This document shows, one piece after another, positions 1 to 64,000 of a stretch of 64,000 bases of DNA. Numbering within the stretch: position 1 is the first letter of the stretch; each line of letters begins with the position of its first letter. The notes below the pieces were generated by a model. The model was not told the DNA's origin. It saw nothing but the letters and a program-made list of their open reading frames with translations, and did not search any database. Source of the DNA: Acidicapsa dinghuensis (lineage in GTDB: Bacteria > Acidobacteriota > Terriglobia > Terriglobales > Acidobacteriaceae); the NCBI RefSeq assembly GCF_025685685.1, contig NZ_JAGSYH010000003.1, positions 372,001 to 436,000 of the forward strand. Direction: 5' to 3'. The position numbers and the translations under genes were made by a program.

Positions 1-3000
1 GGCCTCTGTCATGAGCTGCATTGGGTTGGTACCGGCCGCCGGTGTCAAAGGATACTTCAGGATGCCCTGTGGTGTGAATACTGCGCCTTTGCGGGCGTTG
101 CGAGCTACGAGACGCATGAGACGCTCGGGATCGACGGAGGCTTTTTCGGTGAAGCGCAGATGAAGCAGGTCGCGCTTGCGATCGATCTGTGCGACGCCGA
201 TGCGTTCGCACTCGATGCGTAACCGAGCTGCTTCGAGTAGATGGACAGTATGGTCGGGCAGCGGGCCGTAGCGGTCTTCGAGTTCGGCGTGCACATCGTT
301 AAGTGATGCATCGTTGGCCGCACCGGCGATCTTCTTGTAAAGACGCAGGCGCTGATTCTCTTCCGGCACATAGTTCTCTTCGATCCGAAGGGCAATGCCG
401 AGATTGAGCTGCGTGGCGGGGCGTTCTTCCGTGCTCTCACCTTTGAGTTCGCGGACGGCATCTTCGAGCATGGAGGTGTAGAGCTCGAAGCCGACCGCTT
501 CGATGTGCCCGCTCTGCTCACCGCCTAGCATGTTGCCTGCGCCGCGCAGTTCCAGGTCGAGGGCAGCAATCTTGAAGCCTGCGCCGAGGTCGCTGAATTC
601 CTTGAGCGCGGCAAGGCGGCGGCGGGCGATGTCGGTCAGTTCACGCTCAGGCGGGATCATCAGATAGGCATAGGCGCGGCGATTGGAGCGGCCTACACGT
701 CCGCGAAGCTGGTAGAGCTCGCTGAGGCCGTGGCGGTCGGCGCGATTGATGAGGATGGTGTTGGCGCGCGGGATGTCGAGGCCGTTTTCGATGATGGAGG
801 TGGCGACGAGGATGTCGTACTCACCATGGACAAAGGCGAGCATGACTCTCTCAAGCTCGTTTTCACTCATCTGGCCATGGCCTACGGTGACGCGCGCGGC
901 GGGCACAAGTTCCTGAACTTTGGCGGCGATTTCGTAGATGCTCTCGACGCGGTTGTGGACGAAATAGACCTGGCCGCCGCGCTCCAGTTCAAGCTCGATC
1001 GCCGAGCGTACGACCTTCTCGTCGAACTTGGCGACAACGGTCTGGATGGCCATGCGGTCTTTGGGCGGCGTCTCGATGACCGACATATCCCGCAGGCCGA
1101 CGAGGGACATATGCAGTGTGCGCGGGATGGGTGTGGCACTCATGGCGAGCACGTCGATGGCTTTGCGCATCTGCTTGAGGCTCTCTTTGTGGCGTACGCC
1201 GAAGCGCTGCTCTTCGTCGACGATGAGCAGACCAAGGTCCTGGAACTTGATGTCTTGCGAGAGCAGGCGATGCGTGCCGACGAGGATGTCGACTTTGCCG
1301 GCTTCGACACGTTCGAGAATAACTTTCTGCTCTTTGGGAGTGCGGAAGCGCGAGATCATCTCGACGGTGATGGGGAACTGCGAGAAGCGCTTCTTGAAGG
1401 TCTCGAAGTGCTGGAAGGCGAGGATGGTTGTCGGCGTGAGGACTGCGACCTGCTTGCCATCCTGAACGGCCTTGAAGGCGGCGCGCATAGCCACTTCGGT
1501 CTTGCCGTAGCCAACGTCGCCGCAGAGCAGACGATCCATGGGGCGCTCCGACTCCATGTCTCGCTTGATGTCAGCGATAGCGTTGAGCTGGTCGTCTGTT
1601 TCTGTGTAGTCGAAGGCTTCTTCAAACTCAAGCTGGAACTCGTTGTCGACGCTGAAGGCGTTGCCTTTGGCGGCCTGGCGCTGAGCATAGAGCTTGAGCA
1701 GCTCATCGGCCATGTCGGCCATGGCTTTCTTGACCCGGGCGCGAGTCTTGGCCCACTGTTGCGAACCGAGTTTGTTGAGAACGGGGGTAGGACCGGCGTC
1801 GGTGGAGCGGTATTTCTGGATGAGGTCGAGGCGCGTAAGCGGAACGTAGAGGCGCGCGCCCTCGGCGAATTCGAGGACCATGAACTCGACCTTGATGCCA
1901 TCCTGCTCGATCTCTTTGAGGCCAACGTAGCGGCCGATGCCGTGCTCGACGTGGACGACGTAATCACCAATTGTGAGGTCTCGGAAGTCGGAGACGAAGG
2001 CAGCGGTCTTGGATTTGCGCGGCTCGATGCGTGCGGCGACGTCGGCGTCGTCAGAAAGATCATTGGCTCCGAAGAGGATGAAGTTTTGCTCAGGAACGCT
2101 GACACCGGCGGCGATCTGCGCACGAACGATGACGGGAACACGCATGTCTCCAGCGAGATGGCTGGTTTCGTCGTAGAGGTTTTCACTGCCGACGTGCATC
2201 GTGCGGCTGCCGAGGCGATAGGAGAGCTGATATTCGCGGAGAACGGTAGCGACGCGCTCGACTTCGGGCTGATTGGGAGCGGCGATGAGGATGCGCTGCT
2301 CCTGCGTGACGAGGTTGCGGATCTGCTCAATGAATGCAGGGATGGAGCCGTGGAAGCGCAGCGTGGGTCGCGTGGCGAATTCGATCTCGCCTAGTGTGGT
2401 GTCGTCGTCGAGGACGTCGACATTGCCGAGCTGATCGAGATCGAGACCGGGATGCGAGGCCAGCGTTGCCTGTAGAATTTCGGGGCGGATGTAGATGTCT
2501 TCGGGAAGGACGAGATTGCCGATGCCGGAGCGGTCATGGCGTTGCTGTACCTTGTTCCACCAGCGGTCGATCTGGTTGCGGACCATGGCCGGTTCTTCGA
2601 CGAAGAGAGAGCAGCGCGGGAGCAATTTGAGAAGCTGGGTTTCGGCACCGGCAACTGCGGCGAAGTACTCCCAGCCCGGGAAGATGGTGGCGCCCTGGGC
2701 GGCTTCGAGCTGTTCCAGCGCGTCGGATTCGGAGGAAGCCGACGACTCGCCGTCTTCATCGTTCTCTTCGATTCTCTGCTTGCTGAGGCGCGCGTGGATA
2801 GCGGCGAGAATCTTTTCGCTGGCGGGGATTTCGACGAGCGGGAGAAGCAAGGCTTCATCGAGTGCGGTAGAGGAGCGCTGCGATTCGGGATCGAATTTGC
2901 GGATGGATTCGATCTCGTCGCCGAAGAAGTCGATGCGGATGGGGCGGTCGGCTTCGGGTGAGTAGACATCGAGGATGCCGCCGCGGCGCGCGAACTGGCC

Positions 3001-3546
3001 TGGCATCTCGACGAGATCAACCTGGGTGTAGCCAACGCTGCCGAGGTGGTCGGTGAGCATGCCGATGTCGACTTCTTCACCGCGTTCGAGCTTTAATGCG
3101 AGGCCGGTGTAGTGGCTGCGCGGAAAAAGGCGCAGGGCAACGGCTTCGACTGGCGCGACGATGATAGAAGCCGCGCCGGTGACGTATTTCCAGAGGACGG
3201 CGGCGCGCTGCTCCTGAATATCAGGGTGAGGCGAGAGGTTTTCGAAGGGCAATACATCGTGCGCGGGCAGGCGCAGGACGCGTTTGGGATCGATGGCTCC
3301 CGTGAGATCGCAGCCGGCGCGCAGAGCTAGCTCAAGAGCTTCAGCAGCCTTGTTATCCGGAACGACGACGATGACGGGTTCTTTAGCAGCACGGGCAAAA
3401 AGCGGAATGTAGAGGGCGCGGGCGGTGGCGGTGAGTCCAGAGACACGACGGCGCCCCGTAGCAAGCGAGAGGTGCCTGCGTACGCGATCGAATGTTGTAG
3501 ATTGCTCCAGCTCCGCGAGGATTTCGCGGACGAACGGGAGGATCAT
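1..3546 (-). CDS. mfd: Transcription-repair coupling factor Mfd (3' end beyond window)
   Basis: Mfd is the ATP-driven DNA translocase that removes RNA polymerase stalled at lesions and recruits UvrA. The frame is open from an ATG at 3546 to base 1 (1182 codons, no stop seen), close to the usual 1150-1180 residues, so only the end of the C-terminal domain is missing. The N-terminal part has the UvrB-like module (PAHDVLPFENLSPHPDI, then QFARRGGILDVYSPEADRP). The helicase part shows Walker A (GDVGYGKTEVAMRA, near 1490-1530) and the DEEQRFGV motif II (near 1200-1230). The last residues seen (LKYPLTPAAGTNPMQLMTEA) fit the UvrA-binding-inhibiting D7 region. The start is the first ATG ahead of the conserved N-terminus. 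It is followed on the other strand by tdh. The identification is secure; only the C-terminal end is unknown. Confidence 0.96.
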   Translation of the reverse strand, partial: MILPFVREILAELEQSTTFDRVRRHLSLATGRRRVSGLTATARALYIPLFARAAKEPVIVVVPDNKAAEALELALRAGCDLTGAIDPKRVLRLPAHDVLPFENLSPHPDIQEQRAAVLWKYVTGAASIIVAPVEAVALRLFPRSHYTGLALKLERGEEVDIGMLTDHLGSVGYTQVDLVEMPGQFARRGGILDVYSPEADRPIRIDFFGDEIESIRKFDPESQRSSTALDEALLLPLVEIPASEKILAAIHARLSKQRIEENDEDGESSASSESDALEQLEAAQGATIFPGWEYFAAVAGAETQLLKLLPRCSLFVEEPAMVRNQIDRWWNKVQQRHDRSGIGNLVLPEDIYIRPEILQATLASHPGLDLDQLGNVDVLDDDTTLGEIEFATRPTLRFHGSIPAFIEQIRNLVTQEQRILIAAPNQPEVERVATVLREYQLSYRLGSRTMHVGSENLYDETSHLAGDMRVPVIVRAQIAAGVSVPEQNFILFGANDLSDDADVAARIEPRKSKTAAFVSDFRDLTIGDYVVHVEHGIGRYVGLKEIEQDGIKVEFMVLEFAEGARLYVPLTRLDLIQKYRSTDAGPTPVLNKLGSQQWAKTRARVKKAMADMADELLKLYAQRQAAKGNAFSVDNEFQLEFEEAFDYTETDDQLNAIADIKRDMESERPMDRLLCGDVGYGKTEVAMRAAFKAVQDGKQVAVLTPTTILAFQHFETFKKRFSQFPITVEMISRFRTPKEQKVILERVEAGKVDILVGTHRLLSQDIKFQDLGLLIVDEEQRFGVRHKESLKQMRKAIDVLAMSATPIPRTLHMSLVGLRDMSVIETPPKDRMAIQTVVAKFDEKVVRSAIELELERGGQVYFVHNRVESIYEIAAKVQELVPAARVTVGHGQMSENELERVMLAFVHGEYDILVATSIIENGLDIPRANTILINRADRHGLSELYQLRGRVGRSNRRAYAYLMIPPERELTDIARRRLAALKEFSDLGAGFKIAALDLELRGAGNMLGGEQSGHIEAVGFELYTSMLEDAVRELKGESTEERPATQLNLGIALRIEENYVPEENQRLRLYKKIAGAANDASLNDVHAELEDRYGPLPDHTVHLLEAARLRIECERIGVAQIDRKRDLLHLRFTEKASVDPERLMRLVARNARKGAVFTPQGILKYPLTPAAGTNPMQLMTEA

Positions 3547-3702
3547 CGCACTATCGATTTTATCAGCACGTGGCGAAGATGCGGTGAAAGCTGTGTCAAT
3601 GCGGTGCCTGTGAGACGAGAGGCATGACCCCAACGCGGCGCATGACTTAGAGTGAAGAATTGTGGTGTTTATGCGCTGGGCTTAAGGCGCGAAAGGCGGT
3701 CT

Positions 3703-4734
3703 ATGAAGGCATTAGTAAAGAGTCACGCTGAGCCGGGGCTGTGGCTCGAGGATATTCCGGAACCGACGATCGGAATTAACGACGTGCTGATCCGCGTGCG
3801 CTATGCGGGCATTTGCGGCACGGATGTACATATCTTCCAGTGGGACGACTGGGCGAAGAAGACGATTCCGGTGCCGATGGCGATTGGCCACGAGTTTGTC
3901 GGTGAGGTGGTCGAAGTCGGGGCGAATGTGAATGACTTCTTTTCCGGCGACATCGTGAGCGGCGAAGGACATGTGACGTGCGGGCGCTGTCGTAACTGCA
4001 TGGCTGGCCGGCGGCATCTGTGCGCCAATACGCAGGGCGTGGGCGTGAACCGGCCCGGCGCATTTGCGAAATACATCTCTCTGCCCATGACGAATATCTG
4101 GCGGCATCATCCGGGAGTCAGCGAGGAAGTAGCGGCGATCTTCGATCCATTTGGCAATGCGGTGCACACGGCGCTTTCGTTCCCGGTGCTGGGCGAGGAT
4201 GTACTGATCACGGGTGCTGGACCGATCGGGATCATGGCAATTCCGGTAGTGAAACATGCGGGTGCACGGCATGTTGTTGTGACGGATATGAATCCATTCC
4301 GGCTGGATCTGGCGAAGAAGATGGGTGCGACGCTGGCGGTGAATCCGATGGAGACGCCTCTGCTGGAGGTGCAGAAGCGGCTTGGCATGACGGAAGGCTT
4401 CGACGTAGGCCTGGAGATGTCGGGCAATCCCGCGGCGCTGAAAGACATGATCGCCAACATGAGTCATGGCGGCAAGATTGCGATCCTTGGCATTCCTGCG
4501 AAAGAGATGCCGATGGATTGGCGGCAGGTGATCTTTAACATGATCACGATCAAAGGCATTTATGGCCGCGAGATGTATGAAACCTGGTACAAGATGTCGG
4601 TGATGATCGACTCGGGACTCGACATTTCCCCAGTGATTACACACCGATTCGCGTTTGAGGATTTTCAGAAGGGCTTTGATGCGATGATCTCGGGTCAAAC
4701 CGGCAAAGTTGTTCTGGATCTGACGAAGCTCTAA
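3703..4734 (+). CDS. tdh: L-threonine 3-dehydrogenase
   Basis: This zinc-dependent medium-chain dehydrogenase oxidises L-threonine to 2-amino-3-ketobutyrate with NAD+. The protein has 343 residues (E. coli Tdh has 341). Catalytic zinc ligands are visible at Cys38 (GICGTDVH) and His63-Glu64 (GHEFVGEV). The structural zinc site has Cys93, Cys96, Cys99 and Cys107. The Rossmann motif reads GAGPIGIMA. An upstream in-frame ATG at 3652 is possible, but the start at 3703 follows a purine-rich AAAGGCGG and matches the family N-terminus MKALVKSH. The gene is 25 bases ahead of kbl, whose enzyme uses its unstable product, so the two form an operon converting threonine to glycine and acetyl-CoA. Confidence 0.96.
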
Positions 4735-4759
4735 GATCACTCACTACAAAGGAGCCGGC

Positions 4760-5947
4760 ATGTACGGGAAGTTTGAAGAGCATCTGCGCAGAAAGCTGGA
4801 TGAGATCGAGAAGGCGGGGCTGTACAAGCGGGAGCGCGTGATTGCGGGGCCGCAGCAGGCAGAGCTGCAGGTGGCGGGCGGCGCGCCGGTGCTGAATCTT
4901 TGCGCGAACAACTACCTGGGCCTTGCAAACAATCCGGAGATCGTGGCGGCGGCACAGGCTTCGCTCGATAACTGGGGTTATGGTCTCGCGAGCGTACGTT
5001 TTATTTGCGGCACGCAGGCGATTCATAAGCAGCTGGAAGAGAAGCTGGGCGACTTCCTGGGCATGGACGACACTATCCTGTATGGCTCGTGCTTCGATGC
5101 GAATGGCGGCTTGTTTGAGACGCTGCTGGATGCTGAAGACGCGATCATCTCGGATGAGCTGAATCATGCCAGCATCATCGACGGCGTACGGTTGTGCAAA
5201 GCGCAACGGTACCGCTACAAGAACGGCGATATGGCGGACCTGGAGGCGAAGCTGAAGGAGGCCACAGGGGCACGGTTCCGGCTGATTGCGACCGATGGCG
5301 TCTTCTCGATGGACGGCTACATCGCGAAGCTGAAGGAAATCTGCGACCTGGCCGACAAATACGACGCGCTGGTGATGGTGGATGATTCGCATGCGGTGGG
5401 ATTCATCGGAGAAAAGGGTCGCGGAACACCGGAGTATTGCGGTGTCGAAGGCCGCATTGACATTCTGACCGGCACGCTGGGCAAGGCGCTGGGCGGTGCA
5501 AGCGGCGGATACACGAGTGGACGCAAAGAGATTGTTCAACTGCTGCGGCAGCGCTCGCGGCCTTATCTGTTTTCGAATTCGGTGGCTCCGCCAATTGTGG
5601 CTGCTTCGCTGAAGGTGCTGGATCTGCTAGGTGAATCAGACGATCTGCGGGCGCATCTGCGAGCGAATACAGAGTACTTCCGCAATGCAATGTTGGCCGA
5701 GAGATTCAACGTGCTGCCGGGTGAACACCCAATTGTGCCGGTGATGTTTGGCGATGCGGTGGTGGCAGCGAAGATGGCCGAGGCTCTGCTGGCGAAGGGC
5801 GTGTATGTGATTGCGTTTTCTTATCCAGTTGTTCCAATGGGTAAGGCACGTATCCGCACACAGATTTCGGCGGCTCATTCGCGGCATGAGCTGGAGTTTG
5901 CGGTAAAGTGCTTTGCCGAGGCGAAGCGGGAACTTGGCCTCGGCTAG
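4760..5947 (+). CDS. kbl: Glycine C-acetyltransferase (2-amino-3-ketobutyrate CoA ligase)
   Basis: Kbl cleaves 2-amino-3-ketobutyrate with CoA to glycine and acetyl-CoA, the second step after Tdh. It is a fold-type I PLP enzyme of the alpha-oxoamine synthase family. The 395 residues match the family length. The PLP-contacting [10 protein letters not shown] lies at about residues 208-217, and the Schiff-base lysine is Lys242 in [14 protein letters not shown]. An AAGGAG ribosome binding site precedes the ATG at the proper distance. Translation is probably coupled with tdh because only 25 bases separate them. The paralogous KAS-type enzymes BioF and HemA are less likely given the adjacency to tdh. 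Confidence 0.96.
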
Positions 5948-5956
5948 ACGCAGCCT

Positions 5957-7396
5957 TCACTCGTTACCGAGAGCTTTGGTGTAGGCGTAGAAGAACTCCA
6001 ACGACTTGGTGTAGGAATCTACTGGCAGACGCTCGTCCTGGCCGTGGGCGCGGACATCGCTGCGTTCGAGAGCTACAGCGGAGAAGCCGTAGCATGGGTA
6101 GCCAGCCTGCGCGAAATAGATGGAATCGGACGCGCCGTCTTCCATCTCCGGCGTAACGGGTGTTCCGGGCCAAAGCTGATCGACGAGCGCTGTGAGTGGT
6201 TTGAAGACCTCAGGCATCGGTGGAGGCGGAACGATCGCTTTTCTTTCGGGAGCGGTGTCGCTGACTTCGCCCGCGTCGGAGACGTATTTCACGGTGAGCT
6301 TGGAATCGTCGAAGAGCTTCGCGAGTTGCTGGCGGATCTCTTCGGGCGAGTGACCGGGAAAGATACGGCAGTTGACGTTAGCCTGTGCAGTCTGCGGTAA
6401 CGCGTTGTTGGCGTGGCCGCCTGATAGCCGGGTGGCTACGCAGGTGGTGCGCAGGGTCGAGTTAAAGCTGGGTTGTTTGGAAAGGCGAGCTGCAGCTTTC
6501 ATGTCCGGAGGTGCGGCAAGGATGGCTTTCATGTCTTCGGCTTCCTGTCCGCTCTCATGATTGCTCAATGCCTCAAAGTACGCACGGGTTGCCGTGTTCA
6601 GCTCGAACGGGAAGGTGTAGTTCTGCAGCTTTTCGAGTGCGCCGGTCAGCTCATAGATTGCGTTATCGGGGCGCGGTAATGAGCTGTGTCCGCCGCGATT
6701 GACGGCGGTGACCTGATAGTCGGCGTAGACTTTCTCTGTCGCTTCGACGTCGGCGACCATAGGCTTGCCGTTTTCCAGCTCCACGCCTCCGGCGTCGGGG
6801 TTGATGACGAAGCCCGCGTCGACGAGATCGCGATGGTTTTCGACGAGCCAGTGAGCGCCGTTGGATTTGCCGCCTTCCTCATCTGCGGTGAGAGCAAGGA
6901 TGAGGTCCCGCTTCGGCTTGTAGCCTTCCCTGTGCATCTTGAGGAATGTCCAGACGAGGGCGGCGTCTGAGTCCTTCATATCTTGCGTGCCGCGGCCGTA
7001 GTAGTAGCCGTCTTTCTCGATGAACTGAAAGGGATCTGTGTGCCAGTCTTTCTTTAGTGCTTCGACCACGTCGATGTGGCAGAGAAAGAGAACGGGTTTG
7101 CCGCCGTCGGTGCCATGAATGCGGACAATGAGGTTCTTCTTGCGGTCGTTAGGACCGAGCAGCTTTACGTCGCCGGCAGGAAAGCCTGCATCGAGGAAGC
7201 GCTTCTGCATGGCTTCGGTCGCGGTGGTGACATTGCCGAGCGGGGTATCGGTGGTGTTGATCTCGATGAGCTGCTTAAAGATGCTGACGGCCTGTTCGTG
7301 GTCGGCGGGAGAGATGGGTGAGATGGTCTGCGCGAGAGAGAACGGAACGGCAAGTGAGGCTGCTGCAGCGACGGCGCAAAAGAGGGATCTTGGCAT
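5957..7396 (-). CDS. Secreted M20-family metallopeptidase
   Basis: The protein has 479 residues and belongs to the M20/M28-like peptidase family (ArgE, DapE and CPG2 relatives), probably a di-zinc carboxypeptidase or dipeptidase. An N-terminal signal peptide (MPRSLFCAVAAAASLAVPFSLAQ) suggests export to the periplasm. Metal-binding motifs are seen in order: FLCHIDVV (His and Asp), YYGRGTQDMKDSDA (bridging Asp) and ADEEGG (catalytic Glu-Glu). The dimerisation (lid) domain follows, then VSDAG and a C-terminal GFSA...HGQDERLPVDSY region typical of the family. The open frame extends upstream to 7570, but ATG 7396 starts the signal peptide. It is convergent with kbl and divergent from the VOC gene. 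The substrate cannot be read from sequence. Confidence 0.88.
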   Translation of the reverse strand: MPRSLFCAVAAAASLAVPFSLAQTISPISPADHEQAVSIFKQLIEINTTDTPLGNVTTATEAMQKRFLDAGFPAGDVKLLGPNDRKKNLIVRIHGTDGGKPVLFLCHIDVVEALKKDWHTDPFQFIEKDGYYYGRGTQDMKDSDAALVWTFLKMHREGYKPKRDLILALTADEEGGKSNGAHWLVENHRDLVDAGFVINPDAGGVELENGKPMVADVEATEKVYADYQVTAVNRGGHSSLPRPDNAIYELTGALEKLQNYTFPFELNTATRAYFEALSNHESGQEAEDMKAILAAPPDMKAAARLSKQPSFNSTLRTTCVATRLSGGHANNALPQTAQANVNCRIFPGHSPEEIRQQLAKLFDDSKLTVKYVSDAGEVSDTAPERKAIVPPPPMPEVFKPLTALVDQLWPGTPVTPEMEDGASDSIYFAQAGYPCYGFSAVALERSDVRAHGQDERLPVDSYTKSLEFFYAYTKALGNE

Positions 7397-7561
7397 GGGT
7401 GGATTGTACGACGCTAAGGCGGCCGTTCTGTGGCCGGGAAGCATGAAAGCGAGGTAAAGGCATTTACTTCTGCGAAAAGTAAGAAATTTATCAGAAGAGA
7501 ATGCTTGCGTTTTGCGGGTCTGGCAGCCTATGGTTTTTGCGGACGACCTAAGGAGATTTCC

Positions 7562-8503
7562 GTGCGCCATCCGATGTTGCTACTTTCTGGCCTGCTTGCT
7601 GCCTCTGTCGCTTTACCACCGGTCGCACGAGCGGAGCATCCGCGGCCTGCACTGACTGGAATTTCGCACATTGCGGTCTATACGTCGGACCCTGCGGCGA
7701 CGAATCACTACTATGCGGACCTGATCGGAGCGGCGAAGGTTGCTGATCCGGAAGTCCCAAAAGGTGTGCGGTACATGATCAACGCGACGCAGTTTGTGGA
7801 GGTGCTGCCGCTGCCCGCAGATGCAGGAATCAATCGGTTGGATCATACGGGATGGAAGACGGCGAACGCGGAGGGGCTGCGGCTGTATCTGGCGGATAAA
7901 GGATGGAAGGTGCCGGAGAAAGTGACGCGCAACTCGGATGGGAGCCGGTCGTTTCGGGTGCATGATCCGGAAGGCAACCTGATTGAATTTGTGCAGCCGC
8001 CTACGAACGCGAAAGCTCCCAAGGCACCGCATGTGATCGGGCACCACATCATCCATGTGGGATTTATGGTGCGCTCGCGCGAGGCGGAGGATAAGTTCTA
8101 TCGCGAACTGCTGGGATTCAAACCGTACTGGTTTGGCGGCATGAAGGATGACAAGGTCGACTGGGTTTCGCAGCAGACGCCGCAGAGCCACGACTGGCTG
8201 GAGTACATGATGACCAGCGGCACGCCGGCAACGGGGATGCCTTCGGACATGACGCAACAGCACCTGGGCGTGATGGATCATCTTTCGATTGGCGTGGTTT
8301 CGGTTCCGGACAGCTATAAGCTGCTGGCTTCCGAGAGCCGCGTGCCAGGACACGCAGACAAGGAACCGAAGATCGGCAAGGATGGGAAGTATCAGTTCAA
8401 CATGTATGATCCGGATGGGATTCGGCTGGAATTGATGGAGTTCAATGCGCGGGAGAAGCCGTGCTGCTCGCCGTTTACGGCGGAGAATCCCAAGGCCGAA
8501 TAG
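7562..8503 (+). CDS. Exported two-domain VOC (glyoxalase/dioxygenase-like) protein
   Basis: The protein has 313 residues with a signal peptide (about residues 1-24, ending ARA) and two vicinal-oxygen-chelate domains. The first begins GISHIAVYTSDPAATNHYY and ends with HDPEGNLIEFVQ. The second begins HHIIHVGFMVRSREAEDKFYRELLGF and ends with YDPDGIRLELME. The His/Glu pattern of metal ligands is visible in both halves. A GTG start at 7562 sits six bases after AGGAG; an ATG four codons later is the alternative. VOC members include dioxygenases, glyoxalases and isomerases, so the activity is open. It is followed 26 bases later by a small single-domain VOC gene, probably in the same transcript. Confidence 0.82.
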   Translation: MRHPMLLLSGLLAASVALPPVARAEHPRPALTGISHIAVYTSDPAATNHYYADLIGAAKVADPEVPKGVRYMINATQFVEVLPLPADAGINRLDHTGWKTANAEGLRLYLADKGWKVPEKVTRNSDGSRSFRVHDPEGNLIEFVQPPTNAKAPKAPHVIGHHIIHVGFMVRSREAEDKFYRELLGFKPYWFGGMKDDKVDWVSQQTPQSHDWLEYMMTSGTPATGMPSDMTQQHLGVMDHLSIGVVSVPDSYKLLASESRVPGHADKEPKIGKDGKYQFNMYDPDGIRLELMEFNAREKPCCSPFTAENPKAE

Positions 8504-8529
8504 CGGAATAGCACTTCAAGGAGCGTGGC

Positions 8530-8886
8530 ATGATCTCTGGCGCTCACGTAATCGTGTACAGCAAAGATGCCGAAGCCGACCGGACATTCTTTCGCGATAT
8601 GCTCGGCTTTCCGCACGTTGATGCTGGTCACGGCTGGCTGATTTTTGCTTTGCCGCCCACAGAAGTCGCCGTTCATCCCGCCGAGAACAATGGCAAGCAT
8701 GAGTTGTATTTTCTGTGCGACGACCTGGCGGGCGAGATTGCAGCTTTGAAAGCTAAGGGAGTGATTTGCTCAGAAGTGCATCAGGAACGTTGGGGATCGA
8801 TTACGAAGATTCAGCTTCCGGGTGGTGACGAGATCGGGTTGTACCAGCCGAGGCATCCGGTCGCGATTGGGCTTGGCCATTCTTGA
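8530..8886 (+). CDS. Single-domain VOC family protein
   Basis: This is a 118-residue glyoxalase/bleomycin-resistance-like protein. It opens with the typical beta-strand (ISGAHVIVYSKDAEADRTFFRDMLGF), carries AVHPAENNGKHELYFLCDD in the middle, and ends with IQLPGGDEIGLYQPRHP, which supplies the usual acidic ligand. A GGAG motif lies just upstream of the ATG. There is no signal peptide, so it should be cytosolic, unlike the preceding exported VOC protein. The function is not predictable beyond the fold; such stand-alone domains are often annotated as possible glyoxalases or antibiotic-binding proteins. Confidence 0.85.
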   Translation: MISGAHVIVYSKDAEADRTFFRDMLGFPHVDAGHGWLIFALPPTEVAVHPAENNGKHELYFLCDDLAGEIAALKAKGVICSEVHQERWGSITKIQLPGGDEIGLYQPRHPVAIGLGHS

Positions 8887-8952
8887 ACTGGAGCGTGGGC
8901 GCTGGATGATCCCAGGCAGACATGCTGGCCGCTGCTAAAATCGTAGCTATCT

Positions 8953-10434
8953 ATGAGCGCGACTGCTGTGCTGAGCCCCGATGTAATTGACAAATACGAA
9001 CCTGTGATTGGTCTTGAAGTACATGTGCAACTGCTGACTGAGACCAAGGCTTTTTGCGGCTGTGCGAACAAGTTCGGGGCTGCGCCGAATACAAATGTCT
9101 GTCCTGTCTGCCTGGGGCTGCCGGGTGCGCTGCCGGTGCTGAATCGCAAGGCTGTGGAGTTTGCCACGTTGACTGGTTTGGCGCTCAACTGCCAGGTTCG
9201 TGAGCGGTCGATCTTTGCGCGCAAGAACTACTTCTATCCCGATTTGCCGAAGGGTTATCAGATTTCACAATTCGACAAGCCTATCGCCGAGCATGGGTGG
9301 ATCGAAATTCCTACGCCGAATGGTGGAATCAAGCGCATCGGCGTGACGCGGGCGCATATGGAAGAGGACGCGGGCAAGAGCATTCACGATGGCTTTGCAG
9401 ATTCGCTGACGAAGACGTATGTGGACTTGAACCGCTGCGGAACTCCGCTGGTGGAGATTGTTTCGGAGCCCGATCTGCGGACGCCGGACGAGGCGTTTGA
9501 GTATCTGACGAAGCTGAAAGAGATTCTGCTGTTTGCCGGGGTTTCGGACTGCAACATGGAAGAGGGCTCGCTGCGTTGCGACGCGAATGTGAGCGTGCGG
9601 CTGAAGGGCGCGCCGAAGTTCGGGACGAAGGCTGAGGTTAAGAATGTGAACAGCTTCCGGTACATTCGCGCGGCGCTTGAATACGAGATTGAACGGCAGA
9701 TCGAGATCGTCGAATCTGGCGGACGTGTGGCGCAGGAGACGCGGCTTTGGAATGCAGGTGAAGGACGGACGTACTCGATGCGTTCGAAGGAACAGGCGCA
9801 TGATTACCGCTACTTCCCTGAGCCGGATTTGCCACCGCTGATCGTTTCGGAAGAGTGGAAAGCGGAGATTGCGAAGTCGATGCCGGAGCTGCCTGAGGCG
9901 CGGCGCAAGCGCATGATTGCTGAGTACGAACTGAACGAACAAGATGCCCAGACGCTGACCAGTTCCCGGGAGTTTGCAGACCGGTTTGAAGAAGTGGCGG
10001 GGAAGGCTAAGAATCCTCGGCGCGTGGCGAACCTGCTATTGAGCGAACTGGGAGGTCGGTTGAAGGCTGCGAATCTCGAGCTGGATCAGTCGCCGATTTC
10101 GCTGACTGGAATTGGACTGGCCGCCGATTTGCTGGAAGAGAGCAAGATCAGCTCGAAGCAGCTCAAACAGCTCTTCGATATCAGCTTTGAAAAGGGTGAG
10201 GACTTCCCTGCCGTTTATGAGCGCGAGAAGCCGCAGCAGATTACAGATGCCAGCGCGATCGAAGCACTGATCGATCAGGTGATTGCGGCGAATGCGGCGC
10301 AGGTGGCACAGTACAAGGGGGGCAAGAAGACGGTGGCTGGTTTCTTTGTAGGACAGGTGATGCGAGCCTCCAAGGGGCAGGCGAATCCCGCGCTGCTGAA
10401 TGAACTGGTGACGAAGAAGCTGGACGCGCAGTAG
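8953..10434 (+). CDS. gatB: Aspartyl/glutamyl-tRNA(Asn/Gln) amidotransferase subunit B
   Basis: GatB activates the mischarged Glu-tRNA(Gln) or Asp-tRNA(Asn) for transamidation within the GatCAB complex. The 493 residues match the family. The N-terminal signature EPVIGLEVHVQLLTETKAFCGC and the following CPVCLGLPGALPVLN contain the zinc cysteines. Further signatures are YFYPDLPKGYQISQ, DLNRCGTPLVEIVSEPDLRTP, SLRCDANVS and HDYRYFPEPDLPPL. The C-terminal YqeY-like tail domain ends with GQVMRASKGQANPALLNELV. gatA and gatC are not in the window. No strong ribosome binding site is visible before the ATG, but it is the only one that fits the conserved start. Confidence 0.97.
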   Translation: MSATAVLSPDVIDKYEPVIGLEVHVQLLTETKAFCGCANKFGAAPNTNVCPVCLGLPGALPVLNRKAVEFATLTGLALNCQVRERSIFARKNYFYPDLPKGYQISQFDKPIAEHGWIEIPTPNGGIKRIGVTRAHMEEDAGKSIHDGFADSLTKTYVDLNRCGTPLVEIVSEPDLRTPDEAFEYLTKLKEILLFAGVSDCNMEEGSLRCDANVSVRLKGAPKFGTKAEVKNVNSFRYIRAALEYEIERQIEIVESGGRVAQETRLWNAGEGRTYSMRSKEQAHDYRYFPEPDLPPLIVSEEWKAEIAKSMPELPEARRKRMIAEYELNEQDAQTLTSSREFADRFEEVAGKAKNPRRVANLLLSELGGRLKAANLELDQSPISLTGIGLAADLLEESKISSKQLKQLFDISFEKGEDFPAVYEREKPQQITDASAIEALIDQVIAANAAQVAQYKGGKKTVAGFFVGQVMRASKGQANPALLNELVTKKLDAQ

Positions 10435-10582
10435 CACGGGGGTCAAAGATCAGGTTTCAGGGGTCAGTTGATGTGCTGGTTCCTGAGACGTTTGCGCATT
10501 GATCGAACTGTTTGTCAATCTTTCCGAATTGCGCGCAAGGTGCGGATAGTGATTGCGTCCGAATGGCGAGAAGATCATCTTC

Positions 10583-11713
10583 ATGATGAGTTCTCTGATG
10601 ACCATGACAAGCAAATTCAATTCGGCGGAGGCAGTGATTCGGAATCGTCCGCTGGGTTCGACGCATACATCTCACATCGACGAAGACACTGCATGGAAGC
10701 AACTGCTGGACCGCGATGGCAGAGGCGAGTTCTTCTACGCGGTGACGACTACCGGTGTGTTCTGCAGGCCGGATTGTAAGAGCCGGACACCTCTACGCAC
10801 AAATGTGCGTTTCTTTGCGACACAGGAACAGGCGAGGACCGCGGGTTATCGCGCCTGTATGCGATGCAAACCGGAAGCACCACGACAGGCGTCACCGGTA
10901 GCGCGTATGTGCGCATATCTGGAACGAGAAATCGATCGACCGGTACGGCTGGAGACGCTGGGCAGGCTGGTTGGCATGAGTCCATTTTCCGTACAGCGGA
11001 TTTTCAAGAAAGCGATGGGGGTTAGCCCAGCGGAATATCAGAGGGCGATGCGGGCGCATGGCCTACGCAGTCAGTTGCGCGAGGGAGGTACTGATGTGAC
11101 AACGGCAATTTATGAAGCTGGATATGGCTCCGCGAGCCGGGCGTATGAGACGCAGCCCTTGGGGATGACTCCAGGCCGATTTCTGGCTGGGGGGCGCGGA
11201 GAAAAGATTGGCTTCGCGACCGGGGAGACGACGCAGACTGGCGTTCCGGGTTGGGTAATTGTGGCCGCGACACAGCGCGGGATCTGCTGGCTAGCTCTGG
11301 CTGACACGTGTGAAGCTGCCGAAGCCAGCTTGCGCGATGAGTTTCCTGCGGCGGAAATTGTGGCTAATCCAAAGCTAGGCGATATGGTTGAGACAGTTCT
11401 GAAACGGATGCAGGGCGAGAAACAGGCTGTCGATCTGCCGCTCGATCTTCGGGGGACGGCTTTCCAACTTCGCGTGTGGAAGGTGCTGCAGGAAATTCCC
11501 GAAGGCGTTACGAAGACTTACGGCCAGCTTGCGGCTGAGATGGGGATGCCGAAGTCGACAAGGGCAGTAGCGCGGGCGTGTGCCACGAATCGTGTGTCGG
11601 TGCTTGTGCCCTGCCATCGCGTTGTTGGGGCTTCGGGTTCACTGACGGGATATCGCTGGGGGGTGGAGCGGAAGCGCGAATTGCTCAAAAAAGAAGGCGC
11701 CCGGCTTGCGTGA
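10583..11713 (+). CDS. ada: Bifunctional Ada: methylphosphotriester/O6-methylguanine-DNA methyltransferase and regulator
   Basis: This adaptive-response protein has three parts. The N-terminal Ada zinc domain (FFYAVTTTGVFCRPDC...YRACMRCKPEA) has four cysteines, one of which accepts methyl groups from phosphotriesters. An AraC-type HTH follows (LGRLVGMSPFSVQRIFKKAMGVSPAEYQRA). The C-terminal MGMT domain carries the acceptor cysteine in LVPCHRVVGASGSLTGYRWG. The length, about 376 residues, fits Ada (E. coli 354). The start is uncertain: ATGs at 10553, 10583, 10586 and 10601 are in frame and none has a clear ribosome binding site. A terminator for the convergent SDR gene overlaps its last codons. 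Confidence 0.93.
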   Translation: MMSSLMTMTSKFNSAEAVIRNRPLGSTHTSHIDEDTAWKQLLDRDGRGEFFYAVTTTGVFCRPDCKSRTPLRTNVRFFATQEQARTAGYRACMRCKPEAPRQASPVARMCAYLEREIDRPVRLETLGRLVGMSPFSVQRIFKKAMGVSPAEYQRAMRAHGLRSQLREGGTDVTTAIYEAGYGSASRAYETQPLGMTPGRFLAGGRGEKIGFATGETTQTGVPGWVIVAATQRGICWLALADTCEAAEASLRDEFPAAEIVANPKLGDMVETVLKRMQGEKQAVDLPLDLRGTAFQLRVWKVLQEIPEGVTKTYGQLAAEMGMPKSTRAVARACATNRVSVLVPCHRVVGASGSLTGYRWGVERKRELLKKEGARLA

Positions 11714-11728
11714 GTCGCCGGGCGCCTT
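11688..11728 (-). terminator. Intrinsic terminator of the SDR gene, nested in the end of ada
   Basis: A perfect 12-bp inverted repeat, AAGGCGCCCGGC (11694-11705) and GCCGGGCGCCTT (11717-11728), has an 11-base loop. On the minus strand it is followed by a CTTTTTTG tract (11688-11694). It lies 17 bases beyond the SDR stop and includes the last codons and stop of ada on the other strand. Confidence 0.85.
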
Positions 11729-11744
11729 GGCTGAGTGTTGCACC

Positions 11745-12494
11745 TTACAGGCGGTTGCCGCCGGCAGCCTGAATGCTCTGTCCATTGACCCAGGTGGAGT
11801 CGTCTGAGGCGAGGAAGACCGCGATATCCGCGATGTCCTTTGGCTGGCCAATGCGGCCTAACGGGGTGCGGGCGATTACTTCCTTATGGAAGTCGCTGCC
11901 GAGGAAGCCGGCCGCATGCACGCCTTCGGTCTCAACCATGCCCGGATTCAGCGAGTTCACGCGGATTTTTTTCGCGCCAAGCTCATGCGCAAGAGCCGTG
12001 GTGATCGAGTCCACCGCGCCCTTGGTGGCGCTGTAAACAGAGGCTGTAGGCACGCCGCCCGCAGCGACCGAGCCGATGTTGATGATGCTGCCGCCCTTGG
12101 GGTCAAAGCTCTTGAGAGCTGCCTGAGTGGTGAGAAGCAGGCCGAGAACGTTGGTGTTGAACTGCTTATGGAAATGATCTGGCGTGACCGCGTCGATGGG
12201 AGCGAACTCATAGATGCCGGCGTTGTTCACCAGAATGCTGATGGGGCCGAGTTCCTTTGCAACGGTCGAAACCAGAGGACCGATAGCATCGGGATCGGCG
12301 ACGCTGCCCTTTACCGCGACCGCCTTGCCGCCTGCGGCTTTGATGTCGGCTACGACCTTCTCGGCCTCAGCCTTGGAGCTTGAGTAGTTAACTGCTACGG
12401 CAGCACCATTGGCCGCCAGTTCCTTTGCGATAGAGGCGCCAATGCCTTTGGAAGCGCCCGTTACCAGTGCAACTTTGCCTTGAAGCTTACTCAT
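11745..12494 (-). CDS. SDR-family oxidoreductase (3-oxoacyl-ACP reductase-like)
   Basis: This 249-residue classical short-chain dehydrogenase has the nucleotide-binding GASKGIGASIA (about residues 12-22), the NNAG motif (LVNNAGIYEF), the catalytic YSATKGAV (Tyr and Lys) and a C-terminal WVNGQSIQAAGG. The ATG at 12494 follows AGGAG by eight bases; an in-frame ATG at 12530 has no such site and would add a poor N-terminus. NADPH preference is suggested by the basic/Ser residue after the second strand (NYSSSKAEAEKV). The adjacent upstream gene encodes an ArsR repressor and the 134-base gap holds two palindromes, so induction by that regulator is likely. The physiological substrate is unknown. Confidence 0.9.
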   Translation of the reverse strand: MSKLQGKVALVTGASKGIGASIAKELAANGAAVAVNYSSSKAEAEKVVADIKAAGGKAVAVKGSVADPDAIGPLVSTVAKELGPISILVNNAGIYEFAPIDAVTPDHFHKQFNTNVLGLLLTTQAALKSFDPKGGSIINIGSVAAGGVPTASVYSATKGAVDSITTALAHELGAKKIRVNSLNPGMVETEGVHAAGFLGSDFHKEVIARTPLGRIGQPKDIADIAVFLASDDSTWVNGQSIQAAGGNRL

Positions 12495-12520
12495 AAAGCC
12501 ATCTCCTGGATCGAACTCTA

Positions 12521-12564
12521 TCGAAATCATTTCGACAATTCGATAACCGTCTAATTGATTAGAC
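12521..12564. promoter_or_regulatory. Two palindromic operator candidates upstream of the SDR gene
   Basis: TCGAAATCATTTCGA (12521-12535) is a 15-bp palindrome with 7-bp arms. GTCTAATTGATTAGAC (12549-12564) has 7-bp arms around TG. They sit between the ArsR gene and the SDR ribosome binding site, where the SDR promoter should be. Binding by the neighbouring ArsR protein is inferred. Confidence 0.6.
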
Positions 12565-12628
12565 CAGGAGCATTAGGATTCAGGGATTCTGTGGAAATCT
12601 TTTTGCGGAGTCGACCGGAAGTGAGGGC

Positions 12629-12946
12629 TTATAGCTTTTGCAGGTCGGCAAGGAAGGCCTGCCAGATGTCGCGGCGGAGGGTGAGACGGGCGAATTTGCC
12701 TTCGCGCTCGATGTGGATGAGGCCGGCGGTTTCGAGTTCTTTGAGGTGATGCGAGAGGGTGGCGGCGGAGATCGGCAGGCACTCGCGCATGTCGCTACAA
12801 CCGGTACAGGCTGTTGCAGCCAGGCGCTCGATAATCTCCATGCGGCGGGGGTCTGCGAGAGCTTTCAGGATCGCCAAACGCTGGCTCGCAGAAATGTTGA
12901 TGGCGTCATTTTCGCCGCCGGTCGAATTGGCGTTTGAGTGCGCCAC
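12629..12946 (-). CDS. ArsR-family transcriptional regulator
   Basis: This is a 105-residue winged-helix repressor. The family core reads QRLAILKALADPRRMEIIERLA, the recognition helix region reads LPISAATLSHHLKELETAGL, and the wing reads IHIEREGKFARLTL. Three cysteines lie just ahead of the DNA-binding helices (ATACTGCSDMREC, about residues 46-54), close to where ArsR/SmtB proteins carry metal-binding ELCVCDL-type motifs, so a metal- or redox-sensing role is possible. It precedes the SDR gene on the same strand, and the gap contains two palindromes. The start is the first ATG; a later Met is absent before the conserved core. Confidence 0.85.
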   Translation of the reverse strand: MAHSNANSTGGENDAINISASQRLAILKALADPRRMEIIERLAATACTGCSDMRECLPISAATLSHHLKELETAGLIHIEREGKFARLTLRRDIWQAFLADLQKL

Positions 12947-13030
12947 AAATCATTTTCTCATGAAGAGATTTTGCACTATAAAGCAGCCAACTCTGCGAGC
13001 TGCCTTCGCGTTACCTGCCAAAACTCTTCG

Positions 13031-13405
13031 TTATGAAAGGAATGGGAATACAGACTTGAGACGAGGTTCGCGCAGCCAGAGGCCGACCCAGACGAGAATG
13101 CCGAAGTAGACGGGAAAGAGAGTGTTGGAAAAGAGTGGATTGTGCAATCGCAAGTTGGTGGCGACAGCGCCGCCCAGATAGCCTGTGAGCAGGATCGCGC
13201 CCAGGACAGATGTTTTCGGAATTGCGTAAAGCAGCGTGCTCGCGAGCAAGATTACGCCGAGGGTGACTGAGAGATCGATGGGCCAGCCGGTACGAACGAA
13301 AGCGTCGGCGACAGGCTTGGGCTGGATGAATTTCATGGCAGCGTCAAAGAGATTGAAGGCAATCATTAAGCCACTGATGATCCATCCTGCAATTTTCTTT
13401 CCCAT
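13031..13405 (-). CDS. DoxX-like membrane protein
   Basis: This 124-residue integral membrane protein has four predicted hydrophobic segments (IAGWIISGLMIAFNLF, LSVTLGVILLASTLLYAI, VLGAILLTGYLGGAVATNL and LFPVYFGILVWVGLW). It matches the short DoxX-like family often found beside ArsR or oxidoreductase genes. The DAAMKFIQP and TGYLGGAVATNLR segments are typical of that family. An AGGAGTG ribosome binding site precedes the ATG. Its role is unknown; DoxX relatives have been linked to quinone reduction and redox homeostasis, but nothing here fixes a substrate. Confidence 0.82.
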   Translation of the reverse strand: MGKKIAGWIISGLMIAFNLFDAAMKFIQPKPVADAFVRTGWPIDLSVTLGVILLASTLLYAIPKTSVLGAILLTGYLGGAVATNLRLHNPLFSNTLFPVYFGILVWVGLWLREPRLKSVFPFLS

Positions 13406-13527
13406 AGGAACACTCCTTTTTCAGCACTGCTTCTCGCCGCGTTCGAAGCTCACCGCATGGTAACGGGATTTGCATGGACGCGACAGTATGATCTTTCGCG
13501 CTAGCTCTGAACACAAGTGCGCGGAGG

Positions 13528-14466
13528 TCAGGCTTTGGTGCCGATGGCCAGCAGAGTCTGGAACTGGGGGGCTTCGGGGTCGCGGTCAACTATGGAGGTT
13601 TCAACCGAGGTGAAACCGGCTTGCCCCAGCATAGATTCGAGTTCGGCTTCGCCAAAACCTAGCCACTCGTCGGCGTAGAGTTCGCGGGCTTCTTCGAAGC
13701 GGTGTTTCGCAAGATCGAGCAGGACGACACGGCCGCCGGGGCGCAGGATGCGAAATGCTTCCTGAATGGCGCGCGCGGGATGCATGGCATGGTGGAGAGA
13801 CTGCGAGAAGAAGACGAGATCGACGGAGTCGCTATCGATGGGCAGTTCTTCCATGTCTCCGAGGCGGAAGTCGAGATTTGTGACGCAGTGTCGGGTGGCG
13901 AGCTCGCGACCGACTTCTATCATCTTTGAGGATGTGTCGACGGCAATAACCCTGCTTGCGTGCTGGGCGAGCAGCATGGCAAAAGTGCCCTCACCTGCGC
14001 CGAGGTCGGCGATGGTCATCGGCGGCATGAGACGTAGGAAGGCTTCGGCGACGGACTTCCATGATTTGCCGGGGACGTAGTCTTTACCGAGGCGGCCGGC
14101 GACCGAGTCGAAGAAGCTGCGCATTTTTTCCTGGCGTTTTTTGACGATGCGGCGCATTTCGGCCTGGTCGGTCTTTGCTTCGGGCGTCTCTGCTCGAGCG
14201 CGGGTGAGCAGCGGGCTTACGATGCCTTCGGAGCCGTTGGGTGTGAGCCGGTAAAGGCTGCTTTTGCCGGTGCGACGGTCCTCGACGAGACCGGCGGATT
14301 TGAGCTGCGAGAGATGGGTTGAGATGGTGCTCTGGCCCATGGTGAGGATCTCCTGCAGTTCTGCTACGGAGAGCTCTTCTTGCTGGAGCAGGAGCAGGAT
14401 GCGCAGCCGGTTGGGGTCGGCGGCTACGCGCAGAATTTTAACCAGCGATGGGGCGGACGAAGACAT
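13528..14466 (-). CDS. ArsR-methyltransferase fusion regulator (SahR-like)
   Basis: The protein has 312 residues in two parts. An N-terminal ArsR winged helix (about residues 6-95: VKILRVAADPNRLRILLLLQ, then MGQSTISTHLSQLKSAGLVEDRRTGK) is joined by a charged linker to a class I SAM-binding methyltransferase domain (IADLGAGEGTFAMLLAQ, DFRLGDMEELPIDSDSVD, RILRPGGRVVLLDL). This architecture is known in SahR, the S-adenosylhomocysteine-responsive repressor of methionine-cycle genes. The gene is divergent from ahcY, whose enzyme removes SAH, which supports the same role here. The ATG at 14466 is chosen because upstream in-frame ATGs lie inside the palindrome at 14492-14513. An active methyltransferase cannot be excluded. 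Confidence 0.85.
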   Translation of the reverse strand: MSSSAPSLVKILRVAADPNRLRILLLLQQEELSVAELQEILTMGQSTISTHLSQLKSAGLVEDRRTGKSSLYRLTPNGSEGIVSPLLTRARAETPEAKTDQAEMRRIVKKRQEKMRSFFDSVAGRLGKDYVPGKSWKSVAEAFLRLMPPMTIADLGAGEGTFAMLLAQHASRVIAVDTSSKMIEVGRELATRHCVTNLDFRLGDMEELPIDSDSVDLVFFSQSLHHAMHPARAIQEAFRILRPGGRVVLLDLAKHRFEEARELYADEWLGFGEAELESMLGQAGFTSVETSIVDRDPEAPQFQTLLAIGTKA

Positions 14467-14491
14467 TGACGGCGTTGGCGGCTCTCTGATA

Positions 14492-14513
14492 CATATCATC
14501 ATATCGTGATGTG
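14492..14513. promoter_or_regulatory. Operator candidate between the SahR-like gene and ahcY
   Basis: CATATCA (14492-14498) and TGATGTG (14507-14513) form an imperfect inverted repeat with one mismatch. Nested in it is CATCA-TATCG-TGATG (14497-14511). It lies in the 80-base space between the divergent starts, 26 bases from the regulator ATG and 34 from ahcY, as expected for an autoregulated repressor that also controls ahcY. Confidence 0.6.
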
Positions 14514-14546
14514 ACGATGCAAGAGAGAAACTGAAGGAGATTCTGC

Positions 14547-16007
14547 ATGGCAACTACCACCCTCGAAGTGACGGGCGCGCTCGCCACGAGCCTTCCCTAT
14601 AAAGTAGCCGACCTGTCGCTGGCCGACTGGGGCCGCAAAGAGATCACCATTGCCGAGCACGAGATGCCGGGACTGATGGCGATTCGCAACAAGTATGCGG
14701 CGCAGAAGCCTCTGGCCGGTGTGCGCGTGACCGGCTCGCTGCACATGACGATTCAGACGGCAGTCTTGATTGAGACGCTGACGAGTTTGGGCGCGGATGT
14801 GCGCTGGGCGAGCTGCAACATCTTCTCTACGCAGGATCATGCGGCGGCGGCGATTGCTGCCAGCGGCGTGCCGGTGTTTGCGTGGAAAGGTGAGTCGCTC
14901 GAAGAGTACTGGTGGTGCACGTACCAGGCGCTGAATCACAAGGACGGCAAGGGTCCGCAGCTTGTGGTGGATGATGGCGGCGATGTGACGCTGCTGATTC
15001 ACAAAGGCTATGAGTTGGAAGAGGGCGATGGTTGGGTGAACACGCCGAGCGGCAACCACGAAGAACAGGTGATCAAGGACTTGCTGAAGCAGGTGTATGC
15101 GGAAGACAAGCAGCACTGGCATAAGGTAGCGAAGGAGTGGCGCGGCGTTTCAGAAGAAACCACCACAGGCGTACACCGGCTCTACAAGATGATGGAGCAG
15201 GGCAAGCTGCTGGTGCCGGCGATCAACGTAAATGATTCCGTTACGAAGTCGAAGTTCGACAACCTGTATGGCTGCCGCGAGTCATTGGCCGATGGCATCA
15301 AGCGCGCAACCGATGTAATGGTGGCGGGCAAGGTTGCGGTGATCTGCGGTTACGGCGATGTGGGTAAGGGCTCGGCGCATTCGCTGCGCGGCATGGGCGC
15401 GCGCGTGATCGTGACAGAGATCGACCCGATCAATGCGCTGCAGGCTGCGATGGAAGGCTTTGAAGTAACGACGATTGAGGACACGCTGGGCCGGGGCGAT
15501 ATCTATGTGACCTGCACCGGCAACCTGGATATCATCACCTTTGAGCACATGCAAAAGATGAAGAATCAGGCGATCGTCTGCAACATTGGCCACTTCGATA
15601 ATGAGATTCAGATGGACCGGCTCAACGAAGCACCGGGCGTCGAGAAGCTGAACATCAAGCCGCAGGTAGACAAGTACATTTTTCCGGAAGCTGCGGGGCA
15701 GGCCGGGCATGAGATCTTCGTGCTGGCCGAGGGACGGCTTGTGAACCTGGGCTGCGCGACGGGCCATCCGAGCTTTGTGATGAGCAATAGCTTTGCCAAC
15801 CAGACGCTGGCGCAGATCGATCTTTGGGCGAACAAGGACACGTACAAGGTCGATGTCTACGTGCTGCCGAAGAAGCTGGATGAGGAAGTGGCTCGGCTGC
15901 ATCTCGAAAAGATCGGCGTGAAACTGACGACGCTCTCGAAGAAGCAGGCGGATTATCTTGGTGTGCCGGTGGAAGGGCCATTCAAGGCGGAGCATTACCG
16001 GTACTAA
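14547..16007 (+). CDS. ahcY: Adenosylhomocysteinase (SAH hydrolase)
   Basis: AhcY hydrolyses S-adenosylhomocysteine to homocysteine and adenosine, relieving product inhibition of methyltransferases. The 486 residues fit the longer bacterial form with the insert after residue 140. Signatures are [20 protein letters not shown], the [15 protein letters not shown] substrate region, [19 protein letters not shown], the NAD+ motif [20 protein letters not shown], and the C-terminal [10 protein letters not shown] with the conserved Lys and Tyr. AAGGAGA lies nine bases before the ATG. The gene is divergent from a SahR-like regulator, with which it shares a palindrome, so control by SAH is likely. It is followed by a terminator hairpin. 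Confidence 0.98.
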
Positions 16008-16022
16008 GACAAGAAGTACGCC

Positions 16023-16078
16023 GGGTGTTCCATTTGCGTTGCGGAGTCAGGCAATTCAGGGAACACCCTTTCTTTTAG
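16023..16078 (+). terminator. Probable terminator of ahcY
   Basis: GGGTGTTCC (16023-16031) pairs with GGAACACCC (16060-16068), followed by TTTCTTTTAG. The 28-base loop is long, so efficiency is uncertain, but the position 16 bases after the ahcY stop and the U-rich tail support termination. Confidence 0.6.
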
Positions 16079-16118
16079 TTGGTATCATGCATTCCATGCA
16101 ACAGTATGGATCTTGAAT

Positions 16119-16535
16119 ATGGGCTCTCAACTCCATCTCGTGAGCTACGGAGAAACAGAGCGATCCGGTTTGTCCAGGGAATTGGTACGCTCCCTCTTCC
16201 CTATCGATCAAGGAAGATCGAACGCGGATTGCTGGACGATCCAATATGATTCCCTAAATGGGTGTTCCATTTATGTGGGACCTCACGAAACCAATTCACA
16301 GACGCTTATCAATCTATGGTTCGAGCGGCCCTGCAGAGACATACGCCTATGGGACGCCATTTACGCCGTCTTAGACATGGGATCAGTTGTGCTCATCTAT
16401 CCTAGTAGCTCACTAATCCTCGTGGCCAAAGGCGTGTGTGTCCAAGACATTCCTACGAAGCTGATAGGTGGGCGCGACAGTGTCGCGCAAGTCGAGTCCA
16501 CTAGGGAGATGTTAGACGTGCTGGGACTCCTATGA
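16119..16535 (+). CDS. Hypothetical protein
   Basis: This 138-residue protein has no family I recognise. It has no signal peptide. One moderately hydrophobic stretch (MGSVVLIYPSSSLILVA, about residues 90-106) follows a polar N-terminal half, and the composition looks like a folded globular protein rather than a chance frame. Base composition is lower in GC than in neighbouring genes and codon use looks less biased, which fits recent acquisition. The ATG at 16119 is preferred to a TTG two codons earlier; no strong ribosome binding site is visible for either. It lies between the ahcY terminator and a convergent unknown gene, so it is probably transcribed alone. Confidence 0.6.
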   Translation: MGSQLHLVSYGETERSGLSRELVRSLFPIDQGRSNADCWTIQYDSLNGCSIYVGPHETNSQTLINLWFERPCRDIRLWDAIYAVLDMGSVVLIYPSSSLILVAKGVCVQDIPTKLIGGRDSVAQVESTREMLDVLGLL

Positions 16536-16578
16536 TTTTTAGGCGTGACTTCTTCTACTCACTCTCATATGCAATAGG

Positions 16579-17178
16579 TCATAGGTGTTTTCGCGACCGA
16601 TGCAAAAGTTGCCACACCGCGCCATGCATCAGCCGCGTTTGCTCCGCTTTCAAGGCTTCGTAAGAGCGCTGCACATAGCCGTCGAACTCCGGCGGCCAAC
16701 CGATCATGGAGCGGCGCTCGGAGTAATCGCCTTCTGTCCACCTAGCCATCACTGCTTTGTAGCCGACGACGTGAGTGACAAACTCGAGAAGACACTGCGG
16801 CATCTGCTCTTCGACGATGAGATAAGCCTTCTCGATAATGATCTTCTCGCGGACATCATTGAGCGGCGCAAAGATGGTCTTCATCCACAAGACCCACTCT
16901 TCAAGATCTTCGTCGCGGATGGGGTGCGCCTGCTGTTTGCCTTGTTTTTTTAGAAGTGCGCGATAGGCGATGTGACCGGCCTGTGAGGCGACGAAGAGTG
17001 GACCGTAAAACTCATTGAGGCGTTTGTTGACGAGCTTGAGCTTGTCGCGGCGGCGGGCGAGCATGCGGGCGCTGAGAAATGTCATCAGGTAGCCGATAAA
17101 GGCCAGAACGATGGTGATGACGGCAGCGCTCTGCACGTGGCTTACGGAAACAAAGGCCGATGGATCGAAGTCTTGCAT
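16579..17178 (-). CDS. Membrane-anchored protein of unknown function
   Basis: The protein has 199 residues. One N-terminal transmembrane helix (AAVITIVLAFIGYLMTFLSA, about residues 18-37) is followed by a basic stretch (RMLARRRDKLKLVNKRLNEFYGPLF) that should place the rest in the cytosol. The remainder is rich in charged and aromatic residues (EEWVLWMKTIF, EKIIIEKAYLIVEE) and probably helical. I do not recognise a characterised family; similar one-helix proteins with an LNEFYGPL segment occur as conserved hypotheticals. It lies just downstream of the BlaI-BlaR1 pair on the same strand, about 70 bases upstream of the BlaR1 stop in map terms, but no functional link is evident. Confidence 0.75.
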   Translation of the reverse strand: MQDFDPSAFVSVSHVQSAAVITIVLAFIGYLMTFLSARMLARRRDKLKLVNKRLNEFYGPLFVASQAGHIAYRALLKKQGKQQAHPIRDEDLEEWVLWMKTIFAPLNDVREKIIIEKAYLIVEEQMPQCLLEFVTHVVGYKAVMARWTEGDYSERRSMIGWPPEFDGYVQRSYEALKAEQTRLMHGAVWQLLHRSRKHL

Positions 17179-17247
17179 TGCCGGAGAGTATAAAGCGAAA
17201 CGGCGACCACCTTCTGTGACCGCCGTTTCCCGACTTCCGGGCTGAGA

Positions 17248-19488
17248 CTAACTCACCGGCTTCGCAGTGCCATTCTGTATGGCGCGGTCGATGAGGGACT
17301 GGACTCGCTGGTTCATTTGATCGGCGAGCCTTCCCTGCTCTTCGCCGATGCGGCCCATCTGTTCACCGAGACGGCCCATCTGCTCGCCCAGTTCGCCCTG
17401 TTTCTCGCCAAGACGGCCCATCTCTTCGCCGATGCGGCCCTGAAGCTCACCGATCTGGGCCTGTATTTCACCCATCTTGGACTGCAGGTCCGAAAGCATG
17501 TCCTGGTTGACCTGTTTGTTGATGTCGTCGGTCATTTTCTTGAACTTATCGCTCTGCAACTCAGCTAGCTTTCGGTTCAGTTCGGCCATCTGCTTCTTCA
17601 TCTCCGGGCTGTTGGCCATAACGTTTGCCTTGCTCGGGTCGAAGTCTTTCATGCGGCGATTGAGCTCATCCTGCTGCATCTGAAGTCGAGCCTGCTCATG
17701 CTCGAGGCTCTTGTTGCGCTGGTCGTAGCTGTTGAACTGCGAGAGGATAGAGGGATCAGTGATGACGTAGGATTTGCCATCGCGCTCGAACCAGATGAAG
17801 TTGTTATGGTATTTCCGCTTCGCCTCTTCAAGAGCCTTGCCGGGGTGGCCGGAGAGCGTGACGTTGCCGTTGCCGCGAATGATGGCGTAGGAGTCATCGT
17901 CATCACCGTCTCCGGAAAAGCCGTAGGCGAAGTTGTTGGGAGCCATGGCGGGAATTGGAGGCACTGATATTGTGGCGGCGGAGGGAGCAGGTAGAACGGG
18001 TGGAACGGGCGCTACGTCGGGAACTGGGGTCGTGACTGCCGCTGGTGTGGGAACGGAAGGCACTGGTGGCACGGGTGCGACTTGATCCACCTGGCCCTCG
18101 CCAGCTTGCCCGGTTGTTTCCTGCTGGGCGTCGACAGCTTCCATGCTTTCGGCCGTGGCGGGCTTGGCCTGTGCGGTACCTGTGCCCTCTGAAGCTGTTC
18201 CGGTGATGGTTTGCGCTTTCGAGGAGGCCTGTGCCTGAGCTGCCTCGACAGGCGGAACGATGCGGATGCAGGCTACGACCGCAACGAGCGCGACGAGCAC
18301 CAGCGACGCAGTGAGAGCAATGTGACGCTTGCCTTCAGCTAAGGCAGGCTTGAGACGGCTGAGGTTGAGGACGCGATCTATGCGCGTGGAGAGACTGCCA
18401 CTGCGGGCCATGGGAACTCCGGCGACGGGTGCGGTGCGCGGCATGGCTGCAAATTCGAGCAGCACCTGCGCATAGGTGGAGGCATCAGGAGCTGCTTCAA
18501 GACCTGCACCGTCGCTGAGGGCTTCGCCCAGCTCGGAGAGCTTGCGCTTGAGCCACCAGCCGAGCGGGCTGAACCAGAAGACAGCCACGTGCGCTGCGGC
18601 AAGCAGTTGTAGATAGAAGTCGCCCTGGCGCACATGAGAACGTTCATGCGCGAGGACGATGCGCAGCTTGTTTTCATCCCATTCGCCGAAGTTGGCGGGG
18701 AGAATCACAGTGGAGCCGATGGTGACAGGCGTTGCCAGATCATAGCTGGCGCGCACCGAGCCGGTGCGGGTTTGCCCTTCGACGTACATCGACTGCAACT
18801 CCGGCACTGGCTTGGAGCGGAACCAGAGGCGCAGGGCTACGACCAGTCCGGCAAGGGTGCGGAAAAATAAAAACGCAGTAACGGAAAGATATGTCAGAGA
18901 GAGCAGCGCCGGTGCGTGAGTACGGAGCCATGAAAAAAGCCCCAGCCGCTGAGACGACGCGGTAGGCGCGGAAGCAGAAAGTATCGCTCCTACGGATTGC
19001 AGCTTGCGGCTGTCGGATGCTTTCCACGTAGTATGAGCGATGCCCGCGTTGGAGCTGCTCGCGATGAGGGAGGACACGGTGTCACTCAGAGTCTCTGTGC
19101 GATGCGTGGCGTGGGGCTTGGGCAGATATGCAACGGCGTGCGTGGCAGGAGCGGATTGAAGGGTCATGGTTCCGCCAGCGGTGTGTGCGCCTAGCGGCTG
19201 GGTCATCGCAAGAGCCCAGCGGAGCTGCGAGATCAGCGGCTCAGCCATTCTCTCTACCTTCAACATTTCAGTGCGAAAGACCGTACGTGCAGGAATCTGA
19301 ATAGCGCCGACTGCAACGGGAATAGGAGCGCGCATAACAAATGGCATGATTCCGGCAGCAAGCAATACCAGAACCCAGGCCAGCTTTTGCGCGAGCACCG
19401 CCTGCACGCGCATCATACGGATGCCCGCCCATACGGCGGCAGCCATCAACAACGACCGGAACGCGGCTTCGAGAATTACGGGGATCAT
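17248..19488 (-). CDS. BlaR1/MecR1-type M56 membrane metallopeptidase with heptad-repeat tail
   Basis: The protein has 746 residues. N-terminal membrane helices (residues about 5-60 and 190-220) flank a loop, followed by the M56 zinc site HERSH (His281, Glu282, His285) in LAHERSHVRQGD. Another transmembrane helix (ALTASLVLVALVAVVACI) precedes a Pro/Ala-rich linker and a long exported domain. That domain ends in eight consecutive seven-residue units of the IGEEMGR/LGEQMGR type (about residues 672-727; 17308-17475), then a short tail. No penicillin-binding sensor domain is seen, so beta-lactam sensing is not supported. By analogy, signal detection activates the protease, which inactivates the BlaI-type repressor encoded just upstream with an ATGA overlap. 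Confidence 0.88.
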   Translation of the reverse strand: MIPVILEAAFRSLLMAAAVWAGIRMMRVQAVLAQKLAWVLVLLAAGIMPFVMRAPIPVAVGAIQIPARTVFRTEMLKVERMAEPLISQLRWALAMTQPLGAHTAGGTMTLQSAPATHAVAYLPKPHATHRTETLSDTVSSLIASSSNAGIAHTTWKASDSRKLQSVGAILSASAPTASSQRLGLFSWLRTHAPALLSLTYLSVTAFLFFRTLAGLVVALRLWFRSKPVPELQSMYVEGQTRTGSVRASYDLATPVTIGSTVILPANFGEWDENKLRIVLAHERSHVRQGDFYLQLLAAAHVAVFWFSPLGWWLKRKLSELGEALSDGAGLEAAPDASTYAQVLLEFAAMPRTAPVAGVPMARSGSLSTRIDRVLNLSRLKPALAEGKRHIALTASLVLVALVAVVACIRIVPPVEAAQAQASSKAQTITGTASEGTGTAQAKPATAESMEAVDAQQETTGQAGEGQVDQVAPVPPVPSVPTPAAVTTPVPDVAPVPPVLPAPSAATISVPPIPAMAPNNFAYGFSGDGDDDDSYAIIRGNGNVTLSGHPGKALEEAKRKYHNNFIWFERDGKSYVITDPSILSQFNSYDQRNKSLEHEQARLQMQQDELNRRMKDFDPSKANVMANSPEMKKQMAELNRKLAELQSDKFKKMTDDINKQVNQDMLSDLQSKMGEIQAQIGELQGRIGEEMGRLGEKQGELGEQMGRLGEQMGRIGEEQGRLADQMNQRVQSLIDRAIQNGTAKPVS

Positions 19489-19967
19489 TTCTTCACTCCC
19501 TTGCCGTTGGTATTGTTGCTCTGTTCACTCCGAGCATTGGCGATGCGCTCGGCAAGCCGCTTGAGCTCTTCCTTGTCGAGCACAGAGGAATCGACCATGC
19601 CTACCAGGAGCTGCTCAACGGAGCCTTCGCAAAACCAATCCAGAATGCGCTTAACTGCGCGGCCGGCAACCAGAGGGGCGGGTGCTGCCGGTGAATAAAG
19701 AAAGGTTCGATTGTCGATGATGTGGTTCAGGTAGCCCTTTTCCTCGAGTCGCCGCAGGACGGTGCGGACGGTCGAGTCCTTGAGTGGGCGATCCTGCATT
19801 TCGAGCTCTTCACGTACCTGGTCAGCCGACATGGTGCCGTGCTGCCACATGAGCTGGAGAATACTCCGTTCCAGCTCGCCGAGCTCGGCCGGGTCGTGAT
19901 GAAGCTCACTGAGTCCCGGGTTGACCGGGCCTGCCGTCTTGCGACTATCTGTAACGTTACTCGCCAT
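19485..19967 (-). CDS. BlaI/MecI-family transcriptional repressor
   Basis: This is a 160-residue winged-helix repressor. The family core is clear: LGELERSILQLMWQHGTMSADQVREEL, then STVRTVLRRLEEKGYLNHIIDNRTFLYSP, then a C-terminal dimerisation helix region (AVKRILDWFCEGSVEQLLVGMV). The ATG at 19967 is chosen because residues upstream in the same frame are not family-like and a palindrome lies just before it. Its stop overlaps the BlaR1 start by four bases, so the two are co-translated. In known pairs the M56 protease triggers repressor cleavage and opens the promoter; that mechanism is inferred here. Confidence 0.9.
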   Translation of the reverse strand: MASNVTDSRKTAGPVNPGLSELHHDPAELGELERSILQLMWQHGTMSADQVREELEMQDRPLKDSTVRTVLRRLEEKGYLNHIIDNRTFLYSPAAPAPLVAGRAVKRILDWFCEGSVEQLLVGMVDSSVLDKEELKRLAERIANARSEQSNNTNGKGVKK

Positions 19968-19969
19968 AA

Positions 19970-19986
19970 TGCTACAGACGGTAACA
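19970..19986. promoter_or_regulatory. Operator candidate for the BlaI-type repressor
   Basis: TGCTACAGACGGTAACA is an imperfect inverted repeat: TGCTAC and GTAACA are 5/6 matched around five bases. It sits three bases upstream of the repressor ATG. It contains the TACA element common to BlaI/MecI sites, but the partner half-site is not exact TGTA, so support is moderate. Confidence 0.4.
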
Positions 19987-20133
19987 CATTTCCGGGGTGA
20001 GCGCGCAAGAGAAATTTTTTGCGTACATTTTGCCACCCGGAAACTTGCCGTCCTGCCGATACAACGGACGAGCATGGCCCAATGTTCCCGAAATCGCTAA
20101 AATTAAGGAAAAAGATTTGCGGAGGATAGGCTT

Positions 20134-20487
20134 TTGCCTCTCTACGAGTACCGTTGCACGTCGTGCGGCAATACGTTTGAAAAAATTCAGAGCTTCAGCG
20201 CTGAGCCGGAACGCGTGTGCCCAAAATGCGGTGGAGAACTTGTGCGTCCGATGACAGCGCCTGCGCTGCGGTTTGAGGGTGCAGGTTGGTATGTGAATGA
20301 TTATGCCGGCAAGGGGGGAGCTAAGCCGGCAGACGCTGCAAGCTCCGCGGACGGCGGTAAAAGTTCCGCCTCTGAGGCAAAGCCAACTGCAGTGGAGAGC
20401 GCTCCGGCGGCTACATCTGCTCCGGCCAGTTCAACTCCAGCAGGATCGACTCCCGCATCCACTAAGAACTCCACGAACGGTAGCTAG
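20134..20487 (+). CDS. FmdB-family zinc-ribbon protein
   Basis: This is a 117-residue protein. The first 45 residues are the FmdB/CxxC_CXXC_SSSS domain: PLYEYRCTSCGNTFE followed by CPKCGGELVRP, giving four zinc-binding cysteines. After GWYVNDYAGK the chain becomes a low-complexity Ala/Ser/Thr/Pro tail rich in charged residues. Translation starts at TTG (20134), supported by GGAGGA about eleven bases upstream and by the family start PLYEYRC directly after it. FmdB-like proteins are presumed regulatory or assembly factors, but no precise function is established. It is upstream of and convergent with the ABC ATPase gene. Confidence 0.85.
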   Translation: MPLYEYRCTSCGNTFEKIQSFSAEPERVCPKCGGELVRPMTAPALRFEGAGWYVNDYAGKGGAKPADAASSADGGKSSASEAKPTAVESAPAATSAPASSTPAGSTPASTKNSTNGS

Positions 20488-20544
20488 ACGATCGGCGTTC
20501 AATCGGCCGACATCAGACCGAGGCGTTGAACTGCGATCCGCTGG

Positions 20545-21321
20545 CTAGATCGATGCTCCGTCGCCTGCGACGGACGGAGGAACCGCGGGGGGATGCCCCG
20601 CCGGGGCTGAAGCGAACCTTGTTCGGGTGTCGGAGAGGATCATGCCGTCGCGCACCTGGAGGATGCGGTCGGCGATGGCTGCGGCTTCCATGTTGTGGGT
20701 GATCATGAGGGTAGTCTGGCCCAGTTCCTTGTTGGAACGGCGCAGCATGGAGAGGACGGCGTCGGAATTCTTCGTATCGAGATTGCCGGTTGGCTCGTCG
20801 GCGAGGATGATGGCGGGGCGGGTGATGAGGGCGCGGGCGATGGCGACGCGCTGCTGTTCGCCGCCGGATAGCTCGTTAGGGCGATGGACGAGACGACCCT
20901 GGATCGAGAGCAGGTCGCTGAGGTGGTCAAGATAGGCCCGATCCATCGGCTCCTTTTGGCCGCTGATGTCGTAAGCTATCTCGACATTTCCCATGGCGCT
21001 GAGCGTGGGCAACAGGTTAAAGCGCTGAAAGACGAAGCCAATGCGCTGGCGACGCAGGCGTGTTCGAGCTGCGTCGTCGAGCGTGGCGAAATCGACGCCA
21101 TCTATGACGACACGGCCGCTGCTGGCGCGAGTGAGGCCACCGAGCAGGTAGAAGAGAGTCGATTTACCCGATCCCGAGGGGCCGACAATGGCGACAAATT
21201 CGCCGCGGGGCACGGCGAAGCTGACGCCGCGTACGGCCTGCACTTCAATCTTGCCGGAGCGGTAGACCTTGGTTAGATTTTCGGCCTGAATAATGGGGCT
21301 GGAATCGGCTGTCTGCACCAT
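20545..21321 (-). CDS. ABC transporter ATP-binding protein (LolD/MacB type)
   Basis: This 258-residue ATPase has Walker [11 protein letters not shown]-loop VFQRFNLLP, signature [15 protein letters not shown], Walker [13 protein letters not shown] and switch TLMITHN. The sequence order and the [13 protein letters not shown] segment place it in the MacB/LolD/FtsE-like group that works with FtsX-type permeases for lipoprotein or export functions. No permease gene is adjacent, so the partner must be encoded elsewhere. It is last in the minus-strand aromatic amino acid series, 72 bases after tyrA, and could be co-transcribed without being functionally related. Confidence 0.92.
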
Positions 21322-21393
21322 TTGATTGTAAATGGCGAGGGTTACAAAACTTGTTCAGGACGCGTCAGTTGCTCAGTGAGAAATGTGGGGCGA

Positions 21394-22260
21394 TCAGCCT
21401 TTGCGGAAGCGGTTGGCTATCTCGAACTCCTCGCGCAGCTCAGGGGTGCGGAGGTTTTCACGCAGGTGGGTCAGACGTTGTTCGAGAGCCTGGATAGCTT
21501 TGGAGACGGCTTCGGTGTTGGTGTAGGCGACATCACGCCACATGGAGTAGGGGCTGGAGCCAAGCCGGGTCATCTCGCGCAGGGCACGGCCGCCTACGGC
21601 TTTTAGCTCAGGAGCGTCGCCGACTTCGGTTTCGAGCAGAGCTGTCAGAGCTGTCGCGAGGAACTGAGGCAGGTGGCTGACCCATGCGACCAGTTCGTCG
21701 TGGCGGCCGGCATCCAAGTCGATGGTGCGGCAGCCCATAGCCTGCACCCACTGCCGCCATTCTCTGCCGATATCTGTTTCCGATGGTGAGATTGTTGGGG
21801 GGGGTCCTGTGTCGCCAGTGAAGATCCAGACAGCTCCGCGGAAAAGCGCTCCGTCAGCTTCGGCTGCACCACTTACCTCTTTGCCTGCCATGGGGTGGCC
21901 GGGAAGAAAGGCGGCTTGGCCGGGCTGATTGTATAGGCGATTGGCGGCGGCGGTGATCTGAGCCTTGGTACTGCCTAGGTCCGTTACGAGATGGCTGGCG
22001 TTGAGAACCGGGGCCAGCTGCTCCATCCAGTCAAGGATGGCGAAGACCGGGGTCGCCAGCAGAATGAGCTGGCTGGCCTGAGCGGCTTCGAACGGGTCCA
22101 GCGCAATGGACTGAATGGCCTTGAGCCTGAGCGCGTCCTGCGTCTGGCGTTGATCTTTATCCCAGCCGATAACGGAACCGTTAAAACCCGCGGCGCGCAG
22201 AGCCAAGCCTGCTGAAGCTCCCAGCAGGCCCGTGCCCAGAATGAAGACGCGCTCGATCAT
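21394..22260 (-). CDS. tyrA: Prephenate dehydrogenase
   Basis: TyrA oxidatively decarboxylates prephenate to 4-hydroxyphenylpyruvate in tyrosine synthesis. It has 288 residues. The Rossmann motif at the N-terminus is VFILGTGLLGASAGLAL, followed by TDLGSTKA, LPGHPMAGKE and the catalytic-region HDELVAWVSHLPQFLATAL. The family's GHPMAG and SHLPQ hallmarks are all present. The ATG at 22260 is chosen since the Rossmann strand begins four residues later; upstream in-frame residues are basic and overlap aroF. It lies 19 bases downstream of the DAHP synthase gene in what looks like a chorismate mutase-aroF-tyrA operon. No C-terminal ACT domain is evident. Confidence 0.92.
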   Translation of the reverse strand: MIERVFILGTGLLGASAGLALRAAGFNGSVIGWDKDQRQTQDALRLKAIQSIALDPFEAAQASQLILLATPVFAILDWMEQLAPVLNASHLVTDLGSTKAQITAAANRLYNQPGQAAFLPGHPMAGKEVSGAAEADGALFRGAVWIFTGDTGPPPTISPSETDIGREWRQWVQAMGCRTIDLDAGRHDELVAWVSHLPQFLATALTALLETEVGDAPELKAVGGRALREMTRLGSSPYSMWRDVAYTNTEAVSKAIQALEQRLTHLRENLRTPELREEFEIANRFRKG

Positions 22261-22279
22261 CGGCCTCGCGGTTCTTGCT

Positions 22280-23332
22280 TTACGCGCCGGTTGCGACCGG
22301 TGCTCCCGTTGGAGCATAAACGCTTCGGCCTATCGCCTGGGCGACCCGCTTGAGCTCGGTGACGAGTTGAGCGAATTGTTCAGGGAAGAGCGTCTGCGCG
22401 CCGTCGGAGAGCGCTTTGTCGGGGTTGGGGTGCACTTCGACGATGATGCCGTCGGCTCCGGCAGCCACCGCGGCCCGCGCCAGCGCCGGAACCATGTCGC
22501 GACGGCCGGTGCCGTGCGAGGGGTCGCCGATGATGGGCAGGTGCGAGAGCTTCTTGATGACCGGAATCGCCGAGATATCCATTGTGTTGCGCGTGTAAGT
22601 CTCGTACGTGCGAATACCGCGCTCGCAGAGGATGACATCGTAGTTGCCACCGGCGAGGATGTATTCGCTGGAAAGCAGCCACTCTTCAATGGTGGCCGAG
22701 ATGCCGCGCTTGAGCATGACGGGCTTGCGTACCTTGCCGAGCTCGCGCAGCAGATTGAAGTTCTGCATGTTGCGCGCGCCGACCTGGAAGCAATCGATGT
22801 AGGGCAGCATGGGCTCGATCTGCGAGATCTCCATGACCTCACTGATGGCCAGCAGGCCGTACTCGTCGGCTGCTTCGCGCATCAGCTTCAGGCCGGGGAT
22901 GCCCATGCCCTGAAAGGCATACGGCGAGCTGCGAGGCTTAAAGGCTCCGCCGCGGAGGAAGCTTGCGCCGGCTTCTTTGACCTGCTTGGCTGTAAGGAAA
23001 ATCTGCTCCTTATTTTCGATGGAGCACGGGCCAGCCATGATCGGAATCTCCTCGCCGCCGATTTTCACGCCGTGGTTGAACTCGATCACCGAGCCTTCCG
23101 GCCTCCATGCGCGGCCGGCCAGTTTGTATGGCGAACTGATGCGATGCACGCTCAGAACGCCGGGCAAAAGCTTGTACTCTTCGATATCGATCGACGCCGT
23201 GGGGCCTACGCCCGCGAGAATCGTCTGCGTCGCGCCGGTGGTGCGATGCACGTTGACGCCCGCTTCCACCATCTTTTCGATGACGTTATCGATCTGCTCT
23301 TCTGTTGCCAACTCAACCATTGCTACGATCAT
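22280..23332 (-). CDS. aroF: 3-deoxy-7-phosphoheptulonate synthase (DAHP synthase, type I-beta)
   Basis: This enzyme condenses PEP and erythrose 4-phosphate to DAHP, the first shikimate step. It has 350 residues. The first 75 or so form a ferredoxin-like regulatory domain (MIVAMVELATEEQIDNVIEKM...LPGVLSVHRISSPYKLAGR) like that of Thermotoga-type DAHP synthases, where it mediates feedback inhibition by tyrosine. The barrel carries IPIMAGPCSIENKEQ, GAFKPRSSPYAFQG, the MLKRGISATIEEWL segment and DPSHGTGRRDMVPAL, with the metal and substrate residues. The ATG overlaps the chorismate mutase stop by four bases, so translation is coupled. The symbol follows common annotation of this type. Confidence 0.95.
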   Translation of the reverse strand: MIVAMVELATEEQIDNVIEKMVEAGVNVHRTTGATQTILAGVGPTASIDIEEYKLLPGVLSVHRISSPYKLAGRAWRPEGSVIEFNHGVKIGGEEIPIMAGPCSIENKEQIFLTAKQVKEAGASFLRGGAFKPRSSPYAFQGMGIPGLKLMREAADEYGLLAISEVMEISQIEPMLPYIDCFQVGARNMQNFNLLRELGKVRKPVMLKRGISATIEEWLLSSEYILAGGNYDVILCERGIRTYETYTRNTMDISAIPVIKKLSHLPIIGDPSHGTGRRDMVPALARAAVAAGADGIIVEVHPNPDKALSDGAQTLFPEQFAQLVTELKRVAQAIGRSVYAPTGAPVATGA

Positions 23333-23670
23333 TGCCTGTTCCCCGTCTCGGGCGCTTGTGCGCCTGCTTCGTGGCCCGCGGCGGATGCCTGGGCGTTTCT
23401 CTGGCTGGCCAGCTCATTTCTTTGGAGGGCGCGCATAACGTCGATGATGCGCTCGAAGATGTGCGTGAGCTCGATGTCGGGCAACGGGCCCTTGTTTTCA
23501 CGCCGCACATTCTCGTAGATCGTCTTCTCGCGCACCGGCTCGTAGATGGGCAGCGAAGTGGACACCTTGAGGCGGCCGGCTTCGAGCGCATACTCCGCGC
23601 GCTGACTGAGCAGGATGACCAGTTGCCGATCCAGCTCGTCGATCTGTTTCCGCAATTCTTCCAACGTCAT
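23329..23670 (-). CDS. Chorismate mutase (AroQ fold)
   Basis: The protein has 113 residues. The first 85 or so are the three-helix AroQ domain: LEELRKQIDELDRQLVILLSQR, EAGRLKVSTSLPIYEPVREK and a third helix ending in FERIIDVMRALQ. The catalytic Arg in helix 1, Lys in the RLK segment and the E/Q residues near YEPVRE are in place. A 25-residue Ala/Gln-rich tail after ASQRNAQASAAG is unusual and low-complexity. It converts chorismate to prephenate, which TyrA uses two genes later. The stop overlaps the aroF start. In Bacillus and relatives the same two activities are fused, with chorismate mutase acting as the regulatory domain. Confidence 0.9.
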   Translation of the reverse strand: MTLEELRKQIDELDRQLVILLSQRAEYALEAGRLKVSTSLPIYEPVREKTIYENVRRENKGPLPDIELTHIFERIIDVMRALQRNELASQRNAQASAAGHEAGAQAPETGNRQ

Positions 23671-23689
23671 ATTTGCCTCGTTCCGAGGC
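23671..23689 (-). promoter_or_regulatory. Hairpin over the chorismate mutase ribosome binding site
   Basis: GCCTCG (23675-23680) and CGAGGC (23684-23689) form a 6-bp stem with a TTC loop. On the minus strand the GAGG that would serve as ribosome binding site is in the stem, four bases before the ATG. It could reduce initiation; this is inference from base pairing only. The remaining gap to trpA (23690-23868) shows nothing clear. Confidence 0.35.
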
Positions 23690-23868
23690 TGCGTTTCCGG
23701 TTGGGCGTTTTGTTACTTATGCCCGATCCGGCTGCGCTGCCTGGAGAAATCAGTTCAGCCTAAGTTATTCGGCGGCCTGCCCGGAACTCAACCGCTTTCT
23801 ATGTCCGGGCGGGGCTGCCTGCATGGGTTCGTCGGCGAAGAGGCAGAATACCGGCTCTGCTCGTCGCG

Positions 23869-24702
23869 TTAAAGGGCCTGCGCCGGATGTAGCTGGCGCA
23901 GACCCTCGATAAATCGAGCCACCACGCCGGGCGCCTGCTCTTCTGTTGATCTCTCGATCAACTCAACAATCGCGCTGCCAATGACCGCCGCATCTGCGAA
24001 TCTGCCGACCTCGGCTACATGATCCGCATGAGAGATGCCGAACCCGACGGCTACAGGCAGCTTGCTCCATCGGCGAATGCGCTCAACGAGCGCTGCCGCA
24101 TCGGCGGCCAGTTCCTGCCGTTTGCCAGTAACTCCGGTGCGGGAGATGGCGTAGATAAAACCTTTGGAATGGGCGGCGATAGCCTTCAGCCGCTCTTCGG
24201 GACTGGTTGGCGCTGCCAGGAAGATAGGCGCAAGGTCAACGCGGTTCATCTCAGCGATGTACTCGCTTGCCTCTTCCACGATCATGTCGGTCAGGAGAAC
24301 TCCGTCTGCTCCGGATTCGGCTGCTGCGTCGGCGAAGGCTTTGAGGCCGAAACGCAGAACAGGATTTACATAGGTAAAGATCACCAAGCCAGCGTTGGGG
24401 CGGGCCTGACGCAATTCTTTGGCGAGAGCGAGAACATCTCTAAGCCTTATGCCGCGGGCCAGCGAACGCTCACTGGCGCGCTGGATCACCGGGCCATCGG
24501 CCAGAGGATCGCTGAAAGGCACCCCCAACTCGATGACATCCGCTCCGGCATCAATGGCGGCGAGAGCGATTTCGCGCGTGACCACAAGATGTGCAGGCAC
24601 ATGACTGCCGGCAGTAGCGACGGGCGTACCGGGGCTCAAGCCTGCGTCCCCGGCAGTGAGATAGGCCACAAGGCCGGGATGTTGTTGGAATCGAAGCGCC
24701 AT
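23869..24702 (-). CDS. trpA: Tryptophan synthase alpha chain
   Basis: TrpA cleaves indole-3-glycerol phosphate to indole, which is channelled to TrpB. It has 277 residues. Signatures are AYLTAGDAGLSP, the catalytic Glu and Asp in DVIELGVPFSDPLADGPVIQRAS, VIFTYVNPVLRFG, DGVLLTDMIVEEA and a phosphate-binding PVAVGFGISHADHV with GSAIVE. The ATG is 15 bases after the trpB stop. A weak ribosome binding site precedes it, so translational coupling with trpB is probable. The C-terminus is slightly longer than usual but unremarkable. Confidence 0.97.
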   Translation of the reverse strand: MALRFQQHPGLVAYLTAGDAGLSPGTPVATAGSHVPAHLVVTREIALAAIDAGADVIELGVPFSDPLADGPVIQRASERSLARGIRLRDVLALAKELRQARPNAGLVIFTYVNPVLRFGLKAFADAAAESGADGVLLTDMIVEEASEYIAEMNRVDLAPIFLAAPTSPEERLKAIAAHSKGFIYAISRTGVTGKRQELAADAAALVERIRRWSKLPVAVGFGISHADHVAEVGRFADAAVIGSAIVELIERSTEEQAPGVVARFIEGLRQLHPAQAL

Positions 24703-24717
24703 TTCGGTTTCGGGGGA

Positions 24718-25962
24718 TTATTCGCCCTGTGCTCCCTGGAGATGTAATTCGCGGGCGAGGATACCCATATCCTTATCGCCACGGCCAGAAAGGTTAACTA
24801 CAAGTATGTCATGCGGGCCCATCTTCGGCGCAACGCGAACGCATTCGGCGATGGCGTGAGCGCTTTCGAGAGCGGGCAGTATGCCTTCGATACGGGCGAG
24901 GCGGACTACGGCTTCGAGGGCTTCGATATCGTTGGCGGAGGTGTACTCGGCGCGGCCGAGATCGTGCAGCATGGCGTGTTCGGGGCCGACGGAGGCGTAG
25001 TCGAGACCGGCGGAAACCGAGTGCGTAAGAGCAACCTGGCCGTCATCATCCTGCAGCACGTAGGAATAGGTGCCCTGAAGGACGCCGGGCAGGCCGCCAT
25101 CGAAACGAGCGGCGTGGTCGCCGAGTCTTTTGCCGCGTCCTCCGGCTTCGACGCCGATCAGGTGCACTTCCTTGTCCGCGAGGAAGGGATGAAAAGCGCC
25201 GATGGCGTTCGATCCGCCGCCTACGCAGGCGATGATGGCGTTGGGCAGACGGCCTTCCTTGGCGAGAATCTGCTCGCGGATCTCAAGGCCGATGACACGC
25301 TGGAAGTCGCGAACCATCGTCGGGTAAGGATGCGGGCCAAGTGCGCTGCCAAGGATGTAATAGGTGTCGCGGACGTTGGTGACCCAATCGCGGAGAGCTT
25401 CACTGACGGCATCTTTGAGTGTCTTGGAACCCGAGGTGACGGGGCGGACTTCAGCGCCGAGCAGGCGCATCCGCAGGACATTCAACTCCTGGCGGCGCAT
25501 GTCTTCCTCACCCATGTAGACGATGCATTCGAGGCCGAGAAGCGCGCAGGTGGTGGCGGTGGCCACGCCGTGCTGGCCTGCGCCGGTTTCGGCGATGATG
25601 CGCCGCTTGCCCATGCGCTTTGCCAGCAGTCCCTGACCGAGGGCGTTGTTGATCTTGTGTGCGCCGGTATGAAGCAGGTCTTCGCGCTTGAGGTAGATTT
25701 TGGGGCCACCGTTGGGGCCCGCGAGTTCTTCGCTCAGGCGTTTGGCGAAGTAAAGCGGGGTAGGGCGGCCAGCGAAGTCTTTCAGAAGAGAGGACAGCTC
25801 AGCTTGAAAAGCGCTGTCTTCTTGGGCTTCGATGTATGCCTGCTCCAACTCTTCGAGCGCGGCCATGAGCGTTTCTGGCACGTAGCGGCCGCCGTAGGCT
25901 CCGAAGCGCCCGGGGCGCAAACCAGACATTGTTTGTGTCTCTGGAAGAATTCCCGATGCCAT
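24718..25962 (-). CDS. trpB: Tryptophan synthase beta chain
   Basis: TrpB is the PLP subunit that condenses indole with serine. It has 414 residues. The N-terminus [20 protein letters not shown], the Schiff-base lysine in [34 protein letters not shown], the phosphate-cup [10 protein letters not shown] and the C-terminal [13 protein letters not shown] are all present. GGAGGG precedes the ATG at a suitable distance. The gene lies 42 bases from the grpB remnant, whereas trpF and trpC are 1.5 kb upstream, so the trpCFBA order is preserved but physically split. It is the ordinary TrpB1 type that partners TrpA. Confidence 0.97.
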
Positions 25963-26037
25963 CGCAAGCCCTCCCGCCGGTCATCCGAAACCGGGCTGAC
26001 CTTTCAGTGTACTAGGAGTGCGATGTATGCCAAGCGC

Positions 26038-26606
26038 CTACTCGTCCCAATCGGTTTCGACCGGAAGGCCTCGGCTGAGGCGCGCTTCGTTGACGACAGC
26101 TCGCAGAAATGAGGTTTTTCCTGCGATGTAGCGCGGCATGTCGTCATCGAATGCAACGCCAGATCCTGCTTCAAGGCTTCATACGCCCGGGTTACTTCGG
26201 GGTGCTGAATCAGCCAGTCGCGGAGCAACAGCTCGCTTTTGAGGGGCCACGTTGGGGCGACAACCAGATGGAGATGATAGGCCAGTTCGCCGTTATCCGC
26301 TTCCTTACGGAAGAAGCGGCGTTTGAAGAAACCGGCATCGATCTTGCGGTACCCGGCGGGTTGAATGAGGCTTCCCAGATCATCGGCCTTTTCCAACGAG
26401 ATGACTGGAGCCATCATGTCGATGATGGGCTTAGCGCTTAGTCCAGGAATGGCCGTACTGCCGTAATGCTCAAGCTGATCTGCAATTTCACCAAGCATTG
26501 GCCGCAAGCGCTCGCGTTCGCTGGAGAAGCAAGCAGGCCAAGAGGCATTCGGCAGTGAGAGAGAAACACGGCCGAGCGCGAGACGAGTCTGTTCCGGAAA
26601 CTGCAT
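26038..26606 (-). pseudogene. GrpB/UPF0157-family protein, frameshifted near its 3' end
   Basis: The frame from ATG 26606 encodes a GrpB-type protein (nucleotidyltransferase-like fold): HYGSTAIPGLSAKPIIDMM is the family hallmark, followed by FFKRRFFRK and YHLHLVV. After ALKQDLAL (about 26151) the frame runs into a tail without family similarity and would end at 26004. In the frame shifted by -1 the expected C-terminus reads on at once, FDDDMPRYIAGKTSFLRAVV, and stops at TAG 26038. One base therefore appears to be missing around 26150-26165; no slippery heptamer is seen. It may be a genuine inactivating deletion or a sequencing error. GrpB proteins have no firm cellular role. Confidence 0.8.
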
Positions 26607-26700
26607 CCCGTTTTGTTTAGGCAGGGCTCCTGTGGCATCAAAAATTGGGTTCTCTGGATATTCCTGTCACTGCGTGGAGATGAGAGTTCGTCCAAAACGA

Positions 26701-26720
26701 TATACTCCGGTTGACCGGAG
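26701..26720 (+). promoter_or_regulatory. Promoter with palindrome upstream of the 26744 gene
   Basis: A TATACT -10-like hexamer (26701-26706) overlaps the palindrome CTCCGGT-TG-ACCGGAG (26705-26720), which has perfect 7-bp arms and covers the expected start of transcription 24 bases before the ATG. No good -35 is visible. A repressor site is plausible; the hairpin could also act in the 5' leader. Confidence 0.45.
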
Positions 26721-26743
26721 ATCCAAGGACAGGAGTCTCACTG

Positions 26744-27478
26744 ATGAATTTTCACAACTACCGACGTATTCCGAGCGCTGCGCTTGTTCTGCTTGCTACC
26801 GCTGCAACGGGCCTCTGGACAGTCAACGCTGTTGCGCAGGCTGCATCTGGCAACGACACTGCTGCCTCCTGCGGGCAGATGCCGCAGGGGAGCGTTCCGA
26901 CCAATCAGACCATCATTGCGAAGTCCCTCGGAATGGACTCGGGACATTTGAAGCCTGGGAAAGAAATATGGTTCAAAAATGCCAAAGCCGTGGCCTACCC
27001 CGGATGCACGATCGAAGTGGATGGCATCATCTATGCCAAAGTTGTGTCGGTTAATTCGACCAAGGACGGATCCGAGTTTTCGCTGGATTTTGGCCATGCC
27101 GACTGCGCAGGCGGCCATGATAAGCAGCCTTTTAAGATGCGGCTGATCAGTTTAATGGCGCCGGAGGGCGAAGGGAAGAAGTCGCACAACGACACCCCCT
27201 CGGAAGTGAGTAGCAGGGGTGGCCCACCAATGGGCGGAGGTAGTGCTGGTGGCGGCGCACCCCAATCGCATCAGTCGAACAGCGGTGCAGCAGATACGAC
27301 TTCAAGTACGGGCAGTGAACCTAATACGATTCAGCCAGGATCCGTAGTTGGCATTCCAGCCACGAAGCTGGAACCGATGGGCGGTACGGGATGCAGCGAT
27401 CGCATCACCAGCACCAACAGCAAGATCAAGCTTCAACCAGACTCGCAATTTGTTCTTGTTGTAACGGATACCAAATAG
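26744..27478 (+). CDS. Exported protein of unknown function with low-complexity linker
   Basis: The protein has 244 residues with an N-terminal signal peptide (NYRRIPSAALVLLATAATGLW to about AVAQA). A first domain (residues about 35-145) begins with CGQMPQGSVPTNQTIIAKSL and contains KEIWFKNAKAVAYPGC and a Cys-bearing FGHADCAGG. A Gly/Ser-rich linker (GGPPMGGGSAGGGAPQS) follows. A C-terminal segment with IPATKLEPMGGTGCSDRI and ends in DSQFVLVVTDTK. The four cysteines could pair in the periplasm. I do not recognise the family; similar exported proteins occur in Acidobacteria. AGGAG precedes the ATG at 26744. It is oriented against the trp genes that flank it. Confidence 0.75.
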   Translation: MNFHNYRRIPSAALVLLATAATGLWTVNAVAQAASGNDTAASCGQMPQGSVPTNQTIIAKSLGMDSGHLKPGKEIWFKNAKAVAYPGCTIEVDGIIYAKVVSVNSTKDGSEFSLDFGHADCAGGHDKQPFKMRLISLMAPEGEGKKSHNDTPSEVSSRGGPPMGGGSAGGGAPQSHQSNSGAADTTSSTGSEPNTIQPGSVVGIPATKLEPMGGTGCSDRITSTNSKIKLQPDSQFVLVVTDTK

Positions 27479-27505
27479 ACTGCATTCGGGTCTTTTCTCG
27501 TCAAA

Positions 27506-28210
27506 CTAAGGGGCTCGCCGCTCAGGCTGAGCCCCTCCCCATCGGCTTTTGAGTTCGGCATATGCGGAACGAGCATTTGCAATGAAGGCACGGACTTTCG
27601 TGGGGTCTTTGCGGCCGGGTGTTGCCTCTACTCCGCTGGCAACATCGACGCCCCAGGGCTCGAGCACGGCGATGGCCTGGGCCACGTTTTCGGGTTTGAG
27701 GCCGCCGGCGGCGATCAGTTTCAGTGCGTTGGCAGGAGTAAAGAGAGTGGCTTTGGCTGCTTGCCAATCGTAGGAAATACCGGTGCCACCAACGGCGCCT
27801 GCCGTTCGTGAATCTATCAGCACGCCGTTGATTGTTCTATCGTTTGCGGCGGCGCTAAGTTGCGCTTCTGCTTCGCTGCCGAAGTGAATCACACGCAGAA
27901 TCCGTAAACTCGACCCGAATCTCTGGCGCAAGCGCGATGCAAGGTCACTTGTCGCATCGGAGTGAAGCTGGACTCCGGTGAGGCCGCAGGATTCAACGAT
28001 GCTGAAAATGGTTGTGAAGTCAGGATCGACGAAGACGCCTATCTTTTCAACAGATGCCGGTAGATTGGGCGCGATTGCCGCAACCTGATCCTTCGTCACC
28101 TGCCTGGGGCTGGGGGCGAAGACGAAGCCGACTGCGTCAGCTCCTGCATCTACAGCCAGTTGCGCATCGGCCAGCGTGGTGTTGCCGCAGATTTTTACCC
28201 ACAGGCTCAT
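27506..28210 (-). CDS. trpF: Phosphoribosylanthranilate isomerase
   Basis: TrpF isomerises phosphoribosylanthranilate to CdRP in tryptophan synthesis. It has 234 residues with a (beta/alpha)8 barrel. The catalytic Cys is in WVKICGNTTLADAQ (about residue 8), GFVFAPSPRQVT follows, GVQLHSD holds the ligand His, the catalytic Asp is in VLIDSR, and the phosphate-binding end is LIAAGGLKPENV plus GVDVASGVEATPGRKDP. Its ATG overlaps the trpC stop by four bases, so they are translationally coupled. The C-terminal tail (RWGGAQPERRAP) is extended and includes a GC-rich inverted repeat that may act as terminator. Confidence 0.95.
   Translation of the reverse strand: MSLWVKICGNTTLADAQLAVDAGADAVGFVFAPSPRQVTKDQVAAIAPNLPASVEKIGVFVDPDFTTIFSIVESCGLTGVQLHSDATSDLASRLRQRFGSSLRILRVIHFGSEAEAQLSAAANDRTINGVLIDSRTAGAVGGTGISYDWQAAKATLFTPANALKLIAAGGLKPENVAQAIAVLEPWGVDVASGVEATPGRKDPTKVRAFIANARSAYAELKSRWGGAQPERRAP
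27509..27536 (-). terminator. Possible terminator at the trpF 3' end
   Basis: AGGGGCTC (27509-27516) and GAGCCCCT (27529-27536) form an 8-bp stem inside the last trpF codons; on the minus strand TTAGTTTG follows. The T-run is poor. It lies between convergent trpF and the 26744 gene and could serve either strand. Confidence 0.45.
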
Positions 28211-29037
28211 TGCGCGGACTCATGCAGTACTGGGATGGAACTCACTGCCTCGGCTAACAGAGTGCTCAGAGCCGCGCCGGGATCGGGTTGGCGCATGAGG
28301 CTTTCGCCGATGAGGAAGGCGTCAAATCCAGCCTCCCGGAGACGGACCATATCGGCTGCGGTAGCAATACCGCTCTCGGCTACGCGAACTACGTCTGCAG
28401 GGATGCGAACGGCCAATTCCAGAGAAGTTTCGAGACGAACAGCAAAGGTCTTCAGGTTGCGATTGTTGACACCGATGGCATCGGGCGCTTCATCAAGTGC
28501 GAGTACGCGATCAAGCTCTTCGCCCGTATGCACCTCGATCAACACATCGAGATCAATGGCGTGCGCTGTGTGCGTGAAACGGTGCATCTCTTCACTGGTC
28601 AGCGCAGCGGCGATGAGCAGGATCGCGTCGCCGCGATGCGCGCGGGCTTCTACGATCTGGTACTCGTCTATCGTGAAATCCTTGCGCAGGCAAGGGATGG
28701 CGACTGCCGCTGAGGCCAGTTCGAGATTGCGCAGGCTGCCCTGAAAGTAAGGCTCGTCAGTGAGAACGGACAGTGCTGCAGCGCCGCTTGTTTCGTACTG
28801 GCGGGCCAGATGCTCCACATTGAAATCTGCGCGAATCAGGCCTTTGGAAGGCGACGCTTTCTTGAGCTCCGCGATAACGGCGGGGCCGCAGGCAGAGCGG
28901 ACAGATAGTGCGTTGGCCCATCCGCGTGGGCGGTGAAGGGCAGCTCTGCGCTCGAGTTCGCTGACTGGGACCCGGGCTTTATTCGCAGCTACCGTCTCGC
29001 GGGTGGTGGCAACGATTTTGTTGAGATGGGTGGACAT
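28207..29037 (-). CDS. trpC: Indole-3-glycerol phosphate synthase
   Basis: TrpC closes the indole ring from CdRP. It has 276 residues. Signatures are VIAELKKASPSKGLI (catalytic Lys and substrate phosphate contact), YETSGAAALSVLTDEPYFQGS, IPCLRKDFTIDEYQI (catalytic Lys), DAILLIAAAL, IGVNNRNLKTF and VAESGIATAADM, all in the usual barrel order. It is the first of the four trp genes in the window and begins 94 bases downstream of the tRNA-Leu gene. No leader peptide rich in Trp codons is visible in that short gap, so attenuation is not supported. Confidence 0.97.
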   Translation of the reverse strand: MSTHLNKIVATTRETVAANKARVPVSELERRAALHRPRGWANALSVRSACGPAVIAELKKASPSKGLIRADFNVEHLARQYETSGAAALSVLTDEPYFQGSLRNLELASAAVAIPCLRKDFTIDEYQIVEARAHRGDAILLIAAALTSEEMHRFTHTAHAIDLDVLIEVHTGEELDRVLALDEAPDAIGVNNRNLKTFAVRLETSLELAVRIPADVVRVAESGIATAADMVRLREAGFDAFLIGESLMRQPDPGAALSTLLAEAVSSIPVLHESAQ

Positions 29038-29096
29038 TGCAGGTTCCAGTATAGATTCGTGAGCGAATTGCGAGATTCAGGTCCAGAGACGACGAA

Positions 29097-29114
29097 GCCC
29101 CGGAAGTCCGGGGC
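29097..29114 (-). terminator. Hairpin downstream of tRNA-Leu
   Basis: GCCCCGG (29097-29103) and CCGGGGC (29108-29114) pair with a 4-base loop, 18 bases after the tRNA 3' end on the minus strand and followed by TTCGTCGTC. It could terminate the tRNA transcript before trpC, or only protect the 3' end. Confidence 0.5.
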
Positions 29115-29131
29115 GAAGATCGCGTTATTTT

Positions 29132-29218
29132 TGGTGCCGAAGAGAGGACTTGAACCTCCACACCCTTGCGAGTACATGGACCTGAACCATGCGCGTCTGC
29201 CAATTCCGCCACTTCGGC
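29132..29218 (-). tRNA. tRNA-Leu (anticodon CAG)
   Basis: The minus strand reads GCCGAAG at the 5' end and CTTCGGC-A-CCA at the 3' end, a complete 7-bp acceptor stem with encoded CCA. The anticodon arm CATGG-TTCAGGT-CCATG places CAG at 29182-29184 (reads CUG). A long variable arm with GCAAGGGTG and the T arm GGAGG-TTCAAGT-CCTCT complete a class II leucine tRNA of 87 nucleotides. It lies upstream of trpC. Confidence 0.96.
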
Positions 29219-29261
29219 ACGGGCCTTGCATCCAGTAAATACCGGACAGGCAGTAATTTCG

Positions 29262-29290
29262 AGTGTCGCAAATGCGCCTCGGGGTGTCAA
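29262..29290 (-). promoter_or_regulatory. Promoter candidate for tRNA-Leu
   Basis: On the minus strand TTGACA (29290-29285) is separated by 17 bases from GACACT (29267-29262), a consensus -35 with a weak -10. Transcription would start near 29255, about 37 bases before the mature tRNA 5' end. Confidence 0.45.
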
Positions 29291-29361
29291 GAATGACCGA
29301 GGATGACGACTCCGGCGGTTTGAATCCAATGAGCAGAGAGGCTAGTATGCGTTACGTCCGG

Positions 29362-29682
29362 TTATCCGAAGTCCGGCCGGGCTGGATGGTCCACGACAAT
29401 AAGACGCCCGTCGGTCAGAGCTTTGACGGAATGCAGGATGTTCGCGGGCACAATGGCGACGATGCCGGGCTTCGCAATCTCTGTTTTTCCATCGATGGTT
29501 AGTTCAAGTTCACCCTCGATCACTTCATACACCTCTTCCTCTGGGTGGAAGTGCTCGTGAATCTTGGAACCTGCCACGAACTCGTAGTGTGCGAGCGTCA
29601 TGCTGGACGAGTGAACATAACGCCCCTTCCATCCCGGTAACCGTTCGACGACCTTGAGTCCATCGATATTTACAAAGGGCAT
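29362..29682 (-). CDS. Cupin-domain protein
   Basis: This 106-residue single-domain cupin has its first motif visible as HEHFHPEEEVYEVIEGELEL (two or three His and a Glu that bind metal) and the second as PANILHSVKAL with one His. There is no signal peptide. Small cupins of this kind serve as isomerases, dioxygenases or sugar-binding proteins, and the sequence does not discriminate. The ATG is preceded by GGGAGC. It stands alone between the tRNA region and a divergent ArsR gene; no link to either is evident. Confidence 0.88.
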   Translation of the reverse strand: MPFVNIDGLKVVERLPGWKGRYVHSSSMTLAHYEFVAGSKIHEHFHPEEEVYEVIEGELELTIDGKTEIAKPGIVAIVPANILHSVKALTDGRLIVVDHPARPDFG

Positions 29683-29842
29683 GAGAGCTCCCTACCGTCA
29701 GCGCTGTCCGCGGTACATTCTAGCCCACTTCAACAGGAGCCGACTGCGCCGACTCTGCAACTCGGTTAAGGCCTGACATTGCCGCCGGCTTCCTGCTTTT
29801 GCGATCGTCAAAAATCCTCAAAAACTTCTTGACCGCACTTAT

Positions 29843-29877
29843 GGTAAGTATTAATTTACGGTAAGTGAATTCTTACC
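29843..29877. promoter_or_regulatory. Operator candidate overlapping the ArsR gene start
   Basis: GGTAAG-TGAATT-CTTACC (29860-29877) is a perfect inverted repeat that includes the GTG start at 29865. GGTAAGT occurs again at 29843-29849, 17 bases upstream in direct orientation. This arrangement fits autorepression by the encoded ArsR protein. Confidence 0.6.
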
Positions 29878-30170
29878 AACAGTTCGCGCTAGATGCACTT
29901 GGCGATAGCACCAGGCGCGCGATCGTTGACCGGCTACTGCGGGGACCGGTTTCCGTTGGCAAGCTTGCAGAGGAGTTCCCGATCAGCCGGCCGGCTATCA
30001 GCCAGCACTTGCGCCTGCTCAAGGAAGCTAGGCTCGTCATCGACGAGGCGCAGGGAACGCGCCGGGTGTATCGACTCAATCCCGAGGGATTCGAGACGTT
30101 GCGCAGTTATTTTGATCAGTTCTGGATCATGGCGTTAACCGCATTCAAAGAGAAAGTCGAGGAGCAATAA
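29865..30170 (+). CDS. ArsR-family regulator of an SRPBCC operon
   Basis: This 101-residue winged-helix regulator has the core FALDALGDSTRRAIVDRLLRG, recognition helix FPISRPAISQHLRLLKEARLV and wing DEAQGTRRVYRLNPEG. It lacks a metal-binding cysteine motif, as is common in the ArsR group paired with AHSA1/SRPBCC genes. The start is GTG within a perfect inverted repeat (29860-29877), so binding should block its own transcription or translation. An SRPBCC gene follows three bases after the stop and a small membrane protein gene follows that. Confidence 0.9.
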   Translation: MNSYQQFALDALGDSTRRAIVDRLLRGPVSVGKLAEEFPISRPAISQHLRLLKEARLVIDEAQGTRRVYRLNPEGFETLRSYFDQFWIMALTAFKEKVEEQ

Positions 30171-30173
30171 CTC

Positions 30174-30653
30174 ATGTCGATAACCGCGACCGAAGTGCCA
30201 CCACTCCGCAAACACATTTGCGTTCGCGCAAGTACCGCCCGGGCTTTCAAGGTCTTTACCGAAGGCATCGACACCTGGTGGCCAAAGACTCATCACATTG
30301 GCCCCTCGGCGCCAGTGCGAGGCGCGATCGAGCCTGGTGTGGGAGGCCGTTGTTACACAGAGCATACCGACGGGTCGCTGGCACAGTGGGGTCAGGTACT
30401 GGAGTGGGAACCGCCGCATCGTTTTGTCCTTGCCTGGATGGTGACGACAGATTGGAAGCCGGAGCCGGATCTAGGCAAGGCAAGCGAAGTTGAGGTGCGG
30501 TTTACGCAGTCTCCAGATGGAACCACGCTGGTGGAGCTTGAGCATCGCTGCTTTGAACGGCACGGAGAGGCTGGAGCGCTCATGCGGCAGCATGTGGAGG
30601 GCTGGACCAGTCTGCTGGAGCTGTTCAGAACCGAGTTGGATCGCGAAGGTTAA
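30174..30653 (+). CDS. SRPBCC (AHSA1-like) domain protein
   Basis: This is a 159-residue START/Bet v1-like protein of the AHSA1 group: VRASTARAFKVFTEGIDTWWPKTH, then EPGVGGRCYTEHTDGSLAQWGQVLEWEPPHRFVLAW, a V-R-F-T-Q strand and VELEHRCFERHG near the end. A cavity for a hydrophobic ligand is expected from the fold. It follows the ArsR gene by three bases and is presumably de-repressed with it. No enzyme activity is indicated. ArsR-SRPBCC pairs are a recurrent module in Acidobacteria and Actinobacteria; a second pair occurs at 35904-37230. Confidence 0.88.
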   Translation: MSITATEVPPLRKHICVRASTARAFKVFTEGIDTWWPKTHHIGPSAPVRGAIEPGVGGRCYTEHTDGSLAQWGQVLEWEPPHRFVLAWMVTTDWKPEPDLGKASEVEVRFTQSPDGTTLVELEHRCFERHGEAGALMRQHVEGWTSLLELFRTELDREG

Positions 30654-30702
30654 AGGGCATTTCGCCTCGATTGCCGCCGGTATCGCACAAAGGAGAAAGA
30701 GC

Positions 30703-31086
30703 ATGTTGAAAAGGGTTGATTGCGTCTTTGGAGCGCTGCTCGTGCTGGCGAGTCTTGGCCACACCTTTGGAACACTCAAGTTGCTGCCGGCGTGGAGCGG
30801 CATGTGGGTGTGGTCATTGGGTGCGGCACTTGCCGGCTTGCTGCTGGGAGCGCTCAACATTGTTCGCGCAAGCCGCTCCAGCGATACGACCATCGCTGTG
30901 CTGACAACCGTGGGAACGGTCTGCTGGATTCTGGTAGTGCTGGCCTTTGGCAGGACTATCGGCAACCTGTTCGATCCCCGCGTGGTGGGACACGTGGCGA
31001 TTTCGAGTGTGCTGGTGATCTTTGGGGTGCTTACTCTTGCGCGCGCCGCCGGAAGCGCGGCGGAAGCAGTTGTGGCGCGATCCTGA
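30703..31086 (+). CDS. Small integral membrane protein
   Basis: The protein has 127 residues with four hydrophobic helices (VDCVFGALLVLASLGHTFG; WVWSLGAALAGLLLGALNIV; IAVLTTVGTVCWILVVLAFG; HVAISSVLVIFGVLTLA). I do not recognise a characterised family. AGGAG is placed eight bases before the ATG at 30703; the upstream open frame is not coding, because it overlaps the SRPBCC gene. It lies 49 bases after the SRPBCC gene, so it is probably the third gene of the same operon. Confidence 0.8.
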   Translation: MLKRVDCVFGALLVLASLGHTFGTLKLLPAWSGMWVWSLGAALAGLLLGALNIVRASRSSDTTIAVLTTVGTVCWILVVLAFGRTIGNLFDPRVVGHVAISSVLVIFGVLTLARAAGSAAEAVVARS

Positions 31087-31093
31087 TGATCAT

Positions 31094-31498
31094 TTAATGC
31101 CCGGCAAGACTGTAGCACAGGACCGCCAGGACGATAGCCGAGATAACCACATACAAATAGTCGCGCTCGGCAAGGAACGCGATCACCGAGAAGACCACCC
31201 GGGCGATAGGCGTGGCGATCAACATCAACAGGCCTAACTGGATGATGGCGAGAGGATGGAAGTGAATAGCCCCGCGAAAGATACCGCCAAAGGTATTCAA
31301 TCCATTAGGAGCTCCGTGAAAACTACTGTAGTCAACCGGGCGGTTACCCTGCTGGCTCAGATATAGAAGTGCCCCGATAAGCACCACAACGGCAGAGCTT
31401 AAAACACCGACTTGCAGCAGCATGCCGATTTTTGCGTCGAGCACGGAGTCATCTGTTCCTTGTGGAGCATTGCTCACAGGAGTCTGCGTGTCGGCCAT
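31094..31498 (-). CDS. DUF1634-family membrane protein
   Basis: The protein has 134 residues with three transmembrane helices (VGVLSSAVVVLIGALLYL; FHPLAIIQLGLLMLIATPIARVVFSVIAFL; YLYVVISAIVLAVLCYSL). The core RPVDYSSFHGAPNGLNTFGGIFRGA is typical of DUF1634. In many genomes DUF1634 follows a TauE/SafE-type transporter gene, and here the two are separated by a single base, so it is probably a partner of that transporter. The mechanism is unknown. Confidence 0.85.
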   Translation of the reverse strand: MADTQTPVSNAPQGTDDSVLDAKIGMLLQVGVLSSAVVVLIGALLYLSQQGNRPVDYSSFHGAPNGLNTFGGIFRGAIHFHPLAIIQLGLLMLIATPIARVVFSVIAFLAERDYLYVVISAIVLAVLCYSLAGH

Positions 31499-31499
31499 C

Positions 31500-32333
31500 T
31501 TACAGCCTCCCCGTGATGCCGTTGAAGATCATCTCAAAGCCGAGCGTGGCGATGACCAGGGCAAAGACGATTCGGACTACTTTCGTGCGGGCGCGAACCA
31601 GGAACCTGGCACCGATGAGCGATCCGATGAGAACGCCGAGGGTCACAGGAAAGTCGAGCGCGGGATGAATATAGCCGCGGCTGAGATAAATTCCCGCGCT
31701 TGCTGCCGCTGTGACGCCAATCATAAAGTTGCTGGTGGTGGTTGAGACCTTGAAAGGAATTGACATTGCCTCATCCATTGCCAGCACTTTGACTGCGCCG
31801 GAACCAATACCAAGCAGACCTGAAAGCGTGCCAGCGCCAAACATCAGCCCAAAGCCCAGAGGCACTCGCTGTACTGTGTAAGACTGCTTTTTTCCTGCGG
31901 CGGGGTAACTGCCGTCGAGCTTGAGCAATGCAGCAAGCTTATTGGGCTCCGCGTGTGGATTGTCTATCTTCTTGCGCCAGGATGCTGCAGCGGAGAACAG
32001 CAATACAGCTCCAAAAACGATAGCAAGCGCATGTGTCGGAGTGGATGTGGCAAGGAATGCGCCTACGATCGCTCCGGCAGTTGTTGCAATCTCAAGAAAC
32101 ATGCCGACGCGGATGTTGGAGAAGCCTTCGCGCACGTAGGCTGCAGCTGCACCGGAAGAAGTCGCGATTACCGAGACTAGCGAGGCACCGATGGCGTAGT
32201 GAATATCGACTTTGAAGACGAGCGCCAGCAGCGGGACAATGACTACGCCGCCGCCAAGCCCGGTGAGTGCGCCAAGAAAACCTGCCAGCATGGATGCGGC
32301 GCCTATGAGTGCTGAGAACTCTATCGCATTCAT
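31500..32333 (-). CDS. TSUP-family (TauE/SafE) anion transporter
   Basis: This is a 277-residue membrane protein with about eight helices. The family repeat is visible twice: FLGALTGLGGGVVIVPLL near the N-terminus and GLLGIGSGAVKVLAMD in the middle, each beginning a half of the transporter. TSUP proteins export sulfite, sulfolactate or other organosulfur anions; the substrate cannot be assigned. It is co-transcribed with the DUF1634 gene one base downstream. The ATG follows the region with no strong ribosome binding site; a later Met at residue 15 is possible. Confidence 0.88.
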   Translation of the reverse strand: MNAIEFSALIGAASMLAGFLGALTGLGGGVVIVPLLALVFKVDIHYAIGASLVSVIATSSGAAAAYVREGFSNIRVGMFLEIATTAGAIVGAFLATSTPTHALAIVFGAVLLFSAAASWRKKIDNPHAEPNKLAALLKLDGSYPAAGKKQSYTVQRVPLGFGLMFGAGTLSGLLGIGSGAVKVLAMDEAMSIPFKVSTTTSNFMIGVTAAASAGIYLSRGYIHPALDFPVTLGVLIGSLIGARFLVRARTKVVRIVFALVIATLGFEMIFNGITGRL

Positions 32334-32464
32334 CGTCGATTGCTCCGTGCGAACTCTTTCTCAGCCCAGGCAGGCCCGAAGCTTATGCAGGAAAATACAG
32401 CAACGACGGTATCAGATGAAAGCAGCGCGGAACAGAAAAATGTCCGCGCTGCTCCCCGCGAGAA

Positions 32465-32896
32465 TTAGACCAGCTTGGCGTCGAGCGTGATCTCGGTGTT
32501 ATTGGCGAAAAGCTTCGAGATGGGGCAGCCGGCCTTGGCGCCAGCAGCGGCGGTGTCGAATGCTTCCTTGGTGGCTCCGGGTACGTCGGCGGTGGTGGTG
32601 AGGGCGATCTTGGTGACGGCGAAGCCGCCATCGACCTTGGCCAGCGTTACGGCGGCATGGGTCTCGATCTTGTTAGGGGTGAAACCTGCGCCGCCGAGCT
32701 GCGCGCCGAGCGCCATCGAGAAGCAGCTCGCGTGAGCCGCTGCGATCAGCTCCTCAGGGGTGGTGCCTGCATCGGAACCCTCAAAACGGGTCGCAAAGGA
32801 GTAGTTCGCATCCTTCAGCACGCCGGTTGCGGTGCTGATGGTGCCCTTGCCCTCCTTAAGGGAACCTGTCCAAACTGCACTTGCCTTGCTCGCCAT
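32465..32896 (-). CDS. OsmC/Ohr-family peroxiredoxin
   Basis: This 143-residue thiol peroxidase opens with SAVWTGSLKEGKGTISTATGVL. The conserved catalytic cysteine is in AAAHASCFSMALG, and the second cysteine is in AAGAKAGCPISKLF, spaced as in OsmC. TTPEELIAAAHASC is the strongest family match and points to OsmC rather than Ohr. It reduces organic or fatty-acid hydroperoxides. The ATG is preceded by AGGAGC. It is divergent from the small zinc-binding protein at 33103 with about 200 bases between them; no regulator is adjacent. Confidence 0.93.
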   Translation of the reverse strand: MASKASAVWTGSLKEGKGTISTATGVLKDANYSFATRFEGSDAGTTPEELIAAAHASCFSMALGAQLGGAGFTPNKIETHAAVTLAKVDGGFAVTKIALTTTADVPGATKEAFDTAAAGAKAGCPISKLFANNTEITLDAKLV

Positions 32897-33102
32897 AATT
32901 GCTCCTTGCCCATCCAGGGCGGTCTGGTAATTACGCTCAAGTATGTCCGGCGGCCGTGGGGAACCCGGCGTCGCCGTCCCGGAATCAATTGCTAAACGGA
33001 ATGCGAATCATTAAAACGTTGATTCGATTGCGGAAAATCGTCGACCGAGGCTTCGTCAGTCGGATTGAAGCGCATGCCCACTTACCATGCTAATCTCTCG
33101 AT

Positions 33103-33300
33103 ATGCTTCCCGAGCGGCCACGTGCGTTGGATGCTGAATTTGCGGCAGGGTTTTCACCGAATCCTCATGCCGGCGCGCAATCGGTCGAGACCCATATACA
33201 GCAGATCTGCCCGAACTGCGGCGAGCGGCTGACTGGGCATCATTGCAAGCTGGTCTGCACGCAGTGCGGATATTACCTGAGCTGCTCTGATTTCTACTGA
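33103..33300 (+). CDS. Small zinc-ribbon-like protein
   Basis: The protein has 65 residues. The second half carries two Cys pairs and extra ligands: [30 protein letters not shown], with CPNC and CTQC spaced as a zinc ribbon and an additional His/Cys between. The first half is a short unstructured segment. No domain assignment is possible beyond a metal-binding knuckle; comparable proteins occur as short conserved hypotheticals in Acidobacteria. The gene ends 18 bases from the convergent mutY. Confidence 0.75.
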
Positions 33301-33317
33301 TATATTTCGGACCCGAT

Positions 33318-34415
33318 TCATCCGGCAGAGGCACGAGCCGGTAACATTGGCGGAACGGCGGCAAGCTCAGGAATATCGGCCCGGAGAAGTACTTTACGCG
33401 CAAGTCCGGTAAGTGGCAGGCCGAGTACATCTCTCAGGCGTATCCATTTATGTTGACCTGAAGGCAGTGCCAGCAGTTCCGCGTCGTCTTCGAAGGCAGT
33501 GCGGATGCGCACGTAGTAATTGACCTGCATGATGGCATGCCGCACAGCCATGCGCTGATGCCTTTCGTCGAATTCCTTATCCGCAAGCGCAGGCAGCTCC
33601 CACATACCGGGCATTACGGTTTCGGCCTCGCTGCGCTGCTCCAGCAAAATTTCGCGATATCGAGCTTGGGAACGAATGACTAGGGCGTAGGCTGCGGTTT
33701 CGCTGCGCATGCGGGCACGGGTAGGCGCCGGATGTTCGCCTTGCGTCTTGCAATGCTCCCGCAGCGGGCAAGCGAGGCAGAGTGGAGCTTTGGGCAGGCA
33801 CATGGTTGCGCCTAACTCCATCATGGCCTGGTTGAAATCTCCGGGGGCAGTGGGATCGAGGAGCCTGGTTGCATAGTCAGCGATCTTCCGATTCAACTCG
33901 GCCTGACCTTCGCGGGATTCGCTGCCCCAACCGGCGAGGCGTTGGACGACTCGCTCCACATTGCCATCGACGACAGCGACGGGCTCGCCATAGGCAATGC
34001 TGGCGATGGCTGCCGAGGTGTAAACGCCGATACCAGGCAGATCACGTAAGGCCGCAGCGGAAGCTGGCATTACGCCGCCAAATTGCTCGACGACGGTCTT
34101 TGCCGCTTTGTGCATCATGCGGGCGCGGCGGTAGTAGCCCAGGCCGCTCCAGAGGGCGAGCACATCGGCTTCGGCGGCGTGAGCAAGTGCCACGACTGTC
34201 GGAAAATTCTTCAGGAACTGCTCGTATCGTTCGACCACTGCCGCTACTCGTGTCTGCTGCAGCATGATTTCAGAGACCCAGATGGCATAAGGATCTCGTG
34301 TACGCCGCCAGGGAAGATCGCGCAGGTGCCGACGATACCAGTCAAGCAGCTTTGCGCGCATCTGTGCTGTATCTTCGGGCTTTAGATCGATCCTGGCTTC
34401 TTTAACTGGCGCCAA
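33318..34415 (-). CDS. mutY: A/G-specific adenine DNA glycosylase
   Basis: MutY excises adenine opposite 8-oxoguanine. The 365 residues fit. The catalytic Glu lies in WVSEIMLQQTRVAAVVERY and the catalytic Asp region is PVAVVDGNVERVVQR. The iron-sulfur cluster loop is present as C-X6-C-X2-C-X5-C in MCLPKAPLCLACPLREHCK. The C-terminal NUDIX-like domain that recognises 8-oxoG is present (ALVIRSQARYREILLEQR and GMWELPAL). The last residues (PPMLPARASAG) are extended. It ends close to the small zinc-binding gene on the other strand. Confidence 0.95.
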   Translation of the reverse strand: MAPVKEARIDLKPEDTAQMRAKLLDWYRRHLRDLPWRRTRDPYAIWVSEIMLQQTRVAAVVERYEQFLKNFPTVVALAHAAEADVLALWSGLGYYRRARMMHKAAKTVVEQFGGVMPASAAALRDLPGIGVYTSAAIASIAYGEPVAVVDGNVERVVQRLAGWGSESREGQAELNRKIADYATRLLDPTAPGDFNQAMMELGATMCLPKAPLCLACPLREHCKTQGEHPAPTRARMRSETAAYALVIRSQARYREILLEQRSEAETVMPGMWELPALADKEFDERHQRMAVRHAIMQVNYYVRIRTAFEDDAELLALPSGQHKWIRLRDVLGLPLTGLARKVLLRADIPELAAVPPMLPARASAG

Positions 34416-34779
34416 TCTTTTCCGGCCTCTTTCCGCGGATTAATTTGATTTTAAAATTTCTCCCGAATCGGAATGCAATGGCATGGCCCATGACCAACGG
34501 AATATTGTGCAAATGCGAAAGGATGCTACCTTTGCAGCAATGAAGCGCTTTGTACTGCGCAAACATCAACGATGAAAAACGTCGGATCATTGGTTTGCCG
34601 TTACACAGATTTTTATTGGATCAAGATGAAGTCTTTCCACCAAAGGCAATTCAATCGTCCAAAGAAAAGTTGATTGAAGTCGGGCATGCTGCCGCTCGAC
34701 CGCAGTATGCCTGTACAGTAACCCGTTCGCCACTGCACCGCAAAGTAGCGCGGATTCCCCCACCGCCGCTGACGAAGAC
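34416..34779. other. Intergenic region, AT-rich, no gene seen
   Basis: No convincing coding frame is seen. The DNA is AT-rich (TTGATTTTAAAATTTC at 34445-34460). An inverted repeat TTCAATC (34650-34656) / GATTGAA (34672-34678) lies midway. The promoters of mutY (minus) and the 34780 gene (plus) should be here; no clean consensus was found. Confidence 0.4.
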
Positions 34780-35814
34780 ATGCTCGCGTGTGTCCGCCCG
34801 CGGCCGTTGCATCACGAACGCTGGAGATCTCCCCTGAAACCCTCCGTTGTTGTTCTCGCTGCTGTCTCTGCCTGGGTGACGTTCGCTGTATTTCCCGGCG
34901 AAGTGTCGACCGTTCAAGCGCAAACGGGCACCCCCGTCACGCTCTCGTCGAAAGCGGCTCCCGGCCCACAACCAGAGTTGAACTTTGCATCCAGCATCAG
35001 CGAGGACGATGTAGGCCCAGCCGCCCCTGCACCACCTTCAGCGCCCGATCCAGCCGCAGCCGGATATGACCACTACGCTGTGAAGCCCGCGGCAAATTGG
35101 TATCAGGCACCGTTCTCCCGCATTGGCGTTGGAGCCGACATTTCGCCGCTGGGCATTGGAATCAAGTCAGCCGTGGTGCTCAACCAGGATTTCGATGCGC
35201 GCGGACTCGTGAACTTCTTTCACTTTGACACCGGTCTATTCGAGGTGGAGGGCTTTCATGTCGACTCGAAAGTACAGTTCACCTCGGCTGCAGCCGCGCT
35301 GGACTGGTATCCGTATAACAGTGTCTTCCGCCTGAGCGGCGGCATGTATTTCTATAATGGAAACCAGATTTCGGGCACAACTACCGTCTCGCCAGGTACA
35401 AGCTTTCAATTGCAGAATACTACTTACTATTCGGCAAATCCGAATCCGGCCACAGGCGCGACGCCGCTGACCGGTTCAGGCGTGCTTAGCTTTCACCAGC
35501 GGACGCCTGCGGCTTTCGTCTCTGGTGGTTTTGGGAAGTTTATTCCACGGTCGGACCGTCACTGGTCGTTCCCATCGGAATTCGGGGTTATTTTTACGGG
35601 ACCACCTACGATCAACGTGAATGCTTCAGGCTGGGCTTGCCTCGATGCGAAGCAGACACAGTGCAGCAATGTCGGTGATCCATCGAATCCGATTGCGATC
35701 GAGTTTCAAGACAATCTGAGGGAGAAGCTGGCGCGTTGGCAGAACGATTTGAATAAGGTCGGCGTGTACCCGATCTTTTCCTACAGCGTGGTGTACAGCT
35801 TCAATATCAAGTGA
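34780..35814 (+). CDS. Predicted outer-membrane protein of unknown function
   Basis: The protein has 344 residues at most. A signal sequence (SVVVLAAVSAWVTFAVFPG, cleaved after about VQAQ) is followed by a Pro/Ala-rich segment. The remainder is a Tyr/Phe/Asn-rich run of short amphipathic stretches (ISPLGIGIKSAVVLNQDFDARGLVNFFHFD, FRLSGGMYFYNGNQISG) that ends in IFSYSVVYSFNIK, with a C-terminal aromatic-hydrophobic pattern typical of beta-barrels. This suggests an autonomous outer-membrane barrel. The start is unclear: ATG 34780 would leave a long basic N-terminus, while TTG 34807 or a later codon would fit a standard signal peptide. The family is not recognised. Confidence 0.7.
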   Translation: MLACVRPRPLHHERWRSPLKPSVVVLAAVSAWVTFAVFPGEVSTVQAQTGTPVTLSSKAAPGPQPELNFASSISEDDVGPAAPAPPSAPDPAAAGYDHYAVKPAANWYQAPFSRIGVGADISPLGIGIKSAVVLNQDFDARGLVNFFHFDTGLFEVEGFHVDSKVQFTSAAAALDWYPYNSVFRLSGGMYFYNGNQISGTTTVSPGTSFQLQNTTYYSANPNPATGATPLTGSGVLSFHQRTPAAFVSGGFGKFIPRSDRHWSFPSEFGVIFTGPPTINVNASGWACLDAKQTQCSNVGDPSNPIAIEFQDNLREKLARWQNDLNKVGVYPIFSYSVVYSFNIK

Positions 35815-35848
35815 GATTTCGCATCGAGCTTTTGACGGCCGAAAGATG

Positions 35849-35875
35849 AGGGCCGGCAGCTATGCTGCCGGCCCT
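35849..35875. terminator. Bidirectional terminator hairpin
   Basis: AGGGCCGGCAGC (35849-35860), a TAT loop and GCTGCCGGCCCT (35864-35875) form a perfect 12-bp stem between the convergent ends of the 34780 and 35904 genes. CATCTTTC follows on the minus strand and GCCGTTTG on the plus strand, so the T-runs are short. Confidence 0.65.
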
Positions 35876-35903
35876 GCCGTTTGAAGTCTGTCTGCAACGA
35901 TTC

Positions 35904-36854
35904 CTATAACGTCATGAGGTACTGCTCCAGCTTTACGAGATTCTCAACCAGCTTCTGGTCGGCACCTACTCTGGCGATAATAGCCTGGCACTCCTCCGCC
36001 GTGGGGAAAAGCATCCATACTTTGACTTCCGTCCCACCGTCGACATCGGCGAATACTACTTCCATGCGGTGATGCGGCTGGCAGACATGATTCATGACCA
36101 GACGGTCGATCGGCTTCACAACTTCATACAGCTTATGATTTGGATAGTCGATTCCATCGGGTCCGTGCATGACAAATCGCCATTCGCCTCCGGGACGCAC
36201 GTCCATGTGTTCGATAATTGTGGTGAAACCGTTTGGTCCCCACCAGTTTTTAATGTGCTCGGGCTCGGTACACAGGCGCCACACCAGCGCGCGAGGAGCG
36301 CGAAAGATGCGTGAGGCGCGAATCTCGCGACCGACTGTCTCGTGAGCCTTCGATGCGGCCGCTGCCGCGCGACCGTCCGCGCCGAACCCGACATAGGCTT
36401 CGAGTTTGTCGAGGCTGCTGCTCCAGCCCAGTTCCATGCCCTTGAGGTACTGTTCCGCGTCGCCGAGCTCTTCCACAACCTGCACGTGGAGCTCAATCAG
36501 GGTCTGGTTATCTTCGAATTCCTTGAAGAGAACAGTATTCAGATTTTGAAAAATAGGCTTGCCAGCGCCGTCGAGCGCTGAGGTGAGAAACACCAGTTTC
36601 TCAGGCGGGAGGATCTCGCGGAACTCGCCACCCATGGGGTAAACAGCGCCATCCGGGGCGCGCATGTCGACGTGGATCTTGCCGCCGGGGCGCACGTCCC
36701 AGTCACAACGGGGATTCGTAAAGCGCGCTGGTCCCCACCAGTTGGCGAGGTGGGCCGGATCGGTCCAGACACGGAAGACAAGCTCGCGAGGGGCACGGAA
36801 AAGGCGCGTGACAGTAAGCTCGCGCGCGGCGACGGCACTATTGTTTGTTGGCAT
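35904..36854 (-). CDS. Tandem SRPBCC (AHSA1-like) protein
   Basis: The protein has 316 residues and two AHSA1-type domains. The first (residues about 10-155) starts TRLFRAPRELVFRVWTDPAHLANWWGP and contains DVRPGGKIHVDM. The second (about 175-312) starts SRIFRAPRALVWRLCTEPEHIKNWWGP and contains DVRPGGEWRFVM. The two are about a third identical by eye, so the gene arose by internal duplication. An Ala-rich linker joins them. Each fold would enclose a ligand cavity. The ATG lies within the 3' end of the ArsR gene (17-base overlap), so translation is coupled to the repressor. Confidence 0.88.
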   Translation of the reverse strand: MPTNNSAVAARELTVTRLFRAPRELVFRVWTDPAHLANWWGPARFTNPRCDWDVRPGGKIHVDMRAPDGAVYPMGGEFREILPPEKLVFLTSALDGAGKPIFQNLNTVLFKEFEDNQTLIELHVQVVEELGDAEQYLKGMELGWSSSLDKLEAYVGFGADGRAAAAASKAHETVGREIRASRIFRAPRALVWRLCTEPEHIKNWWGPNGFTTIIEHMDVRPGGEWRFVMHGPDGIDYPNHKLYEVVKPIDRLVMNHVCQPHHRMEVVFADVDGGTEVKVWMLFPTAEECQAIIARVGADQKLVENLVKLEQYLMTL

Positions 36855-37230
36855 TGGGATTCTCCTGATTCGGCTGTTTAACGGTTTTGCTCGAACCCGT
36901 CTCCGGGCTCAATTGCTGGATCTGTTCGAGATAACTGTCGAGACGGTCGAAGCTCTGCTCCCAGAACTGGCGGTATTCCTCAACCCAAGCAGCTATCGAC
37001 TGAAGTGGCGCAGCTTCCAGGCGGCAGGGCCTCCACTGAGCCGACCGACCGCGCGTGATGAGGCCGGCGCGCTCCAGCACCTTGAGGTGTTTCGATACGG
37101 CAGGCATGCTCATCTGGAATGGTTCGGCCAATTCCGTAACGGAGGTTTCTCCCGTCGCCAGACGGGCGAGAATAGCTCGTCTCGTCGGGTCGGCGAGTGC
37201 GGCAAATGTGAGACTAAGTGGATCATCCAT
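36838..37230 (-). CDS. ArsR-family regulator of the tandem SRPBCC gene
   Basis: This 130-residue winged-helix repressor has the core FAALADPTRRAILARLATGE, recognition helix FQMSMPAVSKHLKVLERAGLI and wing GRSAQWRPCRLEAAPL. It ends in a helical tail (YRQFWEQSFDRLDSYLEQIQQL), then a Gln/Asn-rich end that overlaps the SRPBCC start. No cysteine pair for metal sensing is seen. A 34-bp palindrome starts one base upstream of the ATG, so strong autoregulation is expected. The pair is the second ArsR-SRPBCC module in the window. Confidence 0.9.
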   Translation of the reverse strand: MDDPLSLTFAALADPTRRAILARLATGETSVTELAEPFQMSMPAVSKHLKVLERAGLITRGRSAQWRPCRLEAAPLQSIAAWVEEYRQFWEQSFDRLDSYLEQIQQLSPETGSSKTVKQPNQENPNANKQ

Positions 37231-37231
37231 A

Positions 37232-37265
37232 TTTAATCTATCGGTTAAATAACCGATAGGTTAAA
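37232..37265. promoter_or_regulatory. 34-bp operator palindrome for the ArsR-SRPBCC module
   Basis: Arms TTTAATCTATCGGTTA (37232-37247) and TAACCGATAGGTTAAA (37250-37265) are complementary over 16 bases with a single mismatch (37237/37260), separated by AA. The core CTATCGGTTA/TAACCGATAG is perfect. It begins one base before the regulator's ATG, in the promoter/leader position. Confidence 0.8.
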
Positions 37266-37363
37266 TATTATTCAAGACGAATACGTTGTCAAGAGGTTTT
37301 CTGGAAATTTTCAGAATGATTTTGCTCAGGCGGTCTCAAATACGAAGAAACTCAACGTGCGTA

Positions 37364-37397
37364 GAAAAAAAAACGGCCCCCGATCTCATCGGGGGCC
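37364..37397 (-). terminator. Intrinsic terminator of the ompA-type gene
   Basis: GGCCCCCGAT (37375-37384), a CTC loop and ATCGGGGGCC (37388-37397) form a perfect 10-bp stem, followed on the minus strand by a run of nine T (37365-37373). It is a textbook rho-independent terminator about 100 bases after the stop at 37496. Two further hairpins lie between the stop and it (37412-37428 and 37444-37459). Confidence 0.9.
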
Positions 37398-37495
37398 AAG
37401 TTGCCTTGGTTCTCTCGTGTTGCGAGAGCTTGGTTGGCGGCCAAACGGCGGGGGCCGTTAGGCGCGGCTAAGAGCCTCGGGGCGTGGCTGCAGCT

Positions 37496-38392
37496 TTACT
37501 GCTGCACCGCACCTGACTGGGACGAGCCTAACCGGGGGGTGGACCCGTCCTGGGCCGCCAAACTGTTTTCCATCAACCGCAGATCTACGTAGCTGGCGCG
37601 GACTGGGGTCGGCTTCGTATCGCCGGTCTCCTGTGCCGATACCGGGGCGTTGCCCAGGGCCACTGCGTGCATGCGGTAGACTGGAATTTCGTGTTCGGTG
37701 ACGAGGTAGCGCTTAACTGCCTCGGCAAGCCGATTAGAGTTTTGAATACCTACGCTGCCGGCTCCGGGGGCATGAGCTTCTACCTCAAGCAGATAACCCT
37801 TTTGTCCGTTGAGCTGCGTGGCGAGGTCATCGAGTTGCTTCTTGGCGTCGGCACTCAGTACTGAGGACCCGCGACGGAAGCTGATAGAAACGGTGTTCTT
37901 CTGCGAGTACTGGTCAATGCCCGCTACGGTGGTGTTGATCGTGTCCACCTTAGTGCTTGCCTGCTGAGCGGTCTGTCCCGCCTGCTGTGCCTGCTGGCCA
38001 GCAGCTGTGGCCGTCTGGTTGGCGGCGTCTGCGGTTGATTGAGCCTTGCTGATGCCAGCCTGAGCCCGGGCGTCTACATCCTTGATGTCCTGGGCATTCT
38101 TGGCGTTGACTTCATCCAGCTCGTTCAGTTCGCTTCTGATCGGCTCAATGCGCCTGTCGACCCACTTTTTGCGGGCGAAGGGATTCACATGACCCCAGAA
38201 GCCTTCCTTAGGAGGTTCACTCAGCTTGTTAACCTGCCCTGAAGAAGAGGGCTGGGCGTTTGAGCTAGGAAAGCCGCTACCGGTAGCAGTTGTGGATTGC
38301 TGTGCTACCGCAGAAATTGAAAACGCAGATGCCAGTACAAGTACCGCGGCCTGGCCAGGGAAGAATCTCCGAAACGAATTATGAGCCATCAT
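37496..38392 (-). CDS. OmpA-family exported protein
   Basis: The protein has 298 residues. A signal peptide (AAVLVLASAFSISAVAQ) is followed by a coiled-coil/Ala-Gln-rich section (ELNELDEVNAKNAQDIKDVDARAQAG, then TAAGQQAQQAGQTAQQA) that would reach across the periplasm. A C-terminal OmpA-like peptidoglycan-binding domain contains SFRRGSSVLSADAKKQLDDLA, LLEVEAHAPGAGSVGIQNSNRLAEAVKRYL and an R-A-S-Y-V-D-L-R strand; the usual TDxxGxxxYNxxLSxxRA motif is altered (HAPGAGS...NSNRLAEAVKRYL). It probably links the outer membrane to peptidoglycan. The start at 38392 is the first of two adjacent ATGs. Confidence 0.85.
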   Translation of the reverse strand: MMAHNSFRRFFPGQAAVLVLASAFSISAVAQQSTTATGSGFPSSNAQPSSSGQVNKLSEPPKEGFWGHVNPFARKKWVDRRIEPIRSELNELDEVNAKNAQDIKDVDARAQAGISKAQSTADAANQTATAAGQQAQQAGQTAQQASTKVDTINTTVAGIDQYSQKNTVSISFRRGSSVLSADAKKQLDDLATQLNGQKGYLLEVEAHAPGAGSVGIQNSNRLAEAVKRYLVTEHEIPVYRMHAVALGNAPVSAQETGDTKPTPVRASYVDLRLMENSLAAQDGSTPRLGSSQSGAVQQ

Positions 38393-38662
38393 GGGGTCTC
38401 CACTCTTGGTTCCCGGACTTGCTTTTCCGGTTATCCCGCGAAGTCACTGCCTCGCTTGCCGATAACTATTGCAAAGCCCGTGCCAAACCCGATGAATGGC
38501 AGGCTAAATCGTTAAATTACACAAAGAGAATTGCTTAGGTACGTTTCTGGTTCCTATTTGCAGGGAACGAGAGGGATTTGACGCTAATCTACGATGTAGT
38601 TTTTGCAGCGAAGTGTAATTTTTACCATGTAATGATGGAAACGATTCCGCACAATTCACAGA

Positions 38663-39259
38663 TCACTGCGTCACGACATGAAGAACCTGTATTTCAGGAG
38701 TGTTGCCGGCCCAATCAGGTGAAACCGAGTCGAAGTTCAAGCGGAAGTCTGCCTGCGCGCCGGGCTTGAGTGGGGAACTCGACAGCGGGGCGGTATCTAT
38801 ATATGGTTCGCGCATGCGGACGATGGTGAGCGGCAGACGCTGGCTCTGCGCCACCTTGTTGGCATAATCGAGGAAAGTGATCTGAACGACCGCTTCGGAG
38901 ACGGTTTTGTCGCCAAGATTGGCGATATGGCCATCGAGATAAGTGATCTTTCCGCCAGCCAAGTTAGAAGACTCACTCATCGTCACGTTCGAGACTCGTA
39001 GGTTGGTAGCGTATGCGTCGGGCGTGGCGGGAAGGTTAGAGAGATCCTGGGTGTGGTTATGGGACTTGCCGAGAACAAACATGACGGCAATGATTGCGAG
39101 GACAGCCAGACTGGCGATCACGATTGGCAACCAGTTCCGCTCTGGCCGTGGCGTGTTTTCAGTCAGAGAAAGCGACGGGGATGCACCTGCTGTCTGGGCA
39201 CTTTCCGCAGCATTCCCTTTCGGATTTACCGATGCTCCTGACGCTGCATTCTGTTCCAT
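38663..39259 (-). CDS. DUF2393-like membrane-anchored protein
   Basis: The protein has 198 residues. About 40 polar residues precede one transmembrane helix (WLPIVIASLAVLAIIAVMFVLG, about residues 43-64). The following exported domain has a beta-sandwich look with LRVSNVTMSESSNLAGGKITYLDGHIANLGDKTVSEAVVQITFLDYANKV, typical of DUF2393/FxLYD-type domains seen in Acidobacteria. The C-terminus ends in PEIQVLHVVTQ. AGGAGTGAGGA lies just before the ATG. Its role is unknown; such proteins often accompany envelope genes. Confidence 0.75.
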   Translation of the reverse strand: MEQNAASGASVNPKGNAAESAQTAGASPSLSLTENTPRPERNWLPIVIASLAVLAIIAVMFVLGKSHNHTQDLSNLPATPDAYATNLRVSNVTMSESSNLAGGKITYLDGHIANLGDKTVSEAVVQITFLDYANKVAQSQRLPLTIVRMREPYIDTAPLSSSPLKPGAQADFRLNFDSVSPDWAGNTPEIQVLHVVTQ

Positions 39260-39619
39260 TCCTCACTCCTCTTTCCATCGCAGATTCTACATCGAATCGG
39301 GAAGTCGACTGTATAGCTTCCCGTTCTGTGAGTAGCGCATGAATTTCTTATCGTTCCGGGCGACTTTTGCTGTGATTCTGCGTTTCTCCTAAGCAGAGAG
39401 GGTCAGGTGATTGTTCTGGCTCTTACCCCAAACGGGGAATGGGCAGTCATTGAAATTTAGCGCATCATCCGTGTGCAAAATGAGTCAAACAATATAGCGG
39501 GACGAATTTTGCATCTCAGCTTTTGTAGTAACTGACGCCGGAAAAATTGGCGCAGATGAGAACTACCTCTACCGATAAGACGTACATATTTTTGAACAGC
39601 ACACGAAGGAGGGAGCGCC
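39260..39619. other. Intergenic region, no gene seen
   Basis: These 360 bases separate the DUF2393 start (minus) from a small plus-strand gene. AT-rich stretches and a few short frames without ribosome binding sites are all that is visible. No strong hairpin or repeat was found. Confidence 0.4.
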
Positions 39620-39772
39620 GTGACGACACGATCTGCTGATCCAGTTATCTCAGGCCTGCGAACCTCTGCAAGTGAAGGCGTCAGGGAATCCACACGCACT
39701 GGCAACTTGCTCTATCAGTTAGCTACTGTTCTTGCGATTCTGCTCTTCCTGGTCAGCTTCTGGTCTTGCTGA
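39620..39772 (+). CDS. 50-residue single-helix membrane protein
   Basis: A GTG start (39620) stands seven bases after AAGGAGGGAG, the best ribosome binding site in this stretch. The 50 residues consist of a polar, Arg/Ser/Thr-rich first half and a C-terminal transmembrane helix (LYQLATVLAILLFLVSFWSC), so the N-terminus should stay in the cytosol. No family is recognised. It ends 39 bases from the convergent DnaC-like gene. The strong ribosome binding site, the clean helix and the aromatic-Cys ending argue that it is real. Confidence 0.7.
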   Translation: MTTRSADPVISGLRTSASEGVRESTRTGNLLYQLATVLAILLFLVSFWSC

Positions 39773-39810
39773 TTCAAGCCCTGCTGACGCAGAACGAGAG
39801 ATCACAGCAA

Positions 39811-40569
39811 TCATCCGAAGCGGGCTCGTCCGGAACCCTGGCGGAAATCGGCGCCAGCCATCTCTACCCGAACGCACATCTCAGCCAGCCGCGAGCGCAT
39901 ACGCTCGCCGATACGGTCGCCGAGTGTTTCTTCGCGTGAGGCGCGCTGTGTGGTCGAGAGACTCGCGGCGCCCGGCGGAAGATCGGCGTAATTGGTGGTG
40001 ATGATAGTGGTGCGCTTATCGTTGTAGCGCGTGTTCAGGATCAGAGCTACCGTATCCCAGACCCAATCGGTAGGCTTCTGCGCGCCAAGCTCGTCGAGGA
40101 CCAATACTTCGGCCTCGAAGACCGGCTTGAGCACTTCGAGCTCTGTTGAGGCTACCTGGGGGTTGTAGCTGTGCTGAATCTGCTTGAGCAGTTCACGGTA
40201 GTCGTAAAAAAGGCCTTGAATTCCTTTTTCCTTGGACAATGCGAGCAAAATACCTACCGCCAGATGCGTCTTGCCGACGCCGATAGAGCCGGTAATCAAC
40301 AGGCCTCGTCCGTCGGTTTCGACCGGATAGCCGCCAACAAATTTGCGGGCTGTAAAGAGCGCATTGTGCAGTGAAGGGCCGTGGCTGGGCAGGACGGTAT
40401 AGCTATCCAAGATGCAATGCTGGTAGCGCTTTGGAATGCGGGCTGCGGCTATGCGAAATTCGTCTCGTGCCGCCTGCTGGCAGTTGCAGACCCGGGCTAC
40501 GCGGACGCCGGCGTCATTGACCGCCAGCACCATTCCCGCACCGCTGCACTCGGGACAAAGTTCACTCAT
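39811..40569 (-). CDS. DnaC/IstB-like AAA+ ATPase with N-terminal zinc motif
   Basis: The protein has 252 residues. CPECSGAG and CNCQ near the N-terminus give a four-cysteine zinc motif. The AAA+ domain has Walker A ITGSIGVGKTHLAVGI (about residues 90-105), YDYRELLKQIQHSY, Walker B VLVLDELGAQKPTDW and sensor 1 TIITTNYADL, followed by LGDRIGERMRSRL. This is the DnaC/DnaI/IstB ATPase group. A chromosomal helicase loader is most likely because no transposase (istA) is adjacent. The ATG is the first in the conserved frame. Confidence 0.88.
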   Translation of the reverse strand: MSELCPECSGAGMVLAVNDAGVRVARVCNCQQAARDEFRIAAARIPKRYQHCILDSYTVLPSHGPSLHNALFTARKFVGGYPVETDGRGLLITGSIGVGKTHLAVGILLALSKEKGIQGLFYDYRELLKQIQHSYNPQVASTELEVLKPVFEAEVLVLDELGAQKPTDWVWDTVALILNTRYNDKRTTIITTNYADLPPGAASLSTTQRASREETLGDRIGERMRSRLAEMCVRVEMAGADFRQGSGRARFG

Positions 40570-40749
40570 GTCTTTATCAGCCTAGCGCAACGAAGGCTTT
40601 GTGGCGGTACGCTGAGGTTCTGCAAATGTGGATTTTGCCAGGCTGTGCTGCAGCCCGAACCCGATACAATCCCGCTAACTGCCGGCCCGTACTTTTGCCG
40701 CGCATGAGCGGACCATGGATCGCAAACGAATGCTCCGCTAAGGATTGGC

Positions 40750-42795
40750 ATGTCGAGCTCGCGGCTGCTCTTTGGTTGCACCATTTTCCTGGCGTCGTTT
40801 CTGCTTTTCCTGGTTGAGCCGATGGCGGCCAAGCAGCTTCTGCCTGTCTTTGGAGGCTCGGCAGCCGTATGGATCACCTGCCTGGTATTTTTTCAGACTG
40901 CGCTGCTCTTCGCGTATTTGTACGCACATTGGCTGACACAGCGTCCAGTGTGGAATCTGCACTCGACGTTGCTTTTTCTTGGCGCCGCTTCCGCGTTGAT
41001 CTGGACCACGCATGCGCGAAGCTGGGCGGGAGCTGGGTCGCATCCATTTCTGGGCGTGCTGTCGGCGCTTGCGATCTCGATTGGGCTGCCGTTTCTGATG
41101 CTCGGCGCAACCAGCCCTTTGCTGCAGGTATGGCTGGCGCGCATTGAAAGCGGCAAGATTCCCTATCGGCTGTTTGCGCTTTCGAACCTTGCCTCGCTGC
41201 TGGCGCTTGCAGCCTACCCGACGCTGATCGAGCCGAACCTGACGCTACACGCGCAGCGAATGCTATGGGGCAGCGGCTTTGCGATCTTCGCAGCGCTCTC
41301 GGCTACGCTGGCTTTTCGAACGCGTCGGGCGACAGCGCCGTTTGCGGTTATAGTTGCACAGACAGACGAAACGGCTCCTGCTGCGCCACTCTCGCGCAAG
41401 CTGCTCTGGCTGCTGTTGCCCATGGCTGCATCCATGCAGTTGGCCGCGGTGACGAGCCACATCACGCAGAACATTGCGCCGATTCCGCTGCTCTGGATCT
41501 TGCCGCTGGGCGTTTACCTGATCACGCTGATACTGACCTTTGAGTTTCCACGCATCCTGCCGCGCTGGCTCATCTCGCGACTGCTGATTGTACTGCTGGC
41601 GGCGCTCGCGTATTGGCTTACCAAACCTGAAGGCTCGCTACCGCTGAAGCTCTCAATCGGCTTCTTTCTTACGGAGCTTTTCGTGGCCTGCCAGTTCTGC
41701 CACTCTGAGGCGTATGCGCTGCGTCCGGAGCGGCCATCGGAGAGCACGCTCTTTTATCTGATGTTTGCCGCAGGTGGAGCGCTTGGTGCATTCCTTATCG
41801 GCATTGTGGCGCCGATAATCTTCTCGTTTAACTACGACTTATCGGCGTCTTTCCTTGTTACGGCAGCGGTTGCGCTTGTTGCTGCATGGCCCGAGGGCTG
41901 GCAGTATCGGCTGGTGTGGTCGTGCTCGGTGATCCTTACGCTTGTGCTGTGTGTCATGCTGCGCAATGCTTTTTATCGCGATACGCCGGTGCATGTGCGC
42001 AACTTCTACGGCAGCCTGCGGGTGAAGGAGACGGTTGGCTATCCGGGAGCAGCAATTCATGTACTAACCAATGGCACGATTCAGCACGGAACACAGATCT
42101 ACACGGACACGTTGCGAATCACACCCACCACGTACTACGCGCGTGACTCTGGAGTTGGCATTGCCATGGCGAACTGCTGCTTGCAGAACGGCTCAATGAA
42201 GCCACGCAACATTGGAGTGATTGGTCTTGGAGCAGGGACGATGGCGGCGTATGGACAGGCTGGCGATCACATTACTTTTTACGAAATCAACCCTGCGGTC
42301 ATTCCGATTGCGCAGAATGTTTTTACCTATATCCGCGATGCAGAATCACGTGGTGCGCGTGTCGATATCGTGGAGGGCGATGCGCGCAATTCGCTGGCAG
42401 CCGAACCGCCGCAGCACTTTGATGTACTGGTTGTGGACGCTTTCACAGGGGACGCAATTCCGCTGCATCTGCTGAGCACCGAGGCTCTGGCGCTTTATAA
42501 GACGCATCTTGTCTCTGGTGGCGTGCTGGCGTTTCATATATCCAACCAGCACGTGGATCTGGAGCCGGAGGTGTTGCAGCTTGCGAAGGCTTCCGGCATG
42601 CAGGCACGCGTGGTTTCTACACCCGCAAATGAAGACCGCGGCGAGTTCATCGCAACGTGGATGCTGGTCTCTTCAAACGCAAATTTCTTCAATATTCCCG
42701 CTGTCTTCAACGCATCCCAGCAGGCCAGCGATACGCCGCATGTACGCGTATGGACGGACGACTACTCGAGCCTATTGCCGCTGCTGGACTGGTAG
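40750..42795 (+). CDS. Membrane protein with spermidine synthase-like SAM-binding domain
   Basis: The protein has 681 residues. About 11 hydrophobic helices fill residues 1-410 (for example LLFGCTIFLASFLLFLVEP at the start). The C-terminal part is a Rossmann fold of the spermidine synthase/SAM methyltransferase superfamily: IGVIGLGAGTMAAY (motif I), DHITFYEINPAVIPIAQN (acidic end of strand 2), VDIVEGDARNSL and FDVLVVDAFTGDAIPLHLLS. Such fused proteins are common in Acidobacteria and Proteobacteria; substrate and reaction are not established. TAAGGA precedes the ATG. It stands alone between convergent and divergent neighbours. Confidence 0.85.
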   Translation: MSSSRLLFGCTIFLASFLLFLVEPMAAKQLLPVFGGSAAVWITCLVFFQTALLFAYLYAHWLTQRPVWNLHSTLLFLGAASALIWTTHARSWAGAGSHPFLGVLSALAISIGLPFLMLGATSPLLQVWLARIESGKIPYRLFALSNLASLLALAAYPTLIEPNLTLHAQRMLWGSGFAIFAALSATLAFRTRRATAPFAVIVAQTDETAPAAPLSRKLLWLLLPMAASMQLAAVTSHITQNIAPIPLLWILPLGVYLITLILTFEFPRILPRWLISRLLIVLLAALAYWLTKPEGSLPLKLSIGFFLTELFVACQFCHSEAYALRPERPSESTLFYLMFAAGGALGAFLIGIVAPIIFSFNYDLSASFLVTAAVALVAAWPEGWQYRLVWSCSVILTLVLCVMLRNAFYRDTPVHVRNFYGSLRVKETVGYPGAAIHVLTNGTIQHGTQIYTDTLRITPTTYYARDSGVGIAMANCCLQNGSMKPRNIGVIGLGAGTMAAYGQAGDHITFYEINPAVIPIAQNVFTYIRDAESRGARVDIVEGDARNSLAAEPPQHFDVLVVDAFTGDAIPLHLLSTEALALYKTHLVSGGVLAFHISNQHVDLEPEVLQLAKASGMQARVVSTPANEDRGEFIATWMLVSSNANFFNIPAVFNASQQASDTPHVRVWTDDYSSLLPLLDW

Positions 42796-42811
42796 CGGTG
42801 TTAGCGATGCG

Positions 42812-43597
42812 CTAGGTGAGCGCCCGGTCTAGATGGACATAGCCGCCATCGACGATGAGGTGTTGGCCAGTGGTATGCGCTGATTGCGTTGGCGAAAGCA
42901 GGAACACCGTGGCAGCAGCAATCTCCGAATCAAGCGTCATGCGATGACCCAGCGGAATCTTGTTGGTAATCTCCTTCAGCTTAGCTTCAGGGTCACCGAG
43001 TGTGTCGAGCCAGCGGCGATAAAGCGGAGTCATCACTTCGGCGGGCAGTACGGCGTTGACGCGAATGTTAAAGGGTAGCAGTTCCGCTGCCCACTCGCGT
43101 GTCAGGGCGAGTTGAGCGCCTTTGGAGGCCGCATAGCCCGAGGTATTTCCCTGCCCTGTCAAAGCCACCTTCGAGCTGATATTGACGATTGCGCCTTGCG
43201 ACTTTTTGAGCGCCGGCAACGCGTAATGGGCAAGGGCGTAGCAATGAGTCAGGTTTTTATTGATACTTTCCAGGAATTTCTCGACGGTGCCTGAAGCGAG
43301 GCCAACGCCGTCATTCACACCCGCGTTGTTGACCAGGCCGTAGATCGAACCATAGCGCTCCTCAACCTCAGCGATGACTTCTTTGCAACGGCCAGTGTCC
43401 TCCAGATGAATCTCAATCATCTCGCAAGAAGCGTCGGCTGCCTTCATCTCATTCATGAACTCCAGTACGTTCTTCGATGGCCGGCTCAGCACCACCACGT
43501 GCGCTTCTTCCGCCAGACAAGCGCGAGTAATTCCTGCGCCAATGCCGGCTCCGCCGCCGGTCACAATGATGACTTTATCTTTCAGTCCGAGGTTCAT
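42812..43597 (-). CDS. SDR oxidoreductase, L-fucose dehydrogenase-like
   Basis: This 261-residue classical SDR has the cofactor motif GGGAGIGAGITRACL, NNAGVNDGVGL, catalytic NISSKVALTGQGNTSGYAASKGAQLAL (Tyr, Lys) and a C-terminal GQHLIVDGGYVHLDRAL that is typical of the family end. The middle and C-terminal signatures (VNDGVGL..., YRRWLDTLGDPEAKLKEI) resemble bacterial L-fucose dehydrogenases, so oxidation of fucose or a similar deoxysugar is a reasonable guess; no sugar catabolic partners are next to it. It ends 17 bases from the convergent spermidine synthase-like gene. Confidence 0.85.
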   Translation of the reverse strand: MNLGLKDKVIIVTGGGAGIGAGITRACLAEEAHVVVLSRPSKNVLEFMNEMKAADASCEMIEIHLEDTGRCKEVIAEVEERYGSIYGLVNNAGVNDGVGLASGTVEKFLESINKNLTHCYALAHYALPALKKSQGAIVNISSKVALTGQGNTSGYAASKGAQLALTREWAAELLPFNIRVNAVLPAEVMTPLYRRWLDTLGDPEAKLKEITNKIPLGHRMTLDSEIAAATVFLLSPTQSAHTTGQHLIVDGGYVHLDRALT

Positions 43598-43716
43598 CCG
43601 CCGCTCCCACTAAAATCCTGAATTCATATGTTGCACTGTTCGGTTCACACAGTGGCACGCACGATCGCAAGTATACCGTGAAGCGCGAGCGTCGGACTAT
43701 GCAGCGTGAAGGTGGC

Positions 43717-44853
43717 TTATTGAGGCGGTGGTCGGGGAGGCAAAGTCAGGTTTATGTTACCCCGCAGAGGAGGCGGGGCGGACTGGGCAGTGCTATTGCC
43801 CACGTTCGGCACAGGCCGGGGGTACTGAGGAACTTCGGATTTGTTAGAAAGAACGTTTCCCTCGTGGCCTGTTTGGATGACGAATCTTCGCGCAACCTCC
43901 TTGCCATATGCTGTGTTATCAAGCTCAGAGCGCGGCATCACAAGCTGCGTCAGCGAGTCACGCGGACCGGCGTAGAACAGGGCGTCCGCCGCATCGGCAA
44001 GCTTCAATTGTGTTGCAGGAACTTCGCCACCGGTCAGTACCGGCAGTGCCGGCAGATCGCCAACCCAGTTGCCTCGTAACGCGATGATGGCGGGGGTAGG
44101 CCACGCATCGAAGCGCCTGTCCAGATTGTCGTAACCGCCGATGGCGTTGGTCCCGAAGAGAACGACGTAAGGATCGGCACCGGCCGCGCGCAGTTCGCGT
44201 TCCACGTAGTTCGATCCGGCCTGGCCTCGCCCAGAACTTGGTTGCGGCTGACGACGAAAATGTCCGGCCCCCATGATCAGCAGCGCATGATGCTCTTTGG
44301 CGATGACTTCATCCTTGACCACCTGCGCGTACCATTGCTCGCGATTGGTGACATACGGGCCTAGATCCTCAACATTGTGAATCTTGTCCCAGTCACCGTA
44401 GGGATCGCCTAGCACAATACGCATCTTGTGCTTGTCGCCGCGCTTGAGATTTGCGTTGCGTATAGCCGCATAAAACTGCGGGTATACCGGCGACACAGGC
44501 CCGACGGCGCCGATCATGTTTCGCCAGGCCTTCTGTACCTGCTCGATCGGCACATCTTCCCCTGAGATGTAACGATCCACTGATTTCTGATAGAGCGAGT
44601 TGCCAAATTCGACGACGATGTCATCGACGCGATCGGCAAAGGCCGGCGTCGCCGCTAGTTTGCATAGCCAGTCGTACTCCTGTTTGTTGCCGTGGGTCTC
44701 GCCGAACATCACGATCAAGTGCGTCTTAAATGCATTGAGCATCGCCGTTGTTGCGTCTTCTGGTTGTGGTTGATTTGTTGTTTCTTGGGCGACGCAAAGA
44801 CTGGAGCAGTTTGCGGCGAGACACACGAAAAGTAGGAGATGTTGAAGCTTCAT
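43717..44853 (-). CDS. Exported ChaN/EreA-like protein
   Basis: The protein has 378 residues. A signal peptide (HLLLFVCLAANCSSLCVAQ) is followed by a domain opening HLIVMFGETHGNKQEYDWL and then DIVVEFGNSLYQKS. The GE-x-H and VEFGN motifs recall the Tiki/ChaN/erythromycin esterase-like superfamily, which includes metal- or heme-binding proteins and esterases. Later motifs are HHALLIMGAGHFRR and a Pro-rich C-terminus (PPPLRGNINLTLPPRPPPQ). The frame reaches 44913, but ATG 44853 begins the signal peptide. It follows the S41 peptidase gene by 31 bases on the same strand, which suggests co-transcription. No precise activity is proposed. Confidence 0.75.
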   Translation of the reverse strand: MKLQHLLLFVCLAANCSSLCVAQETTNQPQPEDATTAMLNAFKTHLIVMFGETHGNKQEYDWLCKLAATPAFADRVDDIVVEFGNSLYQKSVDRYISGEDVPIEQVQKAWRNMIGAVGPVSPVYPQFYAAIRNANLKRGDKHKMRIVLGDPYGDWDKIHNVEDLGPYVTNREQWYAQVVKDEVIAKEHHALLIMGAGHFRRQPQPSSGRGQAGSNYVERELRAAGADPYVVLFGTNAIGGYDNLDRRFDAWPTPAIIALRGNWVGDLPALPVLTGGEVPATQLKLADAADALFYAGPRDSLTQLVMPRSELDNTAYGKEVARRFVIQTGHEGNVLSNKSEVPQYPRPVPNVGNSTAQSAPPPLRGNINLTLPPRPPPQ

Positions 44854-44884
44854 CTCGGTTCTCCCAACGCGTTTTCGGCTACGG

Positions 44885-46363
44885 CTATCTCTGAGCCGCC
44901 AGTTTTTCTGCAACCGTCAGTGCATCTGCGGCCGGCACTTGTATGTCCGGCTCTACTCCTACGCCTTCCCAATCGGGCTTGCCGTATGGATTGGCTACCT
45001 TGACCTCTGGAATCGCAACGCCGAAATGATCGTCGATGCGGTGAAAAACGGCGGAATGCGTGGCTCCGGCAGTGGTTTCGCCGATGATCGTCGCACGCTT
45101 CAGCATCTTCAAGTTATAAGCGAACTGTTCTGCGCCTGAGATGGTCTTGTGCGAGGTCAACACGTACACGGGCTTGTCTGCCAACAGATTTCCGGCAACG
45201 GGTTTTGTCCACGATTGCGAAGAGACAGCTTCTCGCGGATTGAAGATCATCTCGGGGCGATTGAAGAGATAGTTAGAGACGAACATGACGCCCACGGGAA
45301 ATCCACCTAGATTGTCGCGTAGATCGAAGATGACAGCCGAAGAGTGATTGAGCGAAGACATCGCCGAGGTCAGCGACGCTCCACAGACTTCGGGATCAGG
45401 GAAAGAATTCAGCTTGATGTAGCCGACGTTATGCGGCAGCGTCTCGACTTGCTCAATCGTGCAGTGTGACGCAGCCATGGCACGGCGATACGGCTCCGGC
45501 ACTCCTGCTGTTGGTTCCGCAACTGGATGAGGCAATATGCCTGCGTCATAGACCACTTCCAAGTGCATGTCTCCGGTGGAGGCGCGAAGCTGGCGGGTCA
45601 ACAGCTTTGCAAGCGTTTGATCGACCGGTACAGAATCATACGCACCAGCTGTGACGCGCGATTGCATGCTCTCGGCTAGTTGGCCAGCGGAGGCACGGTC
45701 GAAGTAGTGATACTTGAGGTTGCCTGCTATCTCTGCAACAACCCAGCGTGTGTAGGCTGTATCCATTTCCACGAGGGCTGGCTGGCCATTCGCGGCTGGC
45801 GTGGCGGTCTTTGCATCTCGCTTCCAAGGCTCGCCTGCCGCGTACGCATCTGCTTGCTGTTGAGCGGGGCTGGCAATGGTTCGGTCGGATCCAAGGCTGG
45901 AGTTTGCCGCCTCTACTCCCATTCCCGGCTGCTGGGGCGCCCGCTCCGGAGCAAAGCCTGGGCCGCTCAATTGCCGCTCTGGACGCATGGACAGGGAACG
46001 CAGCATCAGATGGCCGCCACCGTGGCCCATGAGATACCCAACTCCGGTGAAGAAGGCTATGGCAAACAGCCCGGCTAGCGCCAACGATGTGGGCGTTGGA
46101 GGCTTCCCCTCAAGAACTGCGAAGACCGGCCCACGCATCGGCTGAGTTGGCGCACCGGCGAGCGATGGCTGCGCGTAGCGAAATTCACGAGGAACGGAGA
46201 TGGCAAAATCGGTCAGAAGATCCCAGCAGAGACGAAGTCGAGCAGCAAAGCCACGCTCATCACGCAACCTGTCGCGAACAAGCCGCGCGGCCTCCGCTCC
46301 GAAGACTTGCTGGAAGGCGGCAGGGTAAAGACGCAATAGCCAGACAAAGATTCGCTCAAGCAT
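44885..46363 (-). CDS. S41-family peptidase fused to a permease-type N-terminal module
   Basis: The protein has 492 residues. Residues 1-60 (MLERIFVWLLRLYPAAFQQV, then GAEAARLVRDRLRDERG) match the cytosolic leader module found at the start of acidobacterial MacB-like permeases. One transmembrane helix follows (LALAGLFAIAFFTGVGYL), then a Gly/Ala/Pro-rich linker. From about residue 205 the S41 peptidase fold is present (WVVAEIAGNLKYHYFD, DMHLEVVYD, VGYIKLNSFPDPEV, VIFDLRDNLGGFPVG), with the nucleophile serine in TSHKTISGAEQFAYNLK. It resembles the N-terminal domain of IRBP-type S41 proteases. The ATG overlaps the PadR gene by eight bases. Confidence 0.85.
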   Translation of the reverse strand: MLERIFVWLLRLYPAAFQQVFGAEAARLVRDRLRDERGFAARLRLCWDLLTDFAISVPREFRYAQPSLAGAPTQPMRGPVFAVLEGKPPTPTSLALAGLFAIAFFTGVGYLMGHGGGHLMLRSLSMRPERQLSGPGFAPERAPQQPGMGVEAANSSLGSDRTIASPAQQQADAYAAGEPWKRDAKTATPAANGQPALVEMDTAYTRWVVAEIAGNLKYHYFDRASAGQLAESMQSRVTAGAYDSVPVDQTLAKLLTRQLRASTGDMHLEVVYDAGILPHPVAEPTAGVPEPYRRAMAASHCTIEQVETLPHNVGYIKLNSFPDPEVCGASLTSAMSSLNHSSAVIFDLRDNLGGFPVGVMFVSNYLFNRPEMIFNPREAVSSQSWTKPVAGNLLADKPVYVLTSHKTISGAEQFAYNLKMLKRATIIGETTAGATHSAVFHRIDDHFGVAIPEVKVANPYGKPDWEGVGVEPDIQVPAADALTVAEKLAAQR

Positions 46364-46706
46364 GCTCGCCTCCCAGAATCTTCCGTTCCCGTGCTATGCG
46401 CACCATATCCGCCAGCCGCTCAGCCTCAGTGCGAGCAAGCTTACGCCCGGTTGTCGTCAAGCGATAGTAGCGGCGGCGCTCCTGGCCGAGCTTTGCGTCC
46501 ACGCCTTCACCGACTTCTTCGATCAATTGGGCTTCGACCAGCGACTGGATCGATCCATATAAGGTGCCTGGCCCCAACCGGACCCGGCCACTCGTCTGCT
46601 CCTCAACCTGCCGCATGATGCCGTAGCCGTGCCGGTCTTCGTCCGCAAGCGAGAGCAGAATTTGAAATGCAGCGGAGGGTAGCGGATCTAGTTTGCGTTT
46701 TGGCAT
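46356..46706 (-). CDS. PadR-family transcriptional regulator
   Basis: This 116-residue PadR-type winged helix has AAFQILLSLADEDRHGYGIMRQVEEQT, GTLYGSIQSLVEAQLIEEV, then YYRLTTTGRKLARTEAERLADMV. It is the short PadR-s1 class that lacks a long C-terminal helix. It sits directly upstream of the S41 fusion gene, overlapping it by eight bases, and a perfect 26-bp palindrome is found nine bases before its ATG, so autoregulation and control of the S41-ChaN-like pair are expected. In Acidobacteria, PadR genes typically precede MacB-like permease genes with the same N-terminal module. Confidence 0.92.
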   Translation of the reverse strand: MPKRKLDPLPSAAFQILLSLADEDRHGYGIMRQVEEQTSGRVRLGPGTLYGSIQSLVEAQLIEEVGEGVDAKLGQERRRYYRLTTTGRKLARTEAERLADMVRIARERKILGGEHA

Positions 46707-46714
46707 CGATGACC

Positions 46715-46740
46715 TCGTTTATCGATATATCGATAAACGA
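46715..46740. promoter_or_regulatory. 26-bp perfect palindrome, PadR operator candidate
   Basis: TCGTTTATCGATA (46715-46727) and TATCGATAAACGA (46728-46740) are exact reverse complements with no spacer. It lies nine bases upstream of the PadR ATG, in the divergent space before the GH3 gene. Binding by the PadR protein is inferred from position. Confidence 0.8.
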
Positions 46741-46935
46741 CTGTAATGCTGTTTTGAATCATTGGCAAGAGTTTTTTTGAAATCTTTCTCCGATCTGAAA
46801 ATGAGTGAGGCTCTATCGATGGCCCCTTCGCAAATGACATAGCAAAGCGCACATATAGTCATATTTGCGGGAACGGGTTTATTGTGGAATGCGTTTTGGA
46901 TTTCCACATTCCTACCATTTTTGAGGCCCGTCCGC

Positions 46936-49236
46936 ATGCAAAATGGCAAGCTTATGCCCTTTGCCGCGCTTGTTACGGCAACATTGTTTTCGATTGCCGC
47001 TCAAGCGCAAAACCCGCTGGTCAGCCCAGAATCGCAACGCCGCGCTAAAGAGCTACTGAGAAAGATGACGGTCGATGAGAAGGTCGGCCAGCTTAATCAG
47101 TCCTCTGGCATAGTCATGCCGGGATTCGTCGATCAGAAGCCCGACGACATGATCGCCAAGGGCGAGGTCGGCTCGATTCTATGGCTGAACAATACTAAGG
47201 AGATCAACCGGCTGCAGCACATCGCAGTCGATCAGTCGCGGCTTCACATCCCGATCCTCTTCGCCTTCGACGTGATCCACGGCTGGCGAACTGTCTTCCC
47301 GGTTCCGCTGGCGATGGCTTCGTCGTGGGATCCATCAGTAGAAGAAGCTGCGCAAAAAGAGGCCGGCGAAGATGCCCGTGCCGCAGGCATTCGCTGGACG
47401 TTTACGCCGATGGTCGATATTGCCCGCGATTCGCGCTGGGGACGCATCATGGAAGGCGCAGGTGAAGATCCATATCTAGGCTCAGCGATGGCGCGTGCGC
47501 AGGTATATGGCTTCCAGGGCAAATCGCTCGGTCCTGACAGCGAGCTCGTTTCAGTGAAGCACTTCGCCGGATATGGCGCAGCCGAAGGCGGTCGCGACTA
47601 CGACTCTTCGTATATTCCCGAAGTACTGATGCAGAACGTGTATCTGAAACCATTCCATGCCGCGGAGCAGGCTGGCGCAGGCAACTTCATGAGCGCCTAC
47701 ATGGATTTGAACGATGTGCCGGCGACCGGCAACAGGTGGCTACTGACCGATGTGCTGCGCAAGGACTGGGGATTTCAGGGCTTTGTGGTTTCGGACGCAT
47801 TTGCCGTTGCCAGCCTGCAGGTGCATGGATTTGCCGCAGATCCAGCAGATGCAGCGTTGAAGGCAATCAATGCTGGCCTGAACATGGATATGGCGAGCCT
47901 GACTTACACCCACAATCTGGCCAAGCTAGTTGCCGAGGGTAAAGTGAGTGAGGCAACGCTGGATAAGGCTGTGCTGCCGATTCTTGCAATCAAGTACCAG
48001 CTTGGATTATTTGATCATCCATACGTTGACGACACCAAGACGGACGCCGTGCTTGACCGTCCTGAGGGGCTGGCTTTGGAGCGCAAGATTGCTGCGCGAT
48101 CGATGGTGCTGCTGCGCAACGAGAATCACACACTGCCGCTGACTACTTCGGCGAAGAAGATTGCCGTCATCGGCCCGCTGGCCGACTCGATCCACGACAT
48201 TGAAGGCGGCTGGACGGTGGAGGGACTTTTCGGCGGCCCGGCGAAGAGCCATCCAGTGACAGTGCTGGCAACGCTCAAGAGCCGCTATGGCGCGAATGCT
48301 GAGATCACATTCGTCCCCGGACCGCAGCTATCGCGTGTCTTCCCTTCTATGCTTGATGCGCTGACCGGCGTAAAGCAGGTGCCTCCGCCGACCGAGGCCG
48401 AAAAGGCTGACTGGATCAACAAGACCAAAGCTGCAACGGCAGACGCGGACCTGGTAATTGCCGTGATGGGTGAAGCGGCATCAATGAGCGGTGAAGCGGC
48501 GTCACAGGCATCGATGGCGCTGCCGGGAATCCAGCAGGAGATGCTGGAAACCGCGGTTGCCAGCGGCAAGCCGGTAGTGCTGGTGCTCGAAAATGGCCGT
48601 CCGCTGGATATTACCTGGGCTTCCGAGCATGTTCCGGCAATTCTGGAGGCGTGGTATCCCGGGACCGAAGGCGGCAATGCCGTAGCCGACGTACTGTTTG
48701 GCGATGTAAACCCCGGCGGCAAGCTGCCGGTTAGCTGGGCGCGTTCTGTAGGACAGGAGCCGCTCTACTACAACCACAACCTCACCCATGAGCCCGAAGA
48801 CCGGCCCACGTTCACCTCACGCTACTGGGACGTCGAGAGCAAGCCGCTCTATGTTTTCGGCTATGGGCTCAGCTATACCAGCTTCAACTTCAGCAATCTG
48901 CGCCTGAGCCACGATCATATCCGGGCTTCGGAATCAACTGAGGTTTCTGTGGACGTGACCAATACTGGTTCTGTCGCGGGTGATGCCGTGGCGGAACTCT
49001 ATATCCATCAACGTGCTGGCTCGGCATCCCGGCCGGTGCGGCAGCTTGAGGGCTTCGAGCGCGTTACGCTCAAACCGGGCGAGACGCAGACGGTGAAATT
49101 CACTCTGGGCAAGGATGAGCTTGAGTTCTGGAGCCCTCAAACCAAGGCATGGGGAGTTGAACCGGGTGCATTCGACGTGTGGGCTGGAGGCGACTCGAAA
49201 GCGTCGCTGAATACCTTGTTGACCGTGACCCAATAA
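46936..49236 (+). CDS. bglX: GH3-family beta-glucosidase (BglX-like), exported
   Basis: The protein has 766 residues. A signal peptide (MPFAALVTATLFSIAAQAQ) leads to the GH3 N-terminal barrel: MTVDEKVGQLNQ, IPILFAFDVIHGWRTVFPVPLA, RWTFTPMVDIARDSRWGRIMEGAGEDPYLG, and the nucleophile region GFQGFVVSDAFAVASL with Asp. The C-terminal sandwich has KIAVIGPLADS, GEAASMSGEAAS, YPGTEGGNAVADVLFGDVNPGGKLPVSW, and a fibronectin III-like end (VSVDVTNTGSVAGDAVAELYI). BglX-type enzymes hydrolyse beta-glucosides in the periplasm. ATG 46936 is chosen; an earlier in-frame ATG (46882) would add a non-signal extension. It is divergent from the PadR gene. Confidence 0.95.
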   Translation: MQNGKLMPFAALVTATLFSIAAQAQNPLVSPESQRRAKELLRKMTVDEKVGQLNQSSGIVMPGFVDQKPDDMIAKGEVGSILWLNNTKEINRLQHIAVDQSRLHIPILFAFDVIHGWRTVFPVPLAMASSWDPSVEEAAQKEAGEDARAAGIRWTFTPMVDIARDSRWGRIMEGAGEDPYLGSAMARAQVYGFQGKSLGPDSELVSVKHFAGYGAAEGGRDYDSSYIPEVLMQNVYLKPFHAAEQAGAGNFMSAYMDLNDVPATGNRWLLTDVLRKDWGFQGFVVSDAFAVASLQVHGFAADPADAALKAINAGLNMDMASLTYTHNLAKLVAEGKVSEATLDKAVLPILAIKYQLGLFDHPYVDDTKTDAVLDRPEGLALERKIAARSMVLLRNENHTLPLTTSAKKIAVIGPLADSIHDIEGGWTVEGLFGGPAKSHPVTVLATLKSRYGANAEITFVPGPQLSRVFPSMLDALTGVKQVPPPTEAEKADWINKTKAATADADLVIAVMGEAASMSGEAASQASMALPGIQQEMLETAVASGKPVVLVLENGRPLDITWASEHVPAILEAWYPGTEGGNAVADVLFGDVNPGGKLPVSWARSVGQEPLYYNHNLTHEPEDRPTFTSRYWDVESKPLYVFGYGLSYTSFNFSNLRLSHDHIRASESTEVSVDVTNTGSVAGDAVAELYIHQRAGSASRPVRQLEGFERVTLKPGETQTVKFTLGKDELEFWSPQTKAWGVEPGAFDVWAGGDSKASLNTLLTVTQ

Positions 49237-49319
49237 TTGAGTGCGGCGAGGAGGCTGCATCCGATTGCCCCCTTGCCGAATCCAAGGTAAACTAGAAGAA
49301 TTGCAGGAAAGGTACCATC

Positions 49320-49541
49320 ATGCCCAAAGCAGGAATTCATCCTAACTACGCAGCCGTGCAGGTTCACTGCTCGTGCGGAAACACATTTGAGACCCGGTCG
49401 ACTCAAAAAGGCGGCAAGATCAGCCTGGAAATCTGCTCCAACTGCCACCCGTTCTTCACCGGCAAGCAGCGCCTGGTGGATACGGCAGGCCGTGTTGAGC
49501 GCTTCCGTCGCAAGTACGCTGACAAGGGCGCCGCGAAGTAA
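49320..49541 (+). CDS. rpmE: 50S ribosomal protein L31, zinc-binding type
   Basis: This 73-residue L31 of the C+ type has [22 protein letters not shown], then [30 protein letters not shown]. Cysteines in VHCSCG and ICSNC provide the zinc site, so this is RpmE rather than the zinc-free RpmE2. A GGAAAGG ribosome binding site is just upstream of the ATG. A long imperfect hairpin follows the stop, so the gene is probably its own transcription unit ahead of dus. Confidence 0.97.
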
Positions 49542-49558
49542 ATCGTCGACCCAGCAGG

Positions 49559-49597
49559 AACAAACCGGCCTCCGCTGCGGCGGGGGCCTAGTTGTTT
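49559..49597 (+). terminator. Possible terminator of rpmE
   Basis: AACAA/TTGTT, GGCC/GGCC and TCCGC/GCGGG segments pair in register across 49559-49596 to give a long imperfect hairpin around TGC, followed by TTTCGG and further on TATTTTTCG. It begins 18 bases after the rpmE stop. Confidence 0.5.
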
Positions 49598-49625
49598 CGG
49601 CCTATTTTTCGATTGTTGAAACGAT

Positions 49626-50867
49626 ATGTCAGGCAGAGGCTTCACGGTGAAGAAGGACTGGGATAATCCGATCGCGCATGCGATGCCGGACGCCGTGCGC
49701 GTCCCAGCCGGTCTGCGCATTGGAAACGTCGAGGTCGCTCCAGCTACCGTGCTGGCTCCCATGGCTGGAGTGACCGACACCGTCTTTCGCCGCTTCATCC
49801 GCCAGGCAAGCCAGTTCATCGCAAGCCCGGAGAACGGAACTGATTCCGCTTCAGTCGAAACCGAGATTTCGAATCAGCAGTCGGGCTGCGGATTGATCAT
49901 GACCGAGTTCACCTCGGCGGATGGTCTTTCGCGTATGCGCGAGTCGAAGCGCAAACGCTACCTCACCTTCTACGACGACGAGCATCCGATTGCGGCACAG
50001 CTCTTCGGGTCGAATCCCGAGACCTTGGCTGAAGCTGCGCGGATTGTGCAGGACACGGGTTTCGATCTCGTCGATCTAAATCTCGGTTGCCCGGCTAAGC
50101 GCGTCGTGGGCTGCAACGGCGGTTCTGGCCTGTTGCGCGACTTGCCGAAGATCGGCGAAATCTTCAAGGCTGTCCGTGCAGCGGTGACGATTCCCTTCAC
50201 CGTTAAGTTCCGGCTTGGATGGAATGACTCGCAAATCGTCTGCGTCGATTTGGCGAAGATGGCCGAGTCCGAAGGCCTGTGCGCCGTCTCGTTGCATGCC
50301 CGCACTCGCGAGCAGGGCTATACCGGCCAGGCGCGCTGGGAGTGGATCGCCGCCGTCAAGGACGCAGTGAGTATTCCGGTCATTGGCAACGGTGACATCC
50401 GAACCCCTGAAGACGCAGCGGCGATGGTGGCGCAGACCGGCTGCGATGCCGTCATGATTGGCCGCGCTGCGCCGTCGAATCCATGGATCTTCCGCCAGAT
50501 CGCCGAGTACACGGCTACTGGCAACTACACGCGGCCCACCGAACAGGATCGCTACCGCATGATCCGCACCTACTTCCAGATGCTGCTGGATGAAGTGGAA
50601 GCTGCGGCGCCGGGCGAGAAATCGGCTTACTCCGGCAAGGAGACTGCGGGCAAGATGAAGCAGTTTGCTAGCTGGTTTACGCATGGCGTACCCGGCGGCG
50701 CGAAGCTGAGGTCGCAGATCTATGCGGCAAGAACCGGTAGCTCCGTGCTGGATGCGGTGGATGCGTTCTTTGAAAAACGGCTATGTGCAGGAGACGAAGC
50801 GCCATCGGAAGTCGAAGAATGCTCCTCTATTGCATTTTCAGAAGAAGCGCTTTCCTGCGCTGATTGA
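49626..50867 (+). CDS. dusB: tRNA-dihydrouridine synthase (DusB type)
   Basis: The protein has 413 residues and reduces uridines in tRNA with FMN and NADPH. The barrel begins APMAGVTDTVFRRFIRQ; the catalytic cysteine is in DLNLGCPAKRVVGCNGGSGLL; HARTREQGYTG, PVIGNGDIRTPEDA and MIGRAAPSNPWIF complete the FMN site. A polar insertion of about 25 residues (QFIASPENGTDSASVETEIS) separates the first helix from the LIMTEFTSADGL strand, which in most DusB proteins follows directly. The C-terminus (from FFEKRLCAGDEAPSE) is acidic and longer than usual. It overlaps the following frame only if a TTG start is used there. Confidence 0.92.
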   Translation: MSGRGFTVKKDWDNPIAHAMPDAVRVPAGLRIGNVEVAPATVLAPMAGVTDTVFRRFIRQASQFIASPENGTDSASVETEISNQQSGCGLIMTEFTSADGLSRMRESKRKRYLTFYDDEHPIAAQLFGSNPETLAEAARIVQDTGFDLVDLNLGCPAKRVVGCNGGSGLLRDLPKIGEIFKAVRAAVTIPFTVKFRLGWNDSQIVCVDLAKMAESEGLCAVSLHARTREQGYTGQARWEWIAAVKDAVSIPVIGNGDIRTPEDAAAMVAQTGCDAVMIGRAAPSNPWIFRQIAEYTATGNYTRPTEQDRYRMIRTYFQMLLDEVEAAAPGEKSAYSGKETAGKMKQFASWFTHGVPGGAKLRSQIYAARTGSSVLDAVDAFFEKRLCAGDEAPSEVEECSSIAFSEEALSCAD

Positions 50868-50899
50868 ATTACAAAGTGGACTCTGATTTACTTCATGTC

Positions 50900-51616
50900 A
50901 TGAAGGGCACTCTGCGATGGCTGCGCTTAGGGCTAGCTATCTTACTTTTTGCTGGTACTCTTGCGTGGCTGGTCGGACAAGGCGAGGAATGGCGTTTTCG
51001 TTATTCCGCAGCCAAACTTCTGCAGAACGTAAAGGCTATTCGCGTTGGATACAGCTCGCCCGAAGAAGCGCGAAGACTCTTAAGTTCCTGGGGTGATAAA
51101 GACCACGTCTTTGGTGGATGTTTCGGAAATGAATGCCGATACTTCGTCAACATCGATAACGGTCTAACTTTTCTCGCATCCATGGATGCAGGTCCCGAGC
51201 ACTTTCAGTTTTTCCACCATCTGCTGGATTCTCTCGCACTCCGACCGTCGTCCGCCGGAGCTGGCTTCATGTGGAACGGAGATTTGATCACCGAGAAGAC
51301 TTTCGCTGCATCCACTAGCTTGCCCGTGCAAGACTGGTTTGTCAGGGACGGTGCGTACGTCCCCGACTTAGTGATTTCGTCGAGCGAGGTTACGCAATTT
51401 CGAATAAGCGATATCTCAACGACAAACGATAAGAACGTCTCCGCACGAAACGTCAAAGGCCCATACGGAATTACGATAAAGTTCCTCCCGCAGGAGTCCT
51501 CAGATCAGCAAGCCGCGCTTATGAATTTCAGGTTTAGTTGCTTCACGACCCTTGTCCCTTGTTCAAGTGAAAGCGATCTTCTTCCAGCAGCAAGCGGCCT
51601 TATTAAGCAGAAGTAG
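50900..51616 (+). CDS. Membrane-anchored hypothetical protein
   Basis: The protein has 238 residues. One N-terminal transmembrane helix or uncleaved signal (LGLAILLFAGTLAWLVG) is followed by an exported domain with RRLLSSWGDKDHVFGGCFGNECRYFVNIDNG. A pair of cysteines there and another near the end (CFTTLVPC) could form disulfides. No family is recognised. Base composition is lower in GC than flanking genes. A TTG at 50864 would extend it by 12 residues, overlapping dus; the ATG at 50900 is preferred because it begins right before the hydrophobic segment. No good ribosome binding site is visible. Confidence 0.6.
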   Translation: MKGTLRWLRLGLAILLFAGTLAWLVGQGEEWRFRYSAAKLLQNVKAIRVGYSSPEEARRLLSSWGDKDHVFGGCFGNECRYFVNIDNGLTFLASMDAGPEHFQFFHHLLDSLALRPSSAGAGFMWNGDLITEKTFAASTSLPVQDWFVRDGAYVPDLVISSSEVTQFRISDISTTNDKNVSARNVKGPYGITIKFLPQESSDQQAALMNFRFSCFTTLVPCSSESDLLPAASGLIKQK

Positions 51617-51666
51617 GAGTCGGGAAACAACCTCGTTTTCTCATACGTATTGAATGAGAGCTGCTG

Positions 51667-52434
51667 TTACTTTACCTGGTCCGCAGTCACTTCCACCTCC
51701 AGCCGATGCGTCGTCCCCGGCACATCGAGCGATCCAAGCACTACAGGCTTTCCCAGCGGCAGTACTGAGGTTGCGCTCAGCTCAGTCTGATGCACCACTG
51801 GATCTTCCCCACCAAAGCTTGAGTGCTCGTCACCGACACTCGACTCTGCGATCTTTGATGTCACCTTCACCCCGTCGACAAAACCTTCCGCTCTGGAATC
51901 GATGCCGAGGCCGATATCCATGTACTGGATCTGGTTTTCCTTGGCATTGCTGTCTTTGTTGAAGTTGCCGGTCCTGATCGGCACGCGCGTCCCCTGCTTC
52001 AGGTCGGCGCGATCACCGGAAGCAACAACCAGTTCAAAGCGCTGCGATACTCCATGCTTGCCGTCTTCAACCTGTGTAAGCGTGTAGGTCAAGCGGTAGG
52101 TGCGAACCGGCTTATCCATCTCTGCGACAATCTTCTGCGCCAGCGCAACATCGGCAGCAGAGGCGTTGATCGAGATGATCTGCGCCGATGGGTTCAGATA
52201 GGCACTGGCCCGCGGCATCGCATTGCGCAGGGCCTGCATGACGTCGTTAGCCTGGTCGTGCGAAACCATGTGCTGCAGCACAATCATCTGGTAAGTGTCC
52301 GCGTGGTAGCGCTCCTCGGATTGCGCGTGTGCTGTTGCCGCTGCGGTCAGACTCATCATCACTGCGATGATCGTTATTGTCAGGGCATTGCTCAGATACT
52401 TTTTTTCATTGCCCGCGTCCAAGCGTCGTGACAT
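51667..52434 (-). CDS. Exported secretin-domain-like protein
   Basis: The protein has 255 residues. A signal sequence (LTITIIAVMMSLTAAATAHAQ) is followed by a segment like a secretin N1/NolW domain: NDVMQALRNAMPRASAYLNPSAQIISINASAADVALAQKIVAEMDKP. The rest (YRLTYTLTQVEDGKHGVSQRFELVVASGDRADLKQGTRVPI, then LPLGKPVVLGSLDVPGTTHRLEVEV) resembles the beta-domain in the C-terminal half of secretin-like proteins but is far too short for a pore. I found no type II secretion or pilus genes nearby. It may be an outer-membrane or periplasmic scaffold; the function is not known. Confidence 0.7.
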   Translation of the reverse strand: MSRRLDAGNEKKYLSNALTITIIAVMMSLTAAATAHAQSEERYHADTYQMIVLQHMVSHDQANDVMQALRNAMPRASAYLNPSAQIISINASAADVALAQKIVAEMDKPVRTYRLTYTLTQVEDGKHGVSQRFELVVASGDRADLKQGTRVPIRTGNFNKDSNAKENQIQYMDIGLGIDSRAEGFVDGVKVTSKIAESSVGDEHSSFGGEDPVVHQTELSATSVLPLGKPVVLGSLDVPGTTHRLEVEVTADQVK

Positions 52435-52637
52435 TTCGCCTCCTCAAGTCTTCACCCCGGAGACAATGTGAGGTTATGCGTCCGGTGTGGTGTCGATACA
52501 CCCAGACAGACGCGGTGTAATCTTTTGCGCTCAAAAAATTCTTTCCGGCTATCCCTGCCTCCGATCTATGCACTCCTGTGGTAAGCTGCCAACTCATAAG
52601 GCCCCGTCGCAGTCCACACCTGTTCCAAGGAGCTCCA

Positions 52638-53810
52638 ATGCGAGTCCGGCCCATTGCCATCGTCCTGCTTGTTTGTGTTGCAGGCGTCGCCGCGGCGACA
52701 TTAAGCGCCGAGGGCAGAGGGTCAGGTGCATCCAAATCTGACACTCCTAAGGCTACGCAAGGCTGGGACGCCACTGCGGCTGCAAAATATCTCGATGACC
52801 GCGAGGTGTGGTGGCAGGCGTGGCCGCATGCACAGAAGGATCACGGCACGGTCTGCGTCAGCTGTCATACGCAGGTTCCCTACGCGCTGGCGCGGCCGGT
52901 GCTACGCAATGCGCTCGGCCAGCACACGCTGACCGATCCGGAATCGGCGATGATCGAAAGCGTCGTAAAGCGAGTAAATCTCGGCGATGAGGCAAAGACC
53001 TTCTACACGGATGCACAGCATGGACCTGGGAAGACAAAGGAAGCGCGCAACGCAGAAGCGGTCAACAATGCGCTGATTCTGGCCTCGTATGACGCCGCCG
53101 ACACCGCCGGCGGCGCGCACATGCAGCCCGTTACTTTCGCTGCTTTCTCAGCTATGTGGAAGTTGCAGGAGCGGACGGGCGACAAGGCTGGCGCGTGGGT
53201 GTGGCAGAACTTTCACTTCTCGCCATGGGAAGCGCCGGAGAGCGAATACTGGGGCGCGTGCATGGCTGCGGTTGCGACCGGCATCGCACCGGATCATTAT
53301 CGCGAAGATGCGCGCATCCAGCCGAATCTGAAGCTGCTGCGCGATTATCTACTGCGCGAAGAACCCCATCAGCCAATGATCAATCGCGTGGCGCTGCTAT
53401 GGGCTTCCTCAAAATTGCCGGGCTTGATGTCAAACAAAGATCGCGATGCGCTGGCCCGTGAACTCGCCGAAAAACAGCATGCCGACGGCGGCTGGAGCGT
53501 AGCAGAGCTTGGCACGAATGCTAAGGGTGAGACCGTATGGAAGCGGCATGATGACTCCTCATTCAACACCAATAGCGACGGGGTCGCAACTGGACTGATT
53601 GTGCTGGCTCTGGAAGAATCTGGCATGAAGAAGAACAGCGCTGAACTCAAGCGCGGGCTGGCCTGGCTCGAAACAAATCAAAACAAAGACGATGGCAAGT
53701 GGCCCGCCTGGTCGCTTAATCTTAAGCGAGACCCCAATTCCGATGTGGGTAAATTTATGAGCGACGCGGCAACGGGATTTTCAGTGTTGGCGCTCGAAAG
53801 AAGCCGTTAG
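52638..53810 (+). CDS. Exported protein with CXXCH heme motif and terpene-cyclase-like toroid
   Basis: The protein has 390 residues. A signal peptide (PIAIVLLVCVAGVAAATLSA) is followed by a c-type heme-binding motif CVSCH (residues 73-77) in a stretch WWQAWPHAQKDHGTVCVSCHTQVPYALARP. The rest is made of helical pairs typical of squalene-hopene cyclase/prenyltransferase alpha-alpha toroids (EKQHADGGWSVAELG, FNTNSDGVATGLIVLALEESGM, GLAWLETNQNKDDGKWPAWSLNL, ATGFSVLALE). The QxxDGGW-like QHADGGW is the strongest hint. The cyclase DXDD motif is absent, so cyclisation activity is doubtful; a redox or sensing role is possible. AAGGAG precedes the ATG at 52638. Confidence 0.8.
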   Translation: MRVRPIAIVLLVCVAGVAAATLSAEGRGSGASKSDTPKATQGWDATAAAKYLDDREVWWQAWPHAQKDHGTVCVSCHTQVPYALARPVLRNALGQHTLTDPESAMIESVVKRVNLGDEAKTFYTDAQHGPGKTKEARNAEAVNNALILASYDAADTAGGAHMQPVTFAAFSAMWKLQERTGDKAGAWVWQNFHFSPWEAPESEYWGACMAAVATGIAPDHYREDARIQPNLKLLRDYLLREEPHQPMINRVALLWASSKLPGLMSNKDRDALARELAEKQHADGGWSVAELGTNAKGETVWKRHDDSSFNTNSDGVATGLIVLALEESGMKKNSAELKRGLAWLETNQNKDDGKWPAWSLNLKRDPNSDVGKFMSDAATGFSVLALERSR

Positions 53811-53865
53811 TTAAGTCTTAAGTTTTGACCCGTGGGCAATTCTGAAAGAGAAAGGAACCTGCCCC

Positions 53866-54756
53866 ATGTACACTTCTTATCCAACTTCCATGAAGACAAT
53901 CTTCGTTCCGGCTGCGCTGTTCGTGCTGGCCACTACAACCATGTTTGCCCAGGACTCCGAACACTCCTGGTCGAAGACCTATCAGCTCTCTGGCAAACCG
54001 ACGCTTGTTTTCGAAACAGGCGATGCTGGTGTCGAGATTCACTCCTGCGGAGGCTGCCGCGAGATCCGCATCCATGTCGCAATCGAAGGCAAGAATCTGA
54101 GCGACTATCGCCTCGAAGAAAGCCAGACCGGCGATCAGGTCCAGTTCAAGCTTCACGAGCGTGAGCATCTTGGATTCCACATCGACCACCGTCAGTCCCA
54201 CACGCAGGTCAGCGTCGAGACGCCTGCCCAGCTCAATCTCCAGGCCAAAACCTCCGATGGCAGCGTGGCTATCGACGGGCTTAATGGCCAACTCGAACTC
54301 ATCACCGGCGACGGTAGCGTGACACTCGACCATCTCTCCGGCGATCTGCACCTCAAGTCAAGCGATGGCCCCGTCCGCATCACCGATTTCTCCGGCGCGC
54401 TTGATGCTCACACCAGCGATGGCAGCCTCAACGTCGATGGCGTCTTTCATGCCCTCACGGTACACTCCGGCGACGCCTCTGTGGATGTGAACCTGCGCCC
54501 CGGTACCAAGCTCACCTCCGCATCAACTATCCAAACTTCAGATGGCCAGGTCACGATTCGCGTTCCTGGAGATTTCGCCGCCGATCTGGAAGTGCATACG
54601 AGCGATGGCCATGTGGATTGCGCGTTGCCGCTGACGATGGATGGCTATCACAGCAATGGCGGCGATAGTCATCAGCTTCGCGGACGCATCAACGGCGGAG
54701 GAACGCTGCTGACCATTCACACCAGCGATGGCAATGTGAAGATTGAGTCGATCTAA
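53866..54756 (+). CDS. Exported DUF4097-like beta-solenoid protein
   Basis: The protein has 296 residues. A signal peptide (MKTIFVPAALFVLATTTMFAQ after a short N-terminal stretch) is followed by a right-handed beta-helix-like repeat. The turns are marked by S/T-S-D-G (TSDGSVAIDGL, TGDGSVTLDHL, SSDGPVRITDF, TSDGSLNVDGV, TSDGQVTIRV, TSDGHVDCAL, TSDGNVKIESI), each about 18-30 residues apart. This is the DUF4097 pattern found in envelope-stress and adhesin-like proteins. AAAGGA precedes the ATG at 53866. No anchor or transmembrane segment is seen beyond the signal, so it is likely periplasmic or surface-bound. Confidence 0.82.
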   Translation: MYTSYPTSMKTIFVPAALFVLATTTMFAQDSEHSWSKTYQLSGKPTLVFETGDAGVEIHSCGGCREIRIHVAIEGKNLSDYRLEESQTGDQVQFKLHEREHLGFHIDHRQSHTQVSVETPAQLNLQAKTSDGSVAIDGLNGQLELITGDGSVTLDHLSGDLHLKSSDGPVRITDFSGALDAHTSDGSLNVDGVFHALTVHSGDASVDVNLRPGTKLTSASTIQTSDGQVTIRVPGDFAADLEVHTSDGHVDCALPLTMDGYHSNGGDSHQLRGRINGGGTLLTIHTSDGNVKIESI

Positions 54757-54759
54757 AGG

Positions 54760-56373
54760 CTACAGGCCCATGCTGGCGCTACGCTTGCGGAAGACGACTT
54801 TCAGCTCGTTGCGCCAGTGCTCCCCCACTGCAATCAATTCCCACTCCACCTGCGGCGAGAGAAAACGCAGCACCGTCTCGTTCGCCGGATGGATGCGCAG
54901 CGCTGGAGCGATCAGCAGGAGCTTTGGCGGGCGCGGCGCAACCTCTGCTCCAGCAAAGTAGCCTTCGCGCTCGAATGCGCCTGTTTCGCGCGTGCCGCGA
55001 AGCTGCCGGTCGGCATTCAGCGCGCGCACGCGAAGCCAATAATCGAGCCCCTGCAGCGGCAGGTGCAGATCCTCATCTGCTTTGACCTCGATGATTACCA
55101 GGCGTCCCTGGCGATCGAGTGTAAGCAGATCGAGCATGCCGCGCTCGCCTGCTCCGATGGCCGGCACCTGAGAATAGAGAAACTCTCCGCGCAGGCCGGG
55201 CAACATCTCTTCGAGCGACCGGCGCAAACAGGATTCAAGCCAACGCTCCGGCTGCATTCGGAACAGCGGATCGGCGTGCTCGCCACCCGCCTGACGGCTT
55301 AAGCAAAGCGCTTCCAGCAGATTGCGGCACATCGGCTCGTTCTCAGCGGTAAGACGCGTTTCCTGGGCTCCGGCACCAAGCGTGATCTCTTCTTCGCGCT
55401 GGAAAGAATATGCTGCCGTTGCCTGACGGACGCGGGCAAACTCCAGGCCATGCAGCAGTAAAGCGACCTCGCCGGCAGAGCGCGGACGAAGCTCTACTCT
55501 CTTGCGGCCTGCGATAGGCACAAGCTGCATTACGCGCTCGATACTCGACGCAGCCTTCTCAATCGCTGCATCCACGTCAAAGGCACGCACCAGCCGCGAC
55601 GCAACGTTGCCCGTATCGCGAAAGTCAATCTCGGTCAGCTCTTCGGATCTTTCATCGAGAGTAAAAAGCTGAAAATGCGCAGCAGCTTGATTGAGCCACG
55701 CCATGCGTTCTGCGGTGGTCTGCTGCGTACCGCGCGGCACAATCACTTTAAGCCCCTCGTAATGACGACTGGGACGCCTGCTGACCGAGTGTTCGCGGCA
55801 ATGGCTGAGCCACAGCAGGCCAAGAGTGAGAATGCCATCGATCATCGCAGGCGACTCTTCGGAGCCAACGGCGATTACCGCCTCTGCGTGCGCACCCTTG
55901 CCGCCGCGTACCAGATGTCCTCGCACATAAGCCGGTCCGAAGCTGTGCTCGAGATCGGTCGCGGAAGTAAAGCCCTCGGGCTTTGCCTCGGGAAATCTTC
56001 TAGCCAGGACACGCTCAAGCAGGCGCTGATATTGTCGCCGTGCTGTGTCGCGCGAGGTTGGCGTTCGGCGATCCTTATTCGGAACAATCTCCAGTGAGGT
56101 TGGCTTGGGAGCGCCCATGCGGCGGGTCATCAGCCGCAGGCTGGCAGTACGATGCTGCGCTGAGAGGACTGTGCGCACCATGTTGCGCTCTTCACTCCAG
56201 AGCTGCAGGACGCAACGACCATGCGATTCCGAGACCTGACATCGAGCCAGCCGGAGGTCGAAGATCACTCGCCCATCTTCCAGTACAGCCGCTTCCAGAT
56301 GTTTGGCGAGATAACTCTCGATGATCGAAACCAGTTCTTCCGCAGAAGGAGTTTCTTCAGGCTTTACCGGCAT
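54760..56373 (-). CDS. Conserved protein with PD-(D/E)XK nuclease-like domain
   Basis: The protein has 537 residues. The N-terminal 400 residues are not assigned to a known family, but include a short helical region (SIIESYLAKHLEAAVLED) and GKGAHAEAVIAVGSE. The C-terminal domain has a PD-(D/E)XK-like signature: Asp415 in GERGMLDLLTLDRQG, then Glu429-X-Lys431 in LVIIEVKADEDLHLPLQGLDYWLRV. This arrangement suggests a nuclease or nuclease-derived nucleic-acid-binding module. No operon partner is close; the convergent DUF4097 gene ends four bases away. It may act in DNA repair or restriction, but this is inference. Confidence 0.8.
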   Translation of the reverse strand: MPVKPEETPSAEELVSIIESYLAKHLEAAVLEDGRVIFDLRLARCQVSESHGRCVLQLWSEERNMVRTVLSAQHRTASLRLMTRRMGAPKPTSLEIVPNKDRRTPTSRDTARRQYQRLLERVLARRFPEAKPEGFTSATDLEHSFGPAYVRGHLVRGGKGAHAEAVIAVGSEESPAMIDGILTLGLLWLSHCREHSVSRRPSRHYEGLKVIVPRGTQQTTAERMAWLNQAAAHFQLFTLDERSEELTEIDFRDTGNVASRLVRAFDVDAAIEKAASSIERVMQLVPIAGRKRVELRPRSAGEVALLLHGLEFARVRQATAAYSFQREEEITLGAGAQETRLTAENEPMCRNLLEALCLSRQAGGEHADPLFRMQPERWLESCLRRSLEEMLPGLRGEFLYSQVPAIGAGERGMLDLLTLDRQGRLVIIEVKADEDLHLPLQGLDYWLRVRALNADRQLRGTRETGAFEREGYFAGAEVAPRPPKLLLIAPALRIHPANETVLRFLSPQVEWELIAVGEHWRNELKVVFRKRSASMGL

Positions 56374-56380
56374 TCGCGAG

Positions 56381-56920
56381 CTACCACCTCATGCGCGCGC
56401 GAAGCCCGGTGATGTGCGCCGTATGATGCCGTGAATGCCAATCGTACATGGCAAGTACACGATCCAGTTCCTGATGACCGCCTTCGGGGTGTACGTAGCC
56501 ACGACGAAAATCTTCTGCGCTTATGGATTTGAGCAATGTGGTCCAGCGCGCATGCAGCGCTTCGAGAAGATTGAGTGATATCTGGACCGGCAGAGACGAA
56601 TCAGGAAGCGCGGCCCAGGCTGCTTCGTCATAGGGCTTGATCGTGGGCCAGTCTTCTGTCAGGAGCAGCTTCATACGCACATACGCGTTGGCATGGCGAT
56701 CGGCAACATGATGGACAACCTGGCGAACCGTCCATCCCTCTTCGCGATAAGGCGTGTCCAGTTGCTCGGTGCTCAGATCTGCAACCGCTGCCGCTAGCCG
56801 CTCCGGAAGCAGACGAAGCATTTCGATGCTGGCTTCGCGGCCACGAAGGGAATAACTTGCTGGAGGCGTAAACCGGCCTACGGGAAAGCGGAGTGTTTCA
56901 AGATCAGGCTGCTGAGTCAT
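56381..56920 (-). CDS. DinB/YfiT-family metal-dependent protein
   Basis: This 179-residue four-helix DinB_2/YfiT-type protein has the three-histidine metal site: the first His in TVRQVVHHVADRHANAY, and the second and third in DWHSRHHTAHI. Other signatures are LRFPVGRFTPP near the start, GWTVRQVVHHVADRHANAY, EGGHQELDRVLAMYDWHSRHH. YfiT-like proteins include bacillithiol or other thiol transferases and hydrolases. ATG 56920 starts the usual TQQPDLETLRFPVGRF segment; the upstream frame (to 57010) overlaps the hairpin at 56973-57008 and is not coding. It is seven bases from the PD-(D/E)XK gene. Confidence 0.88.
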   Translation of the reverse strand: MTQQPDLETLRFPVGRFTPPASYSLRGREASIEMLRLLPERLAAAVADLSTEQLDTPYREEGWTVRQVVHHVADRHANAYVRMKLLLTEDWPTIKPYDEAAWAALPDSSLPVQISLNLLEALHARWTTLLKSISAEDFRRGYVHPEGGHQELDRVLAMYDWHSRHHTAHITGLRARMRW

Positions 56921-56972
56921 TGCATTCACCATAACAAAGCACACCATCGTAAAACAGTTATGCCCCAAAAGC

Positions 56973-57008
56973 GCGAGGCTCCCAAGCATACCGCTTTGGG
57001 AGCCTCGC
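56973..57008 (-). terminator. Intrinsic terminator of the His-rich gene
   Basis: GCGAGGCTCCCAAGC (56973-56987) and GCTTTGGGAGCCTCGC (56993-57008) form a stem of about 15 bp with one bulge and a 5-base loop. A CTTTT run follows on the minus strand. It lies 30 bases beyond the stop of the small gene at 57038. Confidence 0.8.
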
Positions 57009-57037
57009 ATTCGCTGTATCCGTGCTAAGCGATTCGC

Positions 57038-57148
57038 TTAGGCGGCGCGGTGATGGTGGTGACGATGGTGATGGTGGCGCTTGCCGGCCGCGAAAGCAGG
57101 GCTCGCGACAACCAGCATCAAAATTGTGGCAACGAGGAACTTCTTCAT
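57038..57148 (-). CDS. Histidine-rich exported mini-peptide
   Basis: The peptide has 36 residues. A standard signal peptide (MKKFLVATILMLVVASPAFA) is followed by AGKRHHHHRHHHHRAA, eight His in two runs separated by an Arg. The mature peptide would be about 15 residues and could bind nickel, copper or zinc in the periplasm, or have another cationic role. ATG 57148 is chosen because it starts the signal; an upstream extension would not. A strong terminator follows at once. No ribosome binding site of good quality is visible, and the family is not one I know. Confidence 0.65.
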   Translation of the reverse strand: MKKFLVATILMLVVASPAFAAGKRHHHHRHHHHRAA

Positions 57149-57335
57149 GCCATGAAGAGTAGCACGATTTTGCTGAGGAAATGTGACGGCTAACACGCTT
57201 GTAGCATGCTGCGAACGCAAGAGGAACCAAGAGCGCCAAGATACTGTCTTAAGCCACTTTAAAGGCCTGGCAGCGTATAACTAAAACGTCGGCGTCGGGC
57301 AAATAGGCCGCTAATTTCCAGAAATCGAGGCATCT

Positions 57336-58616
57336 TTGCATTCTTTTTTAACCAAACGGCTCTCACTCCGAGTGCTGGCATTCTTTCTATTTGTTGCCGG
57401 CATAGCTCTTCTTGCTATTCCTTCGCGCGCGGCAGATCTTGCTCTTGTTCATGCCAAAATTTACCTTTCGCCCGATGCTCCGCCGATTGAAGACGGCACC
57501 ATTCTCATTCATAAAGGACGAATCCGCGCGGTAGGGCCGTCGAATCACACGAAAATTCTTCGGTTGATTCGCCGCACCACCGTTATCGACTGCCACGGCA
57601 AGGTAATTACTGCAGGATTCTGGAACAGCCATGTTCATGTCCTGACGCCGGTGCTGCTGCACTCGGAGCTGCGTTCGAACGATGTCGTCTCATCTGAACT
57701 CGACCAGATGTTCACCCGATGGGGTTTTACTACGGTCTTCGATATCGCTTCGATCCTGAACAACACCAATGCTGTTCGCCGCCGTATTGCGCGCGGCGAA
57801 GTACGCGGTCCGCGCATCCTGACTGTCGGCGATCCATTCTTTCCGAAGAATGGAACTCCTATCTATGTTCGGGATCTTTGGCGGCGTGAGAAGCTCCCTT
57901 CCGACGAAATTCAGTCGATTCCGCAGGCGGTGGCTCGCGAAAAACGTCAGTTGGCCGCTGGCGCCGACGGGGTGAAGCTGTTTACTGGAGCTAGCGAAGC
58001 CAATGGGATCGTGCCGATGCCGGTGGACGCGGCAAAAGCGCTCGTTGCAGAGGCGCATCGCGCCGGGAAGCCGGTCTTCGCGCACCCCGGCAATTCGGAA
58101 GGAATTGAAATTGCCCTCGGGAGCGGGGTCGATATCCTCGCACACACGACACCAGACGGCAGCGATTGGACACCGGAGCTCATTGCACGCCTCAAGTCCG
58201 CGCACATGGCGCTGATTCCAACGCTGACGCTGTGGGACGTAGAAGCAAAGCGGCAAAACCTGCCGGACGGAGTCCGCAAATCATTTATCGACAATGGTGT
58301 GAGACAGCTGCAGGCTTATTCGCAGGCGGGAGGTCTGGTTCTCTTCGGAACGGATGCCGGCTATATTTCCGACTACGACACCGCTGAGGAATTCCAGTTG
58401 ATGGCGCAGGCGGGTTTAACCTTTCCGCAGATTCTCGCCTCGATGACTACCAATCCGGCTGGCCGTTTCGGTTATGCGCGACGCAGCGGACGTATCGCAA
58501 AAGGCATGGATGCCGATCTCGTTGTACTCGCAGCAGATCCGGCGAAGGATATTACCGCTCTCGCACGGATTGATCGTGTCGTTCGAGCAGGAAGGGTCGT
58601 TTACCCAACCTATTAG
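57336..58616 (+). CDS. Exported amidohydrolase-family enzyme
   Basis: The protein has 426 residues and a TIM-barrel metal hydrolase. A signal sequence (VLAFFLFVAGIALLAIPSRA) is followed by the composite sandwich and HVHVLTP (HxH metal ligands), the Lys in GADGVKLFTG (possible carbamylated ligand), FAHPGNSEG (His), DILAHTTP (His) and LFGTDAGY (Asp). This is the imidazolonepropionase/prolidase-like subfamily of amidohydrolases. TTG 57336 after GAGG is the likely start; the first ATG is far inside. The substrate is not known. It is transcribed away from the small His-rich gene. Confidence 0.88.
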   Translation: MHSFLTKRLSLRVLAFFLFVAGIALLAIPSRAADLALVHAKIYLSPDAPPIEDGTILIHKGRIRAVGPSNHTKILRLIRRTTVIDCHGKVITAGFWNSHVHVLTPVLLHSELRSNDVVSSELDQMFTRWGFTTVFDIASILNNTNAVRRRIARGEVRGPRILTVGDPFFPKNGTPIYVRDLWRREKLPSDEIQSIPQAVAREKRQLAAGADGVKLFTGASEANGIVPMPVDAAKALVAEAHRAGKPVFAHPGNSEGIEIALGSGVDILAHTTPDGSDWTPELIARLKSAHMALIPTLTLWDVEAKRQNLPDGVRKSFIDNGVRQLQAYSQAGGLVLFGTDAGYISDYDTAEEFQLMAQAGLTFPQILASMTTNPAGRFGYARRSGRIAKGMDADLVVLAADPAKDITALARIDRVVRAGRVVYPTY

Positions 58617-58667
58617 TGTCACCCTGTTCGCTTAGAAATCCTCCTCGGGCGTACACTAAAAAGTACG

Positions 58668-60134
58668 ATGAGTGCAGCTCAGGCCCTACCTAATCCCGCC
58701 GCGAACCCTAGTCACAAACGCTATTTTTTTGAGAAGTTTGGCATAACCGAGCGGCTGTTGGAGCGCTGCCTTGGAGAAGCGCTTTCCGCAGGCGGTGATT
58801 ACGCAGATCTTTACTTCGAATCCGTTACGGCTACCTCGCTCGGCGTCGATGAACAGATCGTAAAGTCCGCCTCGACAGGCACGAGTGCTGGATGCGGCAT
58901 TCGTGTACTCTCTGGCGAACGCACTGGCTACGCCTATACGGACAACCTGAGCCCCGAGCGTCTGCTGCACGCGGCCAAGACCGCCGCGCTGATCGCATCA
59001 GGTCCGGCGAAGGAGCCGATTCAGGGTTTTCAGGAAAAGCCTCTGACCGATCTTTATCCGGTTCCACTTGGCGGATTCGATCTCGATCTGGCCGCTCGGC
59101 TTGATCTGATCCAGCGTGCGGATCGCGCGGCCCGCGCCTTCAGCCCACATGTGATCCAGGTGCGATCGAGCTATAGCGAAGAGCTTCGCCGCATTCTGGT
59201 CATCGGTTCCGACGGCGCATTTGCTTCCGATACCCAGCCACTCTGCCGGCTCAACGTCTTCGTTATCGCTAAGGACGAGAAAAACACCGCTCGCGGAAAC
59301 TCCGGAGCAGGTGGCCGCGGCGGACTTGAACTTTTTACGGGCTCGAAAAGCCCCGAAACTCTGGCTCGCGAAGCTGCACGCGGGGCCATTCTGCAGCTTA
59401 GCGCGGTGCCTGCGCCAGCAGGTGAGATGGAAGTGGTGCTCGGTCCCGGATGGCCGGGCGTGCTGCTGCATGAGGCCGTAGGCCATGGCCTGGAAGCCGA
59501 CTTCAACCGTAAGAAAACATCGGCCTTTGCCGGACTTATCGGCCAGTCCGTCGCAAGTTCCAAGGTGACAGTGATCGACAACGGAACCATGGAAGGTCGC
59601 CGCGGCTCGCTCAACGTGGATGACGAGGGATCGCCCACACAAGAAACTGTGCTTATTGAAAACGGTATCCTCAAAGGGTACCTGACAGACAAGCTTTCAT
59701 CGCGGCTGATGGGTTCAGCTAATACCGGCTCGGGGCGCCGCGAAAACTACCAGTGCATCCCGATGCCGCGCATGACCAACACCTACATGCTGGCCGGTCA
59801 AGATGAGCCCGAAGACATCATCCGCAGCGTGAAGAAAGGCCTCTACGCGGTCAACTTCGGCGGCGGACAGGTGGATATCACCAACGGTAAATTCGTCTTT
59901 TCCGCTTCTGAGGCCTACCTGATCGAAGATGGCAAGATCACGGCACCGGTGAAGGATGCGACGCTGATTGGCAATGGCCCTGAAGCGCTCAAGTATGTGT
60001 CCATGGTCGGCCACGATCTGAAGCTTGATGAAGGCATCGGAACATGTGGTAAGGCCGGGCAGAGCGTGCCTGTGGGCGTCGGCATGCCGACTGTGAAGCT
60101 GGATCGCATGACGGTGGGTGGAACGGGGCGATAA
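58668..60134 (+). CDS. tldD: TldD metalloprotease subunit
   Basis: TldD forms with TldE/PmbA a heterodimeric protease that degrades unfolded peptides and processes microcins or modified peptides. The 488 residues fit. The zinc motif HEAVGHGLEADF (HExxxH) is clear, preceded by EVVLGPGWPGVLL. GVGMPTVKLDRMTVGG near the end is typical, as are SSRLMGSANTGSGRRENYQCIPMPRMTNTYM. The ATG gives an Ala/Pro-rich leader before YFFEKFGITERLL. pmbA is about 1.2 kb downstream, with two small genes between, which is not the usual direct adjacency. Confidence 0.93.
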   Translation: MSAAQALPNPAANPSHKRYFFEKFGITERLLERCLGEALSAGGDYADLYFESVTATSLGVDEQIVKSASTGTSAGCGIRVLSGERTGYAYTDNLSPERLLHAAKTAALIASGPAKEPIQGFQEKPLTDLYPVPLGGFDLDLAARLDLIQRADRAARAFSPHVIQVRSSYSEELRRILVIGSDGAFASDTQPLCRLNVFVIAKDEKNTARGNSGAGGRGGLELFTGSKSPETLAREAARGAILQLSAVPAPAGEMEVVLGPGWPGVLLHEAVGHGLEADFNRKKTSAFAGLIGQSVASSKVTVIDNGTMEGRRGSLNVDDEGSPTQETVLIENGILKGYLTDKLSSRLMGSANTGSGRRENYQCIPMPRMTNTYMLAGQDEPEDIIRSVKKGLYAVNFGGGQVDITNGKFVFSASEAYLIEDGKITAPVKDATLIGNGPEALKYVSMVGHDLKLDEGIGTCGKAGQSVPVGVGMPTVKLDRMTVGGTGR

Positions 60135-60264
60135 ATCAGCAGCTTTATGCGCTCACCAGAATTGGCCGGAGTCTTTCATACCGCCAAATCTGCGGTCTCA
60201 GTGGAATCAGAATTCGCATCTACCTCCAAACGGCTCTGTTCGCCTCCAGGAGGAAACTGCACTT

Positions 60265-60531
60265 ATGACCGATTTTCGCGTAGCACCCGGACAGGTTCAC
60301 GAAGACCAACTCACAGCCTCCATTGAGAAACATACATCTCAAATTCCATCCAGCCTTTACCTTGGAGCTGCGCTTGCGGCGATGGTAGCGTCGGCCAGTT
60401 TTCATTTGGCGAAAAAGGAGCATCCGGCACTGTTCGTCTGCCAGTGGGCCGCACCGTTTCTGCTGCTCGGTATCTATAACAAACTAGTGAAACAGCACGG
60501 TTCTGATGGAACAACGCGCGTATCAATTTAG
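60265..60531 (+). CDS. Small membrane protein
   Basis: This is an 88-residue protein. A polar N-terminus (TDFRVAPGQVHEDQLTASIE) is followed by two hydrophobic stretches (LYLGAALAAMVASASFHLA and ALFVCQWAAPFLLLGIYN) that probably form a hairpin in the membrane. AGGAGG lies about 12 bases before the ATG at 60265; an upstream open extension to 60118 overlaps the tldD end and is not supported. No family is recognised. It sits between tldD and a DUF5995-type gene on the same strand, possibly in the same transcript. Confidence 0.75.
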   Translation: MTDFRVAPGQVHEDQLTASIEKHTSQIPSSLYLGAALAAMVASASFHLAKKEHPALFVCQWAAPFLLLGIYNKLVKQHGSDGTTRVSI

Positions 60532-60608
60532 CCGCAGACGGCCCGGCCACGTTATCGTATCCGGGCCGCCATCGCTTCACCCGCTTGATGACGCTATAAT
60601 TCCGCTTC

Positions 60609-61331
60609 ATGTTCCCGTACGACCCGCAATTGCTCGCTCTGTTACAGACACCACCCAGCACCATCCCTCAAGTGTTGGGTACCATGCAAACCATCGACTC
60701 CATTACCGTCGATGGCGATGGTCTCAAATGGTTCAACTGGCTCTATCTGCAGGTCACGCAATCTGTGGAGTCACGGGTCAGCGCTGGTGGATTCACCGAT
60801 CCGGCTTTTCTTGCTGAGCTGGATGTGCAGTTTGCCCAACTCTATTTCACCGCGCTGAAAAATTTTTTATTGAATCAGCCGCTGCCTGAATGCTGGCAAG
60901 TGCTCTTTGCCAGCCGCAACGATATCAAGCTCGCGCGCATTCAGTGCGCCTTCGCCGGCGTCAATGCTCACATCAATCACGATCTTGCTTTTGCTGTTGA
61001 CGCCACATGCAAGATTCGCGGCATCACACCGCAGCACGGTTCTGTTCAGTACAACGATTTCACCAATCTCAACACTACGCTCGACAGCCTGATCGACTCA
61101 GCCAAGCAAACCTTGCACCTGCGCCTGCTCGGCGACCTGCTACCGCCGGTCTCGCATGTGGAAGACACCATTGCGGGATGGAGTATGAGCGCTGCTCGAG
61201 AAAATGCCTGGAATAACTCGGAGATTCTGTGGCAATTGACAACCGTGCCCGCGCTGGCGCAGCGCTTTGGCGACGGACTCGATGGCGTTGCGACCGTTAT
61301 TGGCAAAGCGTTGCTGGTACCCGCGCCGTAG
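60609..61331 (+). CDS. DUF5995-like protein
   Basis: This 240-residue cytosolic protein has LKWFNWLYLQVTQSV, AELDVQFAQLYFTALKNFL, the motif-rich LARIQCAFAGVNAHINHDLAFAV and a C-terminal SMSAARENAWNNSEILWQL. The FAGVNAHINHDLA segment with its two His is the hallmark of DUF5995. The function is not established. It lies 42 bases upstream of pmbA and could be translated from the same message. Confidence 0.85.
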   Translation: MFPYDPQLLALLQTPPSTIPQVLGTMQTIDSITVDGDGLKWFNWLYLQVTQSVESRVSAGGFTDPAFLAELDVQFAQLYFTALKNFLLNQPLPECWQVLFASRNDIKLARIQCAFAGVNAHINHDLAFAVDATCKIRGITPQHGSVQYNDFTNLNTTLDSLIDSAKQTLHLRLLGDLLPPVSHVEDTIAGWSMSAARENAWNNSEILWQLTTVPALAQRFGDGLDGVATVIGKALLVPAP

Positions 61332-61373
61332 GAGTTGCGCTTGTCGTGGGGCCGTCTTTGATACCGTGAAGAT

Positions 61374-62768
61374 ATGGCTGGAGCAATTGCGCCCACAATT
61401 TCCGATCTTGATTTGAAATCACTTGCCGCCGATGTTGTCTCACGCGCACTTGCGGCTGGCGCCACCGACGCTGAGGCGATGGTCAGCGAAGGCGATGAGT
61501 TCTCCGCCACCGTACGTATGGGCGAGGTGGAAACACTGCAGGAGTCCGGCTCGCGCGGCATGGGATTGCGCGTTTTCATGGGCAAGCGTTCCGCGTCATC
61601 TTCCACCAGCGATCTCACACCGGGAGGCATTGCCGATCTCATCTCTGGAGCCCTGGCACTTGCTCGCGTAACCGAAGAGGACAGCTTTGCCGGTATGCCT
61701 GAACGCGAAGAATTCGGGCAGTTGACCAGCGACCTGCACCTCTACTTCGAGGATGTGTATTCGCTGCCCGCATCGGAACGCATCGCTATGGCGCGCGAGG
61801 CCGAAGCAGCGGCGTTGGCCTTTGACCCACGGATCAAGAACTCGCAGGGCGGTTCGTTCGGCGCGGCTACTGGTCGGCGCATCCTCGCAAACTCTCGCGG
61901 CTTTCTTGGTGAGTATCGATCAAGCTATTGCGGCATTTCGACGACTCCGCTGGCCGTCGATGAGGAAGGCAAGATGCAGCGCGACTTCTGGTATTCGAGC
62001 GCGCGCCGCATCAGCGATCTCGCTTCACCTCAGTCAATCGGCCAAGAGGCGGCGCGGCGCGCATTGCGCCATCTTGGAGCGCGCCGAGTGCCGACGCAGC
62101 ATGTCCCTATTGTCTTCTCGCCGGAGGTTTCGCGCACTCTGATCGGACATCTCTTTGAAGCTGCTTCAGGCGATGCTATCTGGCGGCATGCTTCTTACCT
62201 GGCAGGCAAGCTTGGCGAACAAGTTGCCGCCTCAAACATCAATATCGTCGATGACCACACGATGCTGCTTCCGACGGGCGTCGGCGGGTTTGGCACCGCG
62301 CCCTTCGATGGCGAGGGATTGCCGACTCGCCGCACTGTTGTTGTCGAAAACGGCGTGCTGCAGACCTATCTGCTCAACAGCTACAGCGCTCGCAAGCTGG
62401 GCATGAAATCAACCGGCAACGCAACGCGCGGACTCGCCGGCAGTCCGGGCATCGGCGCAGGTAATCTCTATCTTGTGCCCGGCAGTCAGACGCCGGAAGC
62501 AATCCTTGCCGATGTAAAAGAAGGTTTCTACGTGACCAGCCTGCTCGGCCAGGGAGTGAACCTCGTCACCGGCGACTACTCGCGCGGTGCATCGGGCCTG
62601 TGGATCGAGAATGGTGATCTCACTTATGCCGTCGAAGAGGTCACTATTGCCGGAAGTCTGCGCGAGATGTTGCACAACATCACGGCTATTGGCGACGATC
62701 TTATCTTTCGCGGCTCCATCGCAGCGCCTACGTTGCGTGTTGATGGCATGACCGTAGCTGGCGCGTAA
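61374..62768 (+). CDS. pmbA: TldE/PmbA-type metalloprotease subunit
   Basis: This is the second subunit of the TldD/TldE protease, with 464 residues. It lacks the HExxxH zinc motif, as expected for the non-catalytic partner. Typical segments are MVSEGDEFSATVRMGEVETLQESGSRGMGLRVFMGKR near the N-terminus, DHTMLLPTGVGGFGTAPFDGEGLPTRRTVVVENGVLQTYLLNSYSARKLG and the C-terminal SIAAPTLRVDGMTVAGA. In the heterodimer the zinc-bearing TldD does the peptide-bond cleavage. It follows tldD in the same direction with two small genes between them. Confidence 0.93.
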   Translation: MAGAIAPTISDLDLKSLAADVVSRALAAGATDAEAMVSEGDEFSATVRMGEVETLQESGSRGMGLRVFMGKRSASSSTSDLTPGGIADLISGALALARVTEEDSFAGMPEREEFGQLTSDLHLYFEDVYSLPASERIAMAREAEAAALAFDPRIKNSQGGSFGAATGRRILANSRGFLGEYRSSYCGISTTPLAVDEEGKMQRDFWYSSARRISDLASPQSIGQEAARRALRHLGARRVPTQHVPIVFSPEVSRTLIGHLFEAASGDAIWRHASYLAGKLGEQVAASNINIVDDHTMLLPTGVGGFGTAPFDGEGLPTRRTVVVENGVLQTYLLNSYSARKLGMKSTGNATRGLAGSPGIGAGNLYLVPGSQTPEAILADVKEGFYVTSLLGQGVNLVTGDYSRGASGLWIENGDLTYAVEEVTIAGSLREMLHNITAIGDDLIFRGSIAAPTLRVDGMTVAGA

Positions 62769-62789
62769 CGGGAGAAGTAGAATCAGCCC

Positions 62790-64000
62790 ATGGCCAGCCT
62801 GCTGCTGACGGAAAACCTCGCCTTCGATCCAGTTCGTCCAGAAGAGGCGCTGCGTCAGCTTCCTTCGCGTAAGGCTGTCTTTGCGCTTTATGGCGAAGAC
62901 GAAAAGGCAGAGCCTTACATCGGTCTCACGCCCGACCTACGCCGCCGTTTGGAACGTCTGCTGCGCCCGGCAAAGGGCCAGACCAAGCGGCTGCAGCTTG
63001 TCTCGCGTGTACGACGTATTGCGTGGCGGCTTACTGGTTCGGAGTTTGAATCACTGCTGCTACAGTTCTCACTGCTGGAGTCCGTTTACGGAGCAAAAGC
63101 TCTTGAGCGTATGCACCTGCGCCCTCCGGCTTTTGTGAAGTTTCACGGCAGCAATCGCTTCCCGCACGTTACCATCACTAACCGGCGTGGCCAGCGGGAA
63201 GGCCAATGGGCTTTTGGACCTTTCCCCTCGCGCGCTGCTGCTGAGCGTTACGCCGATGAGCTGCTGAAGCTGTTCCTTCTGCGCCGCTGTGAGGAGAATC
63301 TCGATCCCAGCCCAAGCCATCCCGGCTGCGTCTACGGTGAGATGAAAATGTGTCTCGCGCCATGCCAGGTAGCCTGCACTGACGCTCGCTACGCCGAAGA
63401 AGCAGAAGCGGTGCGCAGTTTTCTCGCAACGCGTGGCGAGAGTAGACTCGTTACGATCCAGCGGCAGCGCGATAAGGCATCAGAGGATCTCGAGTTCGAA
63501 GATGCTGCGCGGCTGCATGCGCAGGTGGAAAAGATAGAAGCGGTGCGGGCTCTCGCATCGGAACTCGTGCACCCCATGAGCGAACTGCGGGCAGCGGTAT
63601 TGCAGACTTCAGCCGCGTCAGACGAGGTTTCGGTTTTCCTCTTTGAAGACGGCGTTTTTCATGGACCTGAACCATTCTCGACCATCGGCATGCGCATTCA
63701 GAATGAGCAGTCAGGCTCGAGTTCACTCTATGCGCAGCCCATGGCGGTGCAGCCTGTTCCTGAACAAGGTGCTATGACTAAAGCCTCTCGCGACGTACTC
63801 GAAGCCCGCATGGAGTCGGTACTCGATGCATTGGGCTCGGAGGATAGCACTGTGAACACAACGCTGCGGCAGGGTCATCTGGCGTTGCTGGCCCGCTGGT
63901 ACTACCGTCCACAGCAGAAGCGTGCCGGGGAAATCTGTTTCGCTGATGCAGAAGGCAAATGGCCGCTACGATCGATGATGCGCAGTGTGGGTCGAGTGGC
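62790..64000 (+). CDS. UvrC-like protein with GIY-YIG and UvrBC domains (3' end beyond window)
   Basis: The frame is open from ATG 62790 to the right edge, about 403 residues. The first 100 residues have a GIY-YIG-like start (KAVFALYGEDEKAEPYIGLTPDLRRRLERLL). A UvrC-type segment follows (LLKLFLLRRCEENLDPS...GCVYGEMKMCLAPC) with its cysteine pattern. A UvrB/UvrC helical motif (ASEDLEFEDAARLHAQVEKIEAV) is next. Such shorter UvrC relatives (like Cho) incise DNA at the 3' side of lesions; the RNase H-like C-terminal endonuclease domain of full UvrC is not yet reached in the window. It follows pmbA by 21 bases. Confidence 0.82.
   Translation, partial: MASLLLTENLAFDPVRPEEALRQLPSRKAVFALYGEDEKAEPYIGLTPDLRRRLERLLRPAKGQTKRLQLVSRVRRIAWRLTGSEFESLLLQFSLLESVYGAKALERMHLRPPAFVKFHGSNRFPHVTITNRRGQREGQWAFGPFPSRAAAERYADELLKLFLLRRCEENLDPSPSHPGCVYGEMKMCLAPCQVACTDARYAEEAEAVRSFLATRGESRLVTIQRQRDKASEDLEFEDAARLHAQVEKIEAVRALASELVHPMSELRAAVLQTSAASDEVSVFLFEDGVFHGPEPFSTIGMRIQNEQSGSSSLYAQPMAVQPVPEQGAMTKASRDVLEARMESVLDALGSEDSTVNTTLRQGHLALLARWYYRPQQKRAGEICFADAEGKWPLRSMMRSVGRV

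What the first reader, a model, noticed from the sequence alone, without database searches (positions are those of the whole stretch)
52638..53810. Heme-motif protein with a terpene-cyclase-like toroid
A single CXXCH close to the N-terminus is joined to repeats with the QHADGGW signature of squalene-hopene cyclase-like toroids, but no DXDD motif is present. A secreted, heme-bearing, non-cyclase toroid of this type has no clear described role that I know.
Basis: partly seen in the sequence, partly recalled or inferred. Interest (0 to 1): 0.6.

Follow-up and report, generated by a model that had tools for sequence, protein, structure and literature searches.

The report
Secreted heme-motif toroid protein family
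This gene makes a secreted protein whose body is folded like a terpene-making enzyme but lacks that enzyme's catalytic motif and instead carries a covalent-heme attachment site, and it belongs to a widespread, apparently undescribed bacterial protein family.

Summary
Window 52638-53810 (+) encodes a 390-aa protein with an apparent Sec signal, one CXXCH (residues 73-77) and a single squalene-hopene-cyclase-like alpha/alpha toroid without DXDD. It is not a lone oddity: CXXCH is at the same place in 88/88 full-length relatives from Acidobacteriota, Planctomycetota, Verrucomicrobiota and one Sphingobium plasmid, and DXDD is in 0/88. A sister group keeps CXXCH with the same toroid, some fused to ankyrins, a hydrolase, or a planctomycete cytochrome plus ankyrins. 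AlphaFold2 predicts the toroid (pLDDT 85; 80 for a sister member). Foldseek's best PDB matches are class II terpene cyclases. The genome encodes Ccm System I, so heme attachment is expected but not shown. No second His or Met is conserved family-wide; Met374 is invariant only in the window's clade. Best reading: an exported monoheme c-type protein in which the toroid replaces the cytochrome fold, probably an oxidoreductase whose heme faces the toroid cavity. Heme attachment is well supported; the catalytic role is inference. Neighbourhoods give little: some Verrucomicrobia place it beside PSCyt1/PSD1 or DUF1501 genes. I found no description of such a family in the literature or profile libraries searched.

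The parts
52627..52632 (+). AAGGAG ribosome-binding site, 5 nt before the ATG
   Evidence: sequence read directly
52638..53810 (+). CDS, 390 aa, secreted CXXCH-toroid protein
   Evidence: relatives align over residues 1-389
52638..52700 (+). apparent Sec signal peptide (residues 1 to about 21)
   Evidence: basic start, hydrophobic core, small residues; by eye, no predictor
52770..53804 (+). single alpha/alpha toroid (residues 45-389)
   Evidence: AlphaFold2 mean pLDDT 85.2, pTM 0.84; Foldseek best PDB match 8pak_A, squalene-hopene cyclase, E 7e-5
52854..52868 (+). CVSCH, predicted heme c attachment site (C73, C76) and proximal ligand (H77)
   Evidence: 88/88 full-length relatives
53475..53495 (+). 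QHADGGW, QW/DGGW-type toroid repeat motif (residues 280-286)
   Evidence: D283, G284, G285 in 88/88
53574..53591 (+). SDGVAT, conserved SD-x-x-x-T repeat element (residues 313-318)
   Evidence: S313 86/88, D314 86/88, T318 87/88
53757..53759 (+). Met374 codon, candidate distal heme ligand in the window's clade only
   Evidence: Met in 20/20 of the clade, not conserved in the other 68

Best explanation
The protein is exported through Sec; Ccm System I attaches one heme c covalently to Cys73 and Cys76, with His77 as proximal ligand. The heme is carried not by a cytochrome c fold but by a single class-II-terpene-cyclase-type alpha/alpha toroid that has no DXDD acid and so is not a protonation-driven cyclase. 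The most likely working mode is a periplasmic or extracellular monoheme oxidoreductase: the heme lies at or near the toroid mouth, a (probably hydrophobic) substrate or a small ligand binds in the toroid cavity, and the iron oxidises or reduces it or binds O2/peroxide, with electrons passed to or from periplasmic cytochromes. Shown: sequence, conservation, predicted fold, absence of DXDD, Ccm genes. Inferred: heme loading (about 0.85), heme facing the cavity and doing chemistry (about 0.4), the nature of the substrate (unknown).
For: CXXCH in 88/88 full-length relatives and in 25 of 26 loci found with a sister-group profile (about ten of those 26 are main-family members counted already). Toroid predicted for two divergent members, with class II terpene cyclases as best PDB matches. 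DXDD in 0/88, while the genome's own 686-aa SHC-like protein has DXDD and no CXXCH. CcmE and PF01578 proteins over their cut-offs; CcmA-, CcmB-, CcmC-, CcmF- and CcmH-like proteins recognised by eye in the same two regions. Ccm-I is reported to put heme on almost any secreted CXXCH (PMC6962350). Some sister proteins are fused to a PSCyt1 cytochrome (L108 by Pfam; L147 by its similar sequence). No His, Met or Lys other than H77 is conserved across the whole family. RoxA is a precedent for an exported c-type-related heme enzyme whose active heme has His plus bound O2 and acts on polyisoprene (PMC6797691).
Against: No heme has been measured. In the window's clade Met374 is invariant (20/20), which would fit a six-coordinate, purely electron-transferring heme. 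No conserved gene neighbour names a substrate.
Confidence: 0.6

Rival explanations
1. It is a plain monoheme electron carrier: covalent heme c with His77/Met374 ligation, the toroid serving only as scaffold and docking surface for partner dehydrogenases or PSCyt1-type cytochromes.
For: Met374 invariant in the window's clade, 20/20. Sister proteins fused to PSCyt1. Seven verrucomicrobial loci have a protein of the PSCyt1/DUF1549/DUF1553 cluster directly beside the gene on the same strand (one confirmed by Pfam).
Against: The Met is not conserved in the other 68 members. The toroid core is strongly conserved (W59, L148, P196, D283-G285, W343, S359 in 88/88), more than a mere docking surface would need. 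The gene usually stands alone.
Confidence: 0.25
2. It is a ligand-binding or sensing protein: the heme toroid binds a gas or small molecule and signals through partner domains (ankyrins in the sister group), without catalysis.
For: Ankyrin-fused sister proteins. No DXDD acid. Toroid folds also serve as ligand binders, e.g. cobalamin carriers (own knowledge, not checked).
Against: No consistent link to regulators or transporters in the neighbourhoods. The ankyrin parts sit on proteins that look exported.
Confidence: 0.1
3. CXXCH does not carry heme; it is a disulfide, metal or thiol-redox site on a secreted toroid.
For: No heme measurement. One sister protein has CASGH in place of CXXCH (L152).
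Against: The invariant His after the Cys pair, followed by Thr in 87/88, is the normal c-heme signature. A secreted CXXCH in a Ccm host would be expected to be loaded (PMC6962350).
Confidence: 0.1
4. It is a degenerate terpene cyclase pseudo-enzyme with a chance CXXCH.
For: Weak SHC profile matches and DXDD missing.
Against: CXXCH in 88/88 across several phyla, on a tree with single branches above 1 change per column; chance per protein about 0.0009; reading frames intact in nearly all relatives.
Confidence: 0.02

Closest known systems
Squalene-hopene cyclases and single-toroid class II terpene cyclases (PF13243/PF13249; PDB 8pak, 8paj, 2sqc, MstE 6sbe)
   Same: Alpha/alpha toroid, DGGW/QW-type repeats, SD-x-x-x-T elements; best Foldseek matches for two models.
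   Different: No DXDD (0/88), secreted, one toroid of about 340 residues, CXXCH with its preceding helix; profile scores below curated cut-offs.
Monoheme c-type cytochromes, including planctomycete cytochrome PSCyt1 (PF07635)
   Same: Exported, CXXCH(T), Ccm host; PSCyt1 is fused to sister-group members and encoded beside some verrucomicrobial members.
   Different: No Pfam cytochrome match and no cytochrome c fold in the model; no family-wide distal ligand.
Rubber oxygenases RoxA (diheme) and Lcp (b-type)
   Same: Secreted heme oxygenases acting on isoprenoids; in RoxA the active heme has His and bound O2 as ligands (PMC6797691).
   Different: RoxA has two hemes and is related to cytochrome c peroxidases; Lcp has a globin fold (PMC6797691); nothing shows that the toroid protein acts on isoprenoids.

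Membership tests
Squalene-hopene / class II terpene cyclases | DXDD protonating motif | tested here: not met
   0 of 88 full-length relatives
Squalene-hopene / class II terpene cyclases | Alpha/alpha toroid with QW/DGGW repeats | tested here: met
   AlphaFold2 and Foldseek; D283-G284-G285 in 88/88
Squalene-hopene / class II terpene cyclases | Score above the curated family cut-off | tested here: not met
   Window protein: PF13243 20 against 26.1 bits; TIGR03463 23 against 851 bits
Squalene-hopene cyclases | Two toroid domains, about 630 residues | tested here: not met
   390 aa, one toroid
c-type cytochromes (covalent heme c proteins) | CXXCH heme attachment motif, conserved | tested here: met
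   88/88
c-type cytochromes (covalent heme c proteins) | Export to the periplasm | tested here: inconclusive
   Signal peptide by eye in the window protein and most relatives; no predictor
c-type cytochromes (covalent heme c proteins) | Host encodes a cytochrome c maturation system | tested here: met
   PF01578 and CcmE over cut-off; CcmA-, CcmB-, CcmC-, CcmF- and CcmH-like proteins by eye
c-type cytochromes (covalent heme c proteins) | Covalent heme present (spectrum, mass) | not testable with these tools
   needs purified protein
Class I cytochrome c fold / PSCyt1 (PF07635) | Profile match or cytochrome c fold | tested here: not met
   No cytochrome family in Pfam or NCBIfam; model is a toroid
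Class I cytochrome c | Distal Met or His ligand | tested here: inconclusive
   None family-wide; Met374 in 20/20 of the window's clade
RoxA rubber oxygenases | Two hemes on a cytochrome-c-peroxidase-related scaffold | tested here: not met
   Single CXXCH, toroid

The most novel reading that the evidence does not exclude
A new class of c-type heme enzyme: an exported class II terpene-cyclase toroid that has lost acid catalysis and uses a covalently attached, substrate-facing heme for oxidative chemistry on lipids or other hydrophobic molecules, found in Acidobacteriota, Planctomycetota and Verrucomicrobiota.
Probability: 0.3. Interest if true: 0.85.

Novelty: new variant of a known kind. Interest (0 to 1): 0.6.

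Why it matters
If heme is confirmed, this is a covalent heme c carried by a terpene-cyclase toroid, a combination I did not find described, with deep branches, recurring fusions (ankyrins, PSCyt1, alpha/beta hydrolase) and members in cultured bacteria (Granulicella aggregans, Brevifollis gellanilyticus, Sphingobium sp. RAC03). It would show a toroid switched from acid chemistry to redox chemistry or ligand binding, and would give a testable protein beside the unexplained planctomycete cytochrome genes.

Tried and rejected
Chance CXXCH: rejected by 88/88 conservation. Active terpene cyclase: rejected, no DXDD. Operon with the downstream DUF4097 gene (55 bp gap): the close syntenic relatives L001, L002 and L008 have the NucS-like gene directly downstream instead, so the neighbour is not conserved. 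Function from neighbourhoods: no neighbour shared across acidobacterial or planctomycete loci. H193 as distal ligand: Glu in L091, so not general. Literature: CXXCH with squalene-hopene cyclase and toroid; CXXCH with squalene oxidase repeat; ankyrin with cytochrome c, squalene-hopene cyclase and Acidobacteria: no paper. A search for toroid cobalamin carriers gave nothing useful.

Full report
Observation. The gene is at 52638-53810 (+), 390 aa, with a good ribosome-binding site and an apparent Sec signal. It has one CXXCH at residues 73-77 and the QHADGGW repeat at 280-286. Shuffling the protein gives a CXXCH in 0.09% of cases.

Family. A scan of genome contigs gave 59 relatives. Whole-genome searches found strong matches (E below 1e-60) in 16 Acidobacteriota genomes besides the window's own, of 297 searched; matches at E up to 1e-25 in 19 of 199 Planctomycetota; and in 1 of 195 Verrucomicrobiota, the genome used as centre. 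One relative lies on a Sphingobium plasmid (42% identity). In 88 full-length members, W59, C73, C76, H77, L148, one Gly, P196, D283, G284, G285, W343 and S359 never vary; T78 is 87/88; DXDD is in none. The maximum-likelihood tree puts the window in a well-supported group of 20 (19 acidobacterial, 1 Sphingobium). Planctomycetota and Acidobacteriota are intermixed elsewhere, so some transfer or old duplication is likely, with long-branch warnings.

Sister group. Weaker hits turned out to be a second group with CXXCH at the same alignment place: stand-alone proteins (L149, L151, L154), toroid plus ankyrins (L109, L148, L160), PSCyt1 plus ankyrins plus toroid (L108, L147) and toroid plus an alpha/beta-hydrolase-like domain (L153). 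Pfam was run on L108 and L109; the other architectures were read by eye. A profile search of 149 Planctomycetota genomes matched 15, some of them through main-family members; 25 of the 26 loci carry CXXCH, the exception being the gene of L152/L173 with CASGH.

Fold. AlphaFold2 gives a helical toroid for the window protein (pLDDT 85.2, pTM 0.84) and for sister member L154 (80.5, 0.82). Foldseek against the PDB ranks squalene-hopene cyclases 8pak/8paj first in both cases (best E 7e-5 and 1.4e-7). Drimenyl diphosphate synthase, SHC and, for the sister model, MstE also rank high; thioester domains of alpha-2-macroglobulin/C5 and (alpha/alpha)6 glycosidases and lyases are among the weaker matches. 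TM-scores are about 0.4-0.6: same fold class, distant. Sequence profiles agree but are sub-threshold.

Heme. The genome encodes four PF01578 proteins and a CcmE over their cut-offs. One region (C16) reads as CcmE, a CcmA-like ATPase, CcmB and CcmC; another (C9) as CcmF with WGGYWGWD and a CcmH-like protein. These last assignments are by eye. Ccm-I is reported to load almost any secreted CXXCH (PMC6962350), so heme attachment is the expected outcome. Across the family no second His, Met or Lys is conserved; in the window's clade Met374 is invariant in 20/20. So the distal side is either open, or has ligands that differ by clade, or is closed by Met374 in this clade.

Context. In the window and its closest relatives the gene sits between dusB-like and NucS-like genes, a synteny of close kin. 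In seven verrucomicrobial loci a protein of the PSCyt1/PSCyt2/PSD1 cluster lies directly beside it on the same strand (gaps -17 to 42 bp), upstream in four and downstream in three; L022's was confirmed by Pfam. DUF1501 genes are adjacent in L023, L024 and L026; L024's was confirmed by Pfam. These cytochrome-domain genes are themselves of unknown function (PMC5615132). They are reported to be frequent in such genomes and I did not compute a background rate, so the association is suggestive only.

Mechanism. Supported: an exported toroid protein with a c-heme attachment site. Inferred: heme loading, and that the heme works on something bound in the toroid. I put about 0.4 on catalysis, 0.25 on a simple electron carrier, 0.1 on sensing or binding and 0.1 on no heme.

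Novelty. The parts are known (heme c, terpene-cyclase toroid); the combination is, as far as the libraries and open-access papers searched here show, undescribed. No Pfam or NCBIfam model covers the window protein at threshold. Of six other members tested against Pfam, L009 and L106 pass the PF13243 cut-off and L046 passes PF13249, in the toroid part only.

Noticed in passing
L108 6067-8430; L147 4299-6587: PSCyt1 cytochrome, ankyrin repeats and a second CXXCH with toroid in one protein, in two acidobacterial genomes.
   Followed up: partly
L153 685-2553: CXXCH-toroid fused to a C-terminal alpha/beta hydrolase-like domain (by eye) in a Gemmataceae genome.
   Followed up: no
L152 776-1771 (-): Sister-group member with CASGH instead of CXXCH, a natural variant that may have lost one heme thioether; paralogues in the same genome keep CXXCH.
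   Followed up: no
L115 14929-16032 (NZ_CP016453.1): Alphaproteobacterial member on Sphingobium sp. RAC03 plasmid pBSY17_1, next to an IS110 transposase and cas9/cas2 genes; likely gained by transfer.
   Followed up: partly
window 53866-54756 (+): DUF4097 (toastrack) protein 55 bp downstream of the gene; not there in syntenic relatives.
   Followed up: partly
window 51667-52434 (-): Short exported-looking protein with sub-threshold Secretin and Secretin_N matches only.
   Followed up: no
L134 1972-2742, L135 1453-2181: SGNH-hydrolase-like gene about 20-30 bp upstream of the toroid gene in two close planctomycete genomes (by eye).
   Followed up: no
L033, L045: Records titled Proteobacteria whose toroid genes sit inside the verrucomicrobial branch; probably mislabelled bins.
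   Followed up: no
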